Of a stretch of DNA of 64,000 nt, positions 1 to 64,000 are shown piece after piece. Numbering within the stretch: position 1 is the stretch's first letter; each line of letters starts with the position of its first letter. Where the stretch lies: contig NZ_JAFIDJ010000001.1 in NCBI RefSeq assembly GCF_017051705.1, forward strand, positions 1,517,786 to 1,581,785, in the 5' to 3' direction. The DNA is from Algoriphagus lutimaris (GTDB taxonomy: Bacteria; Bacteroidota; Bacteroidia; Cytophagales; Cyclobacteriaceae). The translations under genes were made by a program, and so were the position numbers. The notes under the pieces are model-generated. The model saw nothing but the letters and a program-made list of their open reading frames with translations. It searched no databases and was not told the DNA's origin.

Positions 1-1251
1 ACCGATGGGTGCAAAATGATAATATTGACTTTGAAATCCCCAAAAGGATTGGAATCGATCCGTTTTGTTCCAGCTCCATTGCCCTTTTACTCCTGTCTCA
101 GAAAGCTTATTCTTCCAACTAAAGCCATTATCGGGATCTTCAAAATCTACTTGATAATTATATCTAGAGTGGTATGCCTCCAAATCGAAAAACGAATTTT
201 CAGAAATGATATGTCCCCAGGTAGCAGCACTCACCCAATTTCTCCACCCTAATCCGAACTGGTCATCCAACCCTAAAAAATCACTTCCTTCATAGCTTGA
301 AAGCGTAAGTTTATCTTTATCACCTAAGCGAAATGCGAATTTGGCACTTAAATCATGAAAGTTTAATTTATTGTTTCTTACATCCTCATTATTGGAGAGT
401 TTCAAAAATAAGTCCGCATAAGTTCTCCTTCCCGATATCGCAAAAGTCGAATTTTCAGAAAAAAGTGGACCATCCAGCATCAATCGAGAAGAAATGGTTC
501 CAATCCCTCCCTGCCCATGAATTTGATCATTATTCCCTTCTTTTAAAGAAACATCCACCAAAGCGGCTAAACGTCCACCATAACTAGCAGGCATATTGCC
601 TTTGTAGAAATCTATCTGATCTAATGCATCCGGACTAAAGACTGAAAAAAAACCAAAAAAGTGAGAAGGGTTATAAACTGGAGCTCCATCCACCTGAACC
701 AAATTTTGATCTGCAGATCCACCCCGTACAAACAATCCTGTGGTTCCTTCGCCTGCAGTCTGAATTCCTGGAAGAAGTTGCAAACTCCTAAGCAAATCTA
801 CCTCTCCAAATAATGCAGGGATATTCTTGATGGTTTCAATAGGAATTCTTGCTTTCCCAGTTTCCAAATTCCGGACTTGTTCATCAGGCCTCCTTTCTTG
901 AATGATGATTTCATCCAAAGAAAGCTCTGAAGGTTTTAAGAAAAATCGAACATCTTTTCCTTCTTCAATTTTCGAAATAGTCCGGATTGACTGTTCATAT
1001 CCCACATAGGACACTACTAATCTTGCTGGTAATTCCCGGCTTTTCAGTCGGAAATTTCCATTTAAATCAGTCACTACCCCAGAAGAAACGTCCTCTTCCC
1101 AATATACGCTGGCTCCAATTAATGGCTCGGAATTACTCGCGTCTAGGACTTCTCCGATTAGAATAGAATTGTTTTGAGCAGAAAGAGTACCTGATATCCC
1201 AAATAGTACCCAGACAAATAAAAAAATGAAATCCTTACGGAAAAGCTGCAT
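1..1251 (-). CDS. TonB-dependent receptor, N-terminal part (cut by window edge)
   Basis: The reverse strand is open from an ATG at 1251 to the window edge, giving 417 residues without a stop. Residues 1-23 form a signal peptide ending LSAQ. Residues ~25-105 form a carboxypeptidase-like regulatory beta-sandwich (GEVLDASNSEPLIGASV). Residues ~118-240 match a TonB plug domain, with LLPGIQ, FVRGGSADQNLVQVDGAPVY and ASYGGRLAALVDV. The rest is the start of the outer-membrane barrel. The family imports bulky ligands across the outer membrane using TonB energy; the substrate cannot be read from this part. It is transcribed away from the Bat-like operon, with 144 bp between the two starts. It is not SusC-like in any feature I can see. 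Confidence 0.9.
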   Translation of the reverse strand, partial: MQLFRKDFIFLFVWVLFGISGTLSAQNNSILIGEVLDASNSEPLIGASVYWEEDVSSGVVTDLNGNFRLKSRELPARLVVSYVGYEQSIRTISKIEEGKDVRFFLKPSELSLDEIIIQERRPDEQVRNLETGKARIPIETIKNIPALFGEVDLLRSLQLLPGIQTAGEGTTGLFVRGGSADQNLVQVDGAPVYNPSHFFGFFSVFSPDALDQIDFYKGNMPASYGGRLAALVDVSLKEGNNDQIHGQGGIGTISSRLMLDGPLFSENSTFAISGRRTYADLFLKLSNNEDVRNNKLNFHDLSAKFAFRLGDKDKLTLSSYEGSDFLGLDDQFGLGWRNWVSAATWGHIISENSFFDLEAYHSRYNYQVDFEDPDNGFSWKNKLSETGVKGQWSWNKTDRFQSFWGFQSQYYHFAPIG

Positions 1252-1395
1252 TCTTCGATCTTTAGTGCTTTAACTTCATTGTTATACTAATAATTAAAAT
1301 TAATGTTTGTTAATTTTCTCAATTCTTTAGACGTACATCCGACCACTCTTTTATTAGTAGCTTTTAAAGTAAGGTTTATTTTATAATTTCAGGCC

Positions 1396-2361
1396 ATGAT
1401 TTGGGCATATCCCGACGTAAAACTCACACTCTTATTAGCCGGTATTTTTGGCTTGTTATATTTCATTTACCTAACTAGGTATTGGTCAATCAATAAGCGG
1501 CTAGAAGTAGAAAAAAGAAGACTATTCACCAAAATGGTCATTAGAACTACTTATTTCGTATTGTTTCTAATTGCATTTGCAGGCCCCTCCATTGGTACCT
1601 CCACAAAAGAGATCAAAGAAGAAGGCAAAGATATCTTCATTGCGGTAGACCTTTCCCAGTCAATGAATGCTACTGACATTGGCCCTAGTAGGCTTCAGCG
1701 GGTGAAGTTTGAATTAAAAGAACTTACTAAAAGCTTCCCTTCAGACCGAATTGGATTGATCATATTTAGTTCAGAGGCATTTTTACAATGCCCTTTGACC
1801 TTTGACCAAAGTGTTCTTCAACTATATATTGATGGATTGAATACAGGGTTAGTTCCCAATTTTGGAACAGATTTGAATTCCCCTCTTCGAATTGCACTAG
1901 ATCGATTTGAAAAAGATGAAAGTCAAGAAGTGAAATCCAAATCAGTTATTTTGATTTCTGACGGAGAAAACTTTGGGGATGAATTGGAAACCATAGGAAG
2001 TCAGTTGAATGACTTGGGAGTGAAAGTGTTTTCCTTGGGTATAGGAACAGAAGCAGGAAGTACCATCCCAAGAGGAAATGGCGTGGTGATTGATCCACAA
2101 ACTGGAGAACCTGCTAGATCCGTCCTCGAGAGAACCCCTCTCCAACAAATTGCTGCTGAAACAAACGGTCAGTATTTTGAGATTTCTGATCAAGTACAGG
2201 AAATTGGTGAATTGATCAACAGTTTAGAGAGATTAGAAGGAGGAGTGACAGGTTCCAGAATTGTTGAAGCTTCAGCAAATAAGTATTTCTATTTTCTTCT
2301 TGCTGCATTAGCCTTATCTTTAATAGATATGATTTTACCTATTAAAACCATTAAATTATAA
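1396..2361 (+). CDS. BatB-like von Willebrand factor A membrane protein
   Basis: This 321-residue protein has two N-terminal hydrophobic segments (residues ~8-28 and ~48-66), a cytoplasmic or periplasmic VWA domain (~75-290) and a C-terminal membrane segment (~298-315). The metal-ion-dependent adhesion site is complete: D-L-S-Q-S near residue 90, a Thr in FGTDLNSPL, and an Asp in LISDGEN. The order TM-TM-VWA-TM is typical of BatA/BatB proteins of Bacteroidota aerotolerance-type operons. Their biochemical role is not settled; they are thought to assemble an envelope complex with a MoxR ATPase. It is first in a three-gene operon and overlaps the next gene by one base. No moxR, DUF58 or batA lies beside it, which is unusual. 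Confidence 0.85.
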   Translation: MIWAYPDVKLTLLLAGIFGLLYFIYLTRYWSINKRLEVEKRRLFTKMVIRTTYFVLFLIAFAGPSIGTSTKEIKEEGKDIFIAVDLSQSMNATDIGPSRLQRVKFELKELTKSFPSDRIGLIIFSSEAFLQCPLTFDQSVLQLYIDGLNTGLVPNFGTDLNSPLRIALDRFEKDESQEVKSKSVILISDGENFGDELETIGSQLNDLGVKVFSLGIGTEAGSTIPRGNGVVIDPQTGEPARSVLERTPLQQIAAETNGQYFEISDQVQEIGELINSLERLEGGVTGSRIVEASANKYFYFLLAALALSLIDMILPIKTIKL

Positions 2362-3008
2362 TGATGAGTTGGAGCAAAGTTTTATTGGCAACCTTGGTGC
2401 TAATTCCTGCCTCCTGGACTCGGGTTTCACGCCTCAATACTGCCATTGAAGAAGCGGAAGAAAGTTACTCTAAGACAGAGTATGAGCTTTCTGTTGAAAA
2501 GCATTTGGCTTTAATTGAAAACTTTCAATATGCTTCACCTAATCTGGATTTTAACCTTGGATTAAGCTATCAATATTCTGAAAAACCAGATGAAGCTGCT
2601 GCATCTTTTGACAAGGCTTCGATCTCTCCTGATAAAACCATTTCTTCATTTTCCTTCAACCAATCCGGTGTCTTACTCGGAAATAAGCAGGAATATGAAG
2701 CAGCGTTAAACAAATTTCAATCGGCATTGATTAAAGACCCCACAAATGAAGTGGCCCGTTACAACTATGAAATGTTGGCTCGCTGGTTGAAGAGAGATGA
2801 GGAGCGTAAAAATGAAGATCAAAATAAACCAGAGCCATCCGAGTTTGCTAAGCGAAAAAAAGCAGAAGCAGATCGATTGGTGGAACAATTTAGATTTAAA
2901 GATGCGTTGAACTTAATGAACGAGGCGTTACAGCAGGATGAAACTGTTGCTGCCTATCAAGAGTTTATTAGTACCTTAACCGAAGTCACAGAAATCGATG
3001 AAAATTAG
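2361..3008 (+). CDS. TPR protein of the Bat-like operon
   Basis: A 215-residue protein with an N-terminal hydrophobic segment (residues ~4-20) and tetratricopeptide-like helices, for example residues ~70-100 (FNLGLSYQYSEKPDEAAASF) and ~105-140 (ALNKFQSALIKDPTNEVARYNYEML). A charged stretch (DEERKNEDQNKPEPSE) follows. The ATG overlaps the stop of the VWA gene (TAATG), so translation is probably coupled. Bat operons usually carry one or more TPR proteins (BatC/BatE), thought to be periplasmic scaffolds. Which Bat letter applies cannot be settled from sequence reading. The second codon is also ATG, so the start could be one codon later. Confidence 0.75.
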   Translation: MMSWSKVLLATLVLIPASWTRVSRLNTAIEEAEESYSKTEYELSVEKHLALIENFQYASPNLDFNLGLSYQYSEKPDEAAASFDKASISPDKTISSFSFNQSGVLLGNKQEYEAALNKFQSALIKDPTNEVARYNYEMLARWLKRDEERKNEDQNKPEPSEFAKRKKAEADRLVEQFRFKDALNLMNEALQQDETVAAYQEFISTLTEVTEIDEN

Positions 3009-3621
3009 AATAGTAACATTTCTTGGATTATTCTTAATGCTTGCTTGGTTTCCAGTAAGTGCACAGACTTCTGGAGATTATTTTAACAGAGCTGCAAGGT
3101 CCTATGTTAAAACACAAAAAGAACAAGCTTTAAACACTGTAAATGAAGGGCTTGGAAAGTTTCCAGGCGATGCAAAGCTCCAGGCTTTGAAAGAAAAGCT
3201 GGAAAAAGAACAAGAAGAAGAGCAGGATAAACAACAACAAAACCAAGACCCTCAGCAAAACCAGGATCAGCAGCAGAAAGATGATAATCAGCAAGGAGAA
3301 GGGGAACAATCTGAGCAGCAACAGCAAAAGGATCAGGGAGAGAAAACCCAGGAAGATCAAGCCAAAGAAGGACAGGAAGGAGATCCCTCCGAGAAAACAG
3401 AAGATGAGGTAGGCGAAAATGCCAACGATCAAAAGGATGCAAATTTAGCAGATAGGCAAAAGGCTATGGAAGAGTTTAAAGAAAAACTCAAAGCCATGAA
3501 TTTGACACCTGAACAGGCAGCCCAAATTTTGGAAAGTATGAATGCTGCAGAATTGCGTTACATTCAACAGAATAAGAAAAAACCAACTCAAAGACCGAAA
3601 AGAGGGATTCCTGATTGGTAA
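2998..3621 (+). CDS. BatC-like TPR protein with Gln/Glu/Asp-rich segment
   Basis: The 207-residue protein starts inside the previous gene (11-base overlap). It has a signal peptide (residues 1-22, ending VSAQ), one TPR-like hairpin (~25-60), then about 95 residues made almost only of Q, E, D, K, N and G (~65-160). A short helical region (MEEFKEKLKAMNLTPEQAAQILESM) and a basic C-terminus (RPKRGIPDW) follow. Bacteroidota BatC proteins often pair a TPR with a similar acidic, Gln-rich linker, so the name is by architecture and context. The low-complexity stretch produces long antisense open frames that are not genes. No terminator is evident after it. Confidence 0.7.
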   Translation: MKIRIVTFLGLFLMLAWFPVSAQTSGDYFNRAARSYVKTQKEQALNTVNEGLGKFPGDAKLQALKEKLEKEQEEEQDKQQQNQDPQQNQDQQQKDDNQQGEGEQSEQQQQKDQGEKTQEDQAKEGQEGDPSEKTEDEVGENANDQKDANLADRQKAMEEFKEKLKAMNLTPEQAAQILESMNAAELRYIQQNKKKPTQRPKRGIPDW

Positions 3622-3789
3622 ATCGACCAAAACATTGCCTGTCTAAATTCAACCCTTGGCACTGATACTTGGATTCTGCTATGCAGATATTATTTGACCT
3701 TTAAGACCAATCAATTGGTTCATTCAAGTCAATCTTATTTGATCCATATTCCTCAGTTTTATTATTAGATTAATTAAAACCCAAATAGC

Positions 3790-4971
3790 ATGTTTAAAGA
3801 AGTTTTTATAGTTGCCGCAGTTAGAACTCCCTTGGGAAGTTTTGGTGGTAAATTAGCTGGTTTAACCGCGGTGGAATTAGGAAGTACTGCCATCAAAGGT
3901 GCTTTAACCAAATCAGGTGTAAGTTCCGAGGAGGTAAATGAGGTGTTTATGGGAAATGTAATTTCAGCCAATTTAGGGCAGGCTCCTGCACGGCAAGCTG
4001 CTTTAGGAGCTGGGATTGGTTATGATGTTCCTTGTACAACCGTCAATAAAGTCTGCGCTTCAGGAATGAAAGCGGTCATGTTTGGAGCTCAATCCATTAT
4101 GCTAGGGATCAATGATGTGGTAGTGGCCGGCGGAATGGAAAGCATGTCCAATGTTCCTTTTTATGTCCCTAAAGCCCGATTTGGTTACAAATATGGAAAT
4201 GCCGAATTCGTAGATGGTTTAGTTAAAGACGGGCTTTTCGAAGTTTACAATAAGTTTCCAATGGGAAATTGTGCTGACAATACAGCACGTGAAATGAATA
4301 TTAGCAGAGAAGAGCAAGATGCTTATGCCATTCAATCTTATCAACGATCTGCAGATGCTTGGGCAAAAGGTTATTTCAAAGAGGAAGTAGTTCCTGTAGA
4401 AATGAAAGGTCGCAAAGGTGAGGCAATCGTTATAGACGAGGATGAGGAATATAAGAATGTCATGTTTGATAAAATCCCTTCTCTCCGTCCTGTGTTTGAT
4501 AAAGAAGGCACCGTCACTGCTGCTAATGCCAGTACAATGAATGACGGAGCTTCCGCATTGATTTTGGTAAGTAAAGAAAAATTAGAAGCGCTTGGTCTTA
4601 CTCCATTAGCTAAGATCCGAGGTTTTGCAGATGCTGCCAAAGACCCTCTTTGGTTTACCACAGCACCAGCCCTAGCAATACCCAAAGCGCTTAAGCATGC
4701 TGGAGTGTCTGCAGATGAGGTAGACTTTTATGAAATTAATGAAGCCTTCTCAGCTGTGGCATTAGCTAATCAAAAAGAATTAAATCTTAATAATGATCGT
4801 TTGAATGTTTTTGGGGGCGCAGTCTCTTTAGGTCATCCACTTGGAGCTTCCGGTGCTAGAATTATTTCTACTTTAAACTCGGTATTACATCAAAAATCAG
4901 GTAAAATCGGAGTGGCAGGAATATGCAACGGAGGCGGGGGTGCATCAGCAATCGTAATTGAGAAACTATAA
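3790..4971 (+). CDS. Thiolase (acetyl-CoA C-acetyltransferase)
   Basis: The 393-residue protein has the usual length and all catalytic residues of thiolases. The acyl-accepting Cys89 is in NKVCASGMKA, His349 in LGHPLGASGAR and the second Cys379 in GICNGGGGA. Thiolases of this type condense two acetyl-CoA to acetoacetyl-CoA or run the reverse reaction, in ketone-body, polyhydroxybutyrate or branched-chain breakdown pathways. The adjacent gene gives no hint of which. An HMG-CoA lyase-like gene at 17253, whose product would be acetoacetate plus acetyl-CoA, hints at leucine or ketone metabolism, but it is 13 kb away. The ATG at 3790 gives the canonical N-terminus (EVFIVAAVRTPLGSF). Confidence 0.93.
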   Translation: MFKEVFIVAAVRTPLGSFGGKLAGLTAVELGSTAIKGALTKSGVSSEEVNEVFMGNVISANLGQAPARQAALGAGIGYDVPCTTVNKVCASGMKAVMFGAQSIMLGINDVVVAGGMESMSNVPFYVPKARFGYKYGNAEFVDGLVKDGLFEVYNKFPMGNCADNTAREMNISREEQDAYAIQSYQRSADAWAKGYFKEEVVPVEMKGRKGEAIVIDEDEEYKNVMFDKIPSLRPVFDKEGTVTAANASTMNDGASALILVSKEKLEALGLTPLAKIRGFADAAKDPLWFTTAPALAIPKALKHAGVSADEVDFYEINEAFSAVALANQKELNLNNDRLNVFGGAVSLGHPLGASGARIISTLNSVLHQKSGKIGVAGICNGGGGASAIVIEKL

Positions 4972-5016
4972 TAGTCAGCAGAGGTCCTACTACATTTATA
5001 ACCGGAATACTTGAAT

Positions 5017-6105
5017 ATGGGAATGAAATTTCCAGTCATCTTCTTTTTTTCAATTCTTATCAATTGTTCCGTTTTTGGACAAGACACTGTAAGGACTTAT
5101 TACGGTGGAGATTTCCCTACTCTAAAAGAAGTTTTTGTCAAAGTAAATGGAGTAGCACAAGGCGTAGTCAAACGATATGATGAGGAGCGAAACCTTATTT
5201 TAATTGGACATTTAAAGGATGATAAAAAAGAGGGACTTTTTTACGATTTGGACCCAAGAACAGGTGACACTACCAGAATCACTCAATTTGTAGATAATGA
5301 GCGATCAGGCCCAAGCAAAAGCTTTTATCCTAATGGACAAATCCGTCAGGAATTGACTTTTGAAGGGAATCAAATTGAAGGTTTAGTGACTTCCTATTTT
5401 GAAAATGGTCAAGTCCAGGACAAAACGGTATTCATGAACAATAAACCCAATGGGTTAAGTGAAAAATACTATGAATCTGGGGTTTTAGCCTCAAGAATAT
5501 ATTACCAGGACGGAACACTCGATGGAACCTACGAGGAATTTTACGAAGATGGTACACCACAGATTACCTCCTATTATATCGAAGGTGATTTGGATGGTCG
5601 CGAAACGGTTTATTTTCCGAATGGAGGAATAGAAGCCATTCGAGATTATAAAAGAGGTGAACTTCACGGTTCCTATGACCTCAACTATGAAACAGGGGAG
5701 CCTTTGAGAAGAAGTACTTATAAAAAAGGGCTTGCGGAAGGAGAACTTGTGATTTATTATAAATCAGGTGAAATCAAGGAAAAAGGAATTTTCAAAAAAG
5801 GTGTCGCTTTAGAGCCCTATAAAGAATATTATCAGTCTGGAATACTCAAAGCACAAAAGAATTTTGATACACAGGGTAATATCATCAATGAAATCACCTA
5901 CCATGAAAATGGTCAGGTAAACTTTGAACTGAACTACCTAAACGGGGAACTAGAGGGTGAAGTAAAAATATTTAGAGAGGATGGCTCACTAGAGGAAATC
6001 CGCCGGTATCAAAAAGGATTTCTTTCAGGAAAGCAGGAGTTTTTTGATGAAAATGGAACGTTAATCCGGACAGTGGTTCATGAAAATAGAAACCAAAGAT
6101 CATAA
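5017..6105 (+). CDS. Secreted MORN/YwqK-type repeat protein
   Basis: A 362-residue protein beginning with a signal peptide (ending CSVFGQ). The longest open frame starts at a TTG at 5011, but the ATG at 5017 or 5023 gives a normal signal sequence and is preferred. From about residue 60 it is an array of roughly 23-residue repeats of the form xxYYENGxLxxxxxYKNGxLDG, about a dozen copies. These are the MORN_2 repeats found in proteins often labelled YwqK-family antitoxin. That label comes from database naming, and no toxin partner is seen here. The repeats fold as a beta-solenoid; the function is unknown. It follows the thiolase by 45 bp and may be cotranscribed. Confidence 0.8.
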   Translation: MGMKFPVIFFFSILINCSVFGQDTVRTYYGGDFPTLKEVFVKVNGVAQGVVKRYDEERNLILIGHLKDDKKEGLFYDLDPRTGDTTRITQFVDNERSGPSKSFYPNGQIRQELTFEGNQIEGLVTSYFENGQVQDKTVFMNNKPNGLSEKYYESGVLASRIYYQDGTLDGTYEEFYEDGTPQITSYYIEGDLDGRETVYFPNGGIEAIRDYKRGELHGSYDLNYETGEPLRRSTYKKGLAEGELVIYYKSGEIKEKGIFKKGVALEPYKEYYQSGILKAQKNFDTQGNIINEITYHENGQVNFELNYLNGELEGEVKIFREDGSLEEIRRYQKGFLSGKQEFFDENGTLIRTVVHENRNQRS

Positions 6106-6143
6106 TTAATAGAAATCGAAGGAGAAGAAAGCAAAAGCTTTTC

Positions 6144-6151
6144 TATTTTTG
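6144..6151 (+). promoter_or_regulatory. Candidate -7 element before purC
   Basis: TATTTTTG matches the Bacteroidota -7 consensus TAnnTTTG and ends 16 bp before the purC ATG. I see no good TTTG about 19-20 bp further upstream, so the assignment is tentative. Confidence 0.4.
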
Positions 6152-6167
6152 CCAAAACTGAATTCGC

Positions 6168-7106
6168 ATGAGCAACGCTATAAAAGAAACTCAATTTAAA
6201 TTTCCAGGACAGATCGGATTTTACAAGGGAAAAGTACGTGATGTATATATTTTTGAAAAAGAACTTGTAGTTGTGGCATCCGATAGAATTTCGGCTTTCG
6301 ATGTAGTGTTGCCTAGACCCATCCCTTTCAAAGGTCAGGTATTAAATCAGATTGCTGCAAAATTTCTAGAAGCCACCTCTGATATCGTTCCTAATTGGGT
6401 AACTGCTACGCCTGATCCAAATGTGACGATTGGTAAAAAATGTGAGCCCTTCAAAGTTGAAATGGTGATTAGAGGGTACATGGCAGGCCATGCTGCCAGA
6501 GAATACAAAGCTGGAAAAAGAACACTTTGTGGAGTAGAGCTACCTGAAAACATGCGTGAGAATGATCCTTTTCCGGAACCAATTATTACTCCAACTACCA
6601 AAGCTTCTGAAGGTCATGATGAAGACATTTCAAAAGAGGCTATTTTAGCCCAAGGCATTGTGAGTCCTGAGGACTATGCTATTCTTGAGAAATATACACG
6701 AGCACTTTTCAAAAGAGGACAAGAAATGGCCAATGCCATGGGGTTGATTTTGGTGGACACCAAATATGAATTCGGAAAGTTCGGAGACAAAATTTTACTG
6801 ATCGATGAAATCCACACCCCTGATTCCTCCAGGTACTTTTACGCAGAAGGCTATGAAGAAAATCAGGAAAAGGGGCTTCCTCAAAAACAATTGTCTAAAG
6901 AATTTGTGAGACAATGGTTGATTTCTAATGGATTTCAAGGTAAAGAGGGACAAACTGTTCCCGAAATGACAGATGAAATTGTAGATAGCATCTCTGATCG
7001 CTATATTGAGCTGTTCGAAAAAATCACCGGCGAATCATTCCAAAAAGCTGAAACCAGTCAAATTTCTAATAGAATAGAAAAAGCAATACTTGCCCATTTG
7101 GGTTAA
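6168..7106 (+). CDS. purC: Phosphoribosylaminoimidazole-succinocarboxamide synthase
   Basis: This 312-residue enzyme joins CAIR and aspartate with ATP to make SAICAR in purine synthesis. Family landmarks are GKVRDVYIF near residue 21, [43 protein letters not shown] and [11 protein letters not shown]. The length is that of the longer Bacteroidota/yeast-like form rather than the ~240-residue E. coli enzyme. The ATG at 6168 gives the expected N-terminus. It lies 14 bp before the STAS gene and probably heads a transcript that runs through rnz and the queuosine transporter. Confidence 0.96.
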
Positions 7107-7120
7107 TATTTATAAATGTT

Positions 7121-7504
7121 ATGAAATACTCAATAGATAAAAAAGAACAATACGTTGTATTTTCCCCACAAGAGGAGAAAATCGATTCCTTGCTTGCTCC
7201 TGCATTAAAATCTGAGATTTTAACCATCCATGCAGAAGGATACCCTCATATGGTACTTGACCTTAGTGAAGTTAAATACGTAGATTCCAGCGGATTAAGT
7301 GCCCTACTTGTAGGAGATCGTGAATTTGGTAGAAACGGAGGGATTTTCGTTATATCCGGAATTCAGGACCATGTAATGAAGTTGTTGAAAATCTCTATGC
7401 TTGATAAAAAGCTTAACTTAGTGAGTACTTTGGAAGAGGCTGGTGAAGCAATTTTCATGCATGAGATTGAAAGTGGTGAAGAAGAAGAAGAGGAGGAAGA
7501 TTGA
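7121..7504 (+). CDS. STAS-domain protein (anti-sigma antagonist type) with acidic tail
   Basis: A 127-residue single STAS domain (residues ~1-105) like SpoIIAA/RsbV antagonists, with MVLDLSEVKYVDSSGLSALL placing the potentially phosphorylated Ser at 56/57. The C-terminus is a run of glutamates (residues ~118-127), which is unusual. No anti-sigma kinase lies nearby, so a partner-switching role is only inferred from the family. In Bacteroidota such a STAS gene commonly sits before ribonuclease Z, as it does here. The stop TGA at 7502 overlaps the TTG start of rnz at 7501, suggesting translational coupling. Confidence 0.85.
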   Translation: MKYSIDKKEQYVVFSPQEEKIDSLLAPALKSEILTIHAEGYPHMVLDLSEVKYVDSSGLSALLVGDREFGRNGGIFVISGIQDHVMKLLKISMLDKKLNLVSTLEEAGEAIFMHEIESGEEEEEEED

Positions 7505-8430
7505 TTCCCGACTTTGAAGTCACCATATTAGGAAACACTTCTTCCATCCCTGTACATGGAAGAAACCATACCTCTCAATTAATCCGCTTTGGCCAGGAGC
7601 TTTTGCTCCTGGATTGCGGTGAGGGAACTCAGATGCAACTCAGGAAGTACAAAATCAAAACTTCCCGCATCAATCATATTTTTATTAGCCACCTACATGG
7701 CGATCATTATTTAGGCTTAATTGGCCTGCTCTCCTCCTACAATCTTTCGAAAAGAACAAGTCCTTTGACCATTTATGGACCTCTAGGACTAAATGATATC
7801 ATTACCACCCATTTCCGTTGGAGTAATACAAAATTGGGATATCCTTTATCTTTTGTGCAGACTTCAACTGAAGGAAGTAATATCTTACTGGAAACCTCAT
7901 CATTTACAGTATTGAGCTTTCCTCTAAAACACCGGCTGCCCACCACAGGATTTTTAATTACTGAAAAAGCTGGACTGAGAAGTTTAATCAAGAAAAAATT
8001 AGAAGAACATCCTATCACCGTGGACGCAATCCAATCCCTTCGACTGGGAAAAGACTTTATAATGGAGGACGGGAAAATCATCAAAGTTTCGGAATATACC
8101 TATCCCCTACATTCATTGCGGAAATATGCATTTTGTTCCGATACTATTTTTGATCCAAGCATCGCCAAATACCTGGATCAGGTGGATTTGCTTTACCATG
8201 AATCCACATTTTTGACCGCGGAGGAAGCACGTGCTGCTGAAACTTTTCACAGTACCAGTGCCCAAGCTGCTCAAATTGCTTCTTTATCCGACGCAAAGAG
8301 CTTATTATTAGGACACTTTTCTTCCAGATATAAAGAATTGGGTCAAATGCTTCAAGAAGCGATACAAGTTTTCCCAAACAGTATCATTAGCGAAGAAGGT
8401 CAAACTTATCCTGTCAATCCAGAAGTATGA
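7501..8430 (+). CDS. rnz: Ribonuclease Z
   Basis: A 309-residue metallo-beta-lactamase-fold nuclease that trims the 3' ends of tRNA precursors. The zinc motif H64-L-H66-G-D68-H69 is intact, and later His/Asp ligands are seen in FPLKHRLPTTGF, YAFCSDTIFD, LYHESTFL and LLLGHFSSRY. There is no in-frame ATG near the N-terminus. Translation most likely starts at TTG 7501, which gives the expected IPDFEVTILGNTSSIPV beginning. The TTG overlaps the stop of the STAS gene (TTGA) and its own stop overlaps the next ATG, so three genes are tightly coupled. Confidence 0.93.
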   Translation: MIPDFEVTILGNTSSIPVHGRNHTSQLIRFGQELLLLDCGEGTQMQLRKYKIKTSRINHIFISHLHGDHYLGLIGLLSSYNLSKRTSPLTIYGPLGLNDIITTHFRWSNTKLGYPLSFVQTSTEGSNILLETSSFTVLSFPLKHRLPTTGFLITEKAGLRSLIKKKLEEHPITVDAIQSLRLGKDFIMEDGKIIKVSEYTYPLHSLRKYAFCSDTIFDPSIAKYLDQVDLLYHESTFLTAEEARAAETFHSTSAQAAQIASLSDAKSLLLGHFSSRYKELGQMLQEAIQVFPNSIISEEGQTYPVNPEV

Positions 8431-9218
8431 ATAAATCTCAAAACTCCAGAAAAACCAACCTATTCATCATATTAGGAGGCATCTTTTTGACGAATGCTAT
8501 ATTGGCTGAAATCATTGGAGTCAAGATTTTTTCAGGTGAAAAAACACTAGGTTTTCAACCAGTCAATTGGACCTTTTTCGGGGAATTTGTCCTTGACTTT
8601 AACCTGACAGCAGGAGCGATTATTTGGCCAGTGGTATTTATTACCACCGACATCATCAACGAATATTTTGGAAAGAAAGGAGTAAGAAAAATCAGTTTTT
8701 TAACCGCAGGACTGATAGGATATGCATTTTTGGTTATCATGGTCGTAACCAGATTAGTACCTGCAGACTTTTGGTTGATAGTAAATTCAGAAACACCAAC
8801 AGGAGAACCTTTTAATATAGATTATGCCTTTAATACCATATTCAGACAGGGAGGAGGAATTATCATAGGATCATTGACCGCATTTTTATTGGGTCAATTA
8901 ATTGATGTATATGTATTTCAAAAATTAAGGGCTATCACTGGTGAAAAAATGATTTGGCTTCGAGCAACAGGTTCCACGTTTGTTTCTCAGTTTATTGACT
9001 CATTTGTAGTACTTGGCATCGCATTTTATGTTTTTGGCAATTGGAGTTTAAGTCAAATCATTGCCGTCGGTATCATGAATTACATCTATAAATTTGTGGT
9101 TGCCTTGGTTTTGACTCCCCTACTCTATTTGGGACATAGTTTGATTGACAATTATTTGGGAAAAGAATTAGCTGAGGAAATGACAACTGAAGCAGCAAAA
9201 GACAAGTCATTTATCTAG
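8427..9218 (+). CDS. Queuosine precursor transporter (YhhQ/VUT family)
   Basis: This 263-residue integral membrane protein has about six hydrophobic segments. It carries the family's sequence features NAILAEIIGVKIF, the acidic/polar ITTDIINEYFGKKGVRK after the second segment, and SQFIDSFVVLGIAF near residue 190. YhhQ-type proteins take up queuine-pathway precursors such as preQ0/preQ1 for tRNA modification. Its ATG overlaps the rnz stop by four bases (ATGA). Pairing a tRNA-modification importer with a tRNA-processing nuclease fits a tRNA-maturation operon, which is an inference from context. Confidence 0.88.
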   Translation: MNKSQNSRKTNLFIILGGIFLTNAILAEIIGVKIFSGEKTLGFQPVNWTFFGEFVLDFNLTAGAIIWPVVFITTDIINEYFGKKGVRKISFLTAGLIGYAFLVIMVVTRLVPADFWLIVNSETPTGEPFNIDYAFNTIFRQGGGIIIGSLTAFLLGQLIDVYVFQKLRAITGEKMIWLRATGSTFVSQFIDSFVVLGIAFYVFGNWSLSQIIAVGIMNYIYKFVVALVLTPLLYLGHSLIDNYLGKELAEEMTTEAAKDKSFI

Positions 9219-9285
9219 AAACCAAATTTATTTTGCTCACAAGCTTGATACATTACTTGTATTTATAGAAACTTTTGAATAAAGC

Positions 9286-9316
9286 TTTGTTTTCAAAATA
9301 ATTTATTCTACTTTTG
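9286..9316 (+). promoter_or_regulatory. Bacteroidota promoter of the DEAD-box helicase gene
   Basis: TTTG (9286-9289) is followed after exactly 19 bp by TACTTTTG (9309-9316), a full match to the -33/-7 consensus. Transcription would start near 9321, leaving a leader of about 100 nt before the helicase ATG. Confidence 0.75.
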
Positions 9317-9397
9317 CACCGTCAATAAGACGAAGAACAATTTTTCTGAGCCGTGAAATCCTTACTGTCGCTTGTCTGGGATAATCACTAGGAGTAC

Positions 9398-9448
9398 ATG
9401 GCAAGAAAAGTAAGGAAACATCATGGAAAATACACTCAAGTTCTCTGA
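9398..9448 (+). CDS. Possible 16-codon upstream ORF overlapping the helicase start
   Basis: An ATG at 9398, three bases after an AGGAG, opens 16 basic-rich codons (MARKVRKHHGKYTQVL) and stops at TGA 9446-9448. It overlaps the helicase start at 9423 in another frame. It could be a leader peptide, or the AGGAG may be chance. Nothing else supports translation. Confidence 0.2.
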   Translation: MARKVRKHHGKYTQVL

Positions 9449-11171
9449 CTTGGGAATTTCTGACGAAATTCTTAAGTCCGTGGAAGAGATGGGCTATACC
9501 CAACCTTCCCAAATTCAATCACAAGCTATTCCTTTCGTACTAGAAGGTAGAGATGTCATCGGACAAGCTCAAACCGGTACTGGAAAGACTGCAGCTTTTG
9601 CTATCCCTATCATTGATTTAGTAGATTCGGATTTAAACCACCCACAAGCTATCATCCTTTGCCCTACTCGTGAACTTGCAGTTCAAGTAGAAGGTGAAAT
9701 CCAGAAGTTGGCTAAATTCCATAGAAGAATCAATTCTGTAGCTATTTATGGAGGGGAATCAATCGACAAACAAATCAGAACCCTTAGAAAAGGTGTTCAA
9801 ATTGTGGTAGGTACTCCAGGTAGAGTTCAAGATCACATCAACCGTGGTACTTTAAAATTGGATAACGCTGGAATCATCGTTTTGGATGAAGCTGATGAAA
9901 TGCTAGACATGGGCTTCAGAGATGATATTGAAGCAATTTTGCAAGAAATGCCTGAAGAAAGACAAACTGTCTTCTTCTCCGCAACCATGGCAAAGCCTAT
10001 TCTAGATTTAACTAGAAAATATCAAAACAACCCTGAAATCATCAAGGTTGCTAAAAAAGAATTGACTGTAGATCGTATCGAGCAAGTATTCTATGAAGTT
10101 AAACCTTCATTGAAACTAGAATTGATGGCTAGATTGATGACAGTAAATAACTATGCATTGAGCGTAGTATTCTGTAATACTAAAAGAATGACAGATGAGG
10201 CTACCGAATCTTTGGGTTCAAAAGGTATCCTTGCAGAAGCGCTTCACGGAGATTTGTCTCAAGCTCAAAGAGATAAAGTAATGAACAAATTCCGTAAAGG
10301 TCTATGTACAGTCCTAGTTGCAACTGATGTTGCGGCAAGAGGGATTGATGTTGACAATGTGGAAGCTGTTTTCAATTATGATTTGCCATTGGACGATGAG
10401 TCTTATGTACACCGTATCGGTAGAACAGGTCGTGCAGGAAAATCAGGTATTGCCATCAATTTTGTTACTGGAAGAAGAGATCTAGGAAAGATCAGAGATT
10501 TGGAGAGATTCACCAAAGCTACGATCAACAAGATGACTCCTCCATCCGTCGCGGAATTGATTGAATTAAAGAAAGCTCAATTTGTTAAAGACGTTCATAA
10601 AGTTTTAAGCAAAGAAGAGGATAATCAAATCTTCGAAGCTACTGTAGGTCAGCTATTGACCGAAGGATTATCTATCGAACAAATCGCTCTTGGCCTGATG
10701 AAACTTCAAATGGGAGATGTGGTGAAGGAAATGAGAGATCAAGACTTCAGCTTAAGCTCTTATGGAGACAGAAGAAGAGATGGAGGTCGTGAAGGCGGTC
10801 GTGAAGGCGGAAGAGAAAGATTCGGTCGTGGCGGAGAAAGAGGAGAAAGACGAGGTGGAGAAAGAGGAGAAAGAAGTGGAAGAAGAGAAGGTGGAAGAGA
10901 AGGAGGAAGAAGACCAGAAAGAGTTAGAGATGCTAACATGGCCAGATTGTTTATCAATCTTGGTAAAAGAGACAGAATCCGTCCAAATGATATCGTAGGA
11001 GCTATTGCCGGTGAAGCGGGCGTTCCAGGAAGATCAATTGGAGGAATCGATATATATGACAACTTCTCCTTTGTGGATGTACCTCAAAAAGATGCTGATC
11101 ACGTGATCAAAGTGATGAAGCATAATACCATCAAAGGTAAGAACGTCAATATGGAAATTTCAAAAGGGTAA
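9423..11171 (+). CDS. DEAD-box ATP-dependent RNA helicase with RG-rich linker and DbpA-type RNA-binding domain
   Basis: The 582-residue helicase has all core motifs: Q motif (TQPSQIQSQAIP), AQTGTGKT, PTRELAVQ, DEADEMLDMGF, SAT, VFCNTKR, ATDVAARGIDV and HRIGRTGRAG, in residues ~5-370. Residues ~445-500 are an Arg/Gly/Glu-rich linker made of RREGGREGG-like units. The last ~75 residues (ARLFINLGKRDRIRPNDIV onward) are a DbpA/CsdA-like RNA-recognition fold. CsdA/DeaD relatives unwind rRNA and mRNA structure in ribosome assembly, often under cold stress. The long leader fits cold regulation but does not prove it. An AAGGA six bases before ATG 9423 supports this start. Confidence 0.94.
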   Translation: MENTLKFSDLGISDEILKSVEEMGYTQPSQIQSQAIPFVLEGRDVIGQAQTGTGKTAAFAIPIIDLVDSDLNHPQAIILCPTRELAVQVEGEIQKLAKFHRRINSVAIYGGESIDKQIRTLRKGVQIVVGTPGRVQDHINRGTLKLDNAGIIVLDEADEMLDMGFRDDIEAILQEMPEERQTVFFSATMAKPILDLTRKYQNNPEIIKVAKKELTVDRIEQVFYEVKPSLKLELMARLMTVNNYALSVVFCNTKRMTDEATESLGSKGILAEALHGDLSQAQRDKVMNKFRKGLCTVLVATDVAARGIDVDNVEAVFNYDLPLDDESYVHRIGRTGRAGKSGIAINFVTGRRDLGKIRDLERFTKATINKMTPPSVAELIELKKAQFVKDVHKVLSKEEDNQIFEATVGQLLTEGLSIEQIALGLMKLQMGDVVKEMRDQDFSLSSYGDRRRDGGREGGREGGRERFGRGGERGERRGGERGERSGRREGGREGGRRPERVRDANMARLFINLGKRDRIRPNDIVGAIAGEAGVPGRSIGGIDIYDNFSFVDVPQKDADHVIKVMKHNTIKGKNVNMEISKG

Positions 11172-11195
11172 ATTGGTTATAAGGTTATTTGGTTT

Positions 11196-11231
11196 AAAGC
11201 ACATTTCTTGTTAGAAATGTGCTTTTTTTTT
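11196..11231 (+). terminator. Terminator after the DEAD-box helicase
   Basis: A perfect 12-bp stem, AAAGCACATTTC (11196-11207) with GAAATGTGCTTT (11214-11225), six-base loop, and a run of nine T. It lies 25 bp after the helicase stop. Confidence 0.9.
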
Positions 11232-11244
11232 ATCCTAAACCCAA

Positions 11245-11281
11245 AATAAAAAGTGTTCAAGCCATTTAAACTTGAACACTT
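11245..11281 (-). terminator. Terminator after the permease gene
   Basis: An 11-bp perfect stem, AAGTGTTCAAG (11251-11261) with CTTGAACACTT (11271-11281), followed on the minus strand by TTTTTATTTT. It sits 40 bp past the permease stop, back to back with the helicase terminator. Confidence 0.82.
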
Positions 11282-11320
11282 CAAAGAGCCTATTTTTCTA
11301 CAAAACAACCAAATCAATCC

Positions 11321-13927
11321 CTACTCAGACTTTAGAATCATTGAAGGGTTTGCTTTGATCACTTTCAAAATTTGCGAAGCAACAGTAGTAATGATCACTC
11401 CTAATAATATAAATAAGGCAAAACCTAGAGGGATAATCCCTACCCCAGAATGGAAAGCAAAAAAGCTATCAAGGAAAGACGAAATGAAGATCACAGAGAA
11501 AACACTTCCAATTACCGCTGCTATCCCCCATATTAACAAATACCGCTTTACCAATTTCTTAGAAAGGTCCTCAACATTTGCCCCAAAGACCTTTCGGATG
11601 CAATAATCTTTGATACGGGCAGTCATATTCAAGGACACCAAACCGAAAAGACCCAATAGCGCTAGAGTTACAGATAGTGTGGCTGAAAACGAAATTAACT
11701 TCGCAATCCCATTCACATCAGCAATTTCTCGCTCAAATACTTCGGTCTGCAACTTCCCTTCAAATAGGCCTAGCGGCACAATTTCATGCCAAATTTCCTT
11801 AACCGATTGCATAGAAGCTTCCGCAGAACCGGGATTCATTTTCAATGTCAAGTAATTAAATACTGAATCAGGGGAAGAACGAATCGCCATCGGTGCAATT
11901 TCATTTTTGAAAAATGTCGTGTGAAAATCCTCGACCACCCCGATGACATGATAATTAGCGCTATCAATGGTAACCGTTTGATCAAGCGGAAATTCCAACC
12001 CAAGCTGGTCCAGAAAAGTTTGATTCACCAATAACGACTCCTGAGTATCTGAAATCAGATTGGGATTAAACATTCGCCCCTGCTTCAATTCCAAATCCAG
12101 TAATTCAGGATAATTGGACTCCGCATCCAAGAAGTTGACATTATACTTCTCATCTCCTATTTCCACTTCCTCCTCTCTAATCCAATTTCCTACGTAATCC
12201 TGGCTTCCACTTACTTCCACCACAGATGAGAGCGCTGAAAGCTTGTTCTTCAGAGGCACATAATCCTTGGATTCCGGCACATTGATAATAATCTTATCCG
12301 CAGAATTGTACCCCCAATCCCTGTTGGCATTGATATAATTAGTTTGCACAAAGGCAATAGCTGCTACCATACTGATAATAGCCAGCGTAAATTGGAAAGT
12401 TAAAAGCACACTGGTGAATACACTTTTGCTTCCAATTTTTTGATTGCCTTTTAAAATACCGATCGGTTTAAATGAGGATAGATAGGTAGCTGGATACAAA
12501 CCTGTAATTAAAGTGATCGCTAACAACATGGACCCCAAAAATATCCAGATGTTTTTGTCCCGAAATAAATCGATTTGGAGGTTTTTGGAGGCGATCTCAT
12601 TGAATCCTGGGAGAAAAATAAACCCAGCCAAAAGACATCCCAGAAAAATAGCGAAAAAGCAAATCAAGAGGTTTTCGCTGAGAAACTGGAAAACCAATTG
12701 ACTTCTTTTGCTTCCAATTACCTTTCGAACCCCAATCTCTTTTAGTCTTCTGGATGCCATTAATATAGATAAATTGATATAATTGAATACCGCCAGCAGA
12801 AGTATGAAAAGTCCAATGGTACCCAAAAGAATCTGAGGACCAATACCCAAAAAATCCCTGACCCCTCTTTCAATTTTGCCCACATTATAAATAATATCCG
12901 GGTAAGCAATCAACCCCATGTCGACATAAGGTTTTTCAGGATTCACTTGATTTTGAATTTGGGTGAAACGCTCCAACTCAGACTCAATTCGAGGAATATC
13001 TGCTCCTTTTTCTACCTGGATAAATGTCCACAATTCTTTGCTCCATGCATCTTTCAAAGGAATATCTGTGATGGTATGAGGATGAGATTCAAAATTAACA
13101 ATGAGGTCAAAAGTAAACATGTCCATGTCTTTCAAATCCTCCAAAACACCTCCAACTTTAAAGAGTTTTTCCTCTCCATTGATCACTAAAGACAGTTCCT
13201 GACCAAGAGGGTGCATATCACCAAATAGCTTCTCAGATAGTTGGTGAGTTAAAATAACCTGATCAGGTTCCTTCAAAGCACCAGGATATCCGAACTCCAT
13301 TCGGTATTTAAACATTTCCATAAAGGAAGGATCCGCGTAAATGGACCGCTGAAAAAAGCTCTCATTATCTTGAATCAATAATGGAAACTCATACAATACC
13401 TTAGTTTGATTTTTCACTTGGTTTAGTGTATTCGGAATCAATTCGGAGACTGGTTCAGCGACAGTTCCATAAGTCACCAGTCCTTCAGCTTCTTCTGAAG
13501 TATATACCAATTGATAGATTTCATCTTTGTTGGGTTGATTCAATCCCTTAAACCAGATATTTGCAATAAACAAGTAAGCTACTATACAGCAACCCACTGC
13601 ACAGGACAATCCAAAAACAGAAATAAAGGTGGTGCCTTTTTGCTTGAGTATATTTCTCCAACCGATTTTAAAATAACTTCTAATCATCACCGTATTATTA
13701 GTTTTTAAATACATGAATTTGCTGAACCCGATATTGCTCCATTTGAAAAAACTAAACACATGGAAAATGAATCTAAAGCGAGCGAAAGCCAGTCCTTTTT
13801 CTTCTAAATCAAGGTAAAATATCTCATAGGCATCTCCTTGGATCTGCTCAAGTCGATCTGGTAAGCAATAAAACTCCAAAAATCGATCTGCTAGTCTAGG
13901 CGGATAATGGTTGCGTTTCTTATCCAT
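11321..13927 (-). CDS. ABC-type permease of the MacB/FtsX (ADOP-like) family
   Basis: The 868-residue protein begins with a soluble prefix (residues ~1-70, with YPPRLADRFLEFYCLPDRLEQIQGD split over the start) seen in permeases paired with PadR regulators. Two FtsX/MacB units follow: a TM at ~90-112, a periplasmic MacB-PCD-like domain (~115-360) and three TM helices around 370-480. Then a second TM at ~505-530, a second periplasmic domain (~545-715) and three TM helices near 740-860. No ATPase gene is adjacent; the ABC ATPase at 44998 is unlinked. The substrate is unknown. Its ATG overlaps the PadR gene by eight bases. The product may be an efflux or stress-response permease, by family only. 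Confidence 0.88.
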   Translation of the reverse strand: MDKKRNHYPPRLADRFLEFYCLPDRLEQIQGDAYEIFYLDLEEKGLAFARFRFIFHVFSFFKWSNIGFSKFMYLKTNNTVMIRSYFKIGWRNILKQKGTTFISVFGLSCAVGCCIVAYLFIANIWFKGLNQPNKDEIYQLVYTSEEAEGLVTYGTVAEPVSELIPNTLNQVKNQTKVLYEFPLLIQDNESFFQRSIYADPSFMEMFKYRMEFGYPGALKEPDQVILTHQLSEKLFGDMHPLGQELSLVINGEEKLFKVGGVLEDLKDMDMFTFDLIVNFESHPHTITDIPLKDAWSKELWTFIQVEKGADIPRIESELERFTQIQNQVNPEKPYVDMGLIAYPDIIYNVGKIERGVRDFLGIGPQILLGTIGLFILLLAVFNYINLSILMASRRLKEIGVRKVIGSKRSQLVFQFLSENLLICFFAIFLGCLLAGFIFLPGFNEIASKNLQIDLFRDKNIWIFLGSMLLAITLITGLYPATYLSSFKPIGILKGNQKIGSKSVFTSVLLTFQFTLAIISMVAAIAFVQTNYINANRDWGYNSADKIIINVPESKDYVPLKNKLSALSSVVEVSGSQDYVGNWIREEEVEIGDEKYNVNFLDAESNYPELLDLELKQGRMFNPNLISDTQESLLVNQTFLDQLGLEFPLDQTVTIDSANYHVIGVVEDFHTTFFKNEIAPMAIRSSPDSVFNYLTLKMNPGSAEASMQSVKEIWHEIVPLGLFEGKLQTEVFEREIADVNGIAKLISFSATLSVTLALLGLFGLVSLNMTARIKDYCIRKVFGANVEDLSKKLVKRYLLIWGIAAVIGSVFSVIFISSFLDSFFAFHSGVGIIPLGFALFILLGVIITTVASQILKVIKANPSMILKSE

Positions 13928-14258
13928 TGGTAAAATCTAATGCTAATGGTGGCAACTGATCATAAAGTCTGTTTCTCATCATCTTCACTTCATTAATGGC
14001 AGTTCTACCGCTTGCCGAGAGGCTAAACAAACGTTTCCTTCTCCCTCCCCTTTCCTCGGTAGCTCCTCCCATATGAGATCTGACAAACCCCTTTTCTTCT
14101 AATCGGTTAAGGACAGTATGAATCGCACTTATATTGACTTTTCTCCCAGTTTGACTTTTGATTTCCTCAGCTACCGAAACTCCATAAGCCTCCTGATCCA
14201 AAATCCCAACAATCAATAAAACCAGCTCCTCTAATTCCCCTAAATGATATCCTTTCAT
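13920..14258 (-). CDS. PadR-family transcriptional regulator
   Basis: A 112-residue winged-helix repressor-type protein. It begins MKGYHLGELEELVLLIVGIL and continues with the recognition region EIKSQTGRKVNISAIHTVLNRLEEKGFV, then a winged turn with RKRLFSLSASGRTAI, all typical of PadR. It is cotranscribed with and overlaps the permease gene, the usual arrangement for PadR-controlled ADOP-type permeases. A large inverted repeat lies 15 bp upstream of its start (14273-14316) and probably serves as its operator. The ligand is unknown. Confidence 0.9.
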   Translation of the reverse strand: MKGYHLGELEELVLLIVGILDQEAYGVSVAEEIKSQTGRKVNISAIHTVLNRLEEKGFVRSHMGGATEERGGRRKRLFSLSASGRTAINEVKMMRNRLYDQLPPLALDFTNG

Positions 14259-14272
14259 ATCAAGATTATTAT

Positions 14273-14316
14273 ATTTACAAATATGAATCTAATTTATTTC
14301 ATTCACATTTGTAAAT
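14273..14316. promoter_or_regulatory. Large inverted-repeat operator upstream of padR-permease
   Basis: Arms 14273-14288 (ATTTACAAAT, AT, GAAT) and 14301-14316 (ATTC, AC, ATTTGTAAAT) are reverse complements except for one pair, giving 15 of 16 matches around a 12-bp AT-rich centre. The 10-bp outer blocks are perfect. It is placed to control the PadR gene start at 14258. Binding by this PadR protein is inferred. Confidence 0.6.
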
Positions 14317-14458
14317 TATATTTGAAAATATTTTTCAATTAAAAAATCAATTTGCCGATTTCCCAAAATCACAGGAACCTTATAAACTAATTCAGCATCC
14401 GATTAACTTTGATTCAATAGGTGCTTTCTCAAAAAATAAATTTTAATTTTAACTCCTC

Positions 14459-15163
14459 ATGCAGCTCTTTTTTCAACAAGGTATTCTACCACCTACCATT
14501 AATCTGGAAACGGATGAATCCAAGCATCTGACCAGGGTACTTCGAAAATCTGAAGGAGATATCATTCATGTCACAGATGGGGAAGGTAATTTGTATGAAT
14601 GCAAGCTTATAGATGCCAATCCCAAAAAGTCCATACTTCAGGTGATCTCAAGAGAGCAGATTCCAGGTGATGACTTTTATATTCATCTTGCAATTGCCCC
14701 GACTAAAAGTCCTGATCGAATGGAGTGGATGATTGAAAAGATTACAGAAATCGGTTTTCATGAAATGACTTTGCTTTCGACCATGAATTCCGAAAGGAGC
14801 TTTCTAAAGACAGAAAGACTACATAAAAAGATGATTTCGGCATGTAAACAAAGTTTAAAGTATCATACGCCAAAAATTAATCAAACCATTGATTTAAAAA
14901 AATTTATAACCAATCCTGAATTTGATGATTTTCAAAAATTCATCGCATATGTAGATGAAAATCATCATCATCATTTGATGGACTTGGCAAAACCAAAAGG
15001 TAATTATCTAATTCTGATTGGGCCAGAAGGAGACTTTGATCCAAAGGAAATAGAAAATGCATTTTCACATGGCTTTAAACCAGTATCCTTGGGAAAAAGT
15101 AGATTAAGAACTGAAACCGCTGGTTTGGCAGCTATCCAGATGTTCCAAGTACTAAATCGTTAA
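14459..15163 (+). CDS. rsmE: 16S rRNA (uracil-1498-N3)-methyltransferase
   Basis: The 234-residue protein has an N-terminal PUA-like RNA-binding domain (residues ~1-70, with DESKHLTRVLRKSEGD) and a C-terminal SPOUT knot. Knot features include APTKSPDRMEWMIEKITEIGF, ILIGPEGDFDPKEI and the SAM-binding SLGKSRLRTETAGLAAI. RsmE methylates U1498 of 16S rRNA in the decoding region. It is divergent from the padR operon and 88 bp before the MerR gene. Confidence 0.95.
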   Translation: MQLFFQQGILPPTINLETDESKHLTRVLRKSEGDIIHVTDGEGNLYECKLIDANPKKSILQVISREQIPGDDFYIHLAIAPTKSPDRMEWMIEKITEIGFHEMTLLSTMNSERSFLKTERLHKKMISACKQSLKYHTPKINQTIDLKKFITNPEFDDFQKFIAYVDENHHHHLMDLAKPKGNYLILIGPEGDFDPKEIENAFSHGFKPVSLGKSRLRTETAGLAAIQMFQVLNR

Positions 15164-15251
15164 TTTTTTCGTTATTTTTTTTGAAACCTTAAAGCAATAC
15201 TTAAGCATTGTTTCGCATTTTGATTAATTTAGTGCTAAATAAATTTTTACT

Positions 15252-15605
15252 GTGCCGTACAAAGAGCGAGAAATAGAAAAGAAGTATTATTCCATAGGTG
15301 AGGTAGCCCAAATGTTTAAGGTGGCCCCTTCACTCATTCGCTACTGGGAAGGTGAATTTGATATCATTCATCCTAAAAAGGATAAAAAGGGAAACCGCCG
15401 ATATGTCAAAGATGATATCGAGAAAATACGATACATCTATCATCTGGTCAAGGAAAAAGGCTATACCCTGCAAGGCGCTCAAGAAGTTATAAAATCTGGA
15501 AAAGAGCAAGGATTTGATAAAGTTGCTGCTGTTCAAAAGCTTCAACAAATCAAAGATTTTTTAATTAATATCAGGGAAGAATTCAATGCAAAAACCGACA
15601 GATGA
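15252..15605 (+). CDS. MerR-family transcriptional regulator
   Basis: A 117-residue protein whose residues ~12-80 are a MerR winged helix: YYSIGEVAQMFKVAPSLIRYW, then GNRRYVKDDIEKIRYIYHLV. It is followed by a short coiled coil without an obvious metal- or ligand-binding region. The start is GTG at 15252 (PYKEREIEKKYY next); no in-frame ATG gives the conserved N-terminus. The effector is unknown. Its last 20 bases overlap the start of dprA, so the two are translated together. Confidence 0.9.
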   Translation: MPYKEREIEKKYYSIGEVAQMFKVAPSLIRYWEGEFDIIHPKKDKKGNRRYVKDDIEKIRYIYHLVKEKGYTLQGAQEVIKSGKEQGFDKVAAVQKLQQIKDFLINIREEFNAKTDR

Positions 15606-16704
15606 AGAGCTACGGTATTTTATAGCACTTTGGTCAGCTCCTAAAATAGGGCCTGGAATTATTAAAGCAATTATCGCCTATTCAAGCTCTGCACAACGAT
15701 TTTTTGAAATACCAAGAGGTAAAGCTGCCAAAACACCTAGAGTTGGTGAAAAACTTTTGGAGATCAGGAATCAGAAGGATTCACTACTTCAGAAGGCAGA
15801 TGAATTAATTAACCAATGTCAGCAAAATGGTTATCAGATTCACACTATGCTTCACTCCTCCTTTCCCCAAAGACTTAAACTTCATGAAGACTGTCCAGCC
15901 CTTATCTTCACTCGAGGAAACCTGGATTTCAACCCAGAAAGAACAGTTGGTATCGTAGGGACAAGAAGTGCCACCACCTATGGCAAAACAGCCACACGAA
16001 AAATCGTAGAAGACTTGGCCATATATCAACCAACCATCATTTCGGGTTTGGCCTACGGAATAGATATAGAAGCGCATCGAGCGGCACTTCAGGCAAACCT
16101 TCCTACCATTGCCATTATGGGCTCGCCAATCAGTCAAATTTATCCATCTGTTCACAAAAAAACAGCGGAAGCAATACAAGACCAGGGAGGGTTAGTGAGT
16201 GAATATGCTCCAGGCACCTCCATGGGGCCTGGGAATTTTCCTGCCAGAAACCGGATCATTGCAGGACTCTCTGACGCCTTGATCGTGGTGGAGGCAGCAG
16301 AGAGAGGAGGAGCTTTGATAACGGCCGAAATTGCATTCTCCTATGACAAAGAAGTATTTGCCGTGCCTGGTAACTTACAATCTCCTTATAGTGAAGGTTG
16401 TAATCAATTGATTAAGAAAATGAAGGCCAGTATCTATACAGGTCCCAATGATATTGCAGAAGCTTTATTTTGGTCCAAACCAGGTGAGGAAACTTCAAAA
16501 AAAGTAGCCCTTAGTTTTTCTGAAAGGGATCAGGAAGAGGTCAGGATTTTGAATTTATTAAAAGACCAAGGTGAATCAGAAATCGATTTGATCAGCCTAA
16601 AAACTGAAATTCCTCTGGGGATGCTGTCCTCCAAGTTACTCGCTTTAGAGTTTGAAGGAATTGTCAAATCTCTACCGGGAAAGAAATATAAACTCCTCGG
16701 CTAG
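15586..16704 (+). CDS. dprA: DNA-processing protein DprA
   Basis: The 372-residue protein has an N-terminal helix-hairpin-like region (residues ~1-75) and a Rossmann-like DprA core with GIVGTRSATTYG, ISGLAYGIDIEAHRAAL, NFPARNRIIAGLSDALIVVEA, GGALITAEIA and VFAVPGN. A C-terminal winged-helix domain (~310-370) completes it. DprA protects incoming single-stranded DNA and loads RecA during natural transformation. The ATG at 15586 lies inside the MerR gene. The gene ends in a four-base convergent overlap with the PepSY gene. Confidence 0.95.
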   Translation: MQKPTDEELRYFIALWSAPKIGPGIIKAIIAYSSSAQRFFEIPRGKAAKTPRVGEKLLEIRNQKDSLLQKADELINQCQQNGYQIHTMLHSSFPQRLKLHEDCPALIFTRGNLDFNPERTVGIVGTRSATTYGKTATRKIVEDLAIYQPTIISGLAYGIDIEAHRAALQANLPTIAIMGSPISQIYPSVHKKTAEAIQDQGGLVSEYAPGTSMGPGNFPARNRIIAGLSDALIVVEAAERGGALITAEIAFSYDKEVFAVPGNLQSPYSEGCNQLIKKMKASIYTGPNDIAEALFWSKPGEETSKKVALSFSERDQEEVRILNLLKDQGESEIDLISLKTEIPLGMLSSKLLALEFEGIVKSLPGKKYKLLG

Positions 16705-17252
16705 GAATTCTTAATCTTGCGTATTCGCTTCGGGAAATACCAAAGATAAAACCCACTCAAGCTCATAAAAATCAATCCCAAAGAAGTCAAGGTAGAGTAT
16801 GTAAGTTTTGCACCCTCCTCCCCTGTCCAATAATAATCCAGAATACTCCCATCATGTACTTTTTCTATCCAATCAGAATGTCTAGTGTCTACTGACAGCA
16901 CTGCTCCGGAATAACCATCCACCTGCACTTCTGAAAAATGGGTTTTAAAGGTCACTTTGGCAATGCCCTTATCCGGTCGGATATCAATTCGATCTATCTC
17001 ATTAGATTCACCCAAACTATCCATGACCGTTTGTGCCACTGCAATCATTTTTGAAGGTGAAATCCAAATTTCTTTTTGTTCGGATTGGGATTTAGTAGTA
17101 GGTGGTAATAACTCTACTTTCTTCTTCCAAGCTAATAGGATTGAAGTGATGCCAATGATAAAAAAGAAAATAATCAAAGGTATACCTAACCATCGGTGAA
17201 GAACCCGATAGCGCCTTAGAGCTTTAACTTTTGACTTTATTTTATTGGACAT
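16701..17252 (-). CDS. PepSY-associated membrane protein
   Basis: This 183-residue protein has a basic N-terminus, a membrane segment (residues ~21-42) preceded by YRVLHRWLGIPL, a periplasmic PepSY-like domain (~60-125, with QVDGYSGAVLSVDTRHSDWIEKVHDGSIL) and a second membrane segment (~152-170). The histidines in RVLHRW and EKVHDGS are typical of PepSY-TM proteins, which in some cases act in iron or flavin-dependent electron transfer. Its precise role here is unknown. The ATG follows the HMG-CoA lyase-like gene with no spacer, so the two form an operon. Confidence 0.82.
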   Translation of the reverse strand: MSNKIKSKVKALRRYRVLHRWLGIPLIIFFFIIGITSILLAWKKKVELLPPTTKSQSEQKEIWISPSKMIAVAQTVMDSLGESNEIDRIDIRPDKGIAKVTFKTHFSEVQVDGYSGAVLSVDTRHSDWIEKVHDGSILDYYWTGEEGAKLTYSTLTSLGLIFMSLSGFYLWYFPKRIRKIKNS

Positions 17253-18107
17253 TTAAACTTCGGTAAAAACAAACTGGGTTAATTTCATGGCTTCTTTCAA
17301 CTCACGTTTATTCAATTTCAAATCATGACCTGCTTTTTCAAGTGTTTCAATCATTACCTCTGTGGCCATATTTCCGACCAAGTCATCCTTGGCCATTGGA
17401 CAGCCACCAAAACCATTTAAAGCACCATCAAAACGGGTACACCCCCCTTTTAACCCGGCTAAAACCTTTTCACCTATTGTTTCTCTGGTACTATGTAAAT
17501 GGGCGCCAAACTCAATGTGTGGAAAGGCCTGAATTTGAGTCTCAAATAACTCTGTGATTAATGCTGGACTAGCAACTCCGATGGTATCAGAAAGTGAGAT
17601 AATTTTTACCCCCAATTGGTCTAGCCGCTCAACGAAGCTTAAAACCATTTCCGGAGAGTACTCCTCACCATAGGGATTACCAAAGCCCATGCTTAGGTAA
17701 GTGATCAAGATTTTCCCTTTTACTTCACAAAGATTTTGTATTTCCTCCAATTCATTGAAAGCCTCAGAAATGGATTTATTGGTATTTCTCTGCTGAAAAG
17801 TCTCAGAAATGGAGAGCGGGAAGCCCAAGTAATCTATTTCAGGAAAGTGCCCGGCATCTTCAGCTCCTCTTAAATTAGCCACGATCGCCAATAGTTTTGA
17901 TTTGGAATGATGTAAATCTAATAGGCTCAACACCTCTTCCGTATCCCTCATCTGTGGAACTGCCTTAGGGTTCACGAAGCTCCCAAAGTCAATAGTATCA
18001 AAACCCACCTCTGACAATTGATTGATATAGGCAGCTTTGATGGCTGTATCAATAAAATGAGGGATCCCCTGCATGGCATCACGTGGGCACTCGATTAATT
18101 TAATCAT
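17253..18107 (-). CDS. Hydroxymethylglutaryl-CoA lyase-family protein
   Basis: A 284-residue TIM-barrel aldolase of the HMGL-like family. It carries the N-terminal ECPRDAMQG (conserved Arg and Asp of the active site), SLSDTIGVASP, FGAHLHST (metal-binding His pair), and GALNGFGGCPMAKDDLVGN matching the HMG-CoA lyase signature with its flexible-loop Cys. The enzyme cleaves 3-hydroxy-3-methylglutaryl-CoA to acetoacetate and acetyl-CoA in leucine breakdown. A related 2-isopropylmalate or citramalate synthase is less likely given the GGCPMA motif and the short length. Start ATG at 18107. Confidence 0.88.
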   Translation of the reverse strand: MIKLIECPRDAMQGIPHFIDTAIKAAYINQLSEVGFDTIDFGSFVNPKAVPQMRDTEEVLSLLDLHHSKSKLLAIVANLRGAEDAGHFPEIDYLGFPLSISETFQQRNTNKSISEAFNELEEIQNLCEVKGKILITYLSMGFGNPYGEEYSPEMVLSFVERLDQLGVKIISLSDTIGVASPALITELFETQIQAFPHIEFGAHLHSTRETIGEKVLAGLKGGCTRFDGALNGFGGCPMAKDDLVGNMATEVMIETLEKAGHDLKLNKRELKEAMKLTQFVFTEV

Positions 18108-18411
18108 CCGTGAATTTAATAAAGTTAAAGAAGGTAAACTGTGAAAATTATTTGAAAGTCCCTTTCTTTTGAATTGATGGTATCTGAAAATGACCTTCTA
18201 CTAAACTTTCACTCTAAAATGTTGAACAAAGGGGGTAAAATGGGGAGATTTCTCCATAAAAAACAAATCACAACCAATTGATAATCAGCTCTAATAAAAT
18301 CAAAATAGGCCCATAAAGCCTTAAAATGGCCATTTACAGCTCAAATCCCTTCTAACATAATTTTTGGTCATATCATTGCATCTAAATGATTAAAACCAAC
18401 CATAATTAACT
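18108..18411. other. Intergenic region between divergent HMGL and lipoprotein genes
   Basis: 304 bp without an open frame I would support. It must hold both divergent promoters. A near-consensus TAATTTTTG with one extra T lies about 50 bp before the lipoprotein start, and a small GGAGA/TCTCC palindrome lies near 18243-18255. I see nothing else. Confidence 0.4.
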
Positions 18412-18933
18412 ATGAGAACTAAATCAACTTTATTAATTAGTGCTGCATTACTTTCGGTCTTTGCCTGTGAAACTAAACAATATAATGAACAAGATAAGGC
18501 AGAAGTAACAGCCAACTTGGAAGATTATGTGGACAGTATTGAAACTGCTGTCAAAATAGTCCCCGTTCATAATTGGACGGCTATTGATCAAAAGTATGAT
18601 AGTCTAGACAGCAAAGCAGAGATTGTCTACAAAGACATAAATGCAGATGATCAACAAATTGAATTGATCGAAATACGATATGAAACAATTGTGGAAAAAG
18701 GTAAAACTGATCAGGAAATGTTTGAAGAAACCGCCGACATGCACATGAAAAACTTGGAAGCTTGGTGGGAGAAAACCTCAGGTAAGGTGGAAAAAGGAAC
18801 TGAAAACACCGTTGAAGAAATTGAAGAAGCCTCTCAAGAAAGCTTAAATTGGCTCGAAAAAAACTTTGATAAATTAAGTAAGGAATCGAAGAAAAAAGTA
18901 GAAGAGATCCGAAAAGAATTAGAAAAAGATTAA
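18412..18933 (+). CDS. Lipoprotein of unknown function
   Basis: A 173-residue protein with a lipoprotein signal (LSVFAC, lipidated Cys at residue 19). The remainder is predicted to be almost entirely helical, acidic and lysine-rich, with possible coiled coils (residues ~105-173, including EEIEEASQESLNWLEK and EESKKKVEEIRKELE-like heptads). It looks like a small envelope protein; no family is recognised. It is a single-gene unit ended by a strong bidirectional terminator shared with metF. Confidence 0.75.
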   Translation: MRTKSTLLISAALLSVFACETKQYNEQDKAEVTANLEDYVDSIETAVKIVPVHNWTAIDQKYDSLDSKAEIVYKDINADDQQIELIEIRYETIVEKGKTDQEMFEETADMHMKNLEAWWEKTSGKVEKGTENTVEEIEEASQESLNWLEKNFDKLSKESKKKVEEIRKELEKD

Positions 18934-18949
18934 TCACCTATTCCCCTCT

Positions 18950-18992
18950 AAAAAAGAGCCCTTCCCGGTGATCGGGAAGGGCTCTTTTTTTT
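18950..18992. terminator. Bidirectional terminator between lipoprotein gene and metF
   Basis: An uninterrupted stem, AAAAAAGAGCCCTTCCCG (18950-18967) pairing across a five-base loop with 18973-18990, T-rich on both strands. It serves the plus-strand lipoprotein gene and the minus-strand metH-metF operon. Confidence 0.93.
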
Positions 18993-19004
18993 ATTTGAAG
19001 GGGA

Positions 19005-19958
19005 TTAAAATATCTCTTTTGCAATCGCATAAGTAGTCCCAGCCTTACTCATGGTATAAAAGTGTAAAGACGGCACCTCCGCTTTTACTAATTCTTTACA
19101 TTGCTTTATAGCCCATTCTATACCTACCTCTCTCACCTCAGAGTTGGTTTTACACTTTTCCAATTCATCCATTAATGGATCAGGGAGGTCCAAAAAGAAT
19201 GTTCTTGGTAACATGGTAATTTGCCCTACAGTCGTGATGGGTTTAATCCCAGGAATAATAGGTACAGTGATCCCTGCTTCTCGAACTTGATCCACAAACT
19301 CAAAATACTTTTGATTATCAAAAAACATTTGAGTAACGATGTATTCTGCTCCTTTTTCTACTTTTTCTTTCAACCTTTTCAGATCAAATTTCATAGAAGG
19401 TGCCTCGAAATGCTTTTCTGGATATCCAGCAACTCCAACACAAAAATCAGTATGAAAACTGGTTTCTGTTTCCTCATGCAAATACTTTCCATTGTTCATT
19501 CGAACAATTTGTTCTACTAATTCACTGGCAAAGTGATGTCCATCTGGCTCAGGAATAAACTTTCCCTCTGTCTTTGGGGCATCCCCTCTAAGAGCCAAGA
19601 CATTTTCTACTCCGATAAAATTTAAGTCTATCAGTGCATTTTCAGTTTCTTCTTTATTGAAACCGCCGCAAAGTAGGTGAGGAACCGCATCCACTTGAAA
19701 TCTATTCATAATGGCAGCACATATCCCCACGGTTCCGGGTCTCTTTTTAGTACTGATCTTCTCCAACAACCCATTGGGATGTTTTTTATAAATATATTCC
19801 TCGCGATGATAGGTTACATCTACGAAAGGAGGCTTAAACTCCATAAGAGGAGCTATTCCTTCAAGTAGTTCATTTAAACTTTGCCCCTTCAAAGGGGGTA
19901 ATATTTCAAAGGAAAAAAGCGTTTGATCAGCTCTTTTCAAGTGTTCCGTAATTTTCAT
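19005..19958 (-). CDS. metF: Methylenetetrahydrofolate reductase
   Basis: The 317-residue flavoprotein reduces 5,10-methylene-THF to 5-methyl-THF, the methyl donor for MetH. Landmarks are [11 protein letters not shown] near the N-terminus, [47 protein letters not shown] and PIIPGIKPI. Its start overlaps the end of the metH C-terminal gene by four bases, so it is the last gene of a three-gene methionine operon controlled by the SAM-I riboswitch at 23758-23859. Confidence 0.96.
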
Positions 19959-22651
19959 ATAGGTTGTGAGGCAAGATTAGTATTGGGTTGATAAGCTAAA
20001 TTTGGGGACAGTAAACTTTCTGCTTCTTTCAAGGATATTCCTTTTCTCTGAGCGTAACTTGCTACTTGATCTTCTCCAATTTTACCCAATCCAAAATATT
20101 TACTATCCGGGTTCGCAAAATAAAATCCAGAAACAGAAGAAGTAGGATACATGGCATAGCTTGACGTTAATGTAATTCCAGCATTTTTCTCCATTTCAAG
20201 TAATCTTGAAATTTCCTCTTTCTCGGAATGTTCTGGACAAGCAGGATATCCAGGAGCCGGTCGGATTCCCTGGTACTCTTCGCGAATTAAAGAGTCATTG
20301 GAAAGTTCTTCGCCTTTCGAATATCCCCAATAATCTTTTCTGACTATTTCATGAAGGTATTCAGCGCCTGCTTCTGCCAATCGATCAGCAAGAGCCTTAA
20401 ATAAAATATCATTATAATCGTCTCCAGCTTTCTGAAATTCAGCAAGTTTTGTTTCCATCCCTGTTCCTGCAGTTACCGCAAAGCAACCCAAGTAATCTGT
20501 TTTTTCTGGATGTATGTAATCTGCTAAGGAGCGGTTTGGAACTCCTTTCCCTTTTTTCCCCTGCTGTCTTAGAAAATGAAACTTGCCAATACTTTGACCC
20601 TCCTTATTCAGTACTTGAACATCATCTTCAGTTCGTTTTACTGGATAAATCCCAAATACTGCATTTGCAGAAAGCCACTTTTCTTTTATGACTTTATCCA
20701 ACATCTGGTTAGCATCAGCCAATAACTTTTTGGCTTCTACACCTACTATTGGATCTTCCAAGATCTTTGGGTATCTACCACTCAGCATCCAAGTACTAAA
20801 GAAAGGAGTCCAATCAATGTAATTTCGCAATACTGAAAGATCGAGTTCCTTTAAAACAGTATTCCCTAATTGATTCGGCTCTACAGGATCAAAATTCTCC
20901 CAGTTTATATCAACTGGGTTTGCCTTTGCCTCTTCATATGAAACCAGCTGTTTTACAGCTTGCTTGGATTCATGCTCTACTCTCAATTGAGCGTAGGTCT
21001 CCTTAATCTTTTGTCTGTAAGTATCTTTCGTCTCCTCTGAAATTGCCTCTCCTGCAATTGGCACAGATTTACTAGCATCGGTCACGTGGACTACAGTTCC
21101 ACTGTAAACCGGATCTATCTTTACTGCGGTATGGATTCTAGAGGTAGTAGCTCCTCCAATTAACAAAGGAATTTTCAATCCTTGTCTTTCCATTTCGGAA
21201 GCCACATTCACCATTTCGTCCAATGAAGGGGTAATCAATCCACTCAATCCTATGATATCTACCTTATTTTTGATGGCTTCGTCAATGATTTTCTGCGCAT
21301 CCACCATCACTCCCAAATCGATGATTTGGTAGCTATTACAAGCTAAGACCACTCCGACTATATTTTTGCCAATATCATGTACATCTCCTTTTACGGTAGC
21401 CATCAAGATTTTCTTCAAGGAGCTTTCCTCCTTTCCTTCTTCTGGTAAAGGCATAAAAGGCTCCAGGTAAGCAACAGCCTTTTTCATCACTCTAGCAGAT
21501 TTTACCACCTGGGGAAGAAACATTTTACCTTCTCCAAATAAATCACCTACCACATTCATCCCATCCATCAAAGGTCCTTCAATCACCTTCAATGGATTAG
21601 TTAATTCCAGCCTTGCCGCTTCAGTATCCTCGATAATAAAATCTAAAATTCCTTTGACCAAGGCATGCTCGATTCTTTTGGCTACAGGGTCAGACCTCCA
21701 AGCTTCATTGACCACTTCCTTCTTTCCAGAAGTTTTTACTGTTTCGGCAAATTCCAACAATTGCTCTGTAGCATCCTCTCTTCTATCAAAAAGAACATCC
21801 TCCACTTTTTCCAGCAAATCCTTAGGAATGTCATCGTAGACTTCCAACAAGGTAGGATTGACAATCCCCATGTCCATCCCATGATGAATAGCATGATACA
21901 AAAAGGCTGCATGCATGGCTTCCCTTACAGGATTATTTCCACGAAAAGAAAAGCTGACATTACTAACGCCTCCACTTACCTTGGCTCCTGGTAAATTTTC
22001 TTTGATCCATTTGGTAGCCAGGAAAAAGTCTAAGGCATTTCTTCTATGCTCCTCCATTCCTGTAGCTACCGGGAATATATTAGGATCAAAAATGATATCT
22101 TGAGGATTAAACTTAACTTGATCCACCAAGATCCTATAACTACGTTCACAAATTTCGATTCTACGAGCATAGGTATCGGCCTGACCATCTTCGTCAAAGG
22201 CCATTACCACAACTGCCGCTCCAAATTTCTTGATAGTTTTGGCTTGGCTGATAAACTCCTCTTCCCCATTCTTTAGTGAAATAGAGTTCACAATCCCTTT
22301 TCCCTGAATACATTTTAATCCGGCCAAAATAATAGCCCATTTAGAGCTATCAATCATAATCGGAATTCTGCTGATTTCTGGTTCGGAGGCTATCAAATTC
22401 AAAAATTTGACCATGGCCATTTCTCCATCAAGCATCCCTTCGTCCATACAGACATCCAAAATCTGAGCACCACCTCTTACTTGATCCAATGCTACTTCAA
22501 GTGCTTCGTCATATTGGCCATTTAAGATCAATCTTGCGAATTTTTTAGAACCTGTAATATTGGTTCTTTCGCCTATGTTGACAAAGTTTATTTCGGGGGT
22601 CAAAACCAAAGGTTCCAACCCAGATAATTTCATGTAATGATTCGTTTCCAT
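19955..22651 (-). CDS. metH: Methionine synthase, folate/cobalamin/activation subunit
   Basis: An 898-residue protein covering the last three modules of cobalamin-dependent methionine synthase. These are the pterin-binding domain (residues ~20-280, [20 protein letters not shown]), the cobalamin cap and B12-binding domain (~300-560, with His425 in [11 protein letters not shown] as the cobalt ligand and [13 protein letters not shown]), and the SAM-binding activation domain (~600-890, with [19 protein letters not shown]). The homocysteine module is on a separate upstream gene, four bases away. This two-gene arrangement is known in Bacteroidota. Both halves look intact, so it is not a frameshifted single gene. 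Confidence 0.95.
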
Positions 22652-22655
22652 CGCC

Positions 22656-23708
22656 TCAATCCAGGGTTTCTTCTACTTCTTGTTGTAATTTTCTTGGCTG
22701 GTATGCTGCTGCAAGTTTTGCCAATGCGGCAATATGTTCTGGAGTAGTTCCGCAGCAACCTCCTAAGACATTCAGCATGCCCTCTTTCAAAAAGTCTCTT
22801 ACTTGATCAGCCATTTCATTCGCTCCTTGATCATAAGCCCCAAATTCATTTGGCAATCCTGCATTTGGATAAGCACTCACATAGAATGGCGCCTTTTGGG
22901 CCAATACTTTCAAATAAGGTCTTAATTCCTTTGCTCCCAAAGCGCAATTCAAACCAACAGACAACAATGGAACATGCGATACAGAAATCAAGAATGCCTC
23001 TGTGGTTTGGCCGGAAAGGGTTCTCCCGGATGCATCTGTAATCGTTCCAGAAATCATGATAGGAATTCCTCCATCGTGAGGATCCAACGGAATTCCACGT
23101 TCTTCATAAACATCCTGAATCGCATAAAGTGCAGCTTTCGCGTTGAGTGTATCAAAAATCGTTTCAACCAATAAAATATCAGCACCTCCATCAAGCAATC
23201 CTCTCACCTGTTCAGCATAAGCCGTCGCAAGTTGGTCAAAGGTAATAGCTCTATACCCCGGATCATTTACGTCAGGAGAAAGCGAGGCGGTTCGATTGGT
23301 TGGACCAATTGCTCCCGCTACAAACCTTGGCTTATCTGGAGTTTTAGCACTATATTCTTCAGCTACTTCACGGGCCAATTTTGCCGATTCATAATTGATA
23401 GCATAGGCTAAATGAGGAAGATTATAATCCTCTTGTGCAATAGTGGTCCCTGAAAAGGTATTGGTTTCTATAATATCTGCACCAGCATCTAAATACTCTG
23501 CATGAATTGCCTTAATAATATCTGGTCGGCTAAGAGACAATAAATCATTATTGCCCTTCAAGGCCTTGGGATGATTGGCCAATTCAGGTGTTCTAAAATC
23601 TTCTTCTGTAAGGGTATAACGCTGGATCATCGTACCCATCGCTCCATCCAGAATAAGAATTCTTTTAGAAAATTGCTGAAGTAGAAGTTCGGTTCTGTTT
23701 TGCATCAT
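22656..23708 (-). CDS. metH: Methionine synthase, homocysteine-binding subunit
   Basis: A 350-residue homocysteine S-methyltransferase domain equal to the N-terminal module of MetH. It begins with [25 protein letters not shown] split over the start region and carries the zinc ligands Cys255 (VGLNCALG), Cys318 and Cys319 ([12 protein letters not shown]). It is the first gene of the metH-metH-metF operon, preceded by a SAM-I riboswitch. It could act alone as a homocysteine methyltransferase, but the four-base spacing to the rest of MetH argues for a split synthase. Confidence 0.95.
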
Positions 23709-23757
23709 TATTTTTTTATACTGCTAATCGAGCAAAACACGGAAAAAAGTACCTGGA

Positions 23758-23859
23758 CTTATCCGCTCATCTGTTCCCGAAAATCGGGATGGGAGTTAGC
23801 ACCTTGGCTACAGGTTGCTAAGACGTCTTAGGGCCCTTCCCTCGGTCTTTCTCGATAAG
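23758..23859 (-). ncRNA. SAM-I (S-box) riboswitch of the metH-metF operon
   Basis: On the minus strand the RNA opens with CUUAUCGAGAAAGACCGAGG and closes with GGAUAAG, so P1 (CUUAUC/GAUAAG) is perfect. Conserved S-box blocks appear in order: GAGGGA, GGGCCC, UUAGCAACC, AAGGUGCUAACUCC, and a CCCGA/UCGGG hairpin. The aptamer lies 50 bp upstream of the metH ATG at 23708. S-adenosylmethionine binding would lower expression of methionine synthesis. Whether control is at transcription or translation is not clear, as no strong terminator follows. Confidence 0.92.
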
Positions 23860-23864
23860 CAGAC

Positions 23865-23872
23865 CAAAGGTA
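23865..23872 (-). promoter_or_regulatory. Candidate -7 element for the SAM riboswitch transcript
   Basis: On the minus strand TACCTTTG matches TAnnTTTG and ends six bases before the aptamer's P1, so the transcript would begin at or next to the riboswitch. No clear -33 TTTG is seen at the usual spacing. Confidence 0.5.
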
Positions 23873-23943
23873 ATATCATTTTACCAATAAAACAGATTGT
23901 ATGGTCAAATTTGCTGGGTGGATTAATTTTTATTGATTTGCTC

Positions 23944-25260
23944 CTAAGGCCTTATCCCAATTCCAAAACTCAAATAAGGAGCGGACATAAAGCCAGACAT
24001 GTTAAAGTCTCCTAGTTTATAATTAGCAAGTGGTAACTCATAGCCAAATGAACTTGTAAGAATCACATCAAATAGATTTCTTCTTCCTATTGGAATCCCA
24101 TACTCCAAAAAAACTTCTGGTTTGGTCATCAAACCACTATTCTTCAAGTAGCCATCAAAACGTGGCTTTTCAAAAAGCTCTGGAAAATCAGGTTTCCCCT
24201 TTTGGGTATTTGTATATCGGATATTTCCATAACCGATCCCTCCCAACACTCCAATAGACATATTTCTATATTGGATAAATTTCATACCAAGATTCCCATA
24301 TACGCGAAGACTATTCAAAGTATGGTTTCTGAAATTGTTCGCTGCCCCATTCATAGATAAATTATAGACATCCGAACCATAAAGCAGATTTCCACTTTCT
24401 CCTAAAATACGAAGTCCCCAATTGGAAGGAGAACCATCCAGGGCATTAAAACCAGCTTCCTCCAATTGTTTATTAAATTCAGTAGGAGAAGTAAAATGAA
24501 TTCCACTAATCATGGAAAACCCAATGCTAGCATCTTTATAAAAAAAATTCCTATCTGGCAGTGTCAACCCAGCCCCTACTCTTATAAATGCACCACTTTG
24601 AGCATTGTCAAATGAAATTCCGTTGAGATTCCATTTCCCCTCAAATGGGCTAAAGCCATATCCTAATTTCATTAAAACTTCCAAAGCTTCGTTTCTGCCA
24701 AGAAGATCAAAATCATAACTAAGTTGAAAACCAATTTCGGTTAAAAAATTGCCATAATGCTTGGTACCTTTTTGGATATCTTTTTTTCTGAGAATATAGC
24801 CTTGCGAGGGATCATTCAAAAAATCCCCTAAGTTTTCGCTGGGATGCTGCGGTAACATTTGAAAATTCAAAAAACCTGCTCCCACTGACATATAATGGAT
24901 GAGTTGAAATCTTGACTCTTCTATAAAAGCATATCCTACATTCAATAAAGCTCTGGATGTTCTATAATATAACTTGTAGTCATCAAACTCACTTTTGGAA
25001 CCTCGGTTATGGTAAAGCTCCATACCGATGACAAAATCATTATACCTGACCTGGTACCCCAGCCCAATGGTGTTGTACCTATTTCTTAAGCCAGTAAGCC
25101 CTCTTTCTTCCAGTAATTTATCGAATTGATTCAATTTAGCCCCGGAAGTACCTGCCATAAAATAAAAAGATGGTCTTTTGGTTACAAGTCTTTGGGCGGA
25201 AGCACTGAAGGAAATCCCAAAACACAGGATTAACAGAAATAATCTTGAAAAAAAAGGCAT
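23944..25260 (-). CDS. Secreted, probably outer-membrane barrel protein of unknown family
   Basis: The 438-residue protein has a signal peptide (ending FSASAQ) and many alternating aromatic/polar strands with GLGYQVRYNDFVIGMELYHN-like hairpins. It ends SAPYLSFGIGIRP, as barrel proteins often do. I do not recognise the family. It may be a surface porin or assembly protein with glycine-rich turns. It has its own -7 element (25309-25316) inside the space after the histidine kinase gene, so it need not depend on that gene's promoter. No terminator is visible after its stop. Confidence 0.65.
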   Translation of the reverse strand: MPFFSRLFLLILCFGISFSASAQRLVTKRPSFYFMAGTSGAKLNQFDKLLEERGLTGLRNRYNTIGLGYQVRYNDFVIGMELYHNRGSKSEFDDYKLYYRTSRALLNVGYAFIEESRFQLIHYMSVGAGFLNFQMLPQHPSENLGDFLNDPSQGYILRKKDIQKGTKHYGNFLTEIGFQLSYDFDLLGRNEALEVLMKLGYGFSPFEGKWNLNGISFDNAQSGAFIRVGAGLTLPDRNFFYKDASIGFSMISGIHFTSPTEFNKQLEEAGFNALDGSPSNWGLRILGESGNLLYGSDVYNLSMNGAANNFRNHTLNSLRVYGNLGMKFIQYRNMSIGVLGGIGYGNIRYTNTQKGKPDFPELFEKPRFDGYLKNSGLMTKPEVFLEYGIPIGRRNLFDVILTSSFGYELPLANYKLGDFNMSGFMSAPYLSFGIGIRP

Positions 25261-25308
25261 TTAATCACTCTATTAGAAATAGGTCAACTGGTCCAAAACC
25301 TTACTAGG

Positions 25309-25316
25309 CAAAAGTA
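25309..25316 (-). promoter_or_regulatory. Candidate -7 element of the barrel protein gene
   Basis: Minus-strand TACTTTTG, a full TAnnTTTG match, 48 bp before the start at 25260 and just after the stop of the histidine kinase gene. There is no convincing -33 box. Confidence 0.45.
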
Positions 25317-25319
25317 ATG

Positions 25320-28300
25320 CTAAACCGACATTTCGGAGTGATCTTTCCCATTTAGATGAAAAATTAATTTTTCATATAGTATCTCTGGAACGAATGGCTT
25401 AGGGACAAAGTCATTAAAGCCTATCTTGACTAACTCATCTTTTACCTCTTGAATCGAAGTCGCAGTCAAAGCTAAAATCGGGGTCTTTCGTTTTTTTTCT
25501 TGATGATGGGAACGAATAGCTCGTGCTACTTCAAAACCATCCAACACGGGCATTTGAAGATCCAATAAGATTAAATTAAAATCCTCTTCTTTAAATTTCC
25601 CAAGTGCTTCTTTCCCATCAGAAACGATGACGAACCTTCTAACATCCCATTTCTTTAGAAATTTTTGAATGAGAATTTGATTTACATAGTTATCCTCTGC
25701 TACTAAAATGGAAGCCTCCTGAAGAGTCCTTCCTAAATCTCCCAAAGGACCCTTATTTGCTACCTGATCAAGCTTTCCTATTTCAAGTTTAGAAGTAAAC
25801 CTAAAAATACTTCCTCCTCCTTCTCTTTCGCTCACAGAAATTTCACCTCCAAATAATTCAACTAGCCTTTTGACAATAGCTAGTCCCAAGCCAGTACCTC
25901 CGTATTTTCTTGTGGTCGAAGAAGAAGCTTGTGTGAAGGCCTCAAAAATACTATCCCTTTTATCTTCAGGTATACCAATCCCACTATCCTCAAATCTAAA
26001 TTCTATCTCGGTAAATTCCTGGTCCCTTTGAATTTCTTCAAGGACTATTTTCACAAAGCCATGTTCGGTAAATTTAATAGCATTGGATAAGAGATTGTTG
26101 ATAATTTGACCTAGCCTGATTGGGTCACTGACCACTTGATTTGGAAGATTCGGATCAAATACACATTCTACAGCAACTGACTTTTCATGGGCTTGAAAAC
26201 TATGAGAATGCACAATTCGAGAAACCACATTTTGAAGATCAAAAGGAACTGACTCCAACTCCACTTTACCGGAATCAATCTTATTGTAATCTAAAATATC
26301 ATTAATCAGAGCCATTAAGTTCTCTGCAGAAAACTGCAAGGTTTTAAGATTCTCCAATTGATCCGGTCGAGGATTTCCTTCCACTAACAAGTGTGAAAGT
26401 CCGATCACCGCATTCATTGGGGTACGGATTTCATGACTCATCACTGATAGAAATTGAGATTTGATCTGTGACGCCTGCTCTGCATTTTCCTTGGCTTTCA
26501 GCAGTTCTTTTTGTGCCTCTTTCAATTTGGAAATATCTCTTGCTATTCCCGTATAATAATTTTCCTGGCCGTCTTTGGTATTAACCAGCTTTCCATTGGA
26601 ATTGAAAACTTTGAATTCTCCATTCTTATGCTTCAAGCGAAATTCCAGGTATTGATTGACAGAAAGAAAATCCTCCGTAGATTCAAGCATTTCCTGAAAC
26701 TTACCCATGTCATCTGGGTTCAAAAATTCAAAAATAGACCTTCCAATTACTTCCTCTGTTTTATAACCTAAAAACTGTTGGACGTTTGGAGAAACGTATT
26801 TCAGGTCAAAAGACTCAGTCAAGGAAAAAATGATTTCCGTGGACTCTTCTACCAGTGTCCGGTATTTTTCCTCAGATTGTAATAAATCAATTTTTGCCTG
26901 GTGTTCCTCTGTAATATCCCGAATGATACTTAAGACAAATTCCACCTCATTTCGGATTATAATTGGTCTAAAAATCCTGGAATAATATCTGCCGTTTATC
27001 TGAAGTTTAGATTCAATAATCTCTCTTTCATAATAAACTTTATCTAGCAATTCATTTACCTCCTTATAAGAGGTAAGTTGTACTTCCCATAAAAATTTCC
27101 CTTCAAAATCCTCACTTGACATTCCCCAATTTTCAAAATTGGTTCCTTCTGCAACAATGTACTTCCTTTCTTTATCCAGCAAGAAGATATTGGTACCGGG
27201 TATATTGGAAGCTAAGATTCGGTATTGCCTATCTCGTTCTTCATTGATTTCCTCTAGGTTTTTTCGATCATTGATATCTTGAAAAATCCCCTCATGCAGA
27301 ATAATCTCTCCTGCATCATTCAGTACATCTTGGGTCTGGTCTTCCACCCAAGTATATTTTCCATTAGCATTTCTGAACCGATAAGTTCCGGAAAATGATT
27401 TTATCCCTTTTTCAGTTTTTATCAATTTTGCTTTTTCTCTGAATTGACGTGCATCCTCAGGATACAATAAATCCAGAATAGACTTTTTTTCTTTTAAAAG
27501 CGTCTTTGAATCATAGCCAAAGCGACTGATGTTTTCTGAGATATATACCAATTCAAAATCATTGTTGGGGTCGGTCCTAAAGAGTATGGTTGGACTATTT
27601 TCAACAATCACTTGAGCCCTTCGGGCCAACTTTTCGCTTTCATATTTTTCGGTTAGATTTCTTAACACAAATGAAAACCCAATTTTCTCATTTGTTTCCG
27701 AAAAAATAGTCTGAATAGAAATATCAAAAGGTTCTAGTGGACGATCAAGAATTTTAATGAACACTTCATTTTTCCATAGTGAAGACTCTCCCTTTTTTGT
27801 CAAAAACTCATTCAAACTCGAGTCCTTGTCCTCAAATTTGAAATACTCTTTGATGGTTCCTGAAAAAGTTTGTTTGCCACTCTGTCCCAACAACCCTCTA
27901 GCAGCTTCATTTAAATAAATGAAATTAAGGTCTGGATCGGTCACAACAATGGGGTCATTAACCTGTGCTAAAATCTGAGATTGTAACAGTAGATTCTCCT
28001 CAGAGGCCCTTTTATGGGTAATATCCGTACAAAAACCTACCACTTCCACACGTTGATTGAAAAACTGCTTCCTTGCGTCAATTTCATATTGAATCACCAC
28101 CTTCTTCTTTTCAGGAGACAGCATTACAAATTCCCCCGAAGTAGATTTGTGGGTAGCAACTGTTTCTTTCAGATTATTGATAAATCCCCGTCGGTACTCT
28201 TTTTCCATGCTGTAGATTAACTTGGAAAATTTTGCATAGGTAGGACTTTCTCCCATACCAAACATATGGGCTAACCCCCCTGAGAAATGAAAACTCTTTC

Positions 28301-29582
28301 TAGCAGGGATGTACCTCCAGGATCCTGACTTGGCTAGTAGCTCGGTTGTAGCAAGTAAGGTTTCATTTCTTTCTATTTTTCGAAGTAATTGGCCTCCTTG
28401 ATAAGCTCCAGATAGAATATCCCCCAACTGCCTCAAAATTTGAAGTTCGTTTTCCTCTAAATAACTGGTCGAATTATCTATTTCAAGAACTAATATCCCT
28501 TTCAATTTATGAGAGGAAATTATTGGGACTAAAATGAAAAAAGATTCCTCCGATGATCGAATGAGCTTCACTTTTCCAAAATCCTGAGATTTTGTTGAAC
28601 CTTTCACTAATTCAACCAATGATACTAATTGGGAATCTGGTATGGAGTACTCGCCTTCTTTTTCCCAATGACTTAATACTTCGAACCCCCTATCCTCTGA
28701 ATTTAAAAATAAGACAGTAGAATATCGAGCGTTCAAAAAAGGACTTAAAATCTCCAGGGACTCTTGAAAATTCCTGCTAAGATCTTTTGGATTCCCGTTT
28801 AATAGACGGGAAGAAATTTTATTAATGATATTTTCTAACTCAAAACGTCTTTGTAGTGAAAGGTCAGTTTGAATATATTCTGTAATATCTCTAGCACTAA
28901 ACAACACTCCATTTATTTGAGGATGATGTTGAAGGTTTTTCGCAAAGCTTTCTATATAGATTTTTTTACCATTTCCTTGATGGACCCAAAAGTCAATATT
29001 GACCTCTTGATCTGATTGCAAAGCTTCCTCAAAACTCCCCTTTATAATTTCAATAATCCCTGCATCAATTAGATCTCTAAAATTTTTTCCAATGATATCT
29101 TCTGCCTTAAAACCAAGTTTTTGGCCTACCGTAGGCCCTACAAACTTATAACACCCTTCTTTATCCAAAACTGTGATTAAATCATGGGTATTTGTCAGAA
29201 TACTTTCCAAATATTGTAAACTGAAATCGGATTGGGTTTCATTTGTTAATTTAGAGCGTACCCCTTTAACAATTATAAAACGATCTTGATAGCTAGATGG
29301 AAGAGGAGTAAAACTCCATTCAAACAAAAGATTTTCTGAGTTAATTGATTTAAGAGACTTTAAAAATGAAACAGGCTTTAAATCGTCACCATCAAAATAA
29401 CTTTCAAGTAGCTCTATTACTTCAGGGTCTTGTATGAACTCCTTCCAATGATCATGTAACGAAATAAAATTTGATTTAAAGAACTCATTGTAAAAAATAA
29501 TCTCCTCTGAATCGATCAAAAAAAGTGGCTCTCTTAGTTGATCGAAAAAATGGGAAATATCAAATTGTTGGAACTTTGTCAT
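25320..29582 (-). CDS. Hybrid histidine kinase with multiple PAS domains and one GAF-like domain
   Basis: The 1420-residue protein has no clear membrane segment. An N-terminal ~110-residue region is followed by PAS (~125-240), a GAF-like domain (~255-400), PAS units at about 405-530, 535-650, 655-775, 785-895 and 905-1025, then HisKA with His1050 (VMSHEIRTPMN). A HATPase follows (N-box NLLSNAIKFTEH, EDSGIGIPED and GGTGLGLAIV), and last a receiver domain with Asp1341 (LILLDLQMPVLDG). It senses internal signals and autophosphorylates; the phosphate passes to the attached receiver. No Hpt protein or output regulator lies next to it. An AGGAG six bases before ATG 29582 supports the start. Confidence 0.93.
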   Translation of the reverse strand: MTKFQQFDISHFFDQLREPLFLIDSEEIIFYNEFFKSNFISLHDHWKEFIQDPEVIELLESYFDGDDLKPVSFLKSLKSINSENLLFEWSFTPLPSSYQDRFIIVKGVRSKLTNETQSDFSLQYLESILTNTHDLITVLDKEGCYKFVGPTVGQKLGFKAEDIIGKNFRDLIDAGIIEIIKGSFEEALQSDQEVNIDFWVHQGNGKKIYIESFAKNLQHHPQINGVLFSARDITEYIQTDLSLQRRFELENIINKISSRLLNGNPKDLSRNFQESLEILSPFLNARYSTVLFLNSEDRGFEVLSHWEKEGEYSIPDSQLVSLVELVKGSTKSQDFGKVKLIRSSEESFFILVPIISSHKLKGILVLEIDNSTSYLEENELQILRQLGDILSGAYQGGQLLRKIERNETLLATTELLAKSGSWRYIPARKSFHFSGGLAHMFGMGESPTYAKFSKLIYSMEKEYRRGFINNLKETVATHKSTSGEFVMLSPEKKKVVIQYEIDARKQFFNQRVEVVGFCTDITHKRASEENLLLQSQILAQVNDPIVVTDPDLNFIYLNEAARGLLGQSGKQTFSGTIKEYFKFEDKDSSLNEFLTKKGESSLWKNEVFIKILDRPLEPFDISIQTIFSETNEKIGFSFVLRNLTEKYESEKLARRAQVIVENSPTILFRTDPNNDFELVYISENISRFGYDSKTLLKEKKSILDLLYPEDARQFREKAKLIKTEKGIKSFSGTYRFRNANGKYTWVEDQTQDVLNDAGEIILHEGIFQDINDRKNLEEINEERDRQYRILASNIPGTNIFLLDKERKYIVAEGTNFENWGMSSEDFEGKFLWEVQLTSYKEVNELLDKVYYEREIIESKLQINGRYYSRIFRPIIIRNEVEFVLSIIRDITEEHQAKIDLLQSEEKYRTLVEESTEIIFSLTESFDLKYVSPNVQQFLGYKTEEVIGRSIFEFLNPDDMGKFQEMLESTEDFLSVNQYLEFRLKHKNGEFKVFNSNGKLVNTKDGQENYYTGIARDISKLKEAQKELLKAKENAEQASQIKSQFLSVMSHEIRTPMNAVIGLSHLLVEGNPRPDQLENLKTLQFSAENLMALINDILDYNKIDSGKVELESVPFDLQNVVSRIVHSHSFQAHEKSVAVECVFDPNLPNQVVSDPIRLGQIINNLLSNAIKFTEHGFVKIVLEEIQRDQEFTEIEFRFEDSGIGIPEDKRDSIFEAFTQASSSTTRKYGGTGLGLAIVKRLVELFGGEISVSEREGGGSIFRFTSKLEIGKLDQVANKGPLGDLGRTLQEASILVAEDNYVNQILIQKFLKKWDVRRFVIVSDGKEALGKFKEEDFNLILLDLQMPVLDGFEVARAIRSHHQEKKRKTPILALTATSIQEVKDELVKIGFNDFVPKPFVPEILYEKLIFHLNGKDHSEMSV

Positions 29583-29820
29583 ACTTTTCTCCTACTCATC
29601 TTAACATTCAGTGCTTCCCATAATTCATAAAATGTTAGCTAATATGGCTAAAAGAAGGTTTACATACCAACCCCCAAATGGCTTACTTTAAATTTAACTA
29701 TTAATTTTTTACTATTACTAATTAGTCTTTTCTAGGAAAAAATCAAAAAACAAAAACCTCGATAAGAATTAATTCGTGATAAAATGACAATTAATCAGTT
29801 CATAATTCAAAATTCAATCT

Positions 29821-30141
29821 ATGATCATTTCGACAACCCCAAATCTTGAAGGCTATCAAATCACTGAATATTTAGGAATTGTTTCAGGGGAAACAATTAT
29901 AGGAGCTAATGTTTTTAAAGATTTTTTTGCAAGCATCACTGACATCGTTGGTGGAAGAGCTTCTTCTTACGAGCAGGTTTTACGTGAAGCAAAAGCTACA
30001 GCCACTTCAGAAATGGAAATGCAAGCTAGAGCTTTTGGGGCAAATGCAATAGTAGGAATCGACCTGGATTATGAAACCATCAGGGATGGCATGCTCATGG
30101 TCACTGTCAGTGGAACGGCCGTAAAAACCACAAAATTGTAA
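29821..30141 (+). CDS. YbjQ-family (UPF0145) protein
   Basis: A 106-residue protein with the family sequence: [29 protein letters not shown] split over the first 30 residues, [14 protein letters not shown], and [17 protein letters not shown]. These small proteins form pentamers and are listed as putative heavy-metal binding, though the function is unproven. It is a single gene with its own terminator 5 bp after the stop. The region upstream (29583-29820) is very AT-rich, with no consensus promoter that I can identify. Confidence 0.9.
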
Positions 30142-30145
30142 CATC

Positions 30146-30171
30146 AAGTCCTGAGATTTCAGGACTTTTTT
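30146..30171 (+). terminator. Terminator after the YbjQ gene
   Basis: A nine-bp stem, AAGTCCTGA (30146-30154) with TCAGGACTT (30159-30167), four-base loop, followed by T. It overlaps the last codons of the minus-strand ferredoxin gene. Confidence 0.82.
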
Positions 30172-30401
30172 AATTGCTGGGTTACTTTCTCGAGATTCGC
30201 TTTTTTGCAAACAAATTCACCGACGATAACCACTGGTGCTGATTTGCAAAAATCCATGCATTTGGTTTTGATCAACTTGCATTGACCTTTCAATTCTGAA
30301 GACTTAAGCTCCCTGGCAATTTCTTTATTCAGAATTTTTGAACCTGCTTTTTTACAATCAGATCCCCCACATACAAAAACAAGTTTTCTCTTAGATTCCA
30401 T
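30159..30401 (-). CDS. Thioredoxin-like [2Fe-2S] ferredoxin
   Basis: An 80-residue protein with four cysteines spaced like NuoE/thioredoxin-like ferredoxins: Cys11 and Cys16 (FVCGGSDCKKAG), then two in TKCMDFCKSAP near residues 48 and 52. These would hold a [2Fe-2S] cluster. The electron partner is unknown. It starts directly after the stop of the DUF819 gene with no spacer, so it is cotranscribed with a membrane protein. The 3' end overlaps the YbjQ terminator on the other strand. Confidence 0.85.
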   Translation of the reverse strand: MESKRKLVFVCGGSDCKKAGSKILNKEIARELKSSELKGQCKLIKTKCMDFCKSAPVVIVGEFVCKKANLEKVTQQLKKS

Positions 30402-31655
30402 TTAACCTCCTGATACAGCCTGCATCATTAATCCACATAAATAGGCTCCATAGGTACCCGCAGCATATCCCAATACTGCAAGCAATACTCCTACTGGTGC
30501 TAACGAAGAATCGAAAGCTGAGGCTACAATTGGAGCTGAAGCTGCTCCCCCAACATTGGCCTGAGATCCAACCGCGACATAAAAAAACGGAGCTTTGATA
30601 AAATAAGCGACGATCAACATGATCAGAATATGAAAAAACATCCATAATATCCCTATTAAAAAAAGGATGGGGGAATCAAATACTGCTCCTAAATCCATTT
30701 GCATCCCAATCGAAGCTACCAAGATGTATAATAAAACACTTCCCATCCTAGAGGCTCCTGCTCCTTCCAAATTCCTGGCTTTGGTGAAAGAAAGTAATAA
30801 CCCTACCGTCGTTGCAATAACCACAATCCAAAAGAATGCAGAATCCAATGAATATTGGCTTAATTGAGGATAATTTTCTCCTATAAAAGGTGCGATGGCA
30901 TCTGCAATCAAATGGGAGAATCCGGTCACTCCAAATCCAACCCCAAGAATCAACATCGTATCAGCCAGATTGGGAATTTTCATGATCCCAGCTCTAAACT
31001 CGGCAATTTTATCTCGGAGCTCATAGATTGCAGAACTGTCAGCTTTAAACTTTTTGTCAAATACTTCTGGTTTTGCAGCCCAGTACAACAAAACAGCCAT
31101 CCATAGGTTTGCAACCAACACATCCACGGCAATCATCTGACTAAACAAGGAAGGACTTGCTCCAAAAACCTCCAACATAGCGGTTTGGTTTGCTCCTCCA
31201 CCTATCCAAGATCCAGCAATGGTAGCTAAACCACGCCAAATCTCATCAGGACCGCTTCCACCCAGCAATTCTGGTTGGATAAAACCTACTGTTGCCAATG
31301 CAAGTGGTCCTCCAATCATGATCCCAAATGTACCTGCCAAAAACATGGTCAAAGCCTTGGGCCCTAACTTCAATATACTTTTTAAATCAATGCTAATGGT
31401 AAAAAGCACCAAAGAGGCAGGTAACAAATACCTACTCGCTACTCTATATATCCCTGAACTTTCTCCCGAGATCCATCCAAAAGAGTTAAACAAAGCTGGT
31501 ATAAAATAACACAGCAAGACTGTAGGAACTACTTTATAAAACTTTCTAAAAAACCGGTTCTCACTAGCAGATGTAGCAAATACAATAGCCAAAATAGCCA
31601 TCAAAATCCCAAAAACTACTGCATCATTTGTAAATAAAGGGCTGTGTTCTTCCAT
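30402..31655 (-). CDS. DUF819-family membrane protein (YjcL-like)
   Basis: The 417-residue polytopic protein has about 11 hydrophobic segments. It shows the DUF819 features EENRFFRKFYK-type cytoplasmic loop after the first helix, WISGESSGIYRVASRYLLPASL, GSWIGGGANQTAMLEVF and GGAASAPIVASAF. DUF819 members look like ion or organic-anion transporters, but no substrate is known. It is followed without a gap by a [2Fe-2S] ferredoxin gene. The NUDIX gene on the same strand is 63 bp upstream. Confidence 0.88.
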   Translation of the reverse strand: MEEHSPLFTNDAVVFGILMAILAIVFATSASENRFFRKFYKVVPTVLLCYFIPALFNSFGWISGESSGIYRVASRYLLPASLVLFTISIDLKSILKLGPKALTMFLAGTFGIMIGGPLALATVGFIQPELLGGSGPDEIWRGLATIAGSWIGGGANQTAMLEVFGASPSLFSQMIAVDVLVANLWMAVLLYWAAKPEVFDKKFKADSSAIYELRDKIAEFRAGIMKIPNLADTMLILGVGFGVTGFSHLIADAIAPFIGENYPQLSQYSLDSAFFWIVVIATTVGLLLSFTKARNLEGAGASRMGSVLLYILVASIGMQMDLGAVFDSPILFLIGILWMFFHILIMLIVAYFIKAPFFYVAVGSQANVGGAASAPIVASAFDSSLAPVGVLLAVLGYAAGTYGAYLCGLMMQAVSGG

Positions 31656-31718
31656 GCTTCGAAATACGGAGTGATTTTCAATAATACCTATAATAAACTT
31701 GAGAAAATCAACGGTTAG

Positions 31719-32354
31719 CTATTTTCCTTTCTCTAAAATTTGGAGCAATTCCCCTAAAATCATGGCTGTAGCTCCCCAAACTACCTCTTGGTCAATGTCA
31801 AAATAGGGCGTATCTAATCTAAATGACTTACTTATTTCTAGAGTCTTTTGTTTTTTTACCTCTGGACTAGTCAAATGCCTCACCGTTGTCTGTATGATTC
31901 TTTCCACTTCCTTTTCCTCAGGAACAAAATCCGGCTTGAAAGTTGAAAATCCAATCACAGGGGTAACCAAAAAATTGCTTGGAGCTATGTAAAGTTCTGT
32001 CATGGTCCCGATAATCTCTACCTTTTCAGGGACCACTCCCACCTCTTCAGATGCTTCCCTTAAAGCAGTATGGACCAAATCAGAATCTTCCTCTTCCATT
32101 TTACCACCGGGTAATGCAATCTGTCCACTGTGCACTCCTTCATAAACAGGTCTTTTGATCAATGGAAAAAAAGCTTCTCCATTATCTGGATAAAAAAGTA
32201 GAAGCACTGCGCCCTTTCTATGATTCTTAGGTCTCTCAGGATTAAACCGCTTCATATTGATCGGCCTGGGTGACATGTCCATATGAGCATCTATTCCTGG
32301 AAGAGGATTTTTTAACCCGGTTTTTAGAATTTCTATGACTTCAAGAAACTCCAT
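31719..32354 (-). CDS. NUDIX hydrolase, probable CoA pyrophosphatase
   Basis: The 211-residue enzyme has a full Nudix box in GGKMEEEDSDLVHTALREAS followed by EEVG. Just before it lies HSGQIALPGGK, the UPF0035 signature of NUDT7/NudL-type CoA pyrophosphatases, which cut CoA into phosphopantetheine and 3',5'-ADP. The C-terminal half (AMILGELLQIL) also fits the family. The start at 32354 lies one base after the stop of the upstream lipoprotein gene, so the two are one unit. Confidence 0.88.
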   Translation of the reverse strand: MEFLEVIEILKTGLKNPLPGIDAHMDMSPRPINMKRFNPERPKNHRKGAVLLLFYPDNGEAFFPLIKRPVYEGVHSGQIALPGGKMEEEDSDLVHTALREASEEVGVVPEKVEIIGTMTELYIAPSNFLVTPVIGFSTFKPDFVPEEKEVERIIQTTVRHLTSPEVKKQKTLEISKSFRLDTPYFDIDQEVVWGATAMILGELLQILEKGK

Positions 32355-32355
32355 T

Positions 32356-33039
32356 TCAACTCAAGTCAACTTTCTTAATCTTGTTATTTATATAGGACTC
32401 AGGAGCATATTCTGAGGCTACCTTGTTCAACTGATACCGATGAAGTTGGTGGGTATCCAAATCAATAATCCAAGCCATGGGTCTAAAGCCTGCTTCTTCT
32501 TGGAAATACCCAAACACAACAAAGGTGGTGTTATTTAACCATAAGCCTTCTTCAAACATTCCAGATGGTCCCATAAATAGCAGGCGTTCCTTCATTCCGT
32601 CCTCACGATACCAAATTACTTCGGAGTCAGGATTTAAAAATGGTGAATCCAATCCTTCTTGGGCTTCTACTTTATAGCTATATATATCCATTGTACCATT
32701 CCCATCTGGATGTGGAATTTGGTATGGAAAAAGCGGATCTCCAGGCAAAATTGGATTTTTCTCTGGCATTTCCATTGGATCAATTGAATCCGTCTGAATT
32801 AAAGAAAAATCCATTCCCTCAAAATTTCCAATTTGATCTATCCAATGAGACTTCCAATCTGACTTTTCACCAAGTCCAAACTCCAAGAAGCTTCTTAACT
32901 TTCTTGACTCTTCCTCATCAACTTTCACTTCAGAAACTGCTCCTTCAGATTCAGAATCAGAACTTTCACAGGAATAAAAAAAACCTGTTAATGCCATTAA
33001 TGCGAGGATTTGAAGTATATATGAAATGGATACTTTCAT
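32356..33039 (-). CDS. Lipoprotein of unknown function
   Basis: The 227-residue protein has a lipoprotein signal (GFFYSCESS, Cys at residue 24) and an acidic linker (ESSDSESEGAVSEVKVDEEES). A globular domain follows with tryptophans and beta-like strands (EVIWYREDGMKERLLFMGPSG, TFVVFGYFQEEAGFRPMAWIIDLDTHQL). I recognise no family. It is followed one base later by the NUDIX gene. Upstream, a terminator-like hairpin 50 bp before its start is discussed as a small RNA or attenuator at 33080-33167. Confidence 0.75.
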   Translation of the reverse strand: MKVSISYILQILALMALTGFFYSCESSDSESEGAVSEVKVDEEESRKLRSFLEFGLGEKSDWKSHWIDQIGNFEGMDFSLIQTDSIDPMEMPEKNPILPGDPLFPYQIPHPDGNGTMDIYSYKVEAQEGLDSPFLNPDSEVIWYREDGMKERLLFMGPSGMFEEGLWLNNTTFVVFGYFQEEAGFRPMAWIIDLDTHQLHRYQLNKVASEYAPESYINNKIKKVDLS

Positions 33040-33079
33040 GGAAATCTTGTAGCAGAAGTTGAAACTAATCTAGAGTTAG

Positions 33080-33167
33080 TAAAAAACAAAAAAGGCCTGG
33101 ATAAAATCCTGGCCTTTTCCTGCTCTCAAACCTATTAAACCTATTGTAGATATTCAATTCATGAATA
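33080..33167 (-). ncRNA. Candidate small RNA or transcription attenuator
   Basis: On the minus strand a start near 33167 would give about 88 nt ending in a hairpin: AAAAGGCC (33090-33097) with GGCCTTTT (33111-33118) and an inner GGAT/ATCC, followed by TTTTTTGTTTTTT. It lies in a 316-bp divergent gap where no gene needs a terminator. A tandem AATAGGTTT AATAGGTTT repeat lies inside. It may be a free small RNA, or an attenuated leader of the lipoprotein gene at 32356. No known RNA family is recognised. Confidence 0.4.
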
Positions 33168-33172
33168 CTTGC

Positions 33173-33204
33173 GAAAAGTAGAAAATGTTTTCATATCCTC
33201 CAAA
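33173..33204 (-). promoter_or_regulatory. Candidate promoter of the small RNA/attenuator
   Basis: On the minus strand TTTG (33204-33201) is followed after 20 bp by TACTTTTC (33180-33173), one base from TAnnTTTG. The remainder of the 33040-33355 gap shows no gene; the aceK promoter must lie within it but is not clear. Confidence 0.4.
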
Positions 33205-33355
33205 CAATCGATTGCGAAAGATTTTCAAAATTTTATTTCCTCTCCCATTTTTTATGTTAAAGGCCTAAAAATCAGGACAAATAATCTATTTCAAATTTAA
33301 AATATTTTTATCCTTAGTATCTTGTCCAAATCTATTTTGGTAATAATCTTTTGGC

Positions 33356-35083
33356 ATGACGAAAAACCTTGATAAACAGGTAGCACATAAAATATTAGAC
33401 GGATTCAATACTTACATTCACTCTTTCAAAGCTTATACCAGGTTAACCCCAAAATATTTTAGTGAAAGAAATTGGAAAGCAATCCAACTAAATCATAAGC
33501 AACGGCTTCGTTTATATAAGGATCTATTGTTTCCTTTGGCTGCTACATGTAAAGCACTATTAGAAGAAAAAAGTACAGACCGTGTTCTTTGGGGGAAAAT
33601 AAAAAATCAATACACCACATTAATTGCTGATAAACCGGAACTGGAAATAGCAGAAACCTTTTTCAATTCGGTGATTCGTAAAACCTATGAAAATATTGCC
33701 ATTGACGAGGAACTCATGTTTGTCATGGAAGGCCATGATTTTTGTAGTATAAGAGAAAACTCTGATTTGATTAGAAATTATCCTAAAGGGTTGGGGCTGG
33801 ACAAAATCATCCGTCAGATATTAGATGACTTCGACTTTGGTGCACCTTTTATGGACAAGGAAAGAGATATTCAATTCTTGATTGAAGGAGTCCAAAAAGT
33901 AATCCTTACCCGATACAATATTGCACCCGATACAAGGACCCAAATCTTGAAATCTGTTTTCTATAGAAATAAAGCAGCTTATTTAATTGGAAGGACCTTT
34001 GTTGGAAAGAAATGGATGCCTTTTATTATACCAGTTCTCAATGGAAAAAAGGGGGTATTTGTGGATACGCTGATTTTTGATCCTAACCTCATGAGTCATA
34101 TGTTTAGCTTCACCAGATCCTATTTCATGGTGGAAGCCGAAGTCCCTTCTGAGATTGTTGCATTTTTAAGCTCAGTAATTCCTCATAAAAAAATCCATGA
34201 ATTGTATAATGCCATTGGATTTAATAAGCATGGAAAGACCCTTTTTTATAGAGATTTTCTGCATCACCTTGATAGTAGTACCGATCAGTTTGTAATCGCT
34301 CCTGGAATCAAAGGCATGGTAATGACGGTGTTCACCCTACCATCCTTAAACATTGTATTCAAATTGATCAAAGATCATTTTGAGCCTCCTAAAAACATGA
34401 CACGTCAGGAGGTTAGAGAAAAGTACAAGCTTGTTTCCCTTCATGATCGGGTAGGGAGAATGGCAGACACGCATGAATTTGAATATTTTAAAATCCCCAA
34501 AGATCGGATAAGTCCCGAATTAATTACTGAACTTAGGAATACTACGAACTCCTTGTTAAAATTTACGGATACCCATTTAATACTGAAACACCTCTACACG
34601 GAGCGAAAAATGGAACCTTTAAACCTATACTTGGAACATTGTAGCACGGAAGAAGGCAAAAAAGCAGTCGAAGATTATGGAAGAGCAATTCTGCAATTGG
34701 CTCAGGCCAATATTTTCCCAGGGGATATGATGACCAAGAATTTTGGATTGACTAGACAAAAACGGGTCATATTCTATGACTACGATGAAATTGAATTTCT
34801 ATCAGATATGAATTTTCGAGTCAAGCCAAAAGCTGAAACTTATGAACAGATCTATGCCCCAGAGCCATGGTATTCTATCGCTAAAAACGATGTGTTTCCA
34901 GAAGACTTTAAAAGATGGATGATCGGTAGAAAGGATTTAAAGGAACATTTTTTAACATACCATGAGGATTTATTTTCGCCTGAGTACTGGCAGGGGGTCC
35001 AAAAACGTATAGTAAAAGGCGAACTGATACATGCCTTCCCCTATCCTGACGAAATCCGATTTAGACCCGAACAAAGAATCTAA
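33356..35083 (+). CDS. aceK: Isocitrate dehydrogenase kinase/phosphatase
   Basis: A 575-residue AceK of full length. The N-terminal regulatory half begins AHKILDGFNTYIHSFKAYT, and the kinase half has the ATP loop APGIKGMVMTVFTLPSLNIV, KLVSLHDRVGRMADTHEFEY, and a catalytic/metal region NIFPGDMMTKNFGLT with FYDYDEIEFL. AceK phosphorylates isocitrate dehydrogenase to steer isocitrate into the glyoxylate shunt, and reverses it. In enterobacteria it lies beside aceB-aceA; here neither these nor icd is in the window. It is followed 30 bp later by a leucyl aminopeptidase gene. Confidence 0.95.
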   Translation: MTKNLDKQVAHKILDGFNTYIHSFKAYTRLTPKYFSERNWKAIQLNHKQRLRLYKDLLFPLAATCKALLEEKSTDRVLWGKIKNQYTTLIADKPELEIAETFFNSVIRKTYENIAIDEELMFVMEGHDFCSIRENSDLIRNYPKGLGLDKIIRQILDDFDFGAPFMDKERDIQFLIEGVQKVILTRYNIAPDTRTQILKSVFYRNKAAYLIGRTFVGKKWMPFIIPVLNGKKGVFVDTLIFDPNLMSHMFSFTRSYFMVEAEVPSEIVAFLSSVIPHKKIHELYNAIGFNKHGKTLFYRDFLHHLDSSTDQFVIAPGIKGMVMTVFTLPSLNIVFKLIKDHFEPPKNMTRQEVREKYKLVSLHDRVGRMADTHEFEYFKIPKDRISPELITELRNTTNSLLKFTDTHLILKHLYTERKMEPLNLYLEHCSTEEGKKAVEDYGRAILQLAQANIFPGDMMTKNFGLTRQKRVIFYDYDEIEFLSDMNFRVKPKAETYEQIYAPEPWYSIAKNDVFPEDFKRWMIGRKDLKEHFLTYHEDLFSPEYWQGVQKRIVKGELIHAFPYPDEIRFRPEQRI

Positions 35084-35113
35084 TTTAACTACTCCTTCCA
35101 GTCACTATTTCCA

Positions 35114-36550
35114 ATGAATTTTCATATCAAACCAATCTCATCAAAAAGTCAAGGCCTGAAAGTGATTCCTGTCCAAGAAGACTTACTCGATCAAACACTT
35201 CAAGAAAGTGTGGGAAAACCGATCAACCCCTCCTTATTTTCAGGCAAACAAGACAGTATCTTTTTACTAGAGTCAAATCAAGATATACTCCTTTTAATCG
35301 GATTAGGAAAGACCGCTGAATCTCATGAGGTTGAAACCTGTTTTCGAAGAGTTCTGGCAAAAAACAAAGATTTGGTAAAGGATCAAATCATCTTAGAATT
35401 TCCGGATTCTTGCTCCAAAAAATTGATCGAAAGTGCATTGATAGGCTTTCAGCTTGGGTCTTATTCCATTGGCTTTTATAAAAAAGATAAACCTAAGGAT
35501 TTCAAAGATCTACAAGTGATTATAAAAACCAATCACCCTGAAATTGAGCAAATTTTATCCAGAGTAGAAAAAATAGCAAATGCTAAAATAGAAGGGTTCA
35601 AATTGGTGGATTTGCCTCCTAATGTACTTACTCCTGCATACTTGGCTGATTGGGCTACTAAATGGGCCACTAAGCCTAATACGAAAACAATCATTTTTGA
35701 TCAAAAGGAAGCAGAAGAAACTGGTCTGAAGGCATTCTTAGCCGTGGGAAGAGGAAGTGCTAAACCGCCGAAATTCATCATTATGGAATATAGGCATCCC
35801 AACGCAAAATTTCATTTAGGTCTGGTAGGAAAAGGGGTCACGTTTGATACAGGAGGACTAAATATCAAAACATCAGGCATGGTAGATATGAAATCCGATA
35901 TGGGAGGAGCAGCAGGAGTTTTAGCTGCCACTCAACTGATTGCCGAGTTAAAGCTAGAAATAAACCTGACAACCATCGTTCCATCCGTTGAGAATGCGGT
36001 GGACAAAGAAGCGTACCTGCCAAGTGAAATCATTGGTTCTCACTCAGGTTTAAGTATTGAAGTTATAGATACAGACGCAGAAGGAAGACTGATCCTAGCT
36101 GATGGTTTGTCCTACCTGGTATCAACTTATCAACCGGACCACTTATTGGATTTAGCAACCTTGACAGGAAGCGCTTTAGGAACCTTTGGTTATGAATGTG
36201 GAGCTCTTTTTTCAAATAATGAAGGATTTTCATCCCTCCTTCAAGAATCTGGAATGAGAAGCGGAGAAAAAGTTTGGCCACTTCCTATCTGGGACTCATA
36301 CCGATCTGAGATGGATAGTGAGATGGCGGACATTAAAAATTACCATGGCAAACCTTATGCAGGAGCTATTACGGCTGCAAAATTTCTGGAAGCCTTTATT
36401 CATGAACATCCTTCTTGGGCACATATAGATATCCCTGGCGTTTCATTTAAAGATTCAGAATTTGCAAAAACCAAAACAGGCACTGCGTTTGGGATGGGGT
36501 TGATTGTCGATTTTGTAGAAAAAAAGATCAAGGATTACTCAAAGCCTTAA
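35114..36550 (+). CDS. M17 leucyl aminopeptidase
   Basis: The 478-residue cytosolic aminopeptidase has an N-terminal regulatory domain (residues ~1-165) and the M17 catalytic domain. Two-metal ligands lie in VGKGVTFDTGGLNIK, DMKSDMGGAAGVLAA and the signature DTDAEGRLILADGL, followed by LATLTGSALGTFG. It removes N-terminal residues in protein turnover. It overlaps the convergent TIGR02757 gene by four bases, so there is no room for a terminator between them. Confidence 0.95.
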   Translation: MNFHIKPISSKSQGLKVIPVQEDLLDQTLQESVGKPINPSLFSGKQDSIFLLESNQDILLLIGLGKTAESHEVETCFRRVLAKNKDLVKDQIILEFPDSCSKKLIESALIGFQLGSYSIGFYKKDKPKDFKDLQVIIKTNHPEIEQILSRVEKIANAKIEGFKLVDLPPNVLTPAYLADWATKWATKPNTKTIIFDQKEAEETGLKAFLAVGRGSAKPPKFIIMEYRHPNAKFHLGLVGKGVTFDTGGLNIKTSGMVDMKSDMGGAAGVLAATQLIAELKLEINLTTIVPSVENAVDKEAYLPSEIIGSHSGLSIEVIDTDAEGRLILADGLSYLVSTYQPDHLLDLATLTGSALGTFGYECGALFSNNEGFSSLLQESGMRSGEKVWPLPIWDSYRSEMDSEMADIKNYHGKPYAGAITAAKFLEAFIHEHPSWAHIDIPGVSFKDSEFAKTKTGTAFGMGLIVDFVEKKIKDYSKP

Positions 36551-37317
36551 AACTTCTCTTCTATTCCTAAACCAAATAGTGCAAAATCATATTTGACAGG
36601 ATCATTTGCATCAAATTCCCTCAATCGTTCGGTAAGTTCTAAAGCAGTCAACCAATCGGTTTGTTTTCTGGTAATCAACCCTAACTTCCTTCCTACTCTA
36701 TCGACATGGAGGTCACAGGGGCATATCAGTTGGGAAGGCTGAATCTGGTTCCAAATTCCGAAATCTACTCCTAAGCTATCCTTACGAACCATCCAGCGCA
36801 AAAACATATTGATCCTTTTACATGCAGCTTTCCTAGCTGGGGTAGCAATATGCTTTCTTGTTCTTTGTGGAGCATCGGGCAGATGAAAGAAAAATTCATG
36901 GAAGGATCTCAGGACAGATTCCATAGCATGATCTCCGTTATGCCAACCTAATAAAAACGCCTCCTCCAAGGAGCGATGATTCTTATAAAACCAACTTAAA
37001 AAATGAATGAAATACAAGGTATCAATATCATTGAAAGTACGGTGTTTAAAGCTTAAAAATGGCTTCAGATCCTGTTCTTCATGATTGATTAAAAAATCAT
37101 GAGGAGCATGGTCCATCATTTGAAATAACTCTCTGCACTTATTAATAATTGTTTTCCGCTGGCCCCAAGCCAAAATAGCAGCAAAAAAAGCGGTAATCTC
37201 TATGTCTTCTTTCTTGGAGTAGTGATGAGGAATCGACACTGGATCATTTACAATAAAACCTGGCTGGTTATATTGAGCTACTTTTTCATCTAAGAATTCC
37301 TTCAGGTTTTGCATCAA
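36547..37317 (-). CDS. TIGR02757 (DUF2400) family protein
   Basis: The 256-residue soluble protein shows the family's features DPVSIPHHYSKKEDIEITAFFAAILAWGQR (split), FKHRTFNDIDTLYFIHFL, KRINMFLRWMVRKD and LICPCDLHVDRVGRKLGLI. The last parts recall helix-hairpin and HhH-GPD-like proteins, so a link to DNA has been suggested, but no function is established. Its start overlaps the stop of the upstream gene by four bases (ATGA). Confidence 0.85.
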   Translation of the reverse strand: MMQNLKEFLDEKVAQYNQPGFIVNDPVSIPHHYSKKEDIEITAFFAAILAWGQRKTIINKCRELFQMMDHAPHDFLINHEEQDLKPFLSFKHRTFNDIDTLYFIHFLSWFYKNHRSLEEAFLLGWHNGDHAMESVLRSFHEFFFHLPDAPQRTRKHIATPARKAACKRINMFLRWMVRKDSLGVDFGIWNQIQPSQLICPCDLHVDRVGRKLGLITRKQTDWLTALELTERLREFDANDPVKYDFALFGLGIEEKF

Positions 37318-37868
37318 AGTGCCACTTTCACTTCTCCTCCCTGCGTTCCATCAAACCATTTGAAGGAAAGTTCATTGTCTACCTTTTCGGAAACATGCCA
37401 ATCAAAACACTTAATATTAGTCAATGGCTTTAAACTATCTTCATCAGGGTTATAAAGGCAGATATCAAAATCCGGTAAATCTTTAGATTCCGTACTATTC
37501 CACTTTTCAAGAAGAAAGCCCTCTTCCAGAATTCTTACTTTATTACCAAAAACATAATCACTCAAAACTGTAGGAACTCCATCTTTCCTTCTCAATTTAA
37601 AACCTGAGGGTCCAAACATAATTTGTTTGCAGAGTTTAGCCTCCAATAAATCATTAGAAAATGGTAGGGTTTCCCATTCCACCTCTTTCAATACCACTTT
37701 GGATCCTTCAGGCTTCAAGCGGGTAAGGAATCTTGAGAGTAAAGAAAATAAATATGTTAAGCCAATAAAAAGCAGACCAAAGCTTGCCAAAATCGGGTAC
37801 GAAATGACAAAAATGACATTCCAGATAAAGCGAAAGATATGGTGGAAAATGAGTTGAGCCTTATTCAT
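37314..37868 (-). CDS. Membrane-anchored protein of unknown function
   Basis: A 184-residue protein from ATG 37868 (a longer frame begins at TTG 37904 but is less likely). Residues ~8-55 hold one or two hydrophobic helices (IWNVIFVISYPILASFGLLF), and the rest is a soluble domain with LKEVEWETLPFSNDLLEAKL and a C-terminal beta region ending GTQGGEVKVAL. It is cotranscribed with the TIGR02757 gene. I do not recognise it. Confidence 0.65.
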   Translation of the reverse strand: MNKAQLIFHHIFRFIWNVIFVISYPILASFGLLFIGLTYLFSLLSRFLTRLKPEGSKVVLKEVEWETLPFSNDLLEAKLCKQIMFGPSGFKLRRKDGVPTVLSDYVFGNKVRILEEGFLLEKWNSTESKDLPDFDICLYNPDEDSLKPLTNIKCFDWHVSEKVDNELSFKWFDGTQGGEVKVAL

Positions 37869-37929
37869 TAGCCACAAAATTAGCCCTCTATATAGTATTA
37901 TCAAAAAATATACATCAAATGAGGAAAAT

Positions 37930-37954
37930 TAAAAACCCCGGCAAGGCCAGGGTT
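37930..37954 (-). terminator. Terminator after the LysM gene
   Basis: On the minus strand AACCC-T-GGC pairs with GCC-G-GGGTT around a three-base loop (37934-37954), followed by TTTTTAATTTT. It lies about 30 bp past the LysM stop. Confidence 0.7.
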
Positions 37955-37985
37955 CATTGATAAATTCTTTTCCTAAAAGAATTTT

Positions 37986-39161
37986 TTAGTACATGACCTC
38001 TACCGGGAATCTCGGATTCACGGCTTTAAGTTGATCATAAGCTGCTTGAGATAGTTTGATTACAAGTTTGCTATTATCTCCAGTCTCAGGAAGCGTTCCT
38101 ACCACTCTTGCAAAAATAGTGACGTCATTTTCTTCATTTTTGATTCTCATGATCGTCCCAACTGGAGCCGTTCTATGAAGAACCAAATATTTTTTATGAC
38201 CTCCAGTACCTTCGATCAATTCAGCTTGTCCTGTTTCCTTAATATTTTTAAACCCTCCAGAAGCATTATCTGGATTGGCAGGAATGTTCATTTCATCTGC
38301 ATCGGTGACCACCCTTGGTGTTCCGACAATTGGCACTGTAGAAGGGCCTACTTCCCCTCTTCCCACTTTCAAAGTTTGCCCCACCCTTACATTATTGGAG
38401 GTTAAGGCATTCCAAGTAATCAAATCTTCTACTCTTGCTTGGTATTGATTGGCAATTGAAAATAAAGTTTCACCAGATTTAACTTCGTGGGAAACCCATT
38501 CTCCTGGTGCGATTGGAACAGCATTATCTGCAGCTTTATTTTCTACCACTTCTTTTTCTTCATTTTTTTCAGGAGCAGGTGCCGGCTTTTCCGTTTTCTT
38601 TTCGACCACTTCTGGCTTTTCAACCTCTTCTTTTTTGACCGGAACAGAAGTAGTCACTACTGCAACTTCTGTTTTCGGGCTTTCCTGAACAACTGGTTCG
38701 GCTTTGGGTTGAGCTGCTGCAATTGGCTTCTTAATGATGAGCCCCTGGCCCACACTTAAGTCATTTCCTTTCAACTCATTCCATTGCATCACCTCACTTA
38801 CGGTCACTCCATACTTTTTTGAAATAGAGAAAAGTGTCTCACCAGGTACTACTTTGTGAATGCTTGCTCCATCAGGAATTTCGGATTTAGCAATAAAAGG
38901 AACCCGAATCGTCTGACCTATCTTCAGTCCTTGCTTAAGAACCGCATTGGACTCAATAATTTCACTTACCGGAGCTGCATATCGTCTACTAATTCCGAAA
39001 AGAGTTTCTTTAGGCTCTACAGCATGAAGGATATAGGTCTTATCACCAACTCTCTCCACTCCTACTGAATCAATACTTGTCATTTCTGAAGCAATAGAAG
39101 TACTTGATATCAATAAAAAACCTGAGAATATGGCTAAATGGAATTTAGATCCGAAAATCAT
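37986..39161 (-). CDS. Secreted protein with three LysM domains
   Basis: From the ATG at 39161 (preferred over TTG 39203) the protein has 391 residues and a signal peptide (ending TSIASE). LysM domains are at about residues 35-85 (AVEPKETLFGISRRY), 90-140 (VVPGETLFSISKKYGVTVSEV) and 215-265 (VKSGETLFSIANQY). Domains two and three are separated by a Pro/Lys/Glu/Val-rich linker. The C-terminal ~100 residues (YLVLHRTAPVGTIMRIKNEEN, ATVVGTLPETGDN-type) resemble an RlpA/double-psi beta-barrel. It likely binds peptidoglycan; no hydrolase residues can be assigned. It is divergent from nfeD. Confidence 0.88.
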   Translation of the reverse strand: MIFGSKFHLAIFSGFLLISSTSIASEMTSIDSVGVERVGDKTYILHAVEPKETLFGISRRYAAPVSEIIESNAVLKQGLKIGQTIRVPFIAKSEIPDGASIHKVVPGETLFSISKKYGVTVSEVMQWNELKGNDLSVGQGLIIKKPIAAAQPKAEPVVQESPKTEVAVVTTSVPVKKEEVEKPEVVEKKTEKPAPAPEKNEEKEVVENKAADNAVPIAPGEWVSHEVKSGETLFSIANQYQARVEDLITWNALTSNNVRVGQTLKVGRGEVGPSTVPIVGTPRVVTDADEMNIPANPDNASGGFKNIKETGQAELIEGTGGHKKYLVLHRTAPVGTIMRIKNEENDVTIFARVVGTLPETGDNSKLVIKLSQAAYDQLKAVNPRFPVEVMY

Positions 39162-39367
39162 AATACGTGTTGGGATTGAATAATTGAAGTATTCTAAATA
39201 CAAGATTAATTTCGATTTGAAGTATGAACAAGAATTATGCTAGAAAACAATAATCCTTTGATTAATCTTGAGAATTCAAAGATGAGATTTTTTAAACCAA
39301 AGAAGGTAAAAACGGCAGTTTCCGATGCCTTTTCGTATATTTTCCTATCAATTGCGTACAAATCTAT

Positions 39368-40717
39368 ATGAAGACCATAATAAGACATCTTTTTACCTTT
39401 CTCGTGTTTTTCCCTGTGCTCTTGAAAGCTCAAGACCAAGCCATCCATACCGTATTTACATTTAAAATCGATGAAGATATTGACCCTGCCATGAATCGGA
39501 AAGTGAAGCTGGCACTAGAGCAAGCTAAAGAAGAGTCCGCAGACCTCATCATCATTGAAATGGATACCTATGGAGGGGCAGTTAATGATGCCGATGATAT
39601 CAGAACTATGATTCTGGAATCCTCCATTCCTATTTATGTTTTTATAAACAAGGATGCTGCTTCGGCTGGAGCTCTGATCTCCATTGCTAGTGATAAAATA
39701 TTTATGGCGCCAGGAGGAAGTATTGGAGCAGCCACCGTAGTAAATGGCATGGATGGAGCGGCTGCGCCTGACAAATACCAATCTTATATGCGGTCTATGA
39801 TGAGAAGTACGGCAGAAGCCAAAGGACGTGATCCAAAAATTGCGGAAGCTATGGTAGATGAAAACATAGAAATTGAAGGGATAAGTGAGGCCGGCTCAGT
39901 GATTACTTTTTCAGTTTCTGAAGCTAAAAAATATGGGTTTTGTGATGGAGAGTATATTTCAATGGATCAACTGATCCAAGATCAAAACCTTTCAGATGCC
40001 AACCTCATTTCCTACCAAACGGACTTCACTGAAAAAATCATCGCTTTTTTTCTAAGCCCAGCCGTGAGTGGCTTCTTAATTCTAATTATCATAGGAGGAA
40101 TCTATTTTGAATTACAAACACCAGGGGTAGGCTTTCCTTTAGTAGCATCCCTGATCGCTGTTGTATTATATTTTACTCCCTATTATTTAAATGGCTTAGC
40201 TGACAATTGGGAAATCATTGTGTTTGTTGCAGGAATTATTCTATTGGCTCTAGAGCTATTTGTAATTCCTGGATTTGGGATTTTTGGGATTCTCGGTATC
40301 ACCTGTATACTATCAGGATTGGTATTGGGCATGCTCCCCAATGAAAACTTTGACTTTGAGTTTGTCCCAGCCTCTGAATTATTTGCGGCCTTACTTACTG
40401 TGATCCTAGCTGCCATTGCCTCTGTTGGAATCGTTTTTTGGCTGACGCCGAAAGTCAATGAATGGAAAGCCTTCAGTGCCATTTCCCTCGCTGGAACACA
40501 GCAAAAGCGGGATGGATACACTTCCAGTTTCTATTCTGATAGTTTACAAGGGCAAAAAGGAATTGTTCATTCTAGGCTGAGACCTAGTGGAAGAGTAGAA
40601 ATTGGTGGCGAAATTTACGATGCTTATTCCAGGGGAGAATTTATCGATAAGGGAGAACCCATCATTGTCATTTCGACGGAAGGAACTTCTCTGAAAGTCA
40701 AAAAATCAGAGGCTTAA
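39368..40717 (+). CDS. NfeD-family membrane-bound serine protease (long form)
   Basis: The 449-residue protein has a signal peptide (ending LLKAQ) and a ClpP/SppA-like protease domain (residues ~25-215) with Ser99 in KDAASAGALISIASDKIFM. Three to four membrane helices follow (~225-350), then a C-terminal OB-fold NfeD domain (~375-445, GIVHSRLRPSGRVEIGGEIYDA). Long NfeD proteins are thought to cleave a partner stomatin. No stomatin/SPFH gene is adjacent here. It heads a tightly spaced operon with globin, plsC and gatC. Confidence 0.9.
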   Translation: MKTIIRHLFTFLVFFPVLLKAQDQAIHTVFTFKIDEDIDPAMNRKVKLALEQAKEESADLIIIEMDTYGGAVNDADDIRTMILESSIPIYVFINKDAASAGALISIASDKIFMAPGGSIGAATVVNGMDGAAAPDKYQSYMRSMMRSTAEAKGRDPKIAEAMVDENIEIEGISEAGSVITFSVSEAKKYGFCDGEYISMDQLIQDQNLSDANLISYQTDFTEKIIAFFLSPAVSGFLILIIIGGIYFELQTPGVGFPLVASLIAVVLYFTPYYLNGLADNWEIIVFVAGIILLALELFVIPGFGIFGILGITCILSGLVLGMLPNENFDFEFVPASELFAALLTVILAAIASVGIVFWLTPKVNEWKAFSAISLAGTQQKRDGYTSSFYSDSLQGQKGIVHSRLRPSGRVEIGGEIYDAYSRGEFIDKGEPIIVISTEGTSLKVKKSEA

Positions 40718-40745
40718 ACTTTTTGGAATTCCTTAAGTTTGCAGC

Positions 40746-41123
40746 ATGAACCCATTTCAGTCTGTTTATGAAGAGATAGGAGAAGAAAAAATCCGTTATC
40801 TCTCCCACTTATTTTATCTAGAAGTTAAAAAAAATGAAGCATTAAGAAGCCTGTACCCTGAAAAGGATCTGGCTCCTGCAGAAGAACGTCTATTTTTATT
40901 TTTACTTCAGGTTTTCGGAGGACCTCAGACATACTCCGAACAAAGAGGGCACCCAAGATTGAGGATGAGGCATCTTAATTGGAAAATCGATAGCAAAATG
41001 AGAAACCACTGGCTCAATGCCATGATGACAGCGATAGATCAACTGGATCTTGATCCTAATGTAAAAGAGTTGATGTTAGGATACTTTATCAAAGTGGCCA
41101 ACCATATGATCAATCATGAATAA
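40746..41123 (+). CDS. Truncated haemoglobin, group II (trHbO type)
   Basis: The 125-residue globin is very close to group II truncated haemoglobins. GGPQTYSEQRGHPRLRMRHL contains the proximal His76, NHWL contains the conserved Trp89 at position G8, and the N-terminus keeps an intact short A/B region with Phe/Tyr in FYLEV. Group II globins bind oxygen tightly and act in oxygen or peroxide chemistry. Its gene overlaps the plsC start by eight bases, an unusual linkage to phospholipid synthesis. Confidence 0.94.
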   Translation: MNPFQSVYEEIGEEKIRYLSHLFYLEVKKNEALRSLYPEKDLAPAEERLFLFLLQVFGGPQTYSEQRGHPRLRMRHLNWKIDSKMRNHWLNAMMTAIDQLDLDPNVKELMLGYFIKVANHMINHE

Positions 41124-41847
41124 GATTTTGAAAGGAGTTTATTCAGGGTACGCAGGGCTTATTTTTATTTTAAGCTTTATTCTGATTTTCCCATTTATAC
41201 TGATCTGCATTTGGATTCCTGGTTTCAAAAAATTTGGAAGAAAGATCAATCGATATTGGGCTAGAGTATATTTCACTTTGATTTTCCTACCCGTAAAAAT
41301 TGAAAATCGAGCCAAACAAAAAAGTGGTCAACCATACATTTATATCGCCAACCATTTCAGCTACTTAGACATTCCCATGATGGGGTTTATTCCAGGAGAT
41401 GTCCAGTTTGTAGGTAAAGCCTCTATCAGAAAAGCACCTTTGTTTGGTTATTATTTCAAAAAGCTGCACATCGCAGTGGATCGAGAAAGACTGAGAAGCA
41501 GAGCGGAAACCATGAGAAGATCCATAGCTGCTATTGAACAAGGAAGCGGATTGATTATTTTCCCAGAAGGAGGCATTTATACCAAAAACCCTCCACAAAT
41601 GATCCCTTTCAAAATCGGGGCATTTAAAATTTCCATATCCAAACAAATCCCCATTATCCCGGTCACTTTATCTTATAATCATATAATTTTGCCTGATGAC
41701 GGTAAGTTATTACTAAATTGGAGGCCAGCAAAAATGGTGATGCATGAAGTGATCTTGCCTACGGAGGAAGACACCGAAGAAACCTTGAAACAAAAATGTT
41801 TTGATGTCATTCAGAATCAATTGAATTTAGATGCCGAAAACTTATGA
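41116..41847 (+). CDS. plsC: 1-acyl-sn-glycerol-3-phosphate acyltransferase
   Basis: A 243-residue membrane acyltransferase with an N-terminal hydrophobic segment (~10-35), the catalytic NHFSYLD motif (HxxxxD), GKASIRKAPLFGYYF, and FPEGGIYTK. It converts lysophosphatidate to phosphatidate. The start lies in the end of the globin gene, and its stop overlaps gatC by four bases. Confidence 0.93.
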   Translation: MNKILKGVYSGYAGLIFILSFILIFPFILICIWIPGFKKFGRKINRYWARVYFTLIFLPVKIENRAKQKSGQPYIYIANHFSYLDIPMMGFIPGDVQFVGKASIRKAPLFGYYFKKLHIAVDRERLRSRAETMRRSIAAIEQGSGLIIFPEGGIYTKNPPQMIPFKIGAFKISISKQIPIIPVTLSYNHIILPDDGKLLLNWRPAKMVMHEVILPTEEDTEETLKQKCFDVIQNQLNLDAENL

Positions 41848-42131
41848 GAATCGATAAAACCACCATCAAAAAAATCTCCCATTTAGCCAGATTGGAATTT
41901 GATGAAAACAGTGCTGAAAAAATGTCTCGGGACATGAGTCAGATTTTGGACTGGGTAGAACAGTTGAATGAAATAAACACGGACAATATAGAACCTTTAA
42001 CCACTATGTCTTCAGAAGTAAATGATATGAGAGAAGATGTCAGTGGTACACATTTAAATCATGAAGCTGCTTTAAAAAATGCTCCAAAAAGAGATGCAGA
42101 ATACTTTAGAGTTCCGAAAGTATTAGAATAA
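41844..42131 (+). CDS. gatC: Glutamyl-tRNA(Gln) amidotransferase subunit C
   Basis: The 95-residue subunit begins with the family's IKKISHLARLEFDENSAEK, then ILDWVEQLNEINTDNIEPL, and ends with the conserved RDAEYFRVPKVLE. GatC stabilises the GatCAB complex that makes Gln-tRNA(Gln). The gatA and gatB genes are not here. Start ATGA overlaps plsC and the stop overlaps the next ATG (TAATG), a sign of translational coupling. Confidence 0.95.
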   Translation: MRIDKTTIKKISHLARLEFDENSAEKMSRDMSQILDWVEQLNEINTDNIEPLTTMSSEVNDMREDVSGTHLNHEAALKNAPKRDAEYFRVPKVLE

Positions 42132-44911
42132 TGAGTCTAAAAAATTCAAATCAAGGCTATCAAATTCCCAGTCTACTTGCCCTCCTACTTCTGATAGCTG
42201 GAGGGCTTTTTGCACTTTATTACTTGGTATTGGACCCCATGCCTTATGAGGTGATAGAAAGTGCGACATTTTTGGACAGGATTGCCGTGCCATTTGATTG
42301 GGTTCAAATAGGGCCGCTTGCCTACCCTATCAACATTGACAACTTTTTGATTTTTCAGGAATTTCATTCCTTACCCATGGCAATTAATCCAATGGAGTCC
42401 TATTTCTTTTTTGGATTGGTCTTTCTAATAGCCTCCTCTTTTTTAACCATGCTCTCGGGATTCAATAAAATGGCAATTGTAGCTGGAGGGATCGGTTGGA
42501 TCGTATTGGTTACACTTTGTAATTTCAATGGGTTAAATATCGGGGGAGCAAGCGCCAACTTTCCCTTGATTATTGTTTTAATAGGATCTTTAGGGCCTGT
42601 GATTTTTTTTCATATCTGGGGTCAAAATCTATCATTACTCCTTAAATGGTTTATAACTACAATAAGTTTTGCACTAGCAATTTTCATTTTAGTAAGACTT
42701 AGTCCCATCACCCAACCAATCCTATTTATTTCAGAGTATTCAACAGTTATGGCCTTGGGTTTATGTATTGCCTGGATATTTTGGAATGGACATAGTTTTG
42801 TTTCAGGAATCTATATTCTTTTGGCAAGAACGAATAAGGACTTAGGCATGAAAATCTCCTACCAAATGGGGATTATTTCTATAGGATATCTTGCCACACT
42901 TTTTCTATTGTTTATGGAGATGACAGGAGATTTAGTCACTCCATTTTTCGGATTTTCTCCCCTATATCTATTAATTCCGGTTGGAGCATTGGGATGGGTA
43001 TCTTTCAATTCAAAAATCAACCAAATACCGAATTTGGCTGCAGATGGAAAAACCCTAAAAATACTCCATCTCTTAGGTTTTGGACTGACTTTATGGCTTT
43101 GCTGGAAACTTATTATAAGCGGAAATCAACCGGGCGAAGAACTAGTAAAGCATTTATTTCTATATAGCCAAATAGGGTTTACGCTATTCTTTATCGTTTA
43201 TCTTTTCAGTAACTTTTTGTCCATCATGGATTCTGGAAAGGCCATTGATGAAATTCTTTATAAACCGTATTCGCTCCCCTATTATCATCTTCGGATTGGG
43301 GGCTTAATGGCAATCTTGGTGCTGACCATCTATGCAGAAGGGATCATCTCGGTTCAGCTGAATGCCCTGACGAATAATATAATGGGAGATTATTATTACC
43401 AATCAGGTCAACAGCTGGAAGCAAGTATTCTCTATGAAAACTCCTGGGCTAAATACAGAAAAAACAACAAGGCAAAACACTTAACGGCACAGCTCCTGTT
43501 TGAATTGAACCAACCTACCTTGGCGAAGCAACATTTGGAAGAGAGTTTTGCAGAATATCCCCAAGTAGATAATATCATCCTTTTAAGTAATCGATTACAT
43601 CGGGAAGACAAACTGTTTGAATCGATCTTTTACTTGGAAAAGGGGCTGGATATGTTTCCTTCCAATCCTTATTTAGCCAATAATCTCGCGCTTTTCTATG
43701 TCAAGATAAACCAGGAAGAAAAAGCCGTACAAACACTGGAGGAACATGCTCAAAACCATCCTACCCTGCTATCTAATTTATCGGCTTTGCGGACAAAGTT
43801 GGGCTTCAAAGGTGAATTAAAAGAAACCCCAGAAGATTTAATTGGGCAAATCAATCAATTGGCATTGAACAATTCCTCCGCCAACTTATCCAGTAACGAA
43901 TTAAAAAGTGCCATCAAATCCGGTTTGGAGAAAGAACAAAGCCCCATGCTCCTCCACGCAGGTTGGAGAAATTTACTTTCAGATAGAGACCGATCCGCCC
44001 CAAGCCAGGAACTGAATTTTTTGGATAGTCTCAGTAAACAGCCACAAATGGTGGATTATTTAATGGATATCCAGGAAACAGCCGTCATCAGAAGTTTAGG
44101 CGCAGGAAGAGTATCTGAAGCAGTAAAAAATCTGAATGGGTTAGCATTTAGAAACCCAGGGTCTGCGGGTTATTATTTAAATTTCTCTTCACAAGTATTA
44201 GCCCAAAACCTTGATTTTAGAAAAGCTGCTAGAGAGTTGATTGTGGCTGAAGAAAAAGGTTTCAAGGCATTTCAACCTCACCATTTGGCGATTTTACAAC
44301 TCTCGGGATACAATGGGAATGCAGAAGAAATCAAAAATAAGTATCAAGTTCTTTCGCCTGATTTTTTTTCAGAATCAGCCGGGATCAGCAAACAATATTT
44401 TGACTTGATTAAGAAATTTCATGAATCATTACCTGAACGTTTATTTTTTGAATGGCAATCGTTCCCGGATTCTGAGTTAAAATTAGATTTATCTATAAGG
44501 CTACTTAGCTACAAATCCCATGGTTTGAAGATAAATCAAATTCAAGAAGTTGGAGCGTTTTTAGTCAATCAAATCGAAAACACGGAAGAATTATCAAAGT
44601 TTCTTGCCGATCCAAATTGGAAAAAGGAGGAATCTTTGAAATCATACACCAAATGGTTAGGACTTAGCGAGGAATTGACTGCTAACCCTTACTTCACTCC
44701 TTTGGTATTGTCAGCAGCAGAAAGGATAGATGACCCACTAGCTCAATACGAATTATTGAATGATGTTTCTCAGTTTAATCATGATCCTTTATTATGGATT
44801 AGAAAAATCCAGGCTGCAAGAAGGATAAACCTTGATAATTATGCTGATGATGCATTAGAAAAATTGAGAGAATGGGTGTCTGATTCTGAACTGGAAAAAC
44901 TGAATTTTTAA
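42131..44911 (+). CDS. Large membrane protein with C-terminal TPR-like repeats
   Basis: This 926-residue protein has about ten hydrophobic segments in residues 15-430. A long soluble half of helical repeats follows, recognisable as TPRs around 435-560 (YYYQSGQQLEASILYENSW, SNPYLANNLALFYVKINQEE), ending in less regular helices. The C-terminus is exposed by prediction only. I do not recognise a family. It is fused into an operon whose other genes (nfeD, globin, plsC, gatC) are well known, through a one-base overlap with gatC. It may organise or sense something at the membrane, but that is speculation. Confidence 0.75.
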   Translation: MSLKNSNQGYQIPSLLALLLLIAGGLFALYYLVLDPMPYEVIESATFLDRIAVPFDWVQIGPLAYPINIDNFLIFQEFHSLPMAINPMESYFFFGLVFLIASSFLTMLSGFNKMAIVAGGIGWIVLVTLCNFNGLNIGGASANFPLIIVLIGSLGPVIFFHIWGQNLSLLLKWFITTISFALAIFILVRLSPITQPILFISEYSTVMALGLCIAWIFWNGHSFVSGIYILLARTNKDLGMKISYQMGIISIGYLATLFLLFMEMTGDLVTPFFGFSPLYLLIPVGALGWVSFNSKINQIPNLAADGKTLKILHLLGFGLTLWLCWKLIISGNQPGEELVKHLFLYSQIGFTLFFIVYLFSNFLSIMDSGKAIDEILYKPYSLPYYHLRIGGLMAILVLTIYAEGIISVQLNALTNNIMGDYYYQSGQQLEASILYENSWAKYRKNNKAKHLTAQLLFELNQPTLAKQHLEESFAEYPQVDNIILLSNRLHREDKLFESIFYLEKGLDMFPSNPYLANNLALFYVKINQEEKAVQTLEEHAQNHPTLLSNLSALRTKLGFKGELKETPEDLIGQINQLALNNSSANLSSNELKSAIKSGLEKEQSPMLLHAGWRNLLSDRDRSAPSQELNFLDSLSKQPQMVDYLMDIQETAVIRSLGAGRVSEAVKNLNGLAFRNPGSAGYYLNFSSQVLAQNLDFRKAARELIVAEEKGFKAFQPHHLAILQLSGYNGNAEEIKNKYQVLSPDFFSESAGISKQYFDLIKKFHESLPERLFFEWQSFPDSELKLDLSIRLLSYKSHGLKINQIQEVGAFLVNQIENTEELSKFLADPNWKKEESLKSYTKWLGLSEELTANPYFTPLVLSAAERIDDPLAQYELLNDVSQFNHDPLLWIRKIQAARRINLDNYADDALEKLREWVSDSELEKLNF

Positions 44912-44997
44912 ACTTAGCCATATATTTCACGTAATTTCACTAGACTACTTTTAAATTTTTAACGCATATAAATTATCTTCAGCAAAAAATAGCATCC

Positions 44998-45714
44998 ATG
45001 AGCAGAGTAATTGAAACCCATGAAATAAATAAAACCTATAAGATGGGAGCTGAAGTGATTCAGGCCCTTAAGTCTGTATCCATTACAGTAAATAAAGGTG
45101 AATATGTAGCATTTATGGGGCCCTCTGGATCTGGAAAGTCTACTTTGATGAATATCATCGGATGCTTGGACACCCCTACTTCTGGCACCTATATCCTAAA
45201 TAATAAAGATGCCAGCGACATGACAGAAAATGAACTGGCTGAGATTAGAAACAAAGAAATCGGCTTTGTTTTTCAGACTTTTAACCTTCTTCCACGAGCT
45301 ACCTGTCTGGAAAACGTTGCATTGCCTCTGGTATATGCAGGGTACAGCAAAGAAGATAGAGAAGAATTGGCTTTTCAGGCACTTTCAAATGTTGGTTTAG
45401 GGGATAGAACCAAACATAAGCCAAATGAACTTTCAGGTGGTCAAAGACAACGTGTAGCGATTGCCAGGGCTTTAGTAAATAATCCAAGTATAATTTTGGC
45501 GGATGAGCCCACGGGTAATCTAGATTCCAAAACCTCTTATGAAATTATGGAATTGTTTCATGAGTTACATGCTAAAGGAAATACCATTATCATGGTTACT
45601 CACGAGGATGACATTGCGCATTATGCCCATAGAATTGTGAGATTAAGGGATGGATTGGTAGAAACTGACACAATAAATCCAAATCCTACACGTGGAGTTG
45701 CGATGCACACCTAA
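44998..45714 (+). CDS. ABC transporter ATP-binding protein (MacB/LolD type)
   Basis: The 238-residue ATPase has Walker [11 protein letters not shown]-loop [17 protein letters not shown], the [15 protein letters not shown] signature, Walker [13 protein letters not shown] and the switch His (VTHEDD). This subfamily drives MacB/FtsX-type permeases, acting in lipoprotein export or peptide efflux. No permease is beside it; the FtsX-like permease at 11321 lacks an ATPase, but they are 31 kb apart and a link is only a guess. A TACTTTTA near the start region resembles a promoter but is one base off. Confidence 0.93.
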
Positions 45715-45741
45715 TTATCCATTTTTTTACAAATAGATTCT

Positions 45742-45749
45742 TATTTTTG
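45742..45749 (+). promoter_or_regulatory. Candidate -7 element of the cobalamin adenosyltransferase gene
   Basis: TATTTTTG matches TAnnTTTG and ends 22 bp before ATG 45772. No TTTG is seen at -33, so the assignment is tentative. Confidence 0.4.
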
Positions 45750-45771
45750 TCGGAAGATCAAAAGATTGCCG

Positions 45772-46320
45772 ATGAAAATCTATACAAAAACAGGAGACAA
45801 AGGAATTACCTCATTATTGGGTGGTATTCGTGTCCCGAAATCTGATTTAAGAATAGATGCTTATGGGACAATCGATGAGTTAAATTCTTACCTTGGATTA
45901 GTAAGAGATCAACCAGTAAATCAAAAAAGAGGGGATCTTTTAAAGGAAATTCAAGATAGGTTATTTACCATTGGCGCAGATTTAGCCACTGTTCCAGGCA
46001 AGGAAAAAGTAAAAAAACCGGATCTACATTTAGAGGATATCGCTCTTTTGGAAAAAGAGATGGATCTTATGGAAATGGAGCTACCTCCTTTAAAAGCATT
46101 TATTTTGCCAGGGGGACATCAATCTGTTTCTTTTTGTCATTTGGCAAGAACAGTTTGTAGGAGAGCGGAACGAATCACAGTTGAATTAGCATCATTCGAA
46201 GAAGTTTCAGAATTGATAATTCAATATCTTAATAGACTTTCGGATTTTCTCTTTGTGTTGGGAAGAGCCATGAGTCAAGAATTAGGTGCCGAGGAAATTA
46301 CCTGGAAGCCCCGAATTTAA
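45772..46320 (+). CDS. PduO-type cob(I)yrinic acid a,c-diamide adenosyltransferase
   Basis: From ATG 45772 (a TTG at 45766 gives a two-residue longer form) the enzyme has 182 residues. PduO/MMAB family marks are KIYTKTGDKGITSLLGGIR at the N-terminus (ATP-binding), IDAYGTIDELNSYLGLVRD, ILPGGHQSVSFCHLARTVCR and RAERITVELA. It adds the adenosyl group to cobalamin, making coenzyme B12 for mutases such as methylmalonyl-CoA mutase. The window also holds cobalamin-dependent methionine synthase, which uses methyl- rather than adenosyl-cobalamin. Confidence 0.93.
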   Translation: MKIYTKTGDKGITSLLGGIRVPKSDLRIDAYGTIDELNSYLGLVRDQPVNQKRGDLLKEIQDRLFTIGADLATVPGKEKVKKPDLHLEDIALLEKEMDLMEMELPPLKAFILPGGHQSVSFCHLARTVCRRAERITVELASFEEVSELIIQYLNRLSDFLFVLGRAMSQELGAEEITWKPRI

Positions 46321-46363
46321 CATTGTATTTCACACTGGATTTTACCAGTTAAAGGCATAATTT

Positions 46364-47431
46364 ATGAAAACATCACTTGCCATCCCGGTAGAAGCTACCA
46401 CCAACTCTCGTTTACCAGAAACCGATTTTTCAAATTTGGTCTTTGGTAAAACAATAAGTGACCACATGTTTGTAGCTGATTACAAAAATGGAGAATGGAC
46501 AGATTTAAGAATTGAACCGTATGCTCCTTTGGTTCTTAGCCCAGCAAATGCCACACTTCATTATGGACAGTCTATTTTTGAAGGTTTAAAAGCTTACAAA
46601 AACGATAAAGGAGAGATCTTGGTTTTTAGAGCTGACGCAAACTGGACCAGAATGAATGAATCTGCCGAAAGAATGTGCATGCCTGCCATTCCAGAAGATA
46701 TTTTTATGGAAGGCTTGGTTCAATTATTAGACCTTGATAAAGGTTGGGTTCCAGATGCCAAGGGTTCATCACTTTATATCAGACCCTTCATGTTTGCTAC
46801 CGATGACTACATTGGAGTAAAACCTTCTGATACTTATAAATTCATCATTTTCACATGCCCTGTAGGTCATTACTACAGCAAGCCGGTGAGTGTCAAAGTG
46901 GAAACACAATTTACCAGAGCTACTGAAGGTGGTACCGGTGCTGCAAAAACCGCAGGTAACTATGCCGCTTCTTTATATCCTGCACAAAAAGCCCAGAAGT
47001 CTGGTTACGACCAATTACTTTGGACTGATGGAAAAAGTCATAGTAAAATAGAGGAAAGTGGCACTATGAACGTCATGTTCAAAATCAACGGAACCTTGAT
47101 CACTGCTCCTATTAACTCAGGCACCATTTTGAAAGGAATCACTAGAGACTCCGTGCTTCAATTGGCAAAAGACTGGGGTCAACCAGTAGAAGAAAGATTC
47201 TTGACTGTATCTGAACTGGAAACTGCCTTGAAAGAAGGAAGACTAGAAGAAGCATTTGGAACAGGAACCGCCGCGACAATAGCACATATTGAAAAAATCA
47301 ATGTGAATGGAACCGATTATATTTTACCTTCTAAATCCTCTGATGCCTTTTCTAATAAAGTTCTTACAGAATTAGATGGGATAAAATACGGGAATGTAGC
47401 AGATCCCCATGATTGGATCATTAAGATTTAA
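46364..47431 (+). CDS. ilvE: Branched-chain amino acid aminotransferase
   Basis: The 355-residue PLP enzyme is of fold type IV. Marks are LHYGQSIFEGLKAYK near residue 66, RADANWTRMNESAERMCMP, SLYIRPFMFATDDYIGVKP, the PLP-lysine region GTGAAKTAGNYAASL, and IEESGTMNVMF. It interconverts leucine, isoleucine and valine with their keto acids. The gene has its own strong terminator. Confidence 0.94.
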   Translation: MKTSLAIPVEATTNSRLPETDFSNLVFGKTISDHMFVADYKNGEWTDLRIEPYAPLVLSPANATLHYGQSIFEGLKAYKNDKGEILVFRADANWTRMNESAERMCMPAIPEDIFMEGLVQLLDLDKGWVPDAKGSSLYIRPFMFATDDYIGVKPSDTYKFIIFTCPVGHYYSKPVSVKVETQFTRATEGGTGAAKTAGNYAASLYPAQKAQKSGYDQLLWTDGKSHSKIEESGTMNVMFKINGTLITAPINSGTILKGITRDSVLQLAKDWGQPVEERFLTVSELETALKEGRLEEAFGTGTAATIAHIEKINVNGTDYILPSKSSDAFSNKVLTELDGIKYGNVADPHDWIIKI

Positions 47432-47434
47432 ATG

Positions 47435-47466
47435 AAAGCGGGAATTATTAATTCCCGCTTTTTTTA
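47435..47466 (+). terminator. Terminator after ilvE
   Basis: A 12-bp stem, AAAGCGGGAATT (47435-47446) with AATTCCCGCTTT (47450-47461), three-base loop, then a T run. It begins 3 bp after the stop. Confidence 0.92.
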
Positions 47467-47522
47467 TTAAAAGACTTTAAAAAGTTCCTATTTTGACTTC
47501 GTAAATTAGTTATTTAGGCTAA

Positions 47523-48029
47523 ATGAAAAAGCTGTTAATTTTTTCTTTCTTGATCACTTTACCCTTATTGGTACAGGCCCAATCAAGAGATTTTATTCTT
47601 TTAAAACGGGGAGCCAATCAAAAATCCCAAATCCGCTATTATCCCGGTGAAGAAATCACATATAAAAGCAAAAAAATAGGATATTATATTACAGATGTTA
47701 TTGAAAAGGTCGACCAGGATTACATCTATATGACTGAAAACATCATCTCCCCAATGGATATTGAGGAGATTGATATCCGTCGAAAAGATAAAAGAAATGG
47801 GACATTAAGAGCTTTCAACTCCTTGGTTTTGGGTGCAGGAATCATTTTGATTTCGGTAGATATGATCAACAGTCTATACCATGATGGGGAGGTGACCGTG
47901 GACAAGGGAGTTGGCATCACCTCGGGCATTTTACTTGCTACTGGACTGGCGATGTTGCCATTGCGGTACAAAACCTTCAAGCATCAAGGGAGAAACCATA
48001 TTCAAATTATCATGATGAGAATGGAATAA
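47523..48029 (+). CDS. Exported or membrane protein of unknown function
   Basis: The 168-residue protein has a signal peptide (ending LLVQAQ), a soluble beta-like region (residues ~20-90, with RYYPGEEITYKSKKIGYYI and DIEEIDIRRKDKRNG), two hydrophobic segments (~98-115 and ~130-148) and a basic tail. This combination appears in uncharacterised Bacteroidota envelope proteins. I do not recognise a function. It sits alone between ilvE and prfB. Confidence 0.7.
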   Translation: MKKLLIFSFLITLPLLVQAQSRDFILLKRGANQKSQIRYYPGEEITYKSKKIGYYITDVIEKVDQDYIYMTENIISPMDIEEIDIRRKDKRNGTLRAFNSLVLGAGIILISVDMINSLYHDGEVTVDKGVGITSGILLATGLAMLPLRYKTFKHQGRNHIQIIMMRME

Positions 48030-48096
48030 TTGAAATCCATTAGTTTTAACAGACTTTTTTTCGGAATTTTGCATCCTAAATTTTACACCTAGACAG

Positions 48097-49198
48097 ATGA
48101 CTTCAGAACAACTGAAAGACTTGAAAGCTCGCACCTCGGCTTTAAGGAGGTATCTTTGACTACGATCGTAAGAAAGCAGAAATAGAAGATTTTGAGGCTG
48201 TATCAGCCCAACCTGACTTTTGGAATAATCCGGAAGAAGCAGAGAAAACCATGAAGCAGATCCAAGCAAGAAAGACTTGGACTACCGCATTTGACAACCT
48301 CAATAAAATTATTGAAGACCTAGATGTGCTATACGAGTTTTATAGCGCGGATGAGGTTTCCGAAGAGGAAATCAAAACAGAATATGAAAAAGCCAAAAAC
48401 GTGGTTGAAGAACTCGAATTGAAGAAAATGCTTTCTTCAGAAGAGGATCAACTTAACGCTGTTTTGGAAATCAATCCTGGAGCCGGTGGTACCGAAAGTA
48501 ATGATTGGGCATCTATCCTTATGAGAATGTACATCATGTGGGGAGAAAAAAATGGTTACAAAGTCCGTGAAGTAGACGTTCAGCAAGGCGACGTAGCAGG
48601 TATTAAATCCTGTACTTTGGAATTTGAAGGACCATTAGCATATGGTTTTCTAAAATCAGAAACTGGAGTACACCGCTTGGTACGTATCTCTCCTTTTGAT
48701 TCAGGAGGACGTAGACATACTTCTTTTGCTTCAGTGTATGCCTATCCTGAAGTGGATGATTCCATTGAAATTGACATCAATCCTGCGGACATTGAATTGC
48801 ATACTTCTAGATCAGGGGGAGCGGGAGGTCAGAACGTGAACAAAGTGGAAACTAAAGTTCAGCTGACTCACAAGCCAACTGGTATCGTAGTAGTTTGTCA
48901 AATTGAACGTTCTCAATTAGCCAATAGAGAAAAGGCAATGCAGATGTTGAAATCAAGGTTGTTCCAATTGGAAGTGGAGAAAAGAAATGCGGAAATAGCA
49001 AAAATTGAATCTTCCAAACTGCGTGTAGACTTCGGTTCTCAAATTAGAAACTATGTACTTCATCCCTACAAACTTGTGAAGGATGCCAGAACAGGGTATG
49101 AAACCTCAGATACGCAACACGTATTGGACGGTGGCTTAAACGAATTCATGAAAGCCTACCTGTTGGCTCAAAGCGAGGAAGAAGCAAATAAAAACTAA
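48097..49198 (+). CDS. prfB: Peptide chain release factor 2 with programmed +1 frameshift
   Basis: Translation starts at ATG 48097, reads 20 codons to CTT-TGA (48154-48159) and must slip +1 into GAC at 48158 to continue to 49198, giving about 366 residues. The downstream frame alone lacks the N-terminus. The GGQ motif lies in [15 protein letters not shown] and the RF2 recognition tripeptide SPF in [17 protein letters not shown]2 ends translation at UGA and UAA. The internal UGA gives autoregulation: low RF2 favours the shift. It is followed by a strong terminator. Confidence 0.96.
48145..48160 (+). promoter_or_regulatory. prfB programmed frameshift site
   Basis: AGGAGGTATCTTTGAC: an internal Shine-Dalgarno AGGAGG (48145-48150) three bases before the slippery CTT-T and the in-frame stop TGA (48157-48159). 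Order and spacing match the known RF2 site. Confidence 0.95.
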
Positions 49199-49201
49199 TG
49201 G

Positions 49202-49230
49202 AAAGGCCAGATTAATTTCTGGCCTTTTTT
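49202..49230 (+). terminator. Terminator after prfB
   Basis: A 10-bp stem, AAAGGCCAGA (49202-49211) with TCTGGCCTTT (49218-49227), six-base loop, T run after it. Confidence 0.9.
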
Positions 49231-49246
49231 GATCTTCAATATCTAG

Positions 49247-50428
49247 ATGAAATTAATCCCTTCTTTTTTTACACTCAATTTTTTCCTGCTTTGCTTGAGT
49301 TCGTTCCTGTTTTTCTCCTCGTTCAATATGATCATTCCAGAGCTTCCAAACTACTTGAGCTCCTTGGGAGGAGAAGAATACAAAGGATTGATTATTTCCT
49401 TATTTACTCTTTCTGCAGGCCTATCTAGACCTTTTAGTGGAAAACTTGCCGATAAAATCGGAAGGATTCCAGTCATGATTTTCGGGACTTCCATTTGCTT
49501 TATTGTCGGGTTATTATATCCCATTCTCAATTTTGTTGGAGGGTTTCTATTCCTACGTTTTATCCATGGTTTTTCTACAGGTTTCAAACCAACTGGCACC
49601 TCCGCTTACGTGGCAGATATTGTTCCATTTCAAAAAAGAGGAGAAGCGATGGGAATCCAGTCCCTATTTGGATCCCTGGGAATGGCTGCTGGTCCAGCTA
49701 TAGGCGGTTGGATAGCTACCCACTGGGAGCTAAACACGCTATTCTATACTTCCGCTTTCACTTCTATATTTTCTATTTTAATCTTAATCAGACTGAAAGA
49801 AACACTGCCTGAAAAGGAAAAATTCTCCTTAAAACTTTTCCGTTTGAAAAAAGATGAACTCATAGAAAAACGAGTATTGGTCCCCTCAACTATTCTTTTT
49901 TTATCGGTCTTTTCCTTTGGAGTAGTATTAACCATTATTCCAGATTTATCCAGTCATCTTCAGATTGAAAATAAGGGTTTATTCTTTGCTGTCTTTACTC
50001 TTTCCTCTTTGGGAATTCGTCTTTTGGCAGGAAGAGCATCGGATAAATACGGGAGAATTCCTGTGATGCGAGTTGCCAGCTTTTTGTTAATCGTTGCCAT
50101 GCTTTCCATCGCATTCGTACAGTCAAAAGCTGTTCTTCTGCTGACGGGGATTTTATATGGTGCAGCTGTAGGAATGTACAGCCCTACTACAGCAGCTTGG
50201 GTTGTTGACCTTTCCCTGAATCACTATAGAGGTCGGGCTTTGGCTACCATGTATATCTTTCTGGAGGCCGGAATCGGGGTTGGAGCTTTGGTCTCAGGTT
50301 GGATCTATGGAAACAACCCTGCAAACTTTCAATGGGTATTTATATTTAGTGCCGGGATGGCCTCTTTGGCATTCTTCTATCTCATTTTGATTAAAAAGGA
50401 TGAATATCAACCAACAGAGCCCGAATAA
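49247..50428 (+). CDS. MFS transporter
   Basis: The 393-residue protein has 12 predicted membrane helices. Major facilitator loop motifs are SRPFSGKLADKIGRIPVMIFG between helices 2 and 3 and RLLAGRASDKYGRIPVMRVA at the matching place in the second half. It resembles drug/metabolite efflux permeases, but the substrate is unknown. Its last codons lie within a bidirectional terminator shared with the M24 peptidase gene. Confidence 0.9.
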   Translation: MKLIPSFFTLNFFLLCLSSFLFFSSFNMIIPELPNYLSSLGGEEYKGLIISLFTLSAGLSRPFSGKLADKIGRIPVMIFGTSICFIVGLLYPILNFVGGFLFLRFIHGFSTGFKPTGTSAYVADIVPFQKRGEAMGIQSLFGSLGMAAGPAIGGWIATHWELNTLFYTSAFTSIFSILILIRLKETLPEKEKFSLKLFRLKKDELIEKRVLVPSTILFLSVFSFGVVLTIIPDLSSHLQIENKGLFFAVFTLSSLGIRLLAGRASDKYGRIPVMRVASFLLIVAMLSIAFVQSKAVLLLTGILYGAAVGMYSPTTAAWVVDLSLNHYRGRALATMYIFLEAGIGVGALVSGWIYGNNPANFQWVFIFSAGMASLAFFYLILIKKDEYQPTEPE

Positions 50429-50443
50429 ATTCGGGCTCTGTTG
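50412..50443. terminator. Bidirectional terminator between MFS and M24 peptidase genes
   Basis: A 15-bp inverted repeat, CAACAGAGCCCGAAT (50412-50426) and ATTCGGGCTCTGTTG (50429-50443), overlapping the MFS stop. The plus strand continues CTTTAATTT; the T-run is weak, so it may act mainly by its stable stem. Confidence 0.7.
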
Positions 50444-50445
50444 CT

Positions 50446-51798
50446 TTAATTTCCAAGATATCCAGTAGGTCTTGGAATGGCTAAAATCTTTTTCTGCCGC
50501 CCATTGTAATAGGTCACTTTTTCACCATCAAAAAATGCTCCTTCTTCCAGCATGATTCGTACTTCTTTATTCCATTCTTTCACAAAAACTACTGCATTGA
50601 GTTCTATCGCATAGCCTGTATTGGCATGGAGCGGAAAATCTCCTGCACCAGGTGTATCCCCTTGATTATCCCACATACCGATGGTGGGTCCTGCCGAGTG
50701 TCCATAATATCCAAGAGGGTGTGTATAAATGCTCCCATTGATCCCTTCAGCCTCCATTTGCTTTCTTGTCTCCCTCAAAATTTCATTCCCAGTTCTTCCG
50801 GAAACATAATTCTGAGTCAATAAATCCTGAACTCTGTTTCCTTGTTCAAACGCTTTTTGCAAATAATCAGGAACTTCTGTTTCTCCTAACTTCAGAACAT
50901 AGGCCATTTCCTGAGTATCCGTATTCAATCGTAGGTAGGTAATTCCAAAATCTATATGAAGCAGGTCCCCCGGCATAATGACCTGTGAAGCTGGTGTCGA
51001 AGCAAAAGATCGATTTGCTTCCTGAGAAGCAGGGTCAGGCCGTTGAATATCTACAGATGGGTGAAACCAAGTATCAAGCTTCATGGATTTAATTTTTTCC
51101 CTATACCACCAAACTACGTCATCAGTAGTGGTCACCCCCGGAGTAATCACTTGCTCAGATAACCCCTGTTGGACGATTTGATGTGCTATTTCTTGAATAT
51201 GGCGATAAGTAGCCATTTCTGCTGGAGTTCTAGTTTCTAACCATCTTACAGCGAGTGTTTGTGCAGAAACGATTTTGGATTTCAGGTTCTCTGGCAAATA
51301 CTCATGAAAAATCTGGTATTCATTCATGGTCAATCCATCTGCATGACCATAATCCTTGGCATAGTTCAGTCCAATTGACTTCGGTTTTTTCTCTTTGATT
51401 AAATCCACCAAGGCTTCCCATTGGTCTGGCTGAGATTCCGGATCCCAAGCTCTTTTAAAAGCTTTTCCCACATCATATCTGGCAACAGCATAGGTCTCTA
51501 CAGCCGCATTCGGCGCAGGTTGATACATCACCAAAATGGTTCTTCTACGCGCGGCCATCCAGGTAGCAGGAAGTAATTTTCGAATGACAGGATCTTCATT
51601 GTATTCACGGGATATCACTACCCACATGTCTATTCCGGTTTCTGTCATCAACTCGGGCAATAAATTAGCGATTCTATCATCCAACCAGCTATCAATCACC
51701 TGCGCTTGTTCCCTTTGGGTTAAAACAGCAAAATCTTGGGCATAGATACTTTGAGTACCAACCACTATGAGTAAAAGAGAGAGTATTTTTTTGAACAT
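50446..51798 (-). CDS. Secreted M24-family metallopeptidase (Xaa-Pro aminopeptidase-like)
   Basis: From ATG 51798 the protein has 450 residues and a signal peptide (ending QSIYAQ); a longer in-frame start at 51831 adds 11 residues and is less likely. The N-terminal half is a creatinase-like domain and the C-terminal half a pita-bread domain with LLHIDFGITYLRLNTDTQEM, HPLGYYGHSAGPTIG and AIELNAVV. The metal ligands appear as D, D, H, E, with the last in RIMLEEGAFF. It probably removes N-terminal residues before proline in the periplasm. Not every metal ligand was verified. Confidence 0.85.
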   Translation of the reverse strand: MFKKILSLLLIVVGTQSIYAQDFAVLTQREQAQVIDSWLDDRIANLLPELMTETGIDMWVVISREYNEDPVIRKLLPATWMAARRRTILVMYQPAPNAAVETYAVARYDVGKAFKRAWDPESQPDQWEALVDLIKEKKPKSIGLNYAKDYGHADGLTMNEYQIFHEYLPENLKSKIVSAQTLAVRWLETRTPAEMATYRHIQEIAHQIVQQGLSEQVITPGVTTTDDVVWWYREKIKSMKLDTWFHPSVDIQRPDPASQEANRSFASTPASQVIMPGDLLHIDFGITYLRLNTDTQEMAYVLKLGETEVPDYLQKAFEQGNRVQDLLTQNYVSGRTGNEILRETRKQMEAEGINGSIYTHPLGYYGHSAGPTIGMWDNQGDTPGAGDFPLHANTGYAIELNAVVFVKEWNKEVRIMLEEGAFFDGEKVTYYNGRQKKILAIPRPTGYLGN

Positions 51799-51866
51799 AT
51801 TCAGATTTATTAATTCTTGAATATAATTCATTATTCAATTTAACCCCTCTTTCATTTGGTAAATGG

Positions 51867-53225
51867 TCAAACAACTGGAAGAGTTGGCCGGGAGAGAAGA
51901 ATTCTCTCTTTACTCAACTTTCTAAACCGAAAATAAAGTAAAAATGCGGTAACGCTTAAGCCTATCAAAAGCCCATACCAAATACCTTTTGCTCCAAAGC
52001 CAAATTCAAAAGCTAATAAATACCCTAATGGAAGTCCCAACACCCAATAAGCAATCAATGTTACGTAAGTGGGAACTTTAACATCTTCCATTCCTCTCAA
52101 TACGCCTAGACCAATCACTTGGGCTCCATCCGATAATTGAAAAAGACCTGCTATGACCAATAAGGAAGAAGACAGGGAAATCACTGCTGGATCATCAATA
52201 TAGAGGGTCGGTAAAAAATTTCGAAAAGTGATAAAGATCAATGCGGTAGAAGCCATAAAGACCATGGACATGGCATATACCACCATTCCTGCTTCTTTCA
52301 TAGCTTTGAAATTTGCCCTTCCGATTTGGTTGCTCACACGAATCATTCCCGCAGTGGACAGACCTGCCACCATCATATAACTGATGGAGGCCAAATTGAT
52401 TGCAATCTGATGGCCTGCAAGAGCATTCACCCCTATCCACCCCATCATGATGGCGGCAGTACTAAAGGCACTTACCTCAAATATATATTGAAAGCCTGTG
52501 GGAATACCTACATTTAGAATCCGACTAAACATGGGTAAACTCCATTTCTTCAAATTCATGGAAAGTTGAAAAACCTGATATCTCTTTGCCTTAAGTACAT
52601 ACCAACCCATCATAATTGGCATTAAAATCCTAGAAATCAAAGTAGCCCAGCCAGCCCCCATTAAGCCCATCTCTGGAGCACCAAGCTTTCCAAATATTAA
52701 AACCCAGTTTAGGAAGACATTGACAAGATTACAAAAGATGGTGATATACATCGCTTGTTTAGTCTGTGACAACCCTTCTGCAAACTGTTTGAAAGTTTGA
52801 AATATCATAAAAGGTAAAAGAGATGCTGTGATCACAAACAAGTAGGGAATTGTCAATGAAACGACTTCTTCCGGTTGGTCTAAAAAATGTAACCCTTGAG
52901 CAAGAATTAAGACGATTGAAGTCAGTAAGAAACTTGTAATAATGTTTATCCAAAGCCCATGTTGAAATAAACGAGAAATCCGGTTGAACTTCCCCTTTCC
53001 TTCAGCCACAGATACTAAAGGGGTAATCCCCATAGAAACCCCCATACCAAACATCAATATGACAAAAAAGATACTGTTTCCGAGCGACGCGGCTGCTAAA
53101 GGTAACGCCCCTAACCTTCCCACCATCATGGAGTCTGCAACCCCTACTAAAACTTGACCCAACTGGCTCAACATTACTGGAAAAGCCAGGTTGAATGTAA
53201 TTCTAAAATGATCCTTGATTGTCAT
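51867..53225 (-). CDS. MATE-family multidrug/sodium antiporter
   Basis: The 452-residue protein has 12 predicted membrane helices. It shows MATE features such as FPVMLSQLGQVLVGVADSMMVGRLG in helix 1 and 2, NVFLNWVLIFGKLGAPEMGLMGAGWAT split in the centre, and GIPTGFQYIFEVSAF in the second half. It expels cationic compounds using sodium or proton gradients. It is followed on the same strand by the M24 peptidase gene, 68 bp beyond; the NUDIX gene begins 3 bp upstream of its start. Confidence 0.93.
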   Translation of the reverse strand: MTIKDHFRITFNLAFPVMLSQLGQVLVGVADSMMVGRLGALPLAAASLGNSIFFVILMFGMGVSMGITPLVSVAEGKGKFNRISRLFQHGLWINIITSFLLTSIVLILAQGLHFLDQPEEVVSLTIPYLFVITASLLPFMIFQTFKQFAEGLSQTKQAMYITIFCNLVNVFLNWVLIFGKLGAPEMGLMGAGWATLISRILMPIMMGWYVLKAKRYQVFQLSMNLKKWSLPMFSRILNVGIPTGFQYIFEVSAFSTAAIMMGWIGVNALAGHQIAINLASISYMMVAGLSTAGMIRVSNQIGRANFKAMKEAGMVVYAMSMVFMASTALIFITFRNFLPTLYIDDPAVISLSSSLLVIAGLFQLSDGAQVIGLGVLRGMEDVKVPTYVTLIAYWVLGLPLGYLLAFEFGFGAKGIWYGLLIGLSVTAFLLYFRFRKLSKERILLSRPTLPVV

Positions 53226-53228
53226 GGC

Positions 53229-53771
53229 CTATAAACCCAGAATTCGGGCAACTTTAAGAATTCCTGCAATACTGATCCCATCGGTAATTTCACCATTCAT
53301 TACCATGCCTAACAAATCCTTAAATGGTAATTTTTTAATCTTTAAGACTTCTGTTTCTTCAAATGCTGTCAAACCTTCTGTCAGATCTTCTGCTAAAAAA
53401 ACAAAACCTTCCTCATCAGTCACAGAATTAGAAGTATGGATTCGCATCACTTCTGTCCATTTTTTCGCAGTAAGCCCTGTTTCCTCCTTTAACTCCCGTT
53501 TGGCACTTTCCAAAATATCAACCCCAATCGGCCCCCCTCCCATAGGGATTTCCCAAGAATATTCATCTAAAGGATATCGATATTGACCCACAATCCAGGT
53601 ATAACCATCCGTATCCAAAGGAATAATCCCAAGGGCTTTGTTTTTAAACTGCACTTTTCCGTAGATCCCCAAATTTCCTGCGGGGTTGATTACATCATGC
53701 TCTTCAACCTTAATCCAGGGATTCTGATAAATCTCCTTGATTTCTTTAGTTTTCCAAGGGTTTCCTTCCAT
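53229..53771 (-). CDS. NUDIX hydrolase (ADP-ribose pyrophosphatase-like)
   Basis: From ATG 53771 (a TTG at 53780 would add three residues) the enzyme has 180 residues. The Nudix box MGGGPIGVDILESAKRELKE with following ETGL is complete, and the preceding VGQYRYPLDEYSWEIP is typical of ADP-ribose/NDP-sugar pyrophosphatases. The substrate is not certain. It ends three bases before the MATE gene starts, so the two are one transcript. Confidence 0.88.
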   Translation of the reverse strand: MEGNPWKTKEIKEIYQNPWIKVEEHDVINPAGNLGIYGKVQFKNKALGIIPLDTDGYTWIVGQYRYPLDEYSWEIPMGGGPIGVDILESAKRELKEETGLTAKKWTEVMRIHTSNSVTDEEGFVFLAEDLTEGLTAFEETEVLKIKKLPFKDLLGMVMNGEITDGISIAGILKVARILGL

Positions 53772-53828
53772 GGTATTCAAAAAAAAAGGGTGACTAAAGC
53801 CACCCCAAAATTTTCCATTTTAATTTAA

Positions 53829-54311
53829 TTAAGCCGGGATTGGCAATACTTTAGAATCTTTGAAGGTAGATAAAATCACCATAGACTGCATGGAATCTAC
53901 TTCCTTGATCTCAGAAACTTTCTCAAGCATCAATTTTTGATATGCAGTGATGTCTTTAGAAATAATTTTTAAAATAAAGTCTCCAGTACCGGTAATATGA
54001 TGACACTCAATCACTTCAGGAATACCATTAATCTCTCTCATGAAAGCATCAATATTTCCTTTGTTGTGCCCAATCAAACTAACAAGAACGAACGTACTAA
54101 CTCCTAAGCCAATTTTTTCTGGATCAAGTTTAGCGTGATAGCTTTTGATTATCCCAGACTGCTCTAACTTTTTCACTCGCTCCAAAGTTGGCGCAGGCGA
54201 AAGACCTATATCTTTTGATAGTTGAGCATTTGTAATTTTAGCATTACCCTGAAGTATTTCTAAAATTCTTCTATCAATTTTATCAAATTTTATTCTTACG
54301 CTATTATCCAT
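53829..54311 (-). CDS. Lrp/AsnC-family transcriptional regulator
   Basis: The 160-residue protein has an N-terminal winged helix (residues ~8-60, DRRILEILQGNAKITNAQLSKDIGLSPAPTLERVKKLE split) and a C-terminal RAM ligand domain (~75-150, with SLIGHNKGNIDAFMREINGIPEV and TGTGDFILKII). It probably senses an amino acid; which one is not readable. It is transcribed as a single gene with a TAnnTTTG match before it. Confidence 0.92.
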   Translation of the reverse strand: MDNSVRIKFDKIDRRILEILQGNAKITNAQLSKDIGLSPAPTLERVKKLEQSGIIKSYHAKLDPEKIGLGVSTFVLVSLIGHNKGNIDAFMREINGIPEVIECHHITGTGDFILKIISKDITAYQKLMLEKVSEIKEVDSMQSMVILSTFKDSKVLPIPA

Positions 54312-54342
54312 GATCTCTGGTTTTACAAAATTTTCTGTTGTG

Positions 54343-54350
54343 CAAAATTA
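54343..54350 (-). promoter_or_regulatory. Candidate -7 element of the Lrp-family gene
   Basis: Minus-strand TAATTTTG, a full TAnnTTTG match, about 30 bp before ATG 54311. A TTTA about 19 bp upstream is a weak -33. The rest of 54312-54520 has no gene. Confidence 0.45.
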
Positions 54351-54520
54351 TAATATTTGCTTAAAATTTTAAAGTGATTTATGATAATTTAATTCCACTA
54401 TTCGAAATTTTATTAAGAAATCAGTGGGTTTAAGCAAAGAATCCTTTCAAAATCCCTCAGTCTCTCAAAAAAATTCAAATTATCTCCTGTATCACACACA
54501 ACATTACGAGAGAATTTAAT

Positions 54521-55720
54521 TTAAAGTTTATTCTTTTTTATAAAATCCCTAGCTTCCTGATGAGCGGGGTGTTTTCGCTTTGCATAACGCTTAACTTCTT
54601 TAAAGTATTTTTTAGCTAAAGATTTGTTTCCTGCCGCTGTCTCCATTTTCCCTAGTTGAACTAAGGCATGCAAATAATACCCACTTTCTTGTGACTCAGA
54701 TTCCTCTCCATAGGAGATGGTTTGTAAGTAATATTTCTTTGCTTCAGCCATGTCTCCAATCCTTTTGTAGTATTCTGCTGCATAAAAAGATGCATACCTC
54801 CCTGAGTTTGCCTCATACCCCACTTGCTTGGCAGCAATTCTGTCTAGGATTTCTAGGGATTGGTCTAGGGATTCAATCCAACGCCCAACTGTATATAAAT
54901 GCCTGGCATAGGAACGATGGAAATAAGGGTTATTTGGAAATTTAGAATGTAAGTATTCTGAAATACGTAATGCCTCATAAGGTTTCTTCTCCTCGGAAGC
55001 ATACAGTCTAAATAAAAAATATTGTGCCTCCACTCTGGTATAAAATGCATTAGTAGCAACCTGCTCTAATTGTTGAAGCCCCAATTCTTTACTTCCTTTT
55101 GGAAATAAGGCCATTACAGGTCTAAGCAATGGATAATTCTCTGGAATCCATACTGAGAAATAATTAAAAAGTGCGTCTCCCAACAGCAACTCTGGGTTGA
55201 ACTCCTCCTCTCCTCTGCTCAATTCCATGTATTTCAAGGCATTCTTTCCTCCCCAAGCCGCTTTGGTCCACTTCTTTCTTTCAGAATAGAGTCTACTCTG
55301 GAAGCCGTAGCCTGCTGCTAAAAAAAAAGCAGCTTCTTTATTTGTTTCATCTTCATCATAAATAGCTTCAGCCTTCTCAATTGCGCGATCTAAATACTGT
55401 ATGAAGATATCGTCGTATTTCTCATTGGTAACATCTACTTCTATTCTCCACCAATAGCCAAGTGCCATCAAAAAATCAGGCAGAGGATGATCCGGATATT
55501 GATAAGCCAAAACAGCAAAATCACGTTCAGCTACAGGAAAATTGAAATCATACATGCTATTGATTGATTTGGTTATTCTAAACTGCAAACCTTTATCAAG
55601 CAACAAATACCGAGACTGTTCTACCTTGAATGTATCCACTAAGGTAGACTGGCTAAAGGCATTTACTTTGCTAAATAGCAATACTGAAAACAAAATAAGG
55701 GCTATGATTTTTTTAAACAT
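54521..55720 (-). CDS. Exported TPR-like protein of unknown function
   Basis: The 399-residue protein has a signal peptide (ending VNAFSQ) and helical repeats over residues ~65-395. Repeats resemble TPRs, for example LSEYLHSKFPNNPYFHRSYARHLYTVGRWIES-type units, and the C-terminal MAEAKKYYLQTISYGEES with SLAKKYFKEVKRYAKR. It probably sits in the periplasm as a scaffold. Family unknown. Upstream is a divergent membrane protein gene. Confidence 0.75.
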   Translation of the reverse strand: MFKKIIALILFSVLLFSKVNAFSQSTLVDTFKVEQSRYLLLDKGLQFRITKSINSMYDFNFPVAERDFAVLAYQYPDHPLPDFLMALGYWWRIEVDVTNEKYDDIFIQYLDRAIEKAEAIYDEDETNKEAAFFLAAGYGFQSRLYSERKKWTKAAWGGKNALKYMELSRGEEEFNPELLLGDALFNYFSVWIPENYPLLRPVMALFPKGSKELGLQQLEQVATNAFYTRVEAQYFLFRLYASEEKKPYEALRISEYLHSKFPNNPYFHRSYARHLYTVGRWIESLDQSLEILDRIAAKQVGYEANSGRYASFYAAEYYKRIGDMAEAKKYYLQTISYGEESESQESGYYLHALVQLGKMETAAGNKSLAKKYFKEVKRYAKRKHPAHQEARDFIKKNKL

Positions 55721-55795
55721 GTTTCAACGAATGACATTGCAAAATTAGATGGAATCCCAAACAATCTTTTAGATTTGAATGAGAATCATCAAAAA

Positions 55796-56446
55796 ATGGC
55801 AAAACCACTTTCCATAGAAGCACAACGTCTTAAAGAGATAATAGATTTCGACAAAAGAATATATTTTTTCATTTTGGTTATTTTATTCTTATCCATTAGA
55901 TATTTAACCAATACCTTAATCCTGGAATCAATCCCAGATTACGATGCGTTGGAAGGCCGTGGAGATTTTATGATTTTCCATATTTTCAACGCTCTTAATT
56001 ACATTTGGACACCGTTTGCTCTTCTTTGGAAGTTCACAGCAATTTCTTTTTTATTCTGGCTTGGAGCTTTTTTCTTAGGATACAAAGTACCCTATAAAGA
56101 ATTATGGAAATTTGCTTTAGTCGCTGAAGTAATTTTTCTTTTTCCAGAACTGATTAGGCTTCTTGTTTTCCTTAACCCCTCCTCTTCTGTTACTTTTCAA
56201 GAAATTGATGAGTACCGTCCATTTTCACTTTTATCCTTATTTGGGCCTGAAAATGTAGCTGCTCAATACCACTATGCTTTGGGAACAGTCAATATTTTTG
56301 AAATCTTTTATGGGATTCTTTGGCTTTATGGATTTCATATGATCAGTAATAGAGGGCTTGGAGAAAGCTCAATTGTAGTGCTTATTTCCTATTACTTTCC
56401 CCTAATAATCTGGCTCACATTTTATATTTTAGTTTACAAAGGATAA
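55796..56446 (+). CDS. Integral membrane protein of unknown function
   Basis: From ATG 55796 (a longer frame from TTG 55775 is less likely) the protein has 216 residues and five to six hydrophobic segments, about 22-42, 60-100, 105-125, 155-180 and 190-212. A short cytoplasmic N-terminus precedes them. It resembles YIP1-like proteins in size and topology, but no motif supports a name. It shares a terminator region with the convergent rhodanese gene. Confidence 0.65.
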   Translation: MAKPLSIEAQRLKEIIDFDKRIYFFILVILFLSIRYLTNTLILESIPDYDALEGRGDFMIFHIFNALNYIWTPFALLWKFTAISFLFWLGAFFLGYKVPYKELWKFALVAEVIFLFPELIRLLVFLNPSSSVTFQEIDEYRPFSLLSLFGPENVAAQYHYALGTVNIFEIFYGILWLYGFHMISNRGLGESSIVVLISYYFPLIIWLTFYILVYKG

Positions 56447-56589
56447 GAAATTCGAAGTATAAAAAGTCCGCAATAGTTAGACTATAAATTTCTACCTATC
56501 AATGAATTAGCCTCCTTCCCTTTTAGAAGTTAAGTCCCATCACATTTTTAAACATTCATTTACTCCAAATTTTATTAAGCCAAAAACAA

Positions 56590-56614
56590 AAAAAGAGCCT
56601 TTTAGACTCTTTTT
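56590..56614 (-). terminator. Terminator after the rhodanese gene
   Basis: On the minus strand a 10-bp stem with one G-U pair (AAAAAGAGTC with GGCTCTTTTT) is followed by TTGTTTTT. On the plus strand the same repeat has one A-C mismatch and may also end the upstream membrane protein gene. Confidence 0.75.
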
Positions 56615-56635
56615 ACAACACTTAACTTTGATAAG

Positions 56636-57001
56636 TTAGACCAATTCAAATGGCCATAATAATAATCCCTGTTTAAGATTAATCACCTCCTTAAAACCCA
56701 TTTCATTCATGATTGCACAAGCCATTCCACTTCTATTTCCACTTCTACAGTAAATCAAATAAGTTTTATCCTTTGATAGATTTTGAATTAGATTCATAAA
56801 ATTACTTGAGGATACATCAAGATTAAAAGCCCCTCTAATTTTTCCTCCTTCAAATTCACCAGCTGATCTTACGTCCATTACCATTGTATGAGACATTATT
56901 GCCAAATCTTGAAATTCACCGGAAGCAATTTCTCTATATTTCTTGGACAAAGGACTGGGAGAATTATACATAAGATTTAATTTGGGACTAATGTCTTTCA
57001 A
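56636..57001 (-). CDS. Single-domain rhodanese (sulfurtransferase)
   Basis: A 121-residue cytosolic rhodanese with the persulfide-carrying Cys85 in a CRSGNRS active-site loop (YLIYCRSGNRSGMA). It is the size of GlpE-like enzymes. It moves sulfane sulfur, for example from thiosulfate or glutathione persulfide, to thiol acceptors. It follows the TauE/SafE exporter gene by 41 bp on the same strand, and both lie close to a Crp/Fnr regulator gene. That arrangement points to sulfide/sulfite handling. Confidence 0.9.
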   Translation of the reverse strand: MKDISPKLNLMYNSPSPLSKKYREIASGEFQDLAIMSHTMVMDVRSAGEFEGGKIRGAFNLDVSSSNFMNLIQNLSKDKTYLIYCRSGNRSGMACAIMNEMGFKEVINLKQGLLLWPFELV

Positions 57002-57042
57002 AACAACTTAACTTTCAGCATCAAAAATCAAATAAAACTAGA

Positions 57043-57849
57043 CTATACGAAAATCAGTTCTTTCGAAATAATATAAATACCCATACCAAGCACAAACCAT
57101 CCAAATCCCTTTTTCAGTACTTTTTCATTTATCTTTTTGGACAAGGAACTTCCAATAAAAATCCCTACGATTGATAAACCTGTAAAAATGATCAACATCT
57201 TCCAATCAATTGTTTGGTTTGCCAAGTCTCCAAGAAATCCTATGAGAGATTTAGCAGATATAATCAATAAAGAAGTACCTACAGCCATTTTCATTGGTAG
57301 TTTTGCTAGTATCACCAAGGCAGGAATGATCAAGAATCCTCCACCAGCTCCAACTATACCTGTCACAAGTCCAACTACAGACCCTTCTAATGCGATCATG
57401 GGGAAGTTAAACTTCACCTCTCCATTTCCTTCTTCTTTATTTGCCTTTTTATCCTTGATCATTGAATAGGAGGCTGCCAACATGATAATCGAGAAAAATA
57501 CCATAATCCCAACGCTTTTTGCCAATTCAAACCCTCCAATAGTAAATAAGGGGTCTGGCAAAGCAGGAACCAGGAATTTTCTTGTTAAAAAGACTGCGAT
57601 AAATGAAGGGATCGCAAAAACCAAAGCGGTCTTATAATCCACCAAATTCTTCTTCATATAAGTAAAGGATCCTACTAAAGAAGTACTACCTACCACAAAT
57701 AGCGAATAGGCAGTTGCCAACACTGGCTCGACGCCTAAGATGTATACAAGTACAGGAACTGTCAATATAGACCCTCCTCCACCAATTAGTCCTAGTGAGA
57801 CTCCGATGACTACTGCAGATGCAAATCCTATAATATTTACTAAATCCAT
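57043..57849 (-). CDS. TauE/SafE-family sulfite exporter
   Basis: The 268-residue membrane protein has about eight hydrophobic segments in two similar halves. Each half has the family's glycine-rich helix: GLIGGGGSILTVPVLVY near residue 22 and GIVGAGGGFLIIPALV near residue 164. TauE/SafE proteins export sulfite, sulfoacetate or related anions. It heads an operon with the rhodanese gene. A dyad with GTGA half-sites at 57905-57918 and a -7 element at 57875-57882 lie upstream. Confidence 0.9.
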   Translation of the reverse strand: MDLVNIIGFASAVVIGVSLGLIGGGGSILTVPVLVYILGVEPVLATAYSLFVVGSTSLVGSFTYMKKNLVDYKTALVFAIPSFIAVFLTRKFLVPALPDPLFTIGGFELAKSVGIMVFFSIIMLAASYSMIKDKKANKEEGNGEVKFNFPMIALEGSVVGLVTGIVGAGGGFLIIPALVILAKLPMKMAVGTSLLIISAKSLIGFLGDLANQTIDWKMLIIFTGLSIVGIFIGSSLSKKINEKVLKKGFGWFVLGMGIYIISKELIFV

Positions 57850-57874
57850 AATTTTTTATTCAGAATTAACACCA

Positions 57875-57918
57875 CAAAAGTACGTTCACTTGAAGCGGGA
57901 AGTAGTGACAAATGTTAC
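57875..57918 (-). promoter_or_regulatory. Crp/Fnr-type site and promoter of the TauE-rhodanese operon
   Basis: GTGAC-AAAT-GTTAC (57905-57918) is an imperfect dyad of CRP type. On the minus strand TACTTTTG (57882-57875) follows, with 29.5 bp from dyad centre to the element. Assuming a start near 57869, the dyad lies at about -41.5, the class II position. There is no -33 box, as expected for an activated promoter. Binding is inferred. Confidence 0.6.
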
Positions 57919-58059
57919 ACTTGATTGTAAAATAAAAATAAGTTCAAAGAACCATGCCTGATGGTAGAATTAGAATCTACAAAGAATTTAAAAAAGAAAA
58001 CAAATCGAATGATATCCCGAAGAACCATTTTTTGTAAATTATAAAAAAAACAGGTTACT

Positions 58060-58863
58060 ATGAGAATTTTACTGCCTTTAGATTTTTCCGAAAATTCAAA
58101 AAAAACCTTTGACTTCGCGATTGTTCTTGCAAAAAAGAAGAATGCTACGATTACCATTCTTCATGTCATCGAGGCAATTTATGATTTTGCGGCTCAAGCA
58201 GCTATTGTAATAGATGGAATGCATAGAGATGCTGAAAAATACATAAAAGGGCTTATTGAAAAAAATAAAAATGAAGGAGTTAAAATGGATTACCTCATCC
58301 AAGAGGGTACGGTTTCGATCATGACAGCAAGAACGGCCGAAGAAATTAAAGCCGATTTAATAGTTTTAGGAACGCACGGAGCAAGTGGAATTGAACAGAA
58401 ATTATTTGGAAGCACCTCGGTAGAGGTAGTAAAGAATTCAGTTTGTCCGGTACTTTTAGTACCAAGCGAAACTAAAATCGATCACATTGAAAAAGTAACT
58501 CTTGCATTGGAATTTGCCGAACATGAAGAGCCTTTTATAGAAAGGGTAATCTCGTTAAGTAAGAACTGGAATTTACAATTAGAATTTCTTCACATTCAAT
58601 TAAAGAAGAATTTTAAAGAAGAGCTTTGCGCGCTGGGCTTAGAGGCTTTTGTACAGAAAAAACATTCAGAGATTCCTGTAAAACTTCATACTTTTTATTC
58701 GGAAGATTTGATTAATGGTCTGGAACAATACCTGGCTAAAAATGATGACACCATTCTTGTCATGTGCCATCATCATAAAAACCTTTGGGAGCAAATCCTT
58801 ACAAAGAGTAAATCTTTACAAATGGCCTATCATACACACGTTCCCCTCCTAATCATGACTTGA
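58060..58863 (+). CDS. Universal stress protein with two UspA domains
   Basis: A 267-residue tandem UspA protein. Domain one (residues 1-145) starts MRILLPLDFSENSKKTFDFA and has the ATP-type loop GTHGASGIEQKLFGSTSVEVV. Domain two (~150-267) is diverged and lacks the full glycine loop. UspA proteins help cells survive stress, often with ATP. The gene is divergent from tauE and convergent with the Crp/Fnr gene with no bases between the stops (58863/58864). I found no Crp-type site specific to this gene. Confidence 0.93.
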   Translation: MRILLPLDFSENSKKTFDFAIVLAKKKNATITILHVIEAIYDFAAQAAIVIDGMHRDAEKYIKGLIEKNKNEGVKMDYLIQEGTVSIMTARTAEEIKADLIVLGTHGASGIEQKLFGSTSVEVVKNSVCPVLLVPSETKIDHIEKVTLALEFAEHEEPFIERVISLSKNWNLQLEFLHIQLKKNFKEELCALGLEAFVQKKHSEIPVKLHTFYSEDLINGLEQYLAKNDDTILVMCHHHKNLWEQILTKSKSLQMAYHTHVPLLIMT

Positions 58864-59520
58864 TTATTTACTAATCAACTCTTCAAAATCATCACGGATA
58901 TAGATCACATTCCTACCCAGTTCAATCCACTTTTTCTTCTCCAATTGCTTTAATAATCTCGAAATTACTTCACGGGAGGTTCCCAATTCATTGGCGATTT
59001 CTTGATGCGTGGTATGAAGTTCATTGGCTTTATGTTGTTTCATTTTAGTTACAATATATCGCATCAAGCGTTCATCCATTCGTTTGAAGGCAACGGCGTC
59101 TAAAGCAACCAGCATTTCCTGAAATCTACTTTGGTAGGTATTGGAGACAAAGTCTTTCCATTGCCTGAATTCATCCGTCCATTGTTCATGTACTGCAATC
59201 GGAATTCCAACCAACGTGGTATCCTCTTCTACTATTGCTCTTATCTCACTTGGTTTGGAAGCAAGGCAACAGGTCAAAGACAAGGCACAGGTTTCACCGG
59301 CATCCAAATAATACAAAAACAGCTCTTTCCCTTCTTCATCCATTCTAAGAATTTTAATGGAACCTTCTAAAACGATAGGCACCATTTTTACGAACTGGCC
59401 AGGCTCCATTAGCACTTTGCCAGCTGCCAAATGAATAATTTGACCTTTATCCAAAATTGCCTGAAGCAGTTTGGGGTCGGTAAAATTGGGTAAGTACGAT
59501 TTAAGCTCTTCTAGATTCAT
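58864..59520 (-). CDS. Crp/Fnr-family transcriptional regulator
   Basis: The 218-residue protein has an N-terminal cyclic-nucleotide-like beta-roll (residues ~20-115), a dimer helix and a C-terminal winged helix (~165-210, TTHQEIANELGTSREVISRL). The recognition helix carries R-E-x3-R as in E. coli CRP (Arg180, Glu181, Arg185), which reads GTGA. Cys78, Cys84 and Cys85 lie in the sensor domain; FNR-type four-Cys iron-sulfur ligands are absent. The effector is unknown; the thiols make a redox or sulfur signal plausible. A perfect GTGAT-N4-ATCAC dyad precedes its own start. Confidence 0.92.
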   Translation of the reverse strand: MNLEELKSYLPNFTDPKLLQAILDKGQIIHLAAGKVLMEPGQFVKMVPIVLEGSIKILRMDEEGKELFLYYLDAGETCALSLTCCLASKPSEIRAIVEEDTTLVGIPIAVHEQWTDEFRQWKDFVSNTYQSRFQEMLVALDAVAFKRMDERLMRYIVTKMKQHKANELHTTHQEIANELGTSREVISRLLKQLEKKKWIELGRNVIYIRDDFEELISK

Positions 59521-59533
59521 AATGCATAAAAAT

Positions 59534-59577
59534 CAAATTTAAGAAGTAGTGGAAAGCAAATAGGTGATAAAAATCAC
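59534..59577 (-). promoter_or_regulatory. Autoregulatory Crp/Fnr-type site and promoter
   Basis: GTGAT-AAAA-ATCAC (59564-59577) is a perfect inverted repeat. On the minus strand TAAATTTG (59541-59534), a full TAnnTTTG, follows at 29.5 bp from the dyad centre, the same spacing as before tauE. The start would lie near 59528, leaving a leader of only about 8 nt. Confidence 0.6.
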
Positions 59578-59603
59578 TTTTTATTGATTAAGTACCTTTT
59601 TCA

Positions 59604-59637
59604 ATAAAAAAAGCTCCTGAAAACGTTTCAGGAGCTT
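59604..59637 (-). terminator. Terminator of the 1373-residue protein gene
   Basis: A 12-bp stem, AAGCTCCTGAAA (59611-59622) with TTTCAGGAGCTT (59626-59637), three-base loop, followed on the minus strand by TTTTTTATTG. It lies 20 bp past the stop. Confidence 0.9.
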
Positions 59638-59656
59638 CTGGTCTACCGGCCTACCA

Positions 59657-62600
59657 TTAACAGGTTGGACAGCAAACATAAGGAACTTTGGTGAGAGGTG
59701 AAGTCCTCAATATCCTAAAATGTCCCAAACCCCTACTCAAAGGTCTAATGGTCGAAACTAAATTAGTTGCAGCTTTTTTAGCTTTCAATCCCTCAGCAAA
59801 CCTTCCTGACACCTCTCCTGACCTTTGACTTCTAGATTGATTCAAGTGATCATGGATATTGGTAATATTCCCAAAGACCTCTACTACCAACACACTCAAG
59901 GGACTATCTTCTGGCAAGCCTAATTGCTTGAGTTTATCAGCAATATCCTGGGAGGTAACGACTGCTGTACCCACAGGATGCTCATCTTTTATTGAAGCAA
60001 TTAAATTTCCTGTTTTAATCAAATCAGGATTGATGCTGACACTTCCTTTGGTATAATCTCCAATGGTCGGTTTGAAATAAACCTGCTGTGTCAAGTCATT
60101 TATTTTTTTCAATTCTTTCGGATCCGTATTCACTCTAACACCGATTTTCATCTCGATCTCACCTAATAAAATGTTTCTAAAATCCCTCCCATCAGCTTGG
60201 AAAACTTGCGCATATACCAATGTCCAGAGACTGGTCCTTGGAGGTTTTGAAGTTACATTCTTACCATTATGCACTGCTTTCGCATAAGGTGCACTGACAT
60301 ATAAATGATTTTTGCTTCGGTTCAAAGAGCAAAGTAGCGTCGGTGCAGGATGTTGTACACCTGTTACCCTCAATGGTCTTCCAAACCTACCTTGGGCTGT
60401 AGACCAAAGATTATCTTCTCTATCTGGCCAATGACCATGCCCCACCCGGAATTCATAGGTGAAAAACCCAAACATTTCAGGACTTTCTGCATGCATCCCG
60501 GACGGAATAGGAAGTATATAATGTCGGTCACTGTCATTTGCAGCTGTCATGGGTTGCATCGCAGCAATCCCAGCCTTATCATCACTTTGTCCAGGAATAA
60601 TCTGTCTGGTTAATTCCGGATCCAAACTAATGGCTGCTTCTTCCGGAGGAACAAACTGATCCCCTTCATTACTGGCCAACAGTTGATCCGGAGCATTGCC
60701 CAATACACGACAATAATAGGTGTCATCAGGATTCTCCACAGGTTGATCAAATTCAACCCATAAATACCTTTTCCTCGCCTCAGAAGAACTATAATCATCC
60801 GATCTTTCATAAGGTGAAAAGGCAATCCCTACACTGACTAATTTTGGGACTTGAGCTGGAGGTAAAACAGTTGGAAGCGTCAACTGATCCGTTTCAATGA
60901 TAGAGGGTTCCGGATGACCTGATTTTACATTGGGCTTGATTTTATATTCTGCCCATATTTCATCTGGAAATCTTAGTTCACCATTGGGTTGTTTGAGCTC
61001 ATTTTTGGGGTCTAAGGCATCAATGTAAATGATTCTCGTATAATTTCGATTGACCCGATCAAAGCTATCTGCCTGCAGTGCTTCAAAGGAAACCGTATGC
61101 TTGATTTCAATATCTCCTAAATAGGTATTTACTCTTGTCTCGGATTCAGCATCCTTTCGGTATTTATATGCCCTTTCGATCACAAAACCCACATCTTCCA
61201 AGGAATCCCAGGCCCAGTCTCTATTGATTTTATAACTTAAAGTCGCTAGCCAATGGTTATAAAGGTCTGCCTTGGTAGCAAATGTAATAGAACTCCCATC
61301 GGGAGCAAGGGTATGTCTGATCCTTGAATTACATCCAAATGCAATTCGTTCCCCTTTAGGGGCCACCAAGGTTAAGCCTTTGGCCTTCACCCCTAAGGCA
61401 TCTGCCAATCTTTCTACCACTCCTGATTGTTCCTCTTCTGAATTTCTCCTTAATAATGATTTATAAATATTACCCTTTACTGTTGAAACTGAGTCGGGTT
61501 TTAAAAACAAAGCCTGCACTGGAGCAATCGCCTCAAATGGCTGCAATAAATCTTCCTCCGTGCTAGGTTCTTTATACAACATAAACTGTTGATTTTTACC
61601 ATAGCGACTATCTTTATCCTCATCTTCATCAATAAAGCCAAAATAACTTTCAGGAGCTTCATCGCTGACTGCCACAGCTCTCATTGAAATCCTAATATGT
61701 CTTCCTGTTGGCAAAACCAATCCTTCCATCGCGTTGAGATCGTCTATCAACAAATCATCTCTTAAGAAAGGATTGGCGGGCTCTCCTAAATTCAACACAG
61801 GAACATCAATGAATTCCATAGGAATAGTGAGCGTACCATCAAAATCCCCTGGGAAAAATCTGTTTGTTTCATACAAGGTGATAAAGCTATCATCACCTTT
61901 TTGACTTAACTGAGTATCCATCCTAAGAGACTTTACCTCTACCCTGATCTTCACATGAGTCACATCAGGATCAGACAAGGCAGGTTTTAATCCATCTTCC
62001 TGGAAAGGCAAAGCTTTCAAAAGTGCCACTGGATCCTGACCTATTCCTTGGTATTTATTGGTAAAGACTACAGCCGGATATTCTAACAAAGGTCGCTGAA
62101 TCGAAAAACTTGGATTCGGGTCAAATTGCGTTTCATCATCATCCAAAGCATTGAAATAAGTCCTTAGATTACTTCTGATCTCTACCGGCTTCTCAATCCT
62201 CAACATTGCCGGATTTACAAACCTCTTGAAAGAGACGCTGGTTTCAGGACTCGGTGCGGCATTTAAAGGTTCATCTTCCAAATTTGGTCCTCCACCTGAA
62301 ATATCAGTCATTCTAATCCTGAATTCGTAGGTATTACCATATCGAAGCTGAGTTGTCAATGGAGTAGGAATCAAGGTCTTATTCTGAACTACTTTTTTAT
62401 CTTGCACCACATCCTGAATGCCTCCATTGTCTTCATGGTTTCTATAGATTTCCAAAGCATCCTGATCCTCGGTTACAAGATTTTTTCCAATCCATTGGGC
62501 ATAATACATGGGCAACCAATAATGGTCGCTGTTTGGGCCACTGATTTTATTCGGGTAAACTTGGTAAGGAAGCTCCGTTGAACTTGAGTCAAGTTGACCT

Positions 62601-63778
62601 GAAAACATATTTTCAGATTCATTGATTTCAATGCTATTCAAACTTTCCCAATCATTACCGGGGCTTGCATGCCTCACATCTATATGGTATCCCATGACTC
62701 CTAAAGGAGCATCAATCCGCTCATTAGAACCCGGATCTGAAGGATTTTCTATCATTTGACGCAGGTACCAAACAAGAATCTGTTCATCATCCCACCCTAA
62801 GCGAATACCAGAATCGGATTGAGGAGGTAATTCGTCTTGTGTTTCCTCTAATAAATTACCACTGACCGGTTGGTTGGCATGTACGATTTTGGCAAACCCA
62901 TCATTATAAGTTTGAGCCTCCATGAACAACTCATCCCAAGGACCTAATGGCACAGGTTCACTTGCGTCAGATACCTTTTTATATAAAACAGGAAACAAAA
63001 CTGGGGCAAATACAGGGCGGCTTTCTCCCATCATTAATGTTGGGATTTTTGCAGCATATCGCTTGATCAAAGGTCCATCAGCATGTTCAAGCAATCCGGC
63101 CTGGGCCACTGCATAAGGGTCATTTATTATATCCGCATAGATATATCCCCCATCTTCAAACCAATCTGCCTGGACTTGAAGCTGTACTTCATAAATCATC
63201 CCGCAGGCTTTCGCTAATAAAGGTTGTCTCAAAATGTTGGCAAATACTTTACCCCAACTCAACTCCGTCCTGGGTTGGTAATTGATAGTTGGAATTTTAT
63301 CCCGAACGGCGCAATGGTATCCATCATCCGTCACGGCATTGGGGTGTCTAGGCTGGGTGAAATTGAAACGATCTCGATAGGAAAACGGCAAGTATTTTTT
63401 AATACTGTTTTCGACTGGTACTGGGGCAGGTAATTTATCCGTGTTATCTGTGATAGGCAAAGGCATTGCATCAGCCACTTTCTGTATTATATCGGCTTTA
63501 TTTGTTGCCGGTATCACATTCACAGCTTGTACAATTGGAATTCTACTAGGAGCTGTAGCATTGCTCAAAGGGAAATCTTCTGATCCTCTGACAATAGACA
63601 AACTAAACTCAGGTTGAAAGTTTGCAAACCCTGGCACATTGGCTGGATTGGGTAAGCCGGTAGACCAAGTTGAAAACGGATTTGTATTCCTTGGCACTAC
63701 GACAATATTTAAAGTCAGCGTATTCCCATCAAATCGCTGAGGAAAAGTCATTAAGGATATCAATCTTTTAGGTTCCAT
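59657..63778 (-). CDS. Very large protein of unknown family (1373 residues)
   Basis: The single frame from ATG 63778 encodes 1373 residues with no signal peptide and no membrane segment, so it should be cytoplasmic. It is acidic to neutral and rich in Pro, Asp, Tyr and Trp. It looks like several beta-rich domains in tandem with a few longer helices near the C-terminus (residues ~1250-1330, including DIADKLKQLGLPEDSPLSVL). It ends in a Cys-rich tail (VCCPTC). I recognise no motif, catalytic triad or nucleotide-binding loop. It is preceded 22 bp upstream by a gene cut by the window edge and followed by a strong terminator. Base composition resembles its neighbours, so recent transfer is not obvious. 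Confidence 0.8.
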   Translation of the reverse strand: MEPKRLISLMTFPQRFDGNTLTLNIVVVPRNTNPFSTWSTGLPNPANVPGFANFQPEFSLSIVRGSEDFPLSNATAPSRIPIVQAVNVIPATNKADIIQKVADAMPLPITDNTDKLPAPVPVENSIKKYLPFSYRDRFNFTQPRHPNAVTDDGYHCAVRDKIPTINYQPRTELSWGKVFANILRQPLLAKACGMIYEVQLQVQADWFEDGGYIYADIINDPYAVAQAGLLEHADGPLIKRYAAKIPTLMMGESRPVFAPVLFPVLYKKVSDASEPVPLGPWDELFMEAQTYNDGFAKIVHANQPVSGNLLEETQDELPPQSDSGIRLGWDDEQILVWYLRQMIENPSDPGSNERIDAPLGVMGYHIDVRHASPGNDWESLNSIEINESENMFSGQLDSSSTELPYQVYPNKISGPNSDHYWLPMYYAQWIGKNLVTEDQDALEIYRNHEDNGGIQDVVQDKKVVQNKTLIPTPLTTQLRYGNTYEFRIRMTDISGGGPNLEDEPLNAAPSPETSVSFKRFVNPAMLRIEKPVEIRSNLRTYFNALDDDETQFDPNPSFSIQRPLLEYPAVVFTNKYQGIGQDPVALLKALPFQEDGLKPALSDPDVTHVKIRVEVKSLRMDTQLSQKGDDSFITLYETNRFFPGDFDGTLTIPMEFIDVPVLNLGEPANPFLRDDLLIDDLNAMEGLVLPTGRHIRISMRAVAVSDEAPESYFGFIDEDEDKDSRYGKNQQFMLYKEPSTEEDLLQPFEAIAPVQALFLKPDSVSTVKGNIYKSLLRRNSEEEQSGVVERLADALGVKAKGLTLVAPKGERIAFGCNSRIRHTLAPDGSSITFATKADLYNHWLATLSYKINRDWAWDSLEDVGFVIERAYKYRKDAESETRVNTYLGDIEIKHTVSFEALQADSFDRVNRNYTRIIYIDALDPKNELKQPNGELRFPDEIWAEYKIKPNVKSGHPEPSIIETDQLTLPTVLPPAQVPKLVSVGIAFSPYERSDDYSSSEARKRYLWVEFDQPVENPDDTYYCRVLGNAPDQLLASNEGDQFVPPEEAAISLDPELTRQIIPGQSDDKAGIAAMQPMTAANDSDRHYILPIPSGMHAESPEMFGFFTYEFRVGHGHWPDREDNLWSTAQGRFGRPLRVTGVQHPAPTLLCSLNRSKNHLYVSAPYAKAVHNGKNVTSKPPRTSLWTLVYAQVFQADGRDFRNILLGEIEMKIGVRVNTDPKELKKINDLTQQVYFKPTIGDYTKGSVSINPDLIKTGNLIASIKDEHPVGTAVVTSQDIADKLKQLGLPEDSPLSVLVVEVFGNITNIHDHLNQSRSQRSGEVSGRFAEGLKAKKAATNLVSTIRPLSRGLGHFRILRTSPLTKVPYVCCPTC

Positions 63779-63800
63779 AATTCAAGTTTTTAATAAAAAA

Positions 63801-64000
63801 TTAGGCTATCTGTCGACTTTCTTGCCAAGTCTCTTCAAAGCTGATATTGATGATGAAGCAAATACTTATGTCCAAACCAAAAGTCACCGAAGCAGTACAA
63901 TCCGTTCTTTCAGGACTGGAAATTCTTTTGACGGTTCCACTTGCTTCTATATAAATAGTTACACTTACCACTCCGCCCAACAGATTCGCATGCCCTTTGA
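63801..64000 (-). CDS. C-terminal 65 residues of an unknown protein (cut by window edge)
   Basis: The minus strand is open from the window edge to TAA at 63803-63801. The 65 residues are beta-like and end VTFGLDISICFIINISFEET followed by WQESRQIA. There is no in-frame start in the window. It lies 22 bp before the 1373-residue gene on the same strand and is probably in the same transcript. No family is recognised. Confidence 0.7.
   Translation of the reverse strand, partial: KGHANLLGGVVSVTIYIEASGTVKRISSPERTDCTASVTFGLDISICFIINISFEETWQESRQIA

Follow-up and report, generated by a model that had tools for sequence, protein, structure and literature searches.

In E. coli CRP, the helix residues R180, E181 and R185 read the half-site GTGA, with the first arginine reading its G, and Glu72, Arg82 and Ser83 contact cAMP. 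Class II activation by this protein uses a spacing of 29.5 bp, from -41.5 to -12. FNR, in turn, holds its 4Fe-4S cluster with four cysteines, three of which lie near the N-terminus. Sulfide and sulfane-sulfur handling, the role predicted for the regulator described here, is the domain of SqrR/BigR (ArsR), CstR (CsoR), and FisR (a sigma-54 activator), none of which belongs to the Crp/Fnr superfamily and whose folds are unrelated to it. According to PMC9774590, cysteine pairs are the sensors in this group, and the title of the FisR paper presents that protein as an activator acting with sigma-54. A Crp-like protein of Acinetobacter baumannii was found to be persulfidated in sulfide-treated cells (PMC7315123). 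It resembles the proposed regulator as a Crp-type protein modified by sulfane sulfur, but it is a close relative of cAMP-CRP, and that paper gives the effect of the modification as not known. Among the literature matches listed, which are partial texts and leave most subscription journals outside their coverage, no Crp/Fnr-type or Bacteroidota regulator of sulfide or sulfane sulfur was described; such a report may exist.

The locus analyzed here lies in a window of 64,000 nucleotides, by which we mean the whole stretch of DNA under analysis, and comprises a Crp/Fnr-family gene (crp), a tauE-rhodanese gene pair with the rhodanese gene downstream on the same strand, and a gene for a universal stress protein (usp; Table 1). 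An earlier note, made from the window alone, had reported two dyads of identical geometry, cysteines at positions 78, 84, and 85 of the regulator, and a CRP-like R-E-x3-R helix, all of which were confirmed. On the coding (-) strand, 22 bp separate dyad and TAnnTTTG in both promoters, and the dyad centre is in both cases 29.5 bp from the first T of this element; the tauE dyad has one imperfect half-site, GTTAC. In relatives, rhodanese genes have a dyad/-7 site of their own. The observation and most of its interpretation stand, and the finding extends beyond the window. Of the sulfur/stress regulon that had been proposed, the sulfur part held (62 of 78 sites against 1 of 20 controls; see below), while the stress part is weaker: no usp promoter of the dyad/-7 geometry was seen in the window, and 1 of 15 usp homologues has such a site. 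The idea that the tauE dyad might also drive usp in the opposite direction was considered and rejected, and usp was left out of the regulon because the + strand carries no TAnnTTTG at 22 bp and the site is so rare among its homologues.

Table 1. Positions of the regulator gene, its predicted target genes, usp and the promoter elements in the window.
Feature	Position	Strand	Remarks
Rhodanese-domain protein, predicted regulon member	56636..57001	-	PF00581 57.3 bits, cut-off 22.2
TauE/SafE-family membrane exporter, predicted regulon member	57043..57849	-	PF01925 156.2 bits, cut-off 32.6
TACTTTTG, predicted -7 element of tauE promoter	57875..57882	-	22 bp from dyad, 25 bp before ATG
Dyad GTGACAAATGTTAC, predicted operator of tauE-rhodanese promoter	57905..57918	.	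Geometry kept upstream of tauE
Universal stress protein (usp), between crp and tauE	58060..58863	+	PF00582; synteny in some relatives
Crp/Fnr-family regulator, 218 aa	58864..59520	-	PF13545 and PF00027; GETCALSLTCC; helix TSREVISR
TAAATTTG, predicted -7 element of crp promoter	59534..59541	-	22 bp from dyad, 13 bp before ATG
Perfect dyad GTGATAAAAATCAC, predicted operator of crp promoter	59564..59577	.	Dyad of at least 7/8 in orthologues

The regulator belongs to PF13545, the C-terminal Crp-type helix-turn-helix (51.9 bits, cut-off 27), and to PF00027, the N-terminal cNMP-binding-type beta-roll (32.8 bits, cut-off 27.5); its other Pfam matches are weak generic HTH and other hits, so that it does not show the domain architecture of SqrR/BigR, CstR, or FisR. 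With E. coli CRP it shares the fold family, the R-E-x3-R helix, the GTGA-N6-TCAC half-site geometry, and the 29.5-bp dyad spacing. Its helix aligns with SRETVGR of CRP, so that by sequence alignment the GTGA-reading residues correspond to R183, E184, and R188, which are invariant in alignment A1 (49 of the 60 aligned homologues). The differences from E. coli CRP are three invariant cysteines, a phylum-specific promoter element, predicted sulfide-oxidation targets, Ala, Lys, and Pro at the positions of the cAMP contacts, and a score of 53.3 bits with the cAMP-CRP model NF008732 (cut-off 266), which places the protein outside that family. It also differs from the 4Fe-4S sensor FNR, since Cys78, Cys84, and Cys85 are its sole cysteines and NF008365 scores 25.2 against 228 bits. 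All 60 aligned proteins retain these three residues, including those with no more than 47–49% identity. Regulator matches at E<=1e-25, paralogues counted, were found in 117 of 296 genomes of the phylum; the nearest among named genomes are from Algoriphagus (83–92% identity for the top six), in a list of closest matches that may omit records very near the source genome.

Dyad and spacing differ in what they can tell. Taken alone, the dyad occurs three times in the window if the perfect palindrome is counted once per strand; 0.83 matches are expected, and three are reached in 8 of 100 shuffles. GTGAYN4RTNAC is not enriched genome-wide either (96 matches against 105 for the reversed control), and on its own the dyad therefore has no diagnostic value. 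Combined with TANNTTTG at a free gap of 7–37 bp, it occurs at seven distinct places of the own genome, compared to two and one in the control searches, and the gap is 22 bp at four of the seven and 23 bp at one. Fixing the gap at 22 bp and allowing up to two mismatches yielded 22 matches, five of them inside genes, against 5 in the control. The same preference recurs in 20 relatives, where dyad plus TAnnTTTR gave 139 matches, of which 78 fall on gaps 22–23 out of the 31 gaps allowed (52 at 22, 26 at 23, 11 at 21, and 50 over the other 28). Since the total exceeds the reversed control only modestly (139 against 107), the enrichment signal in the relatives resides in the spacing and not in match totals, which are counted as rows, with a few dyads doubled by two candidate -7 elements and orthologous sites recurring across related genomes. 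The free dyad position is C or T in 77 of the 78 sites at gaps 22–23, against 35 of 50 outside gaps 21–23. All 20 test relatives were picked among close-orthologue genomes in the light of an earlier result, and crp sites (8 of 78) are favoured because every test genome has such a dyad. By comparison, gaps 22–23 account for 7 of 62 matches in 20 genomes of the family that lack a close regulator match, namely those named among the 27 with no match at E<=1e-20.

Six gap-22 sites of the own genome show no more than one mismatch, and five of these precede crp, tauE, and the genes for thioredoxin (trx), persulfide dioxygenase-rhodanese (PDO), and SQR; the sixth (C1:2557693) precedes an apparent P5C dehydrogenase gene, not a sulfur gene. 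The SQR, thioredoxin, and PDO promoters lie elsewhere in the genome, where they could not be seen from the window, and share the geometry. A 420-aa oxidoreductase gene is preceded by an exact copy of the crp dyad, which starts 65 bp upstream of the ATG and has TAAATTTA after the 22-bp gap. The oxidoreductase matches solved mitochondrial SQOR structures at E 5e-111 and stays below the cut-off of the sole scoring NCBIfam SQR model (239.8 against 525 bits). One site lies upstream of the thioredoxin gene and a further one between this gene and that of a 473-aa metallo-beta-lactamase plus rhodanese protein, which we read as PDO because it matches 3tp9 and 3r2u. PDO is followed in the same orientation by a gene that we call porin-like from its context, as it has no Pfam match, and by two Sulf_transp (YeeE/YedE) genes. 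Among the genes behind sites with two mismatches are those for a redoxin whose best, though sub-threshold, match is the ResA model, for a membrane protein resembling YgaP, and for a member of the fatty-acid-hydroxylase family. Judged by eye, similar redoxins are encoded behind sites of this kind in two relatives (at L182 and L192), and a hydroxylase look-alike lies between tauE and rhodanese in a third locus (L057). An 82-aa ACP-like gene (C1:775430) stands behind a gap-23 site, as does its homologue in G082 (L138), and one own-genome match precedes an acetyl-CoA hydrolase gene (L372).

The relatives provide a separate test of target identity, because the reference genes were collected in the own genome, the window included; by descent, the relatives are not independent. 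The 78 sites at gaps 22–23 are followed first by trx in 20 cases, by rhodanese in 19, by crp and sqr in 8 each, by PDO in 4, by a porin-like gene in 3, and by an ACP-like gene in 1, leaving 15 with no reference gene. The sulfur set and crp thus come first at 62 of 78 sites, or at 54 of 70 if crp is left out. The PDO and rhodanese labels may swap, owing to the rhodanese domain of PDO, and a recount by actual alignment starts again gave 62. Among 20 control sites, drawn at random from the 49 matches outside gaps 21–24, one precedes a gene of the sulfur set or crp, and that one is crp at gap 16. Conservation upstream of orthologues is strongest for tauE, where all 29 distinct upstream regions have a dyad of at least 6/8 plus TAnnTTT at gap 22/23 (shuffles predict 0.20), those of named Pontibacter and Rufibacter loci (L294, L295) among them. 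Counted for the same geometry (at least 6/8, gap 22/23), the site is present in 27 of 79 crp upstream regions (0.55 expected), 6 of 14 for sqr, 5 of 14 for PDO, 1 of 2 for trx, and 2 of 17 for rhodanese, whose genes are there mostly located behind tauE. A dyad of at least 7/8 precedes 35 of 59 crp orthologues against 1.9 expected. Autoregulation is not universal, as the other 24 have no such dyad, including five loci of one genus (L099–L102, L105) that keep the tauE site. Excess of the motif over chance at this spacing, its conservation upstream of orthologues, and a preference of the matches for sulfur genes were the checks set by the earlier note, and each turned out in its favour. We are thus highly confident of a promoter family that defines a sulfur regulon.

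Which signal the regulator responds to is a more delicate question. Targets and cysteines together incline us towards sulfane sulfur acting via Cys78 and Cys84. Homologues of sqr, pdo, tauE, rhodanese, or yeeE/yedE lie within 6 kb of the regulator in 53 of 80 named loci (the best 80 of 582); the cysteine conservation among these loci is partly due to selection, because the search patterns contained the cysteine motif. In two of the 80 (L302, L321) the CC motif is absent as translated, and translation from the alignment start is the suspected cause. Twenty further homologues allow the three cysteines to be told apart. Ten of them are paralogues of 36–44% identity that keep Cys78 and Cys84 and have Ser at position 85, and eight of the remaining ten contain the CC motif. 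PDO adjoins four CC-motif homologues (L354, L360, L361, L362), and rhodanese plus thioredoxin adjoin another (L355). Two homologues have another residue in place of Cys85 and are nevertheless located beside sulfur genes (L356 with tauE and PDO, L357 with PDO), which makes Cys78 and Cys84 the better candidate pair. The best solved relative by sequence, the Crp/Fnr regulator PDB 3dv8 (E 1.3e-28), which we take to be from Eubacterium rectale, likewise has cysteines at these two positions, but Ile at that of Cys85, and its molecule name gives no function. The pair is no proof of sulfane-sulfur sensing, because it is also kept in paralogues away from sulfur genes. The main rival is a broader signal (general redox, O2, NO, or thiol), with the sulfide genes responding only within a redox response. 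Judged by eye, paralogues with Cys78/Cys84 adjoin apparent cydAB genes (four Ser85 paralogues: L344, L346, L347, L352) and a peroxiredoxin gene, and sites in two relatives (L140, L142) precede an apparent peroxiredoxin gene, as such a signal would lead one to expect. However, the preponderance of sulfide and sulfane-sulfur genes or crp behind the sites, and the linkage of most named regulator loci to the sulfide genes, argue against it, and we regard the broader signal as rather unlikely.

The mode of action can be approached through the promoters. The -7 element matches the Bacteroidetes consensus TAnnTTTG, for which PMC7366714 names sigma-ABfr; promoters of this kind combine it with TTTG at -33 (PMC7366714, PMC2483708). 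No conserved TTTG was found at the -33 location in the 78 sites, which exhibit a mildly T-rich stretch 3' of the dyad. Its lack fits activator-dependent promoters and thus suggests positive control. Moreover, the distance between dyad and core promoter is fixed (gaps 22–23 in 78 of 139 matches, at predicted promoters), as in class II activation. The regulator would in this respect differ from SqrR, BigR, and CstR, which repress. Repression by blocking RNA polymerase, with release by a sulfur signal as in SqrR/CstR, could be invoked here too, as a protein on the dyad would reach into the -33 region and might obstruct the polymerase there, and SqrR, BigR, and CstR are repressors according to PMC9774590. 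But a fixed distance of 22–23 bp over unrelated promoters is expected for a class II contact and unneeded for blocking, and the conserved -33 TTTG is absent. We therefore deem a repressor improbable and consider activation, judged from promoter layout, the mode to be expected with good confidence.

That the window protein itself reads the sites appears very probable from its helix and the distribution of sites, and this assignment is stronger than that of its mode. The obvious competitor is another Crp/Fnr protein (G000:C1:1968825, L262), the only other HTH_Crp_2 protein in the own genome at E<=0.001, or else a paralogue, with the window protein as bystander or sharer. This second protein is found in all 20 test genomes, so that presence alone fails to separate the two. 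However, in an alignment by eye its helix, ATESVIR, carries Thr where CRP has the first Arg, and three genomes with a copy of it (49–56% identity) and no close regulator (G010, G071, G147) have 1, 0, and 0 matches at gap 22/23. The PDO genes point the same way: 20 of 20 regulator-bearing genomes carry the site upstream of PDO, against 0 of 10 regulator-lacking ones. The two groups are phylogenetically distinct, however, and PDO of the regulator-lacking genomes shares no more than 38–64% identity with that of the own genome. In 15 of the 20 regulator genomes the PDO site is doubled. As for paralogues, the own genome (4.7 Mb) has no close one. In relatives, the ten Ser85 paralogues have a near-identical recognition helix and three of them (L344, L346, L347) GTGA-N6-TCAC dyads, so some sites there may belong to them. 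Altogether, another reader in place of the window protein seems very improbable. Least of all would we credit a chance resemblance of paired sites in AT-rich intergenic DNA, a reading with which the unenriched dyad-only scan agrees but which spacing peak, orthologue conservation, and target identity contradict, leaving it practically negligible.

The computational analysis establishes the sites, their fixed spacing, the identity of the targets, their conservation, and the co-occurrence of sites and regulator. The explanation that covers them as a whole, and which we consider likely, is a Crp/Fnr class II activator of sulfide-oxidation genes. The SQR, PDO, rhodanese, and exporter genes that its sites predict as targets are those expected of a sulfane-sulfur-responsive regulator. 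According to this model, the window regulator would activate sulfide oxidation in its Algoriphagus-like host. Its dimer would read TGTGAY-N4-RTYAC and, bound 29.5 bp upstream of the -7 element, replace the -33 contact at sigma-ABfr-type promoters. Predicted targets in the own genome are crp itself, tauE-rhodanese, SQR, thioredoxin, and the PDO-rhodanese/porin/YeeE-YedE genes, to which the ResA-like redoxin, the YgaP-like membrane protein, and the fatty-acid-hydroxylase-family protein can probably be added; autoregulation would be confined to lineages with a crp site. Sulfane sulfur or persulfide might be sensed by Cys78 and Cys84, with assistance by Cys85, in the former cAMP pocket.

Relatives of the regulator probably control sulfide oxidation widely in Bacteroidota. 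Whether they amount to a phylum-wide master switch, a Crp/Fnr lineage that exchanged the cyclic-nucleotide pocket for a Cys78/Cys84(/85) sulfane-sulfur sensor while using the class II contact, we regard as an evenly balanced question. The sensor type may predate the phylum, because 3dv8, a solved Crp/Fnr protein from outside the set, has the Cys78/Cys84 pair. In any case, the analysis names a candidate regulator for the SQR, PDO-rhodanese, TauE, and YeeE/YedE genes of Bacteroidota, together with its DNA site, promoter geometry, and targets, and it singles out two or three residues for mutation. Dyad, 22–23 bp, and TAnnTTTG furnish a simple computational rule for finding such regulons in related genomes. 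The regulator would also show class II activation at sigma-ABfr-type -7 promoters and, if its signal is sulfane sulfur, the Crp/Fnr superfamily would join the folds known to sense it.

The predicted autoregulation of the Crp/Fnr regulator gene (crp) is lineage-dependent. In six orthologous loci (L099-L102, L104, and L105), no dyad matching at 7 of 8 positions lies within 130 bp upstream of crp, and yet the tauE promoter of the same loci retains its site; autoregulation therefore varies between lineages. Such a 7/8 dyad is likewise absent from the 130 bp upstream of crp in L078, L082, L087, L089, L091, L092, and L095.

Further features around crp and behind sites, each consisting of a dyad and a TAnnTTTG element, are listed in the table. 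The dehydrogenase-like gene has no evident sulfur connection. The homolog of the acyl carrier protein (ACP)-like gene in the relative G082 (locus L138) is also preceded by a site with a gap of 23 bp between dyad and element.

Features at crp and at further sites (G000, the window's genome; L numbers, fetched loci)
Feature	Location	Strand	Remark
Very long open frame, 1373 aa	window 59657-63778	-	between crp and sqr
Very long open frame, 1767 aa	L076:587-5890	-	between crp and sqr
Well-formed site	G000:C1:2557693-2557736 = L126:12694-12737		32 bp upstream of gene reading as delta-1-pyrroline-5-carboxylate dehydrogenase
Fatty-acid-hydroxylase-family membrane protein	L381:1549-2436		window's genome; own weak site upstream
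Fatty-acid-hydroxylase-family membrane protein	L057:10697-11575		relative; flanked by tauE and rhodanese
Three consecutive small lipoprotein-like genes adjoining ACP-like gene with gap-23 site	L125:5378-6908 and L125:7100-7475		

A second Crp/Fnr lineage is marked by the motif GEACAI-x2-ICS. In four paralogous loci (L344, L346, L347, and L352) the regulator is divergent from genes reading as cydAB (cytochrome bd), and three of them carry a GTGA-N6-TCAC dyad upstream of it. This paralogous lineage possibly represents a sister redox or sulfide regulon. The proposed sensor pair Cys78/Cys84 may itself extend beyond the phylum, as hinted by the sequence alignment with PDB 3dv8, the best solved relative, in which both positions are conserved.
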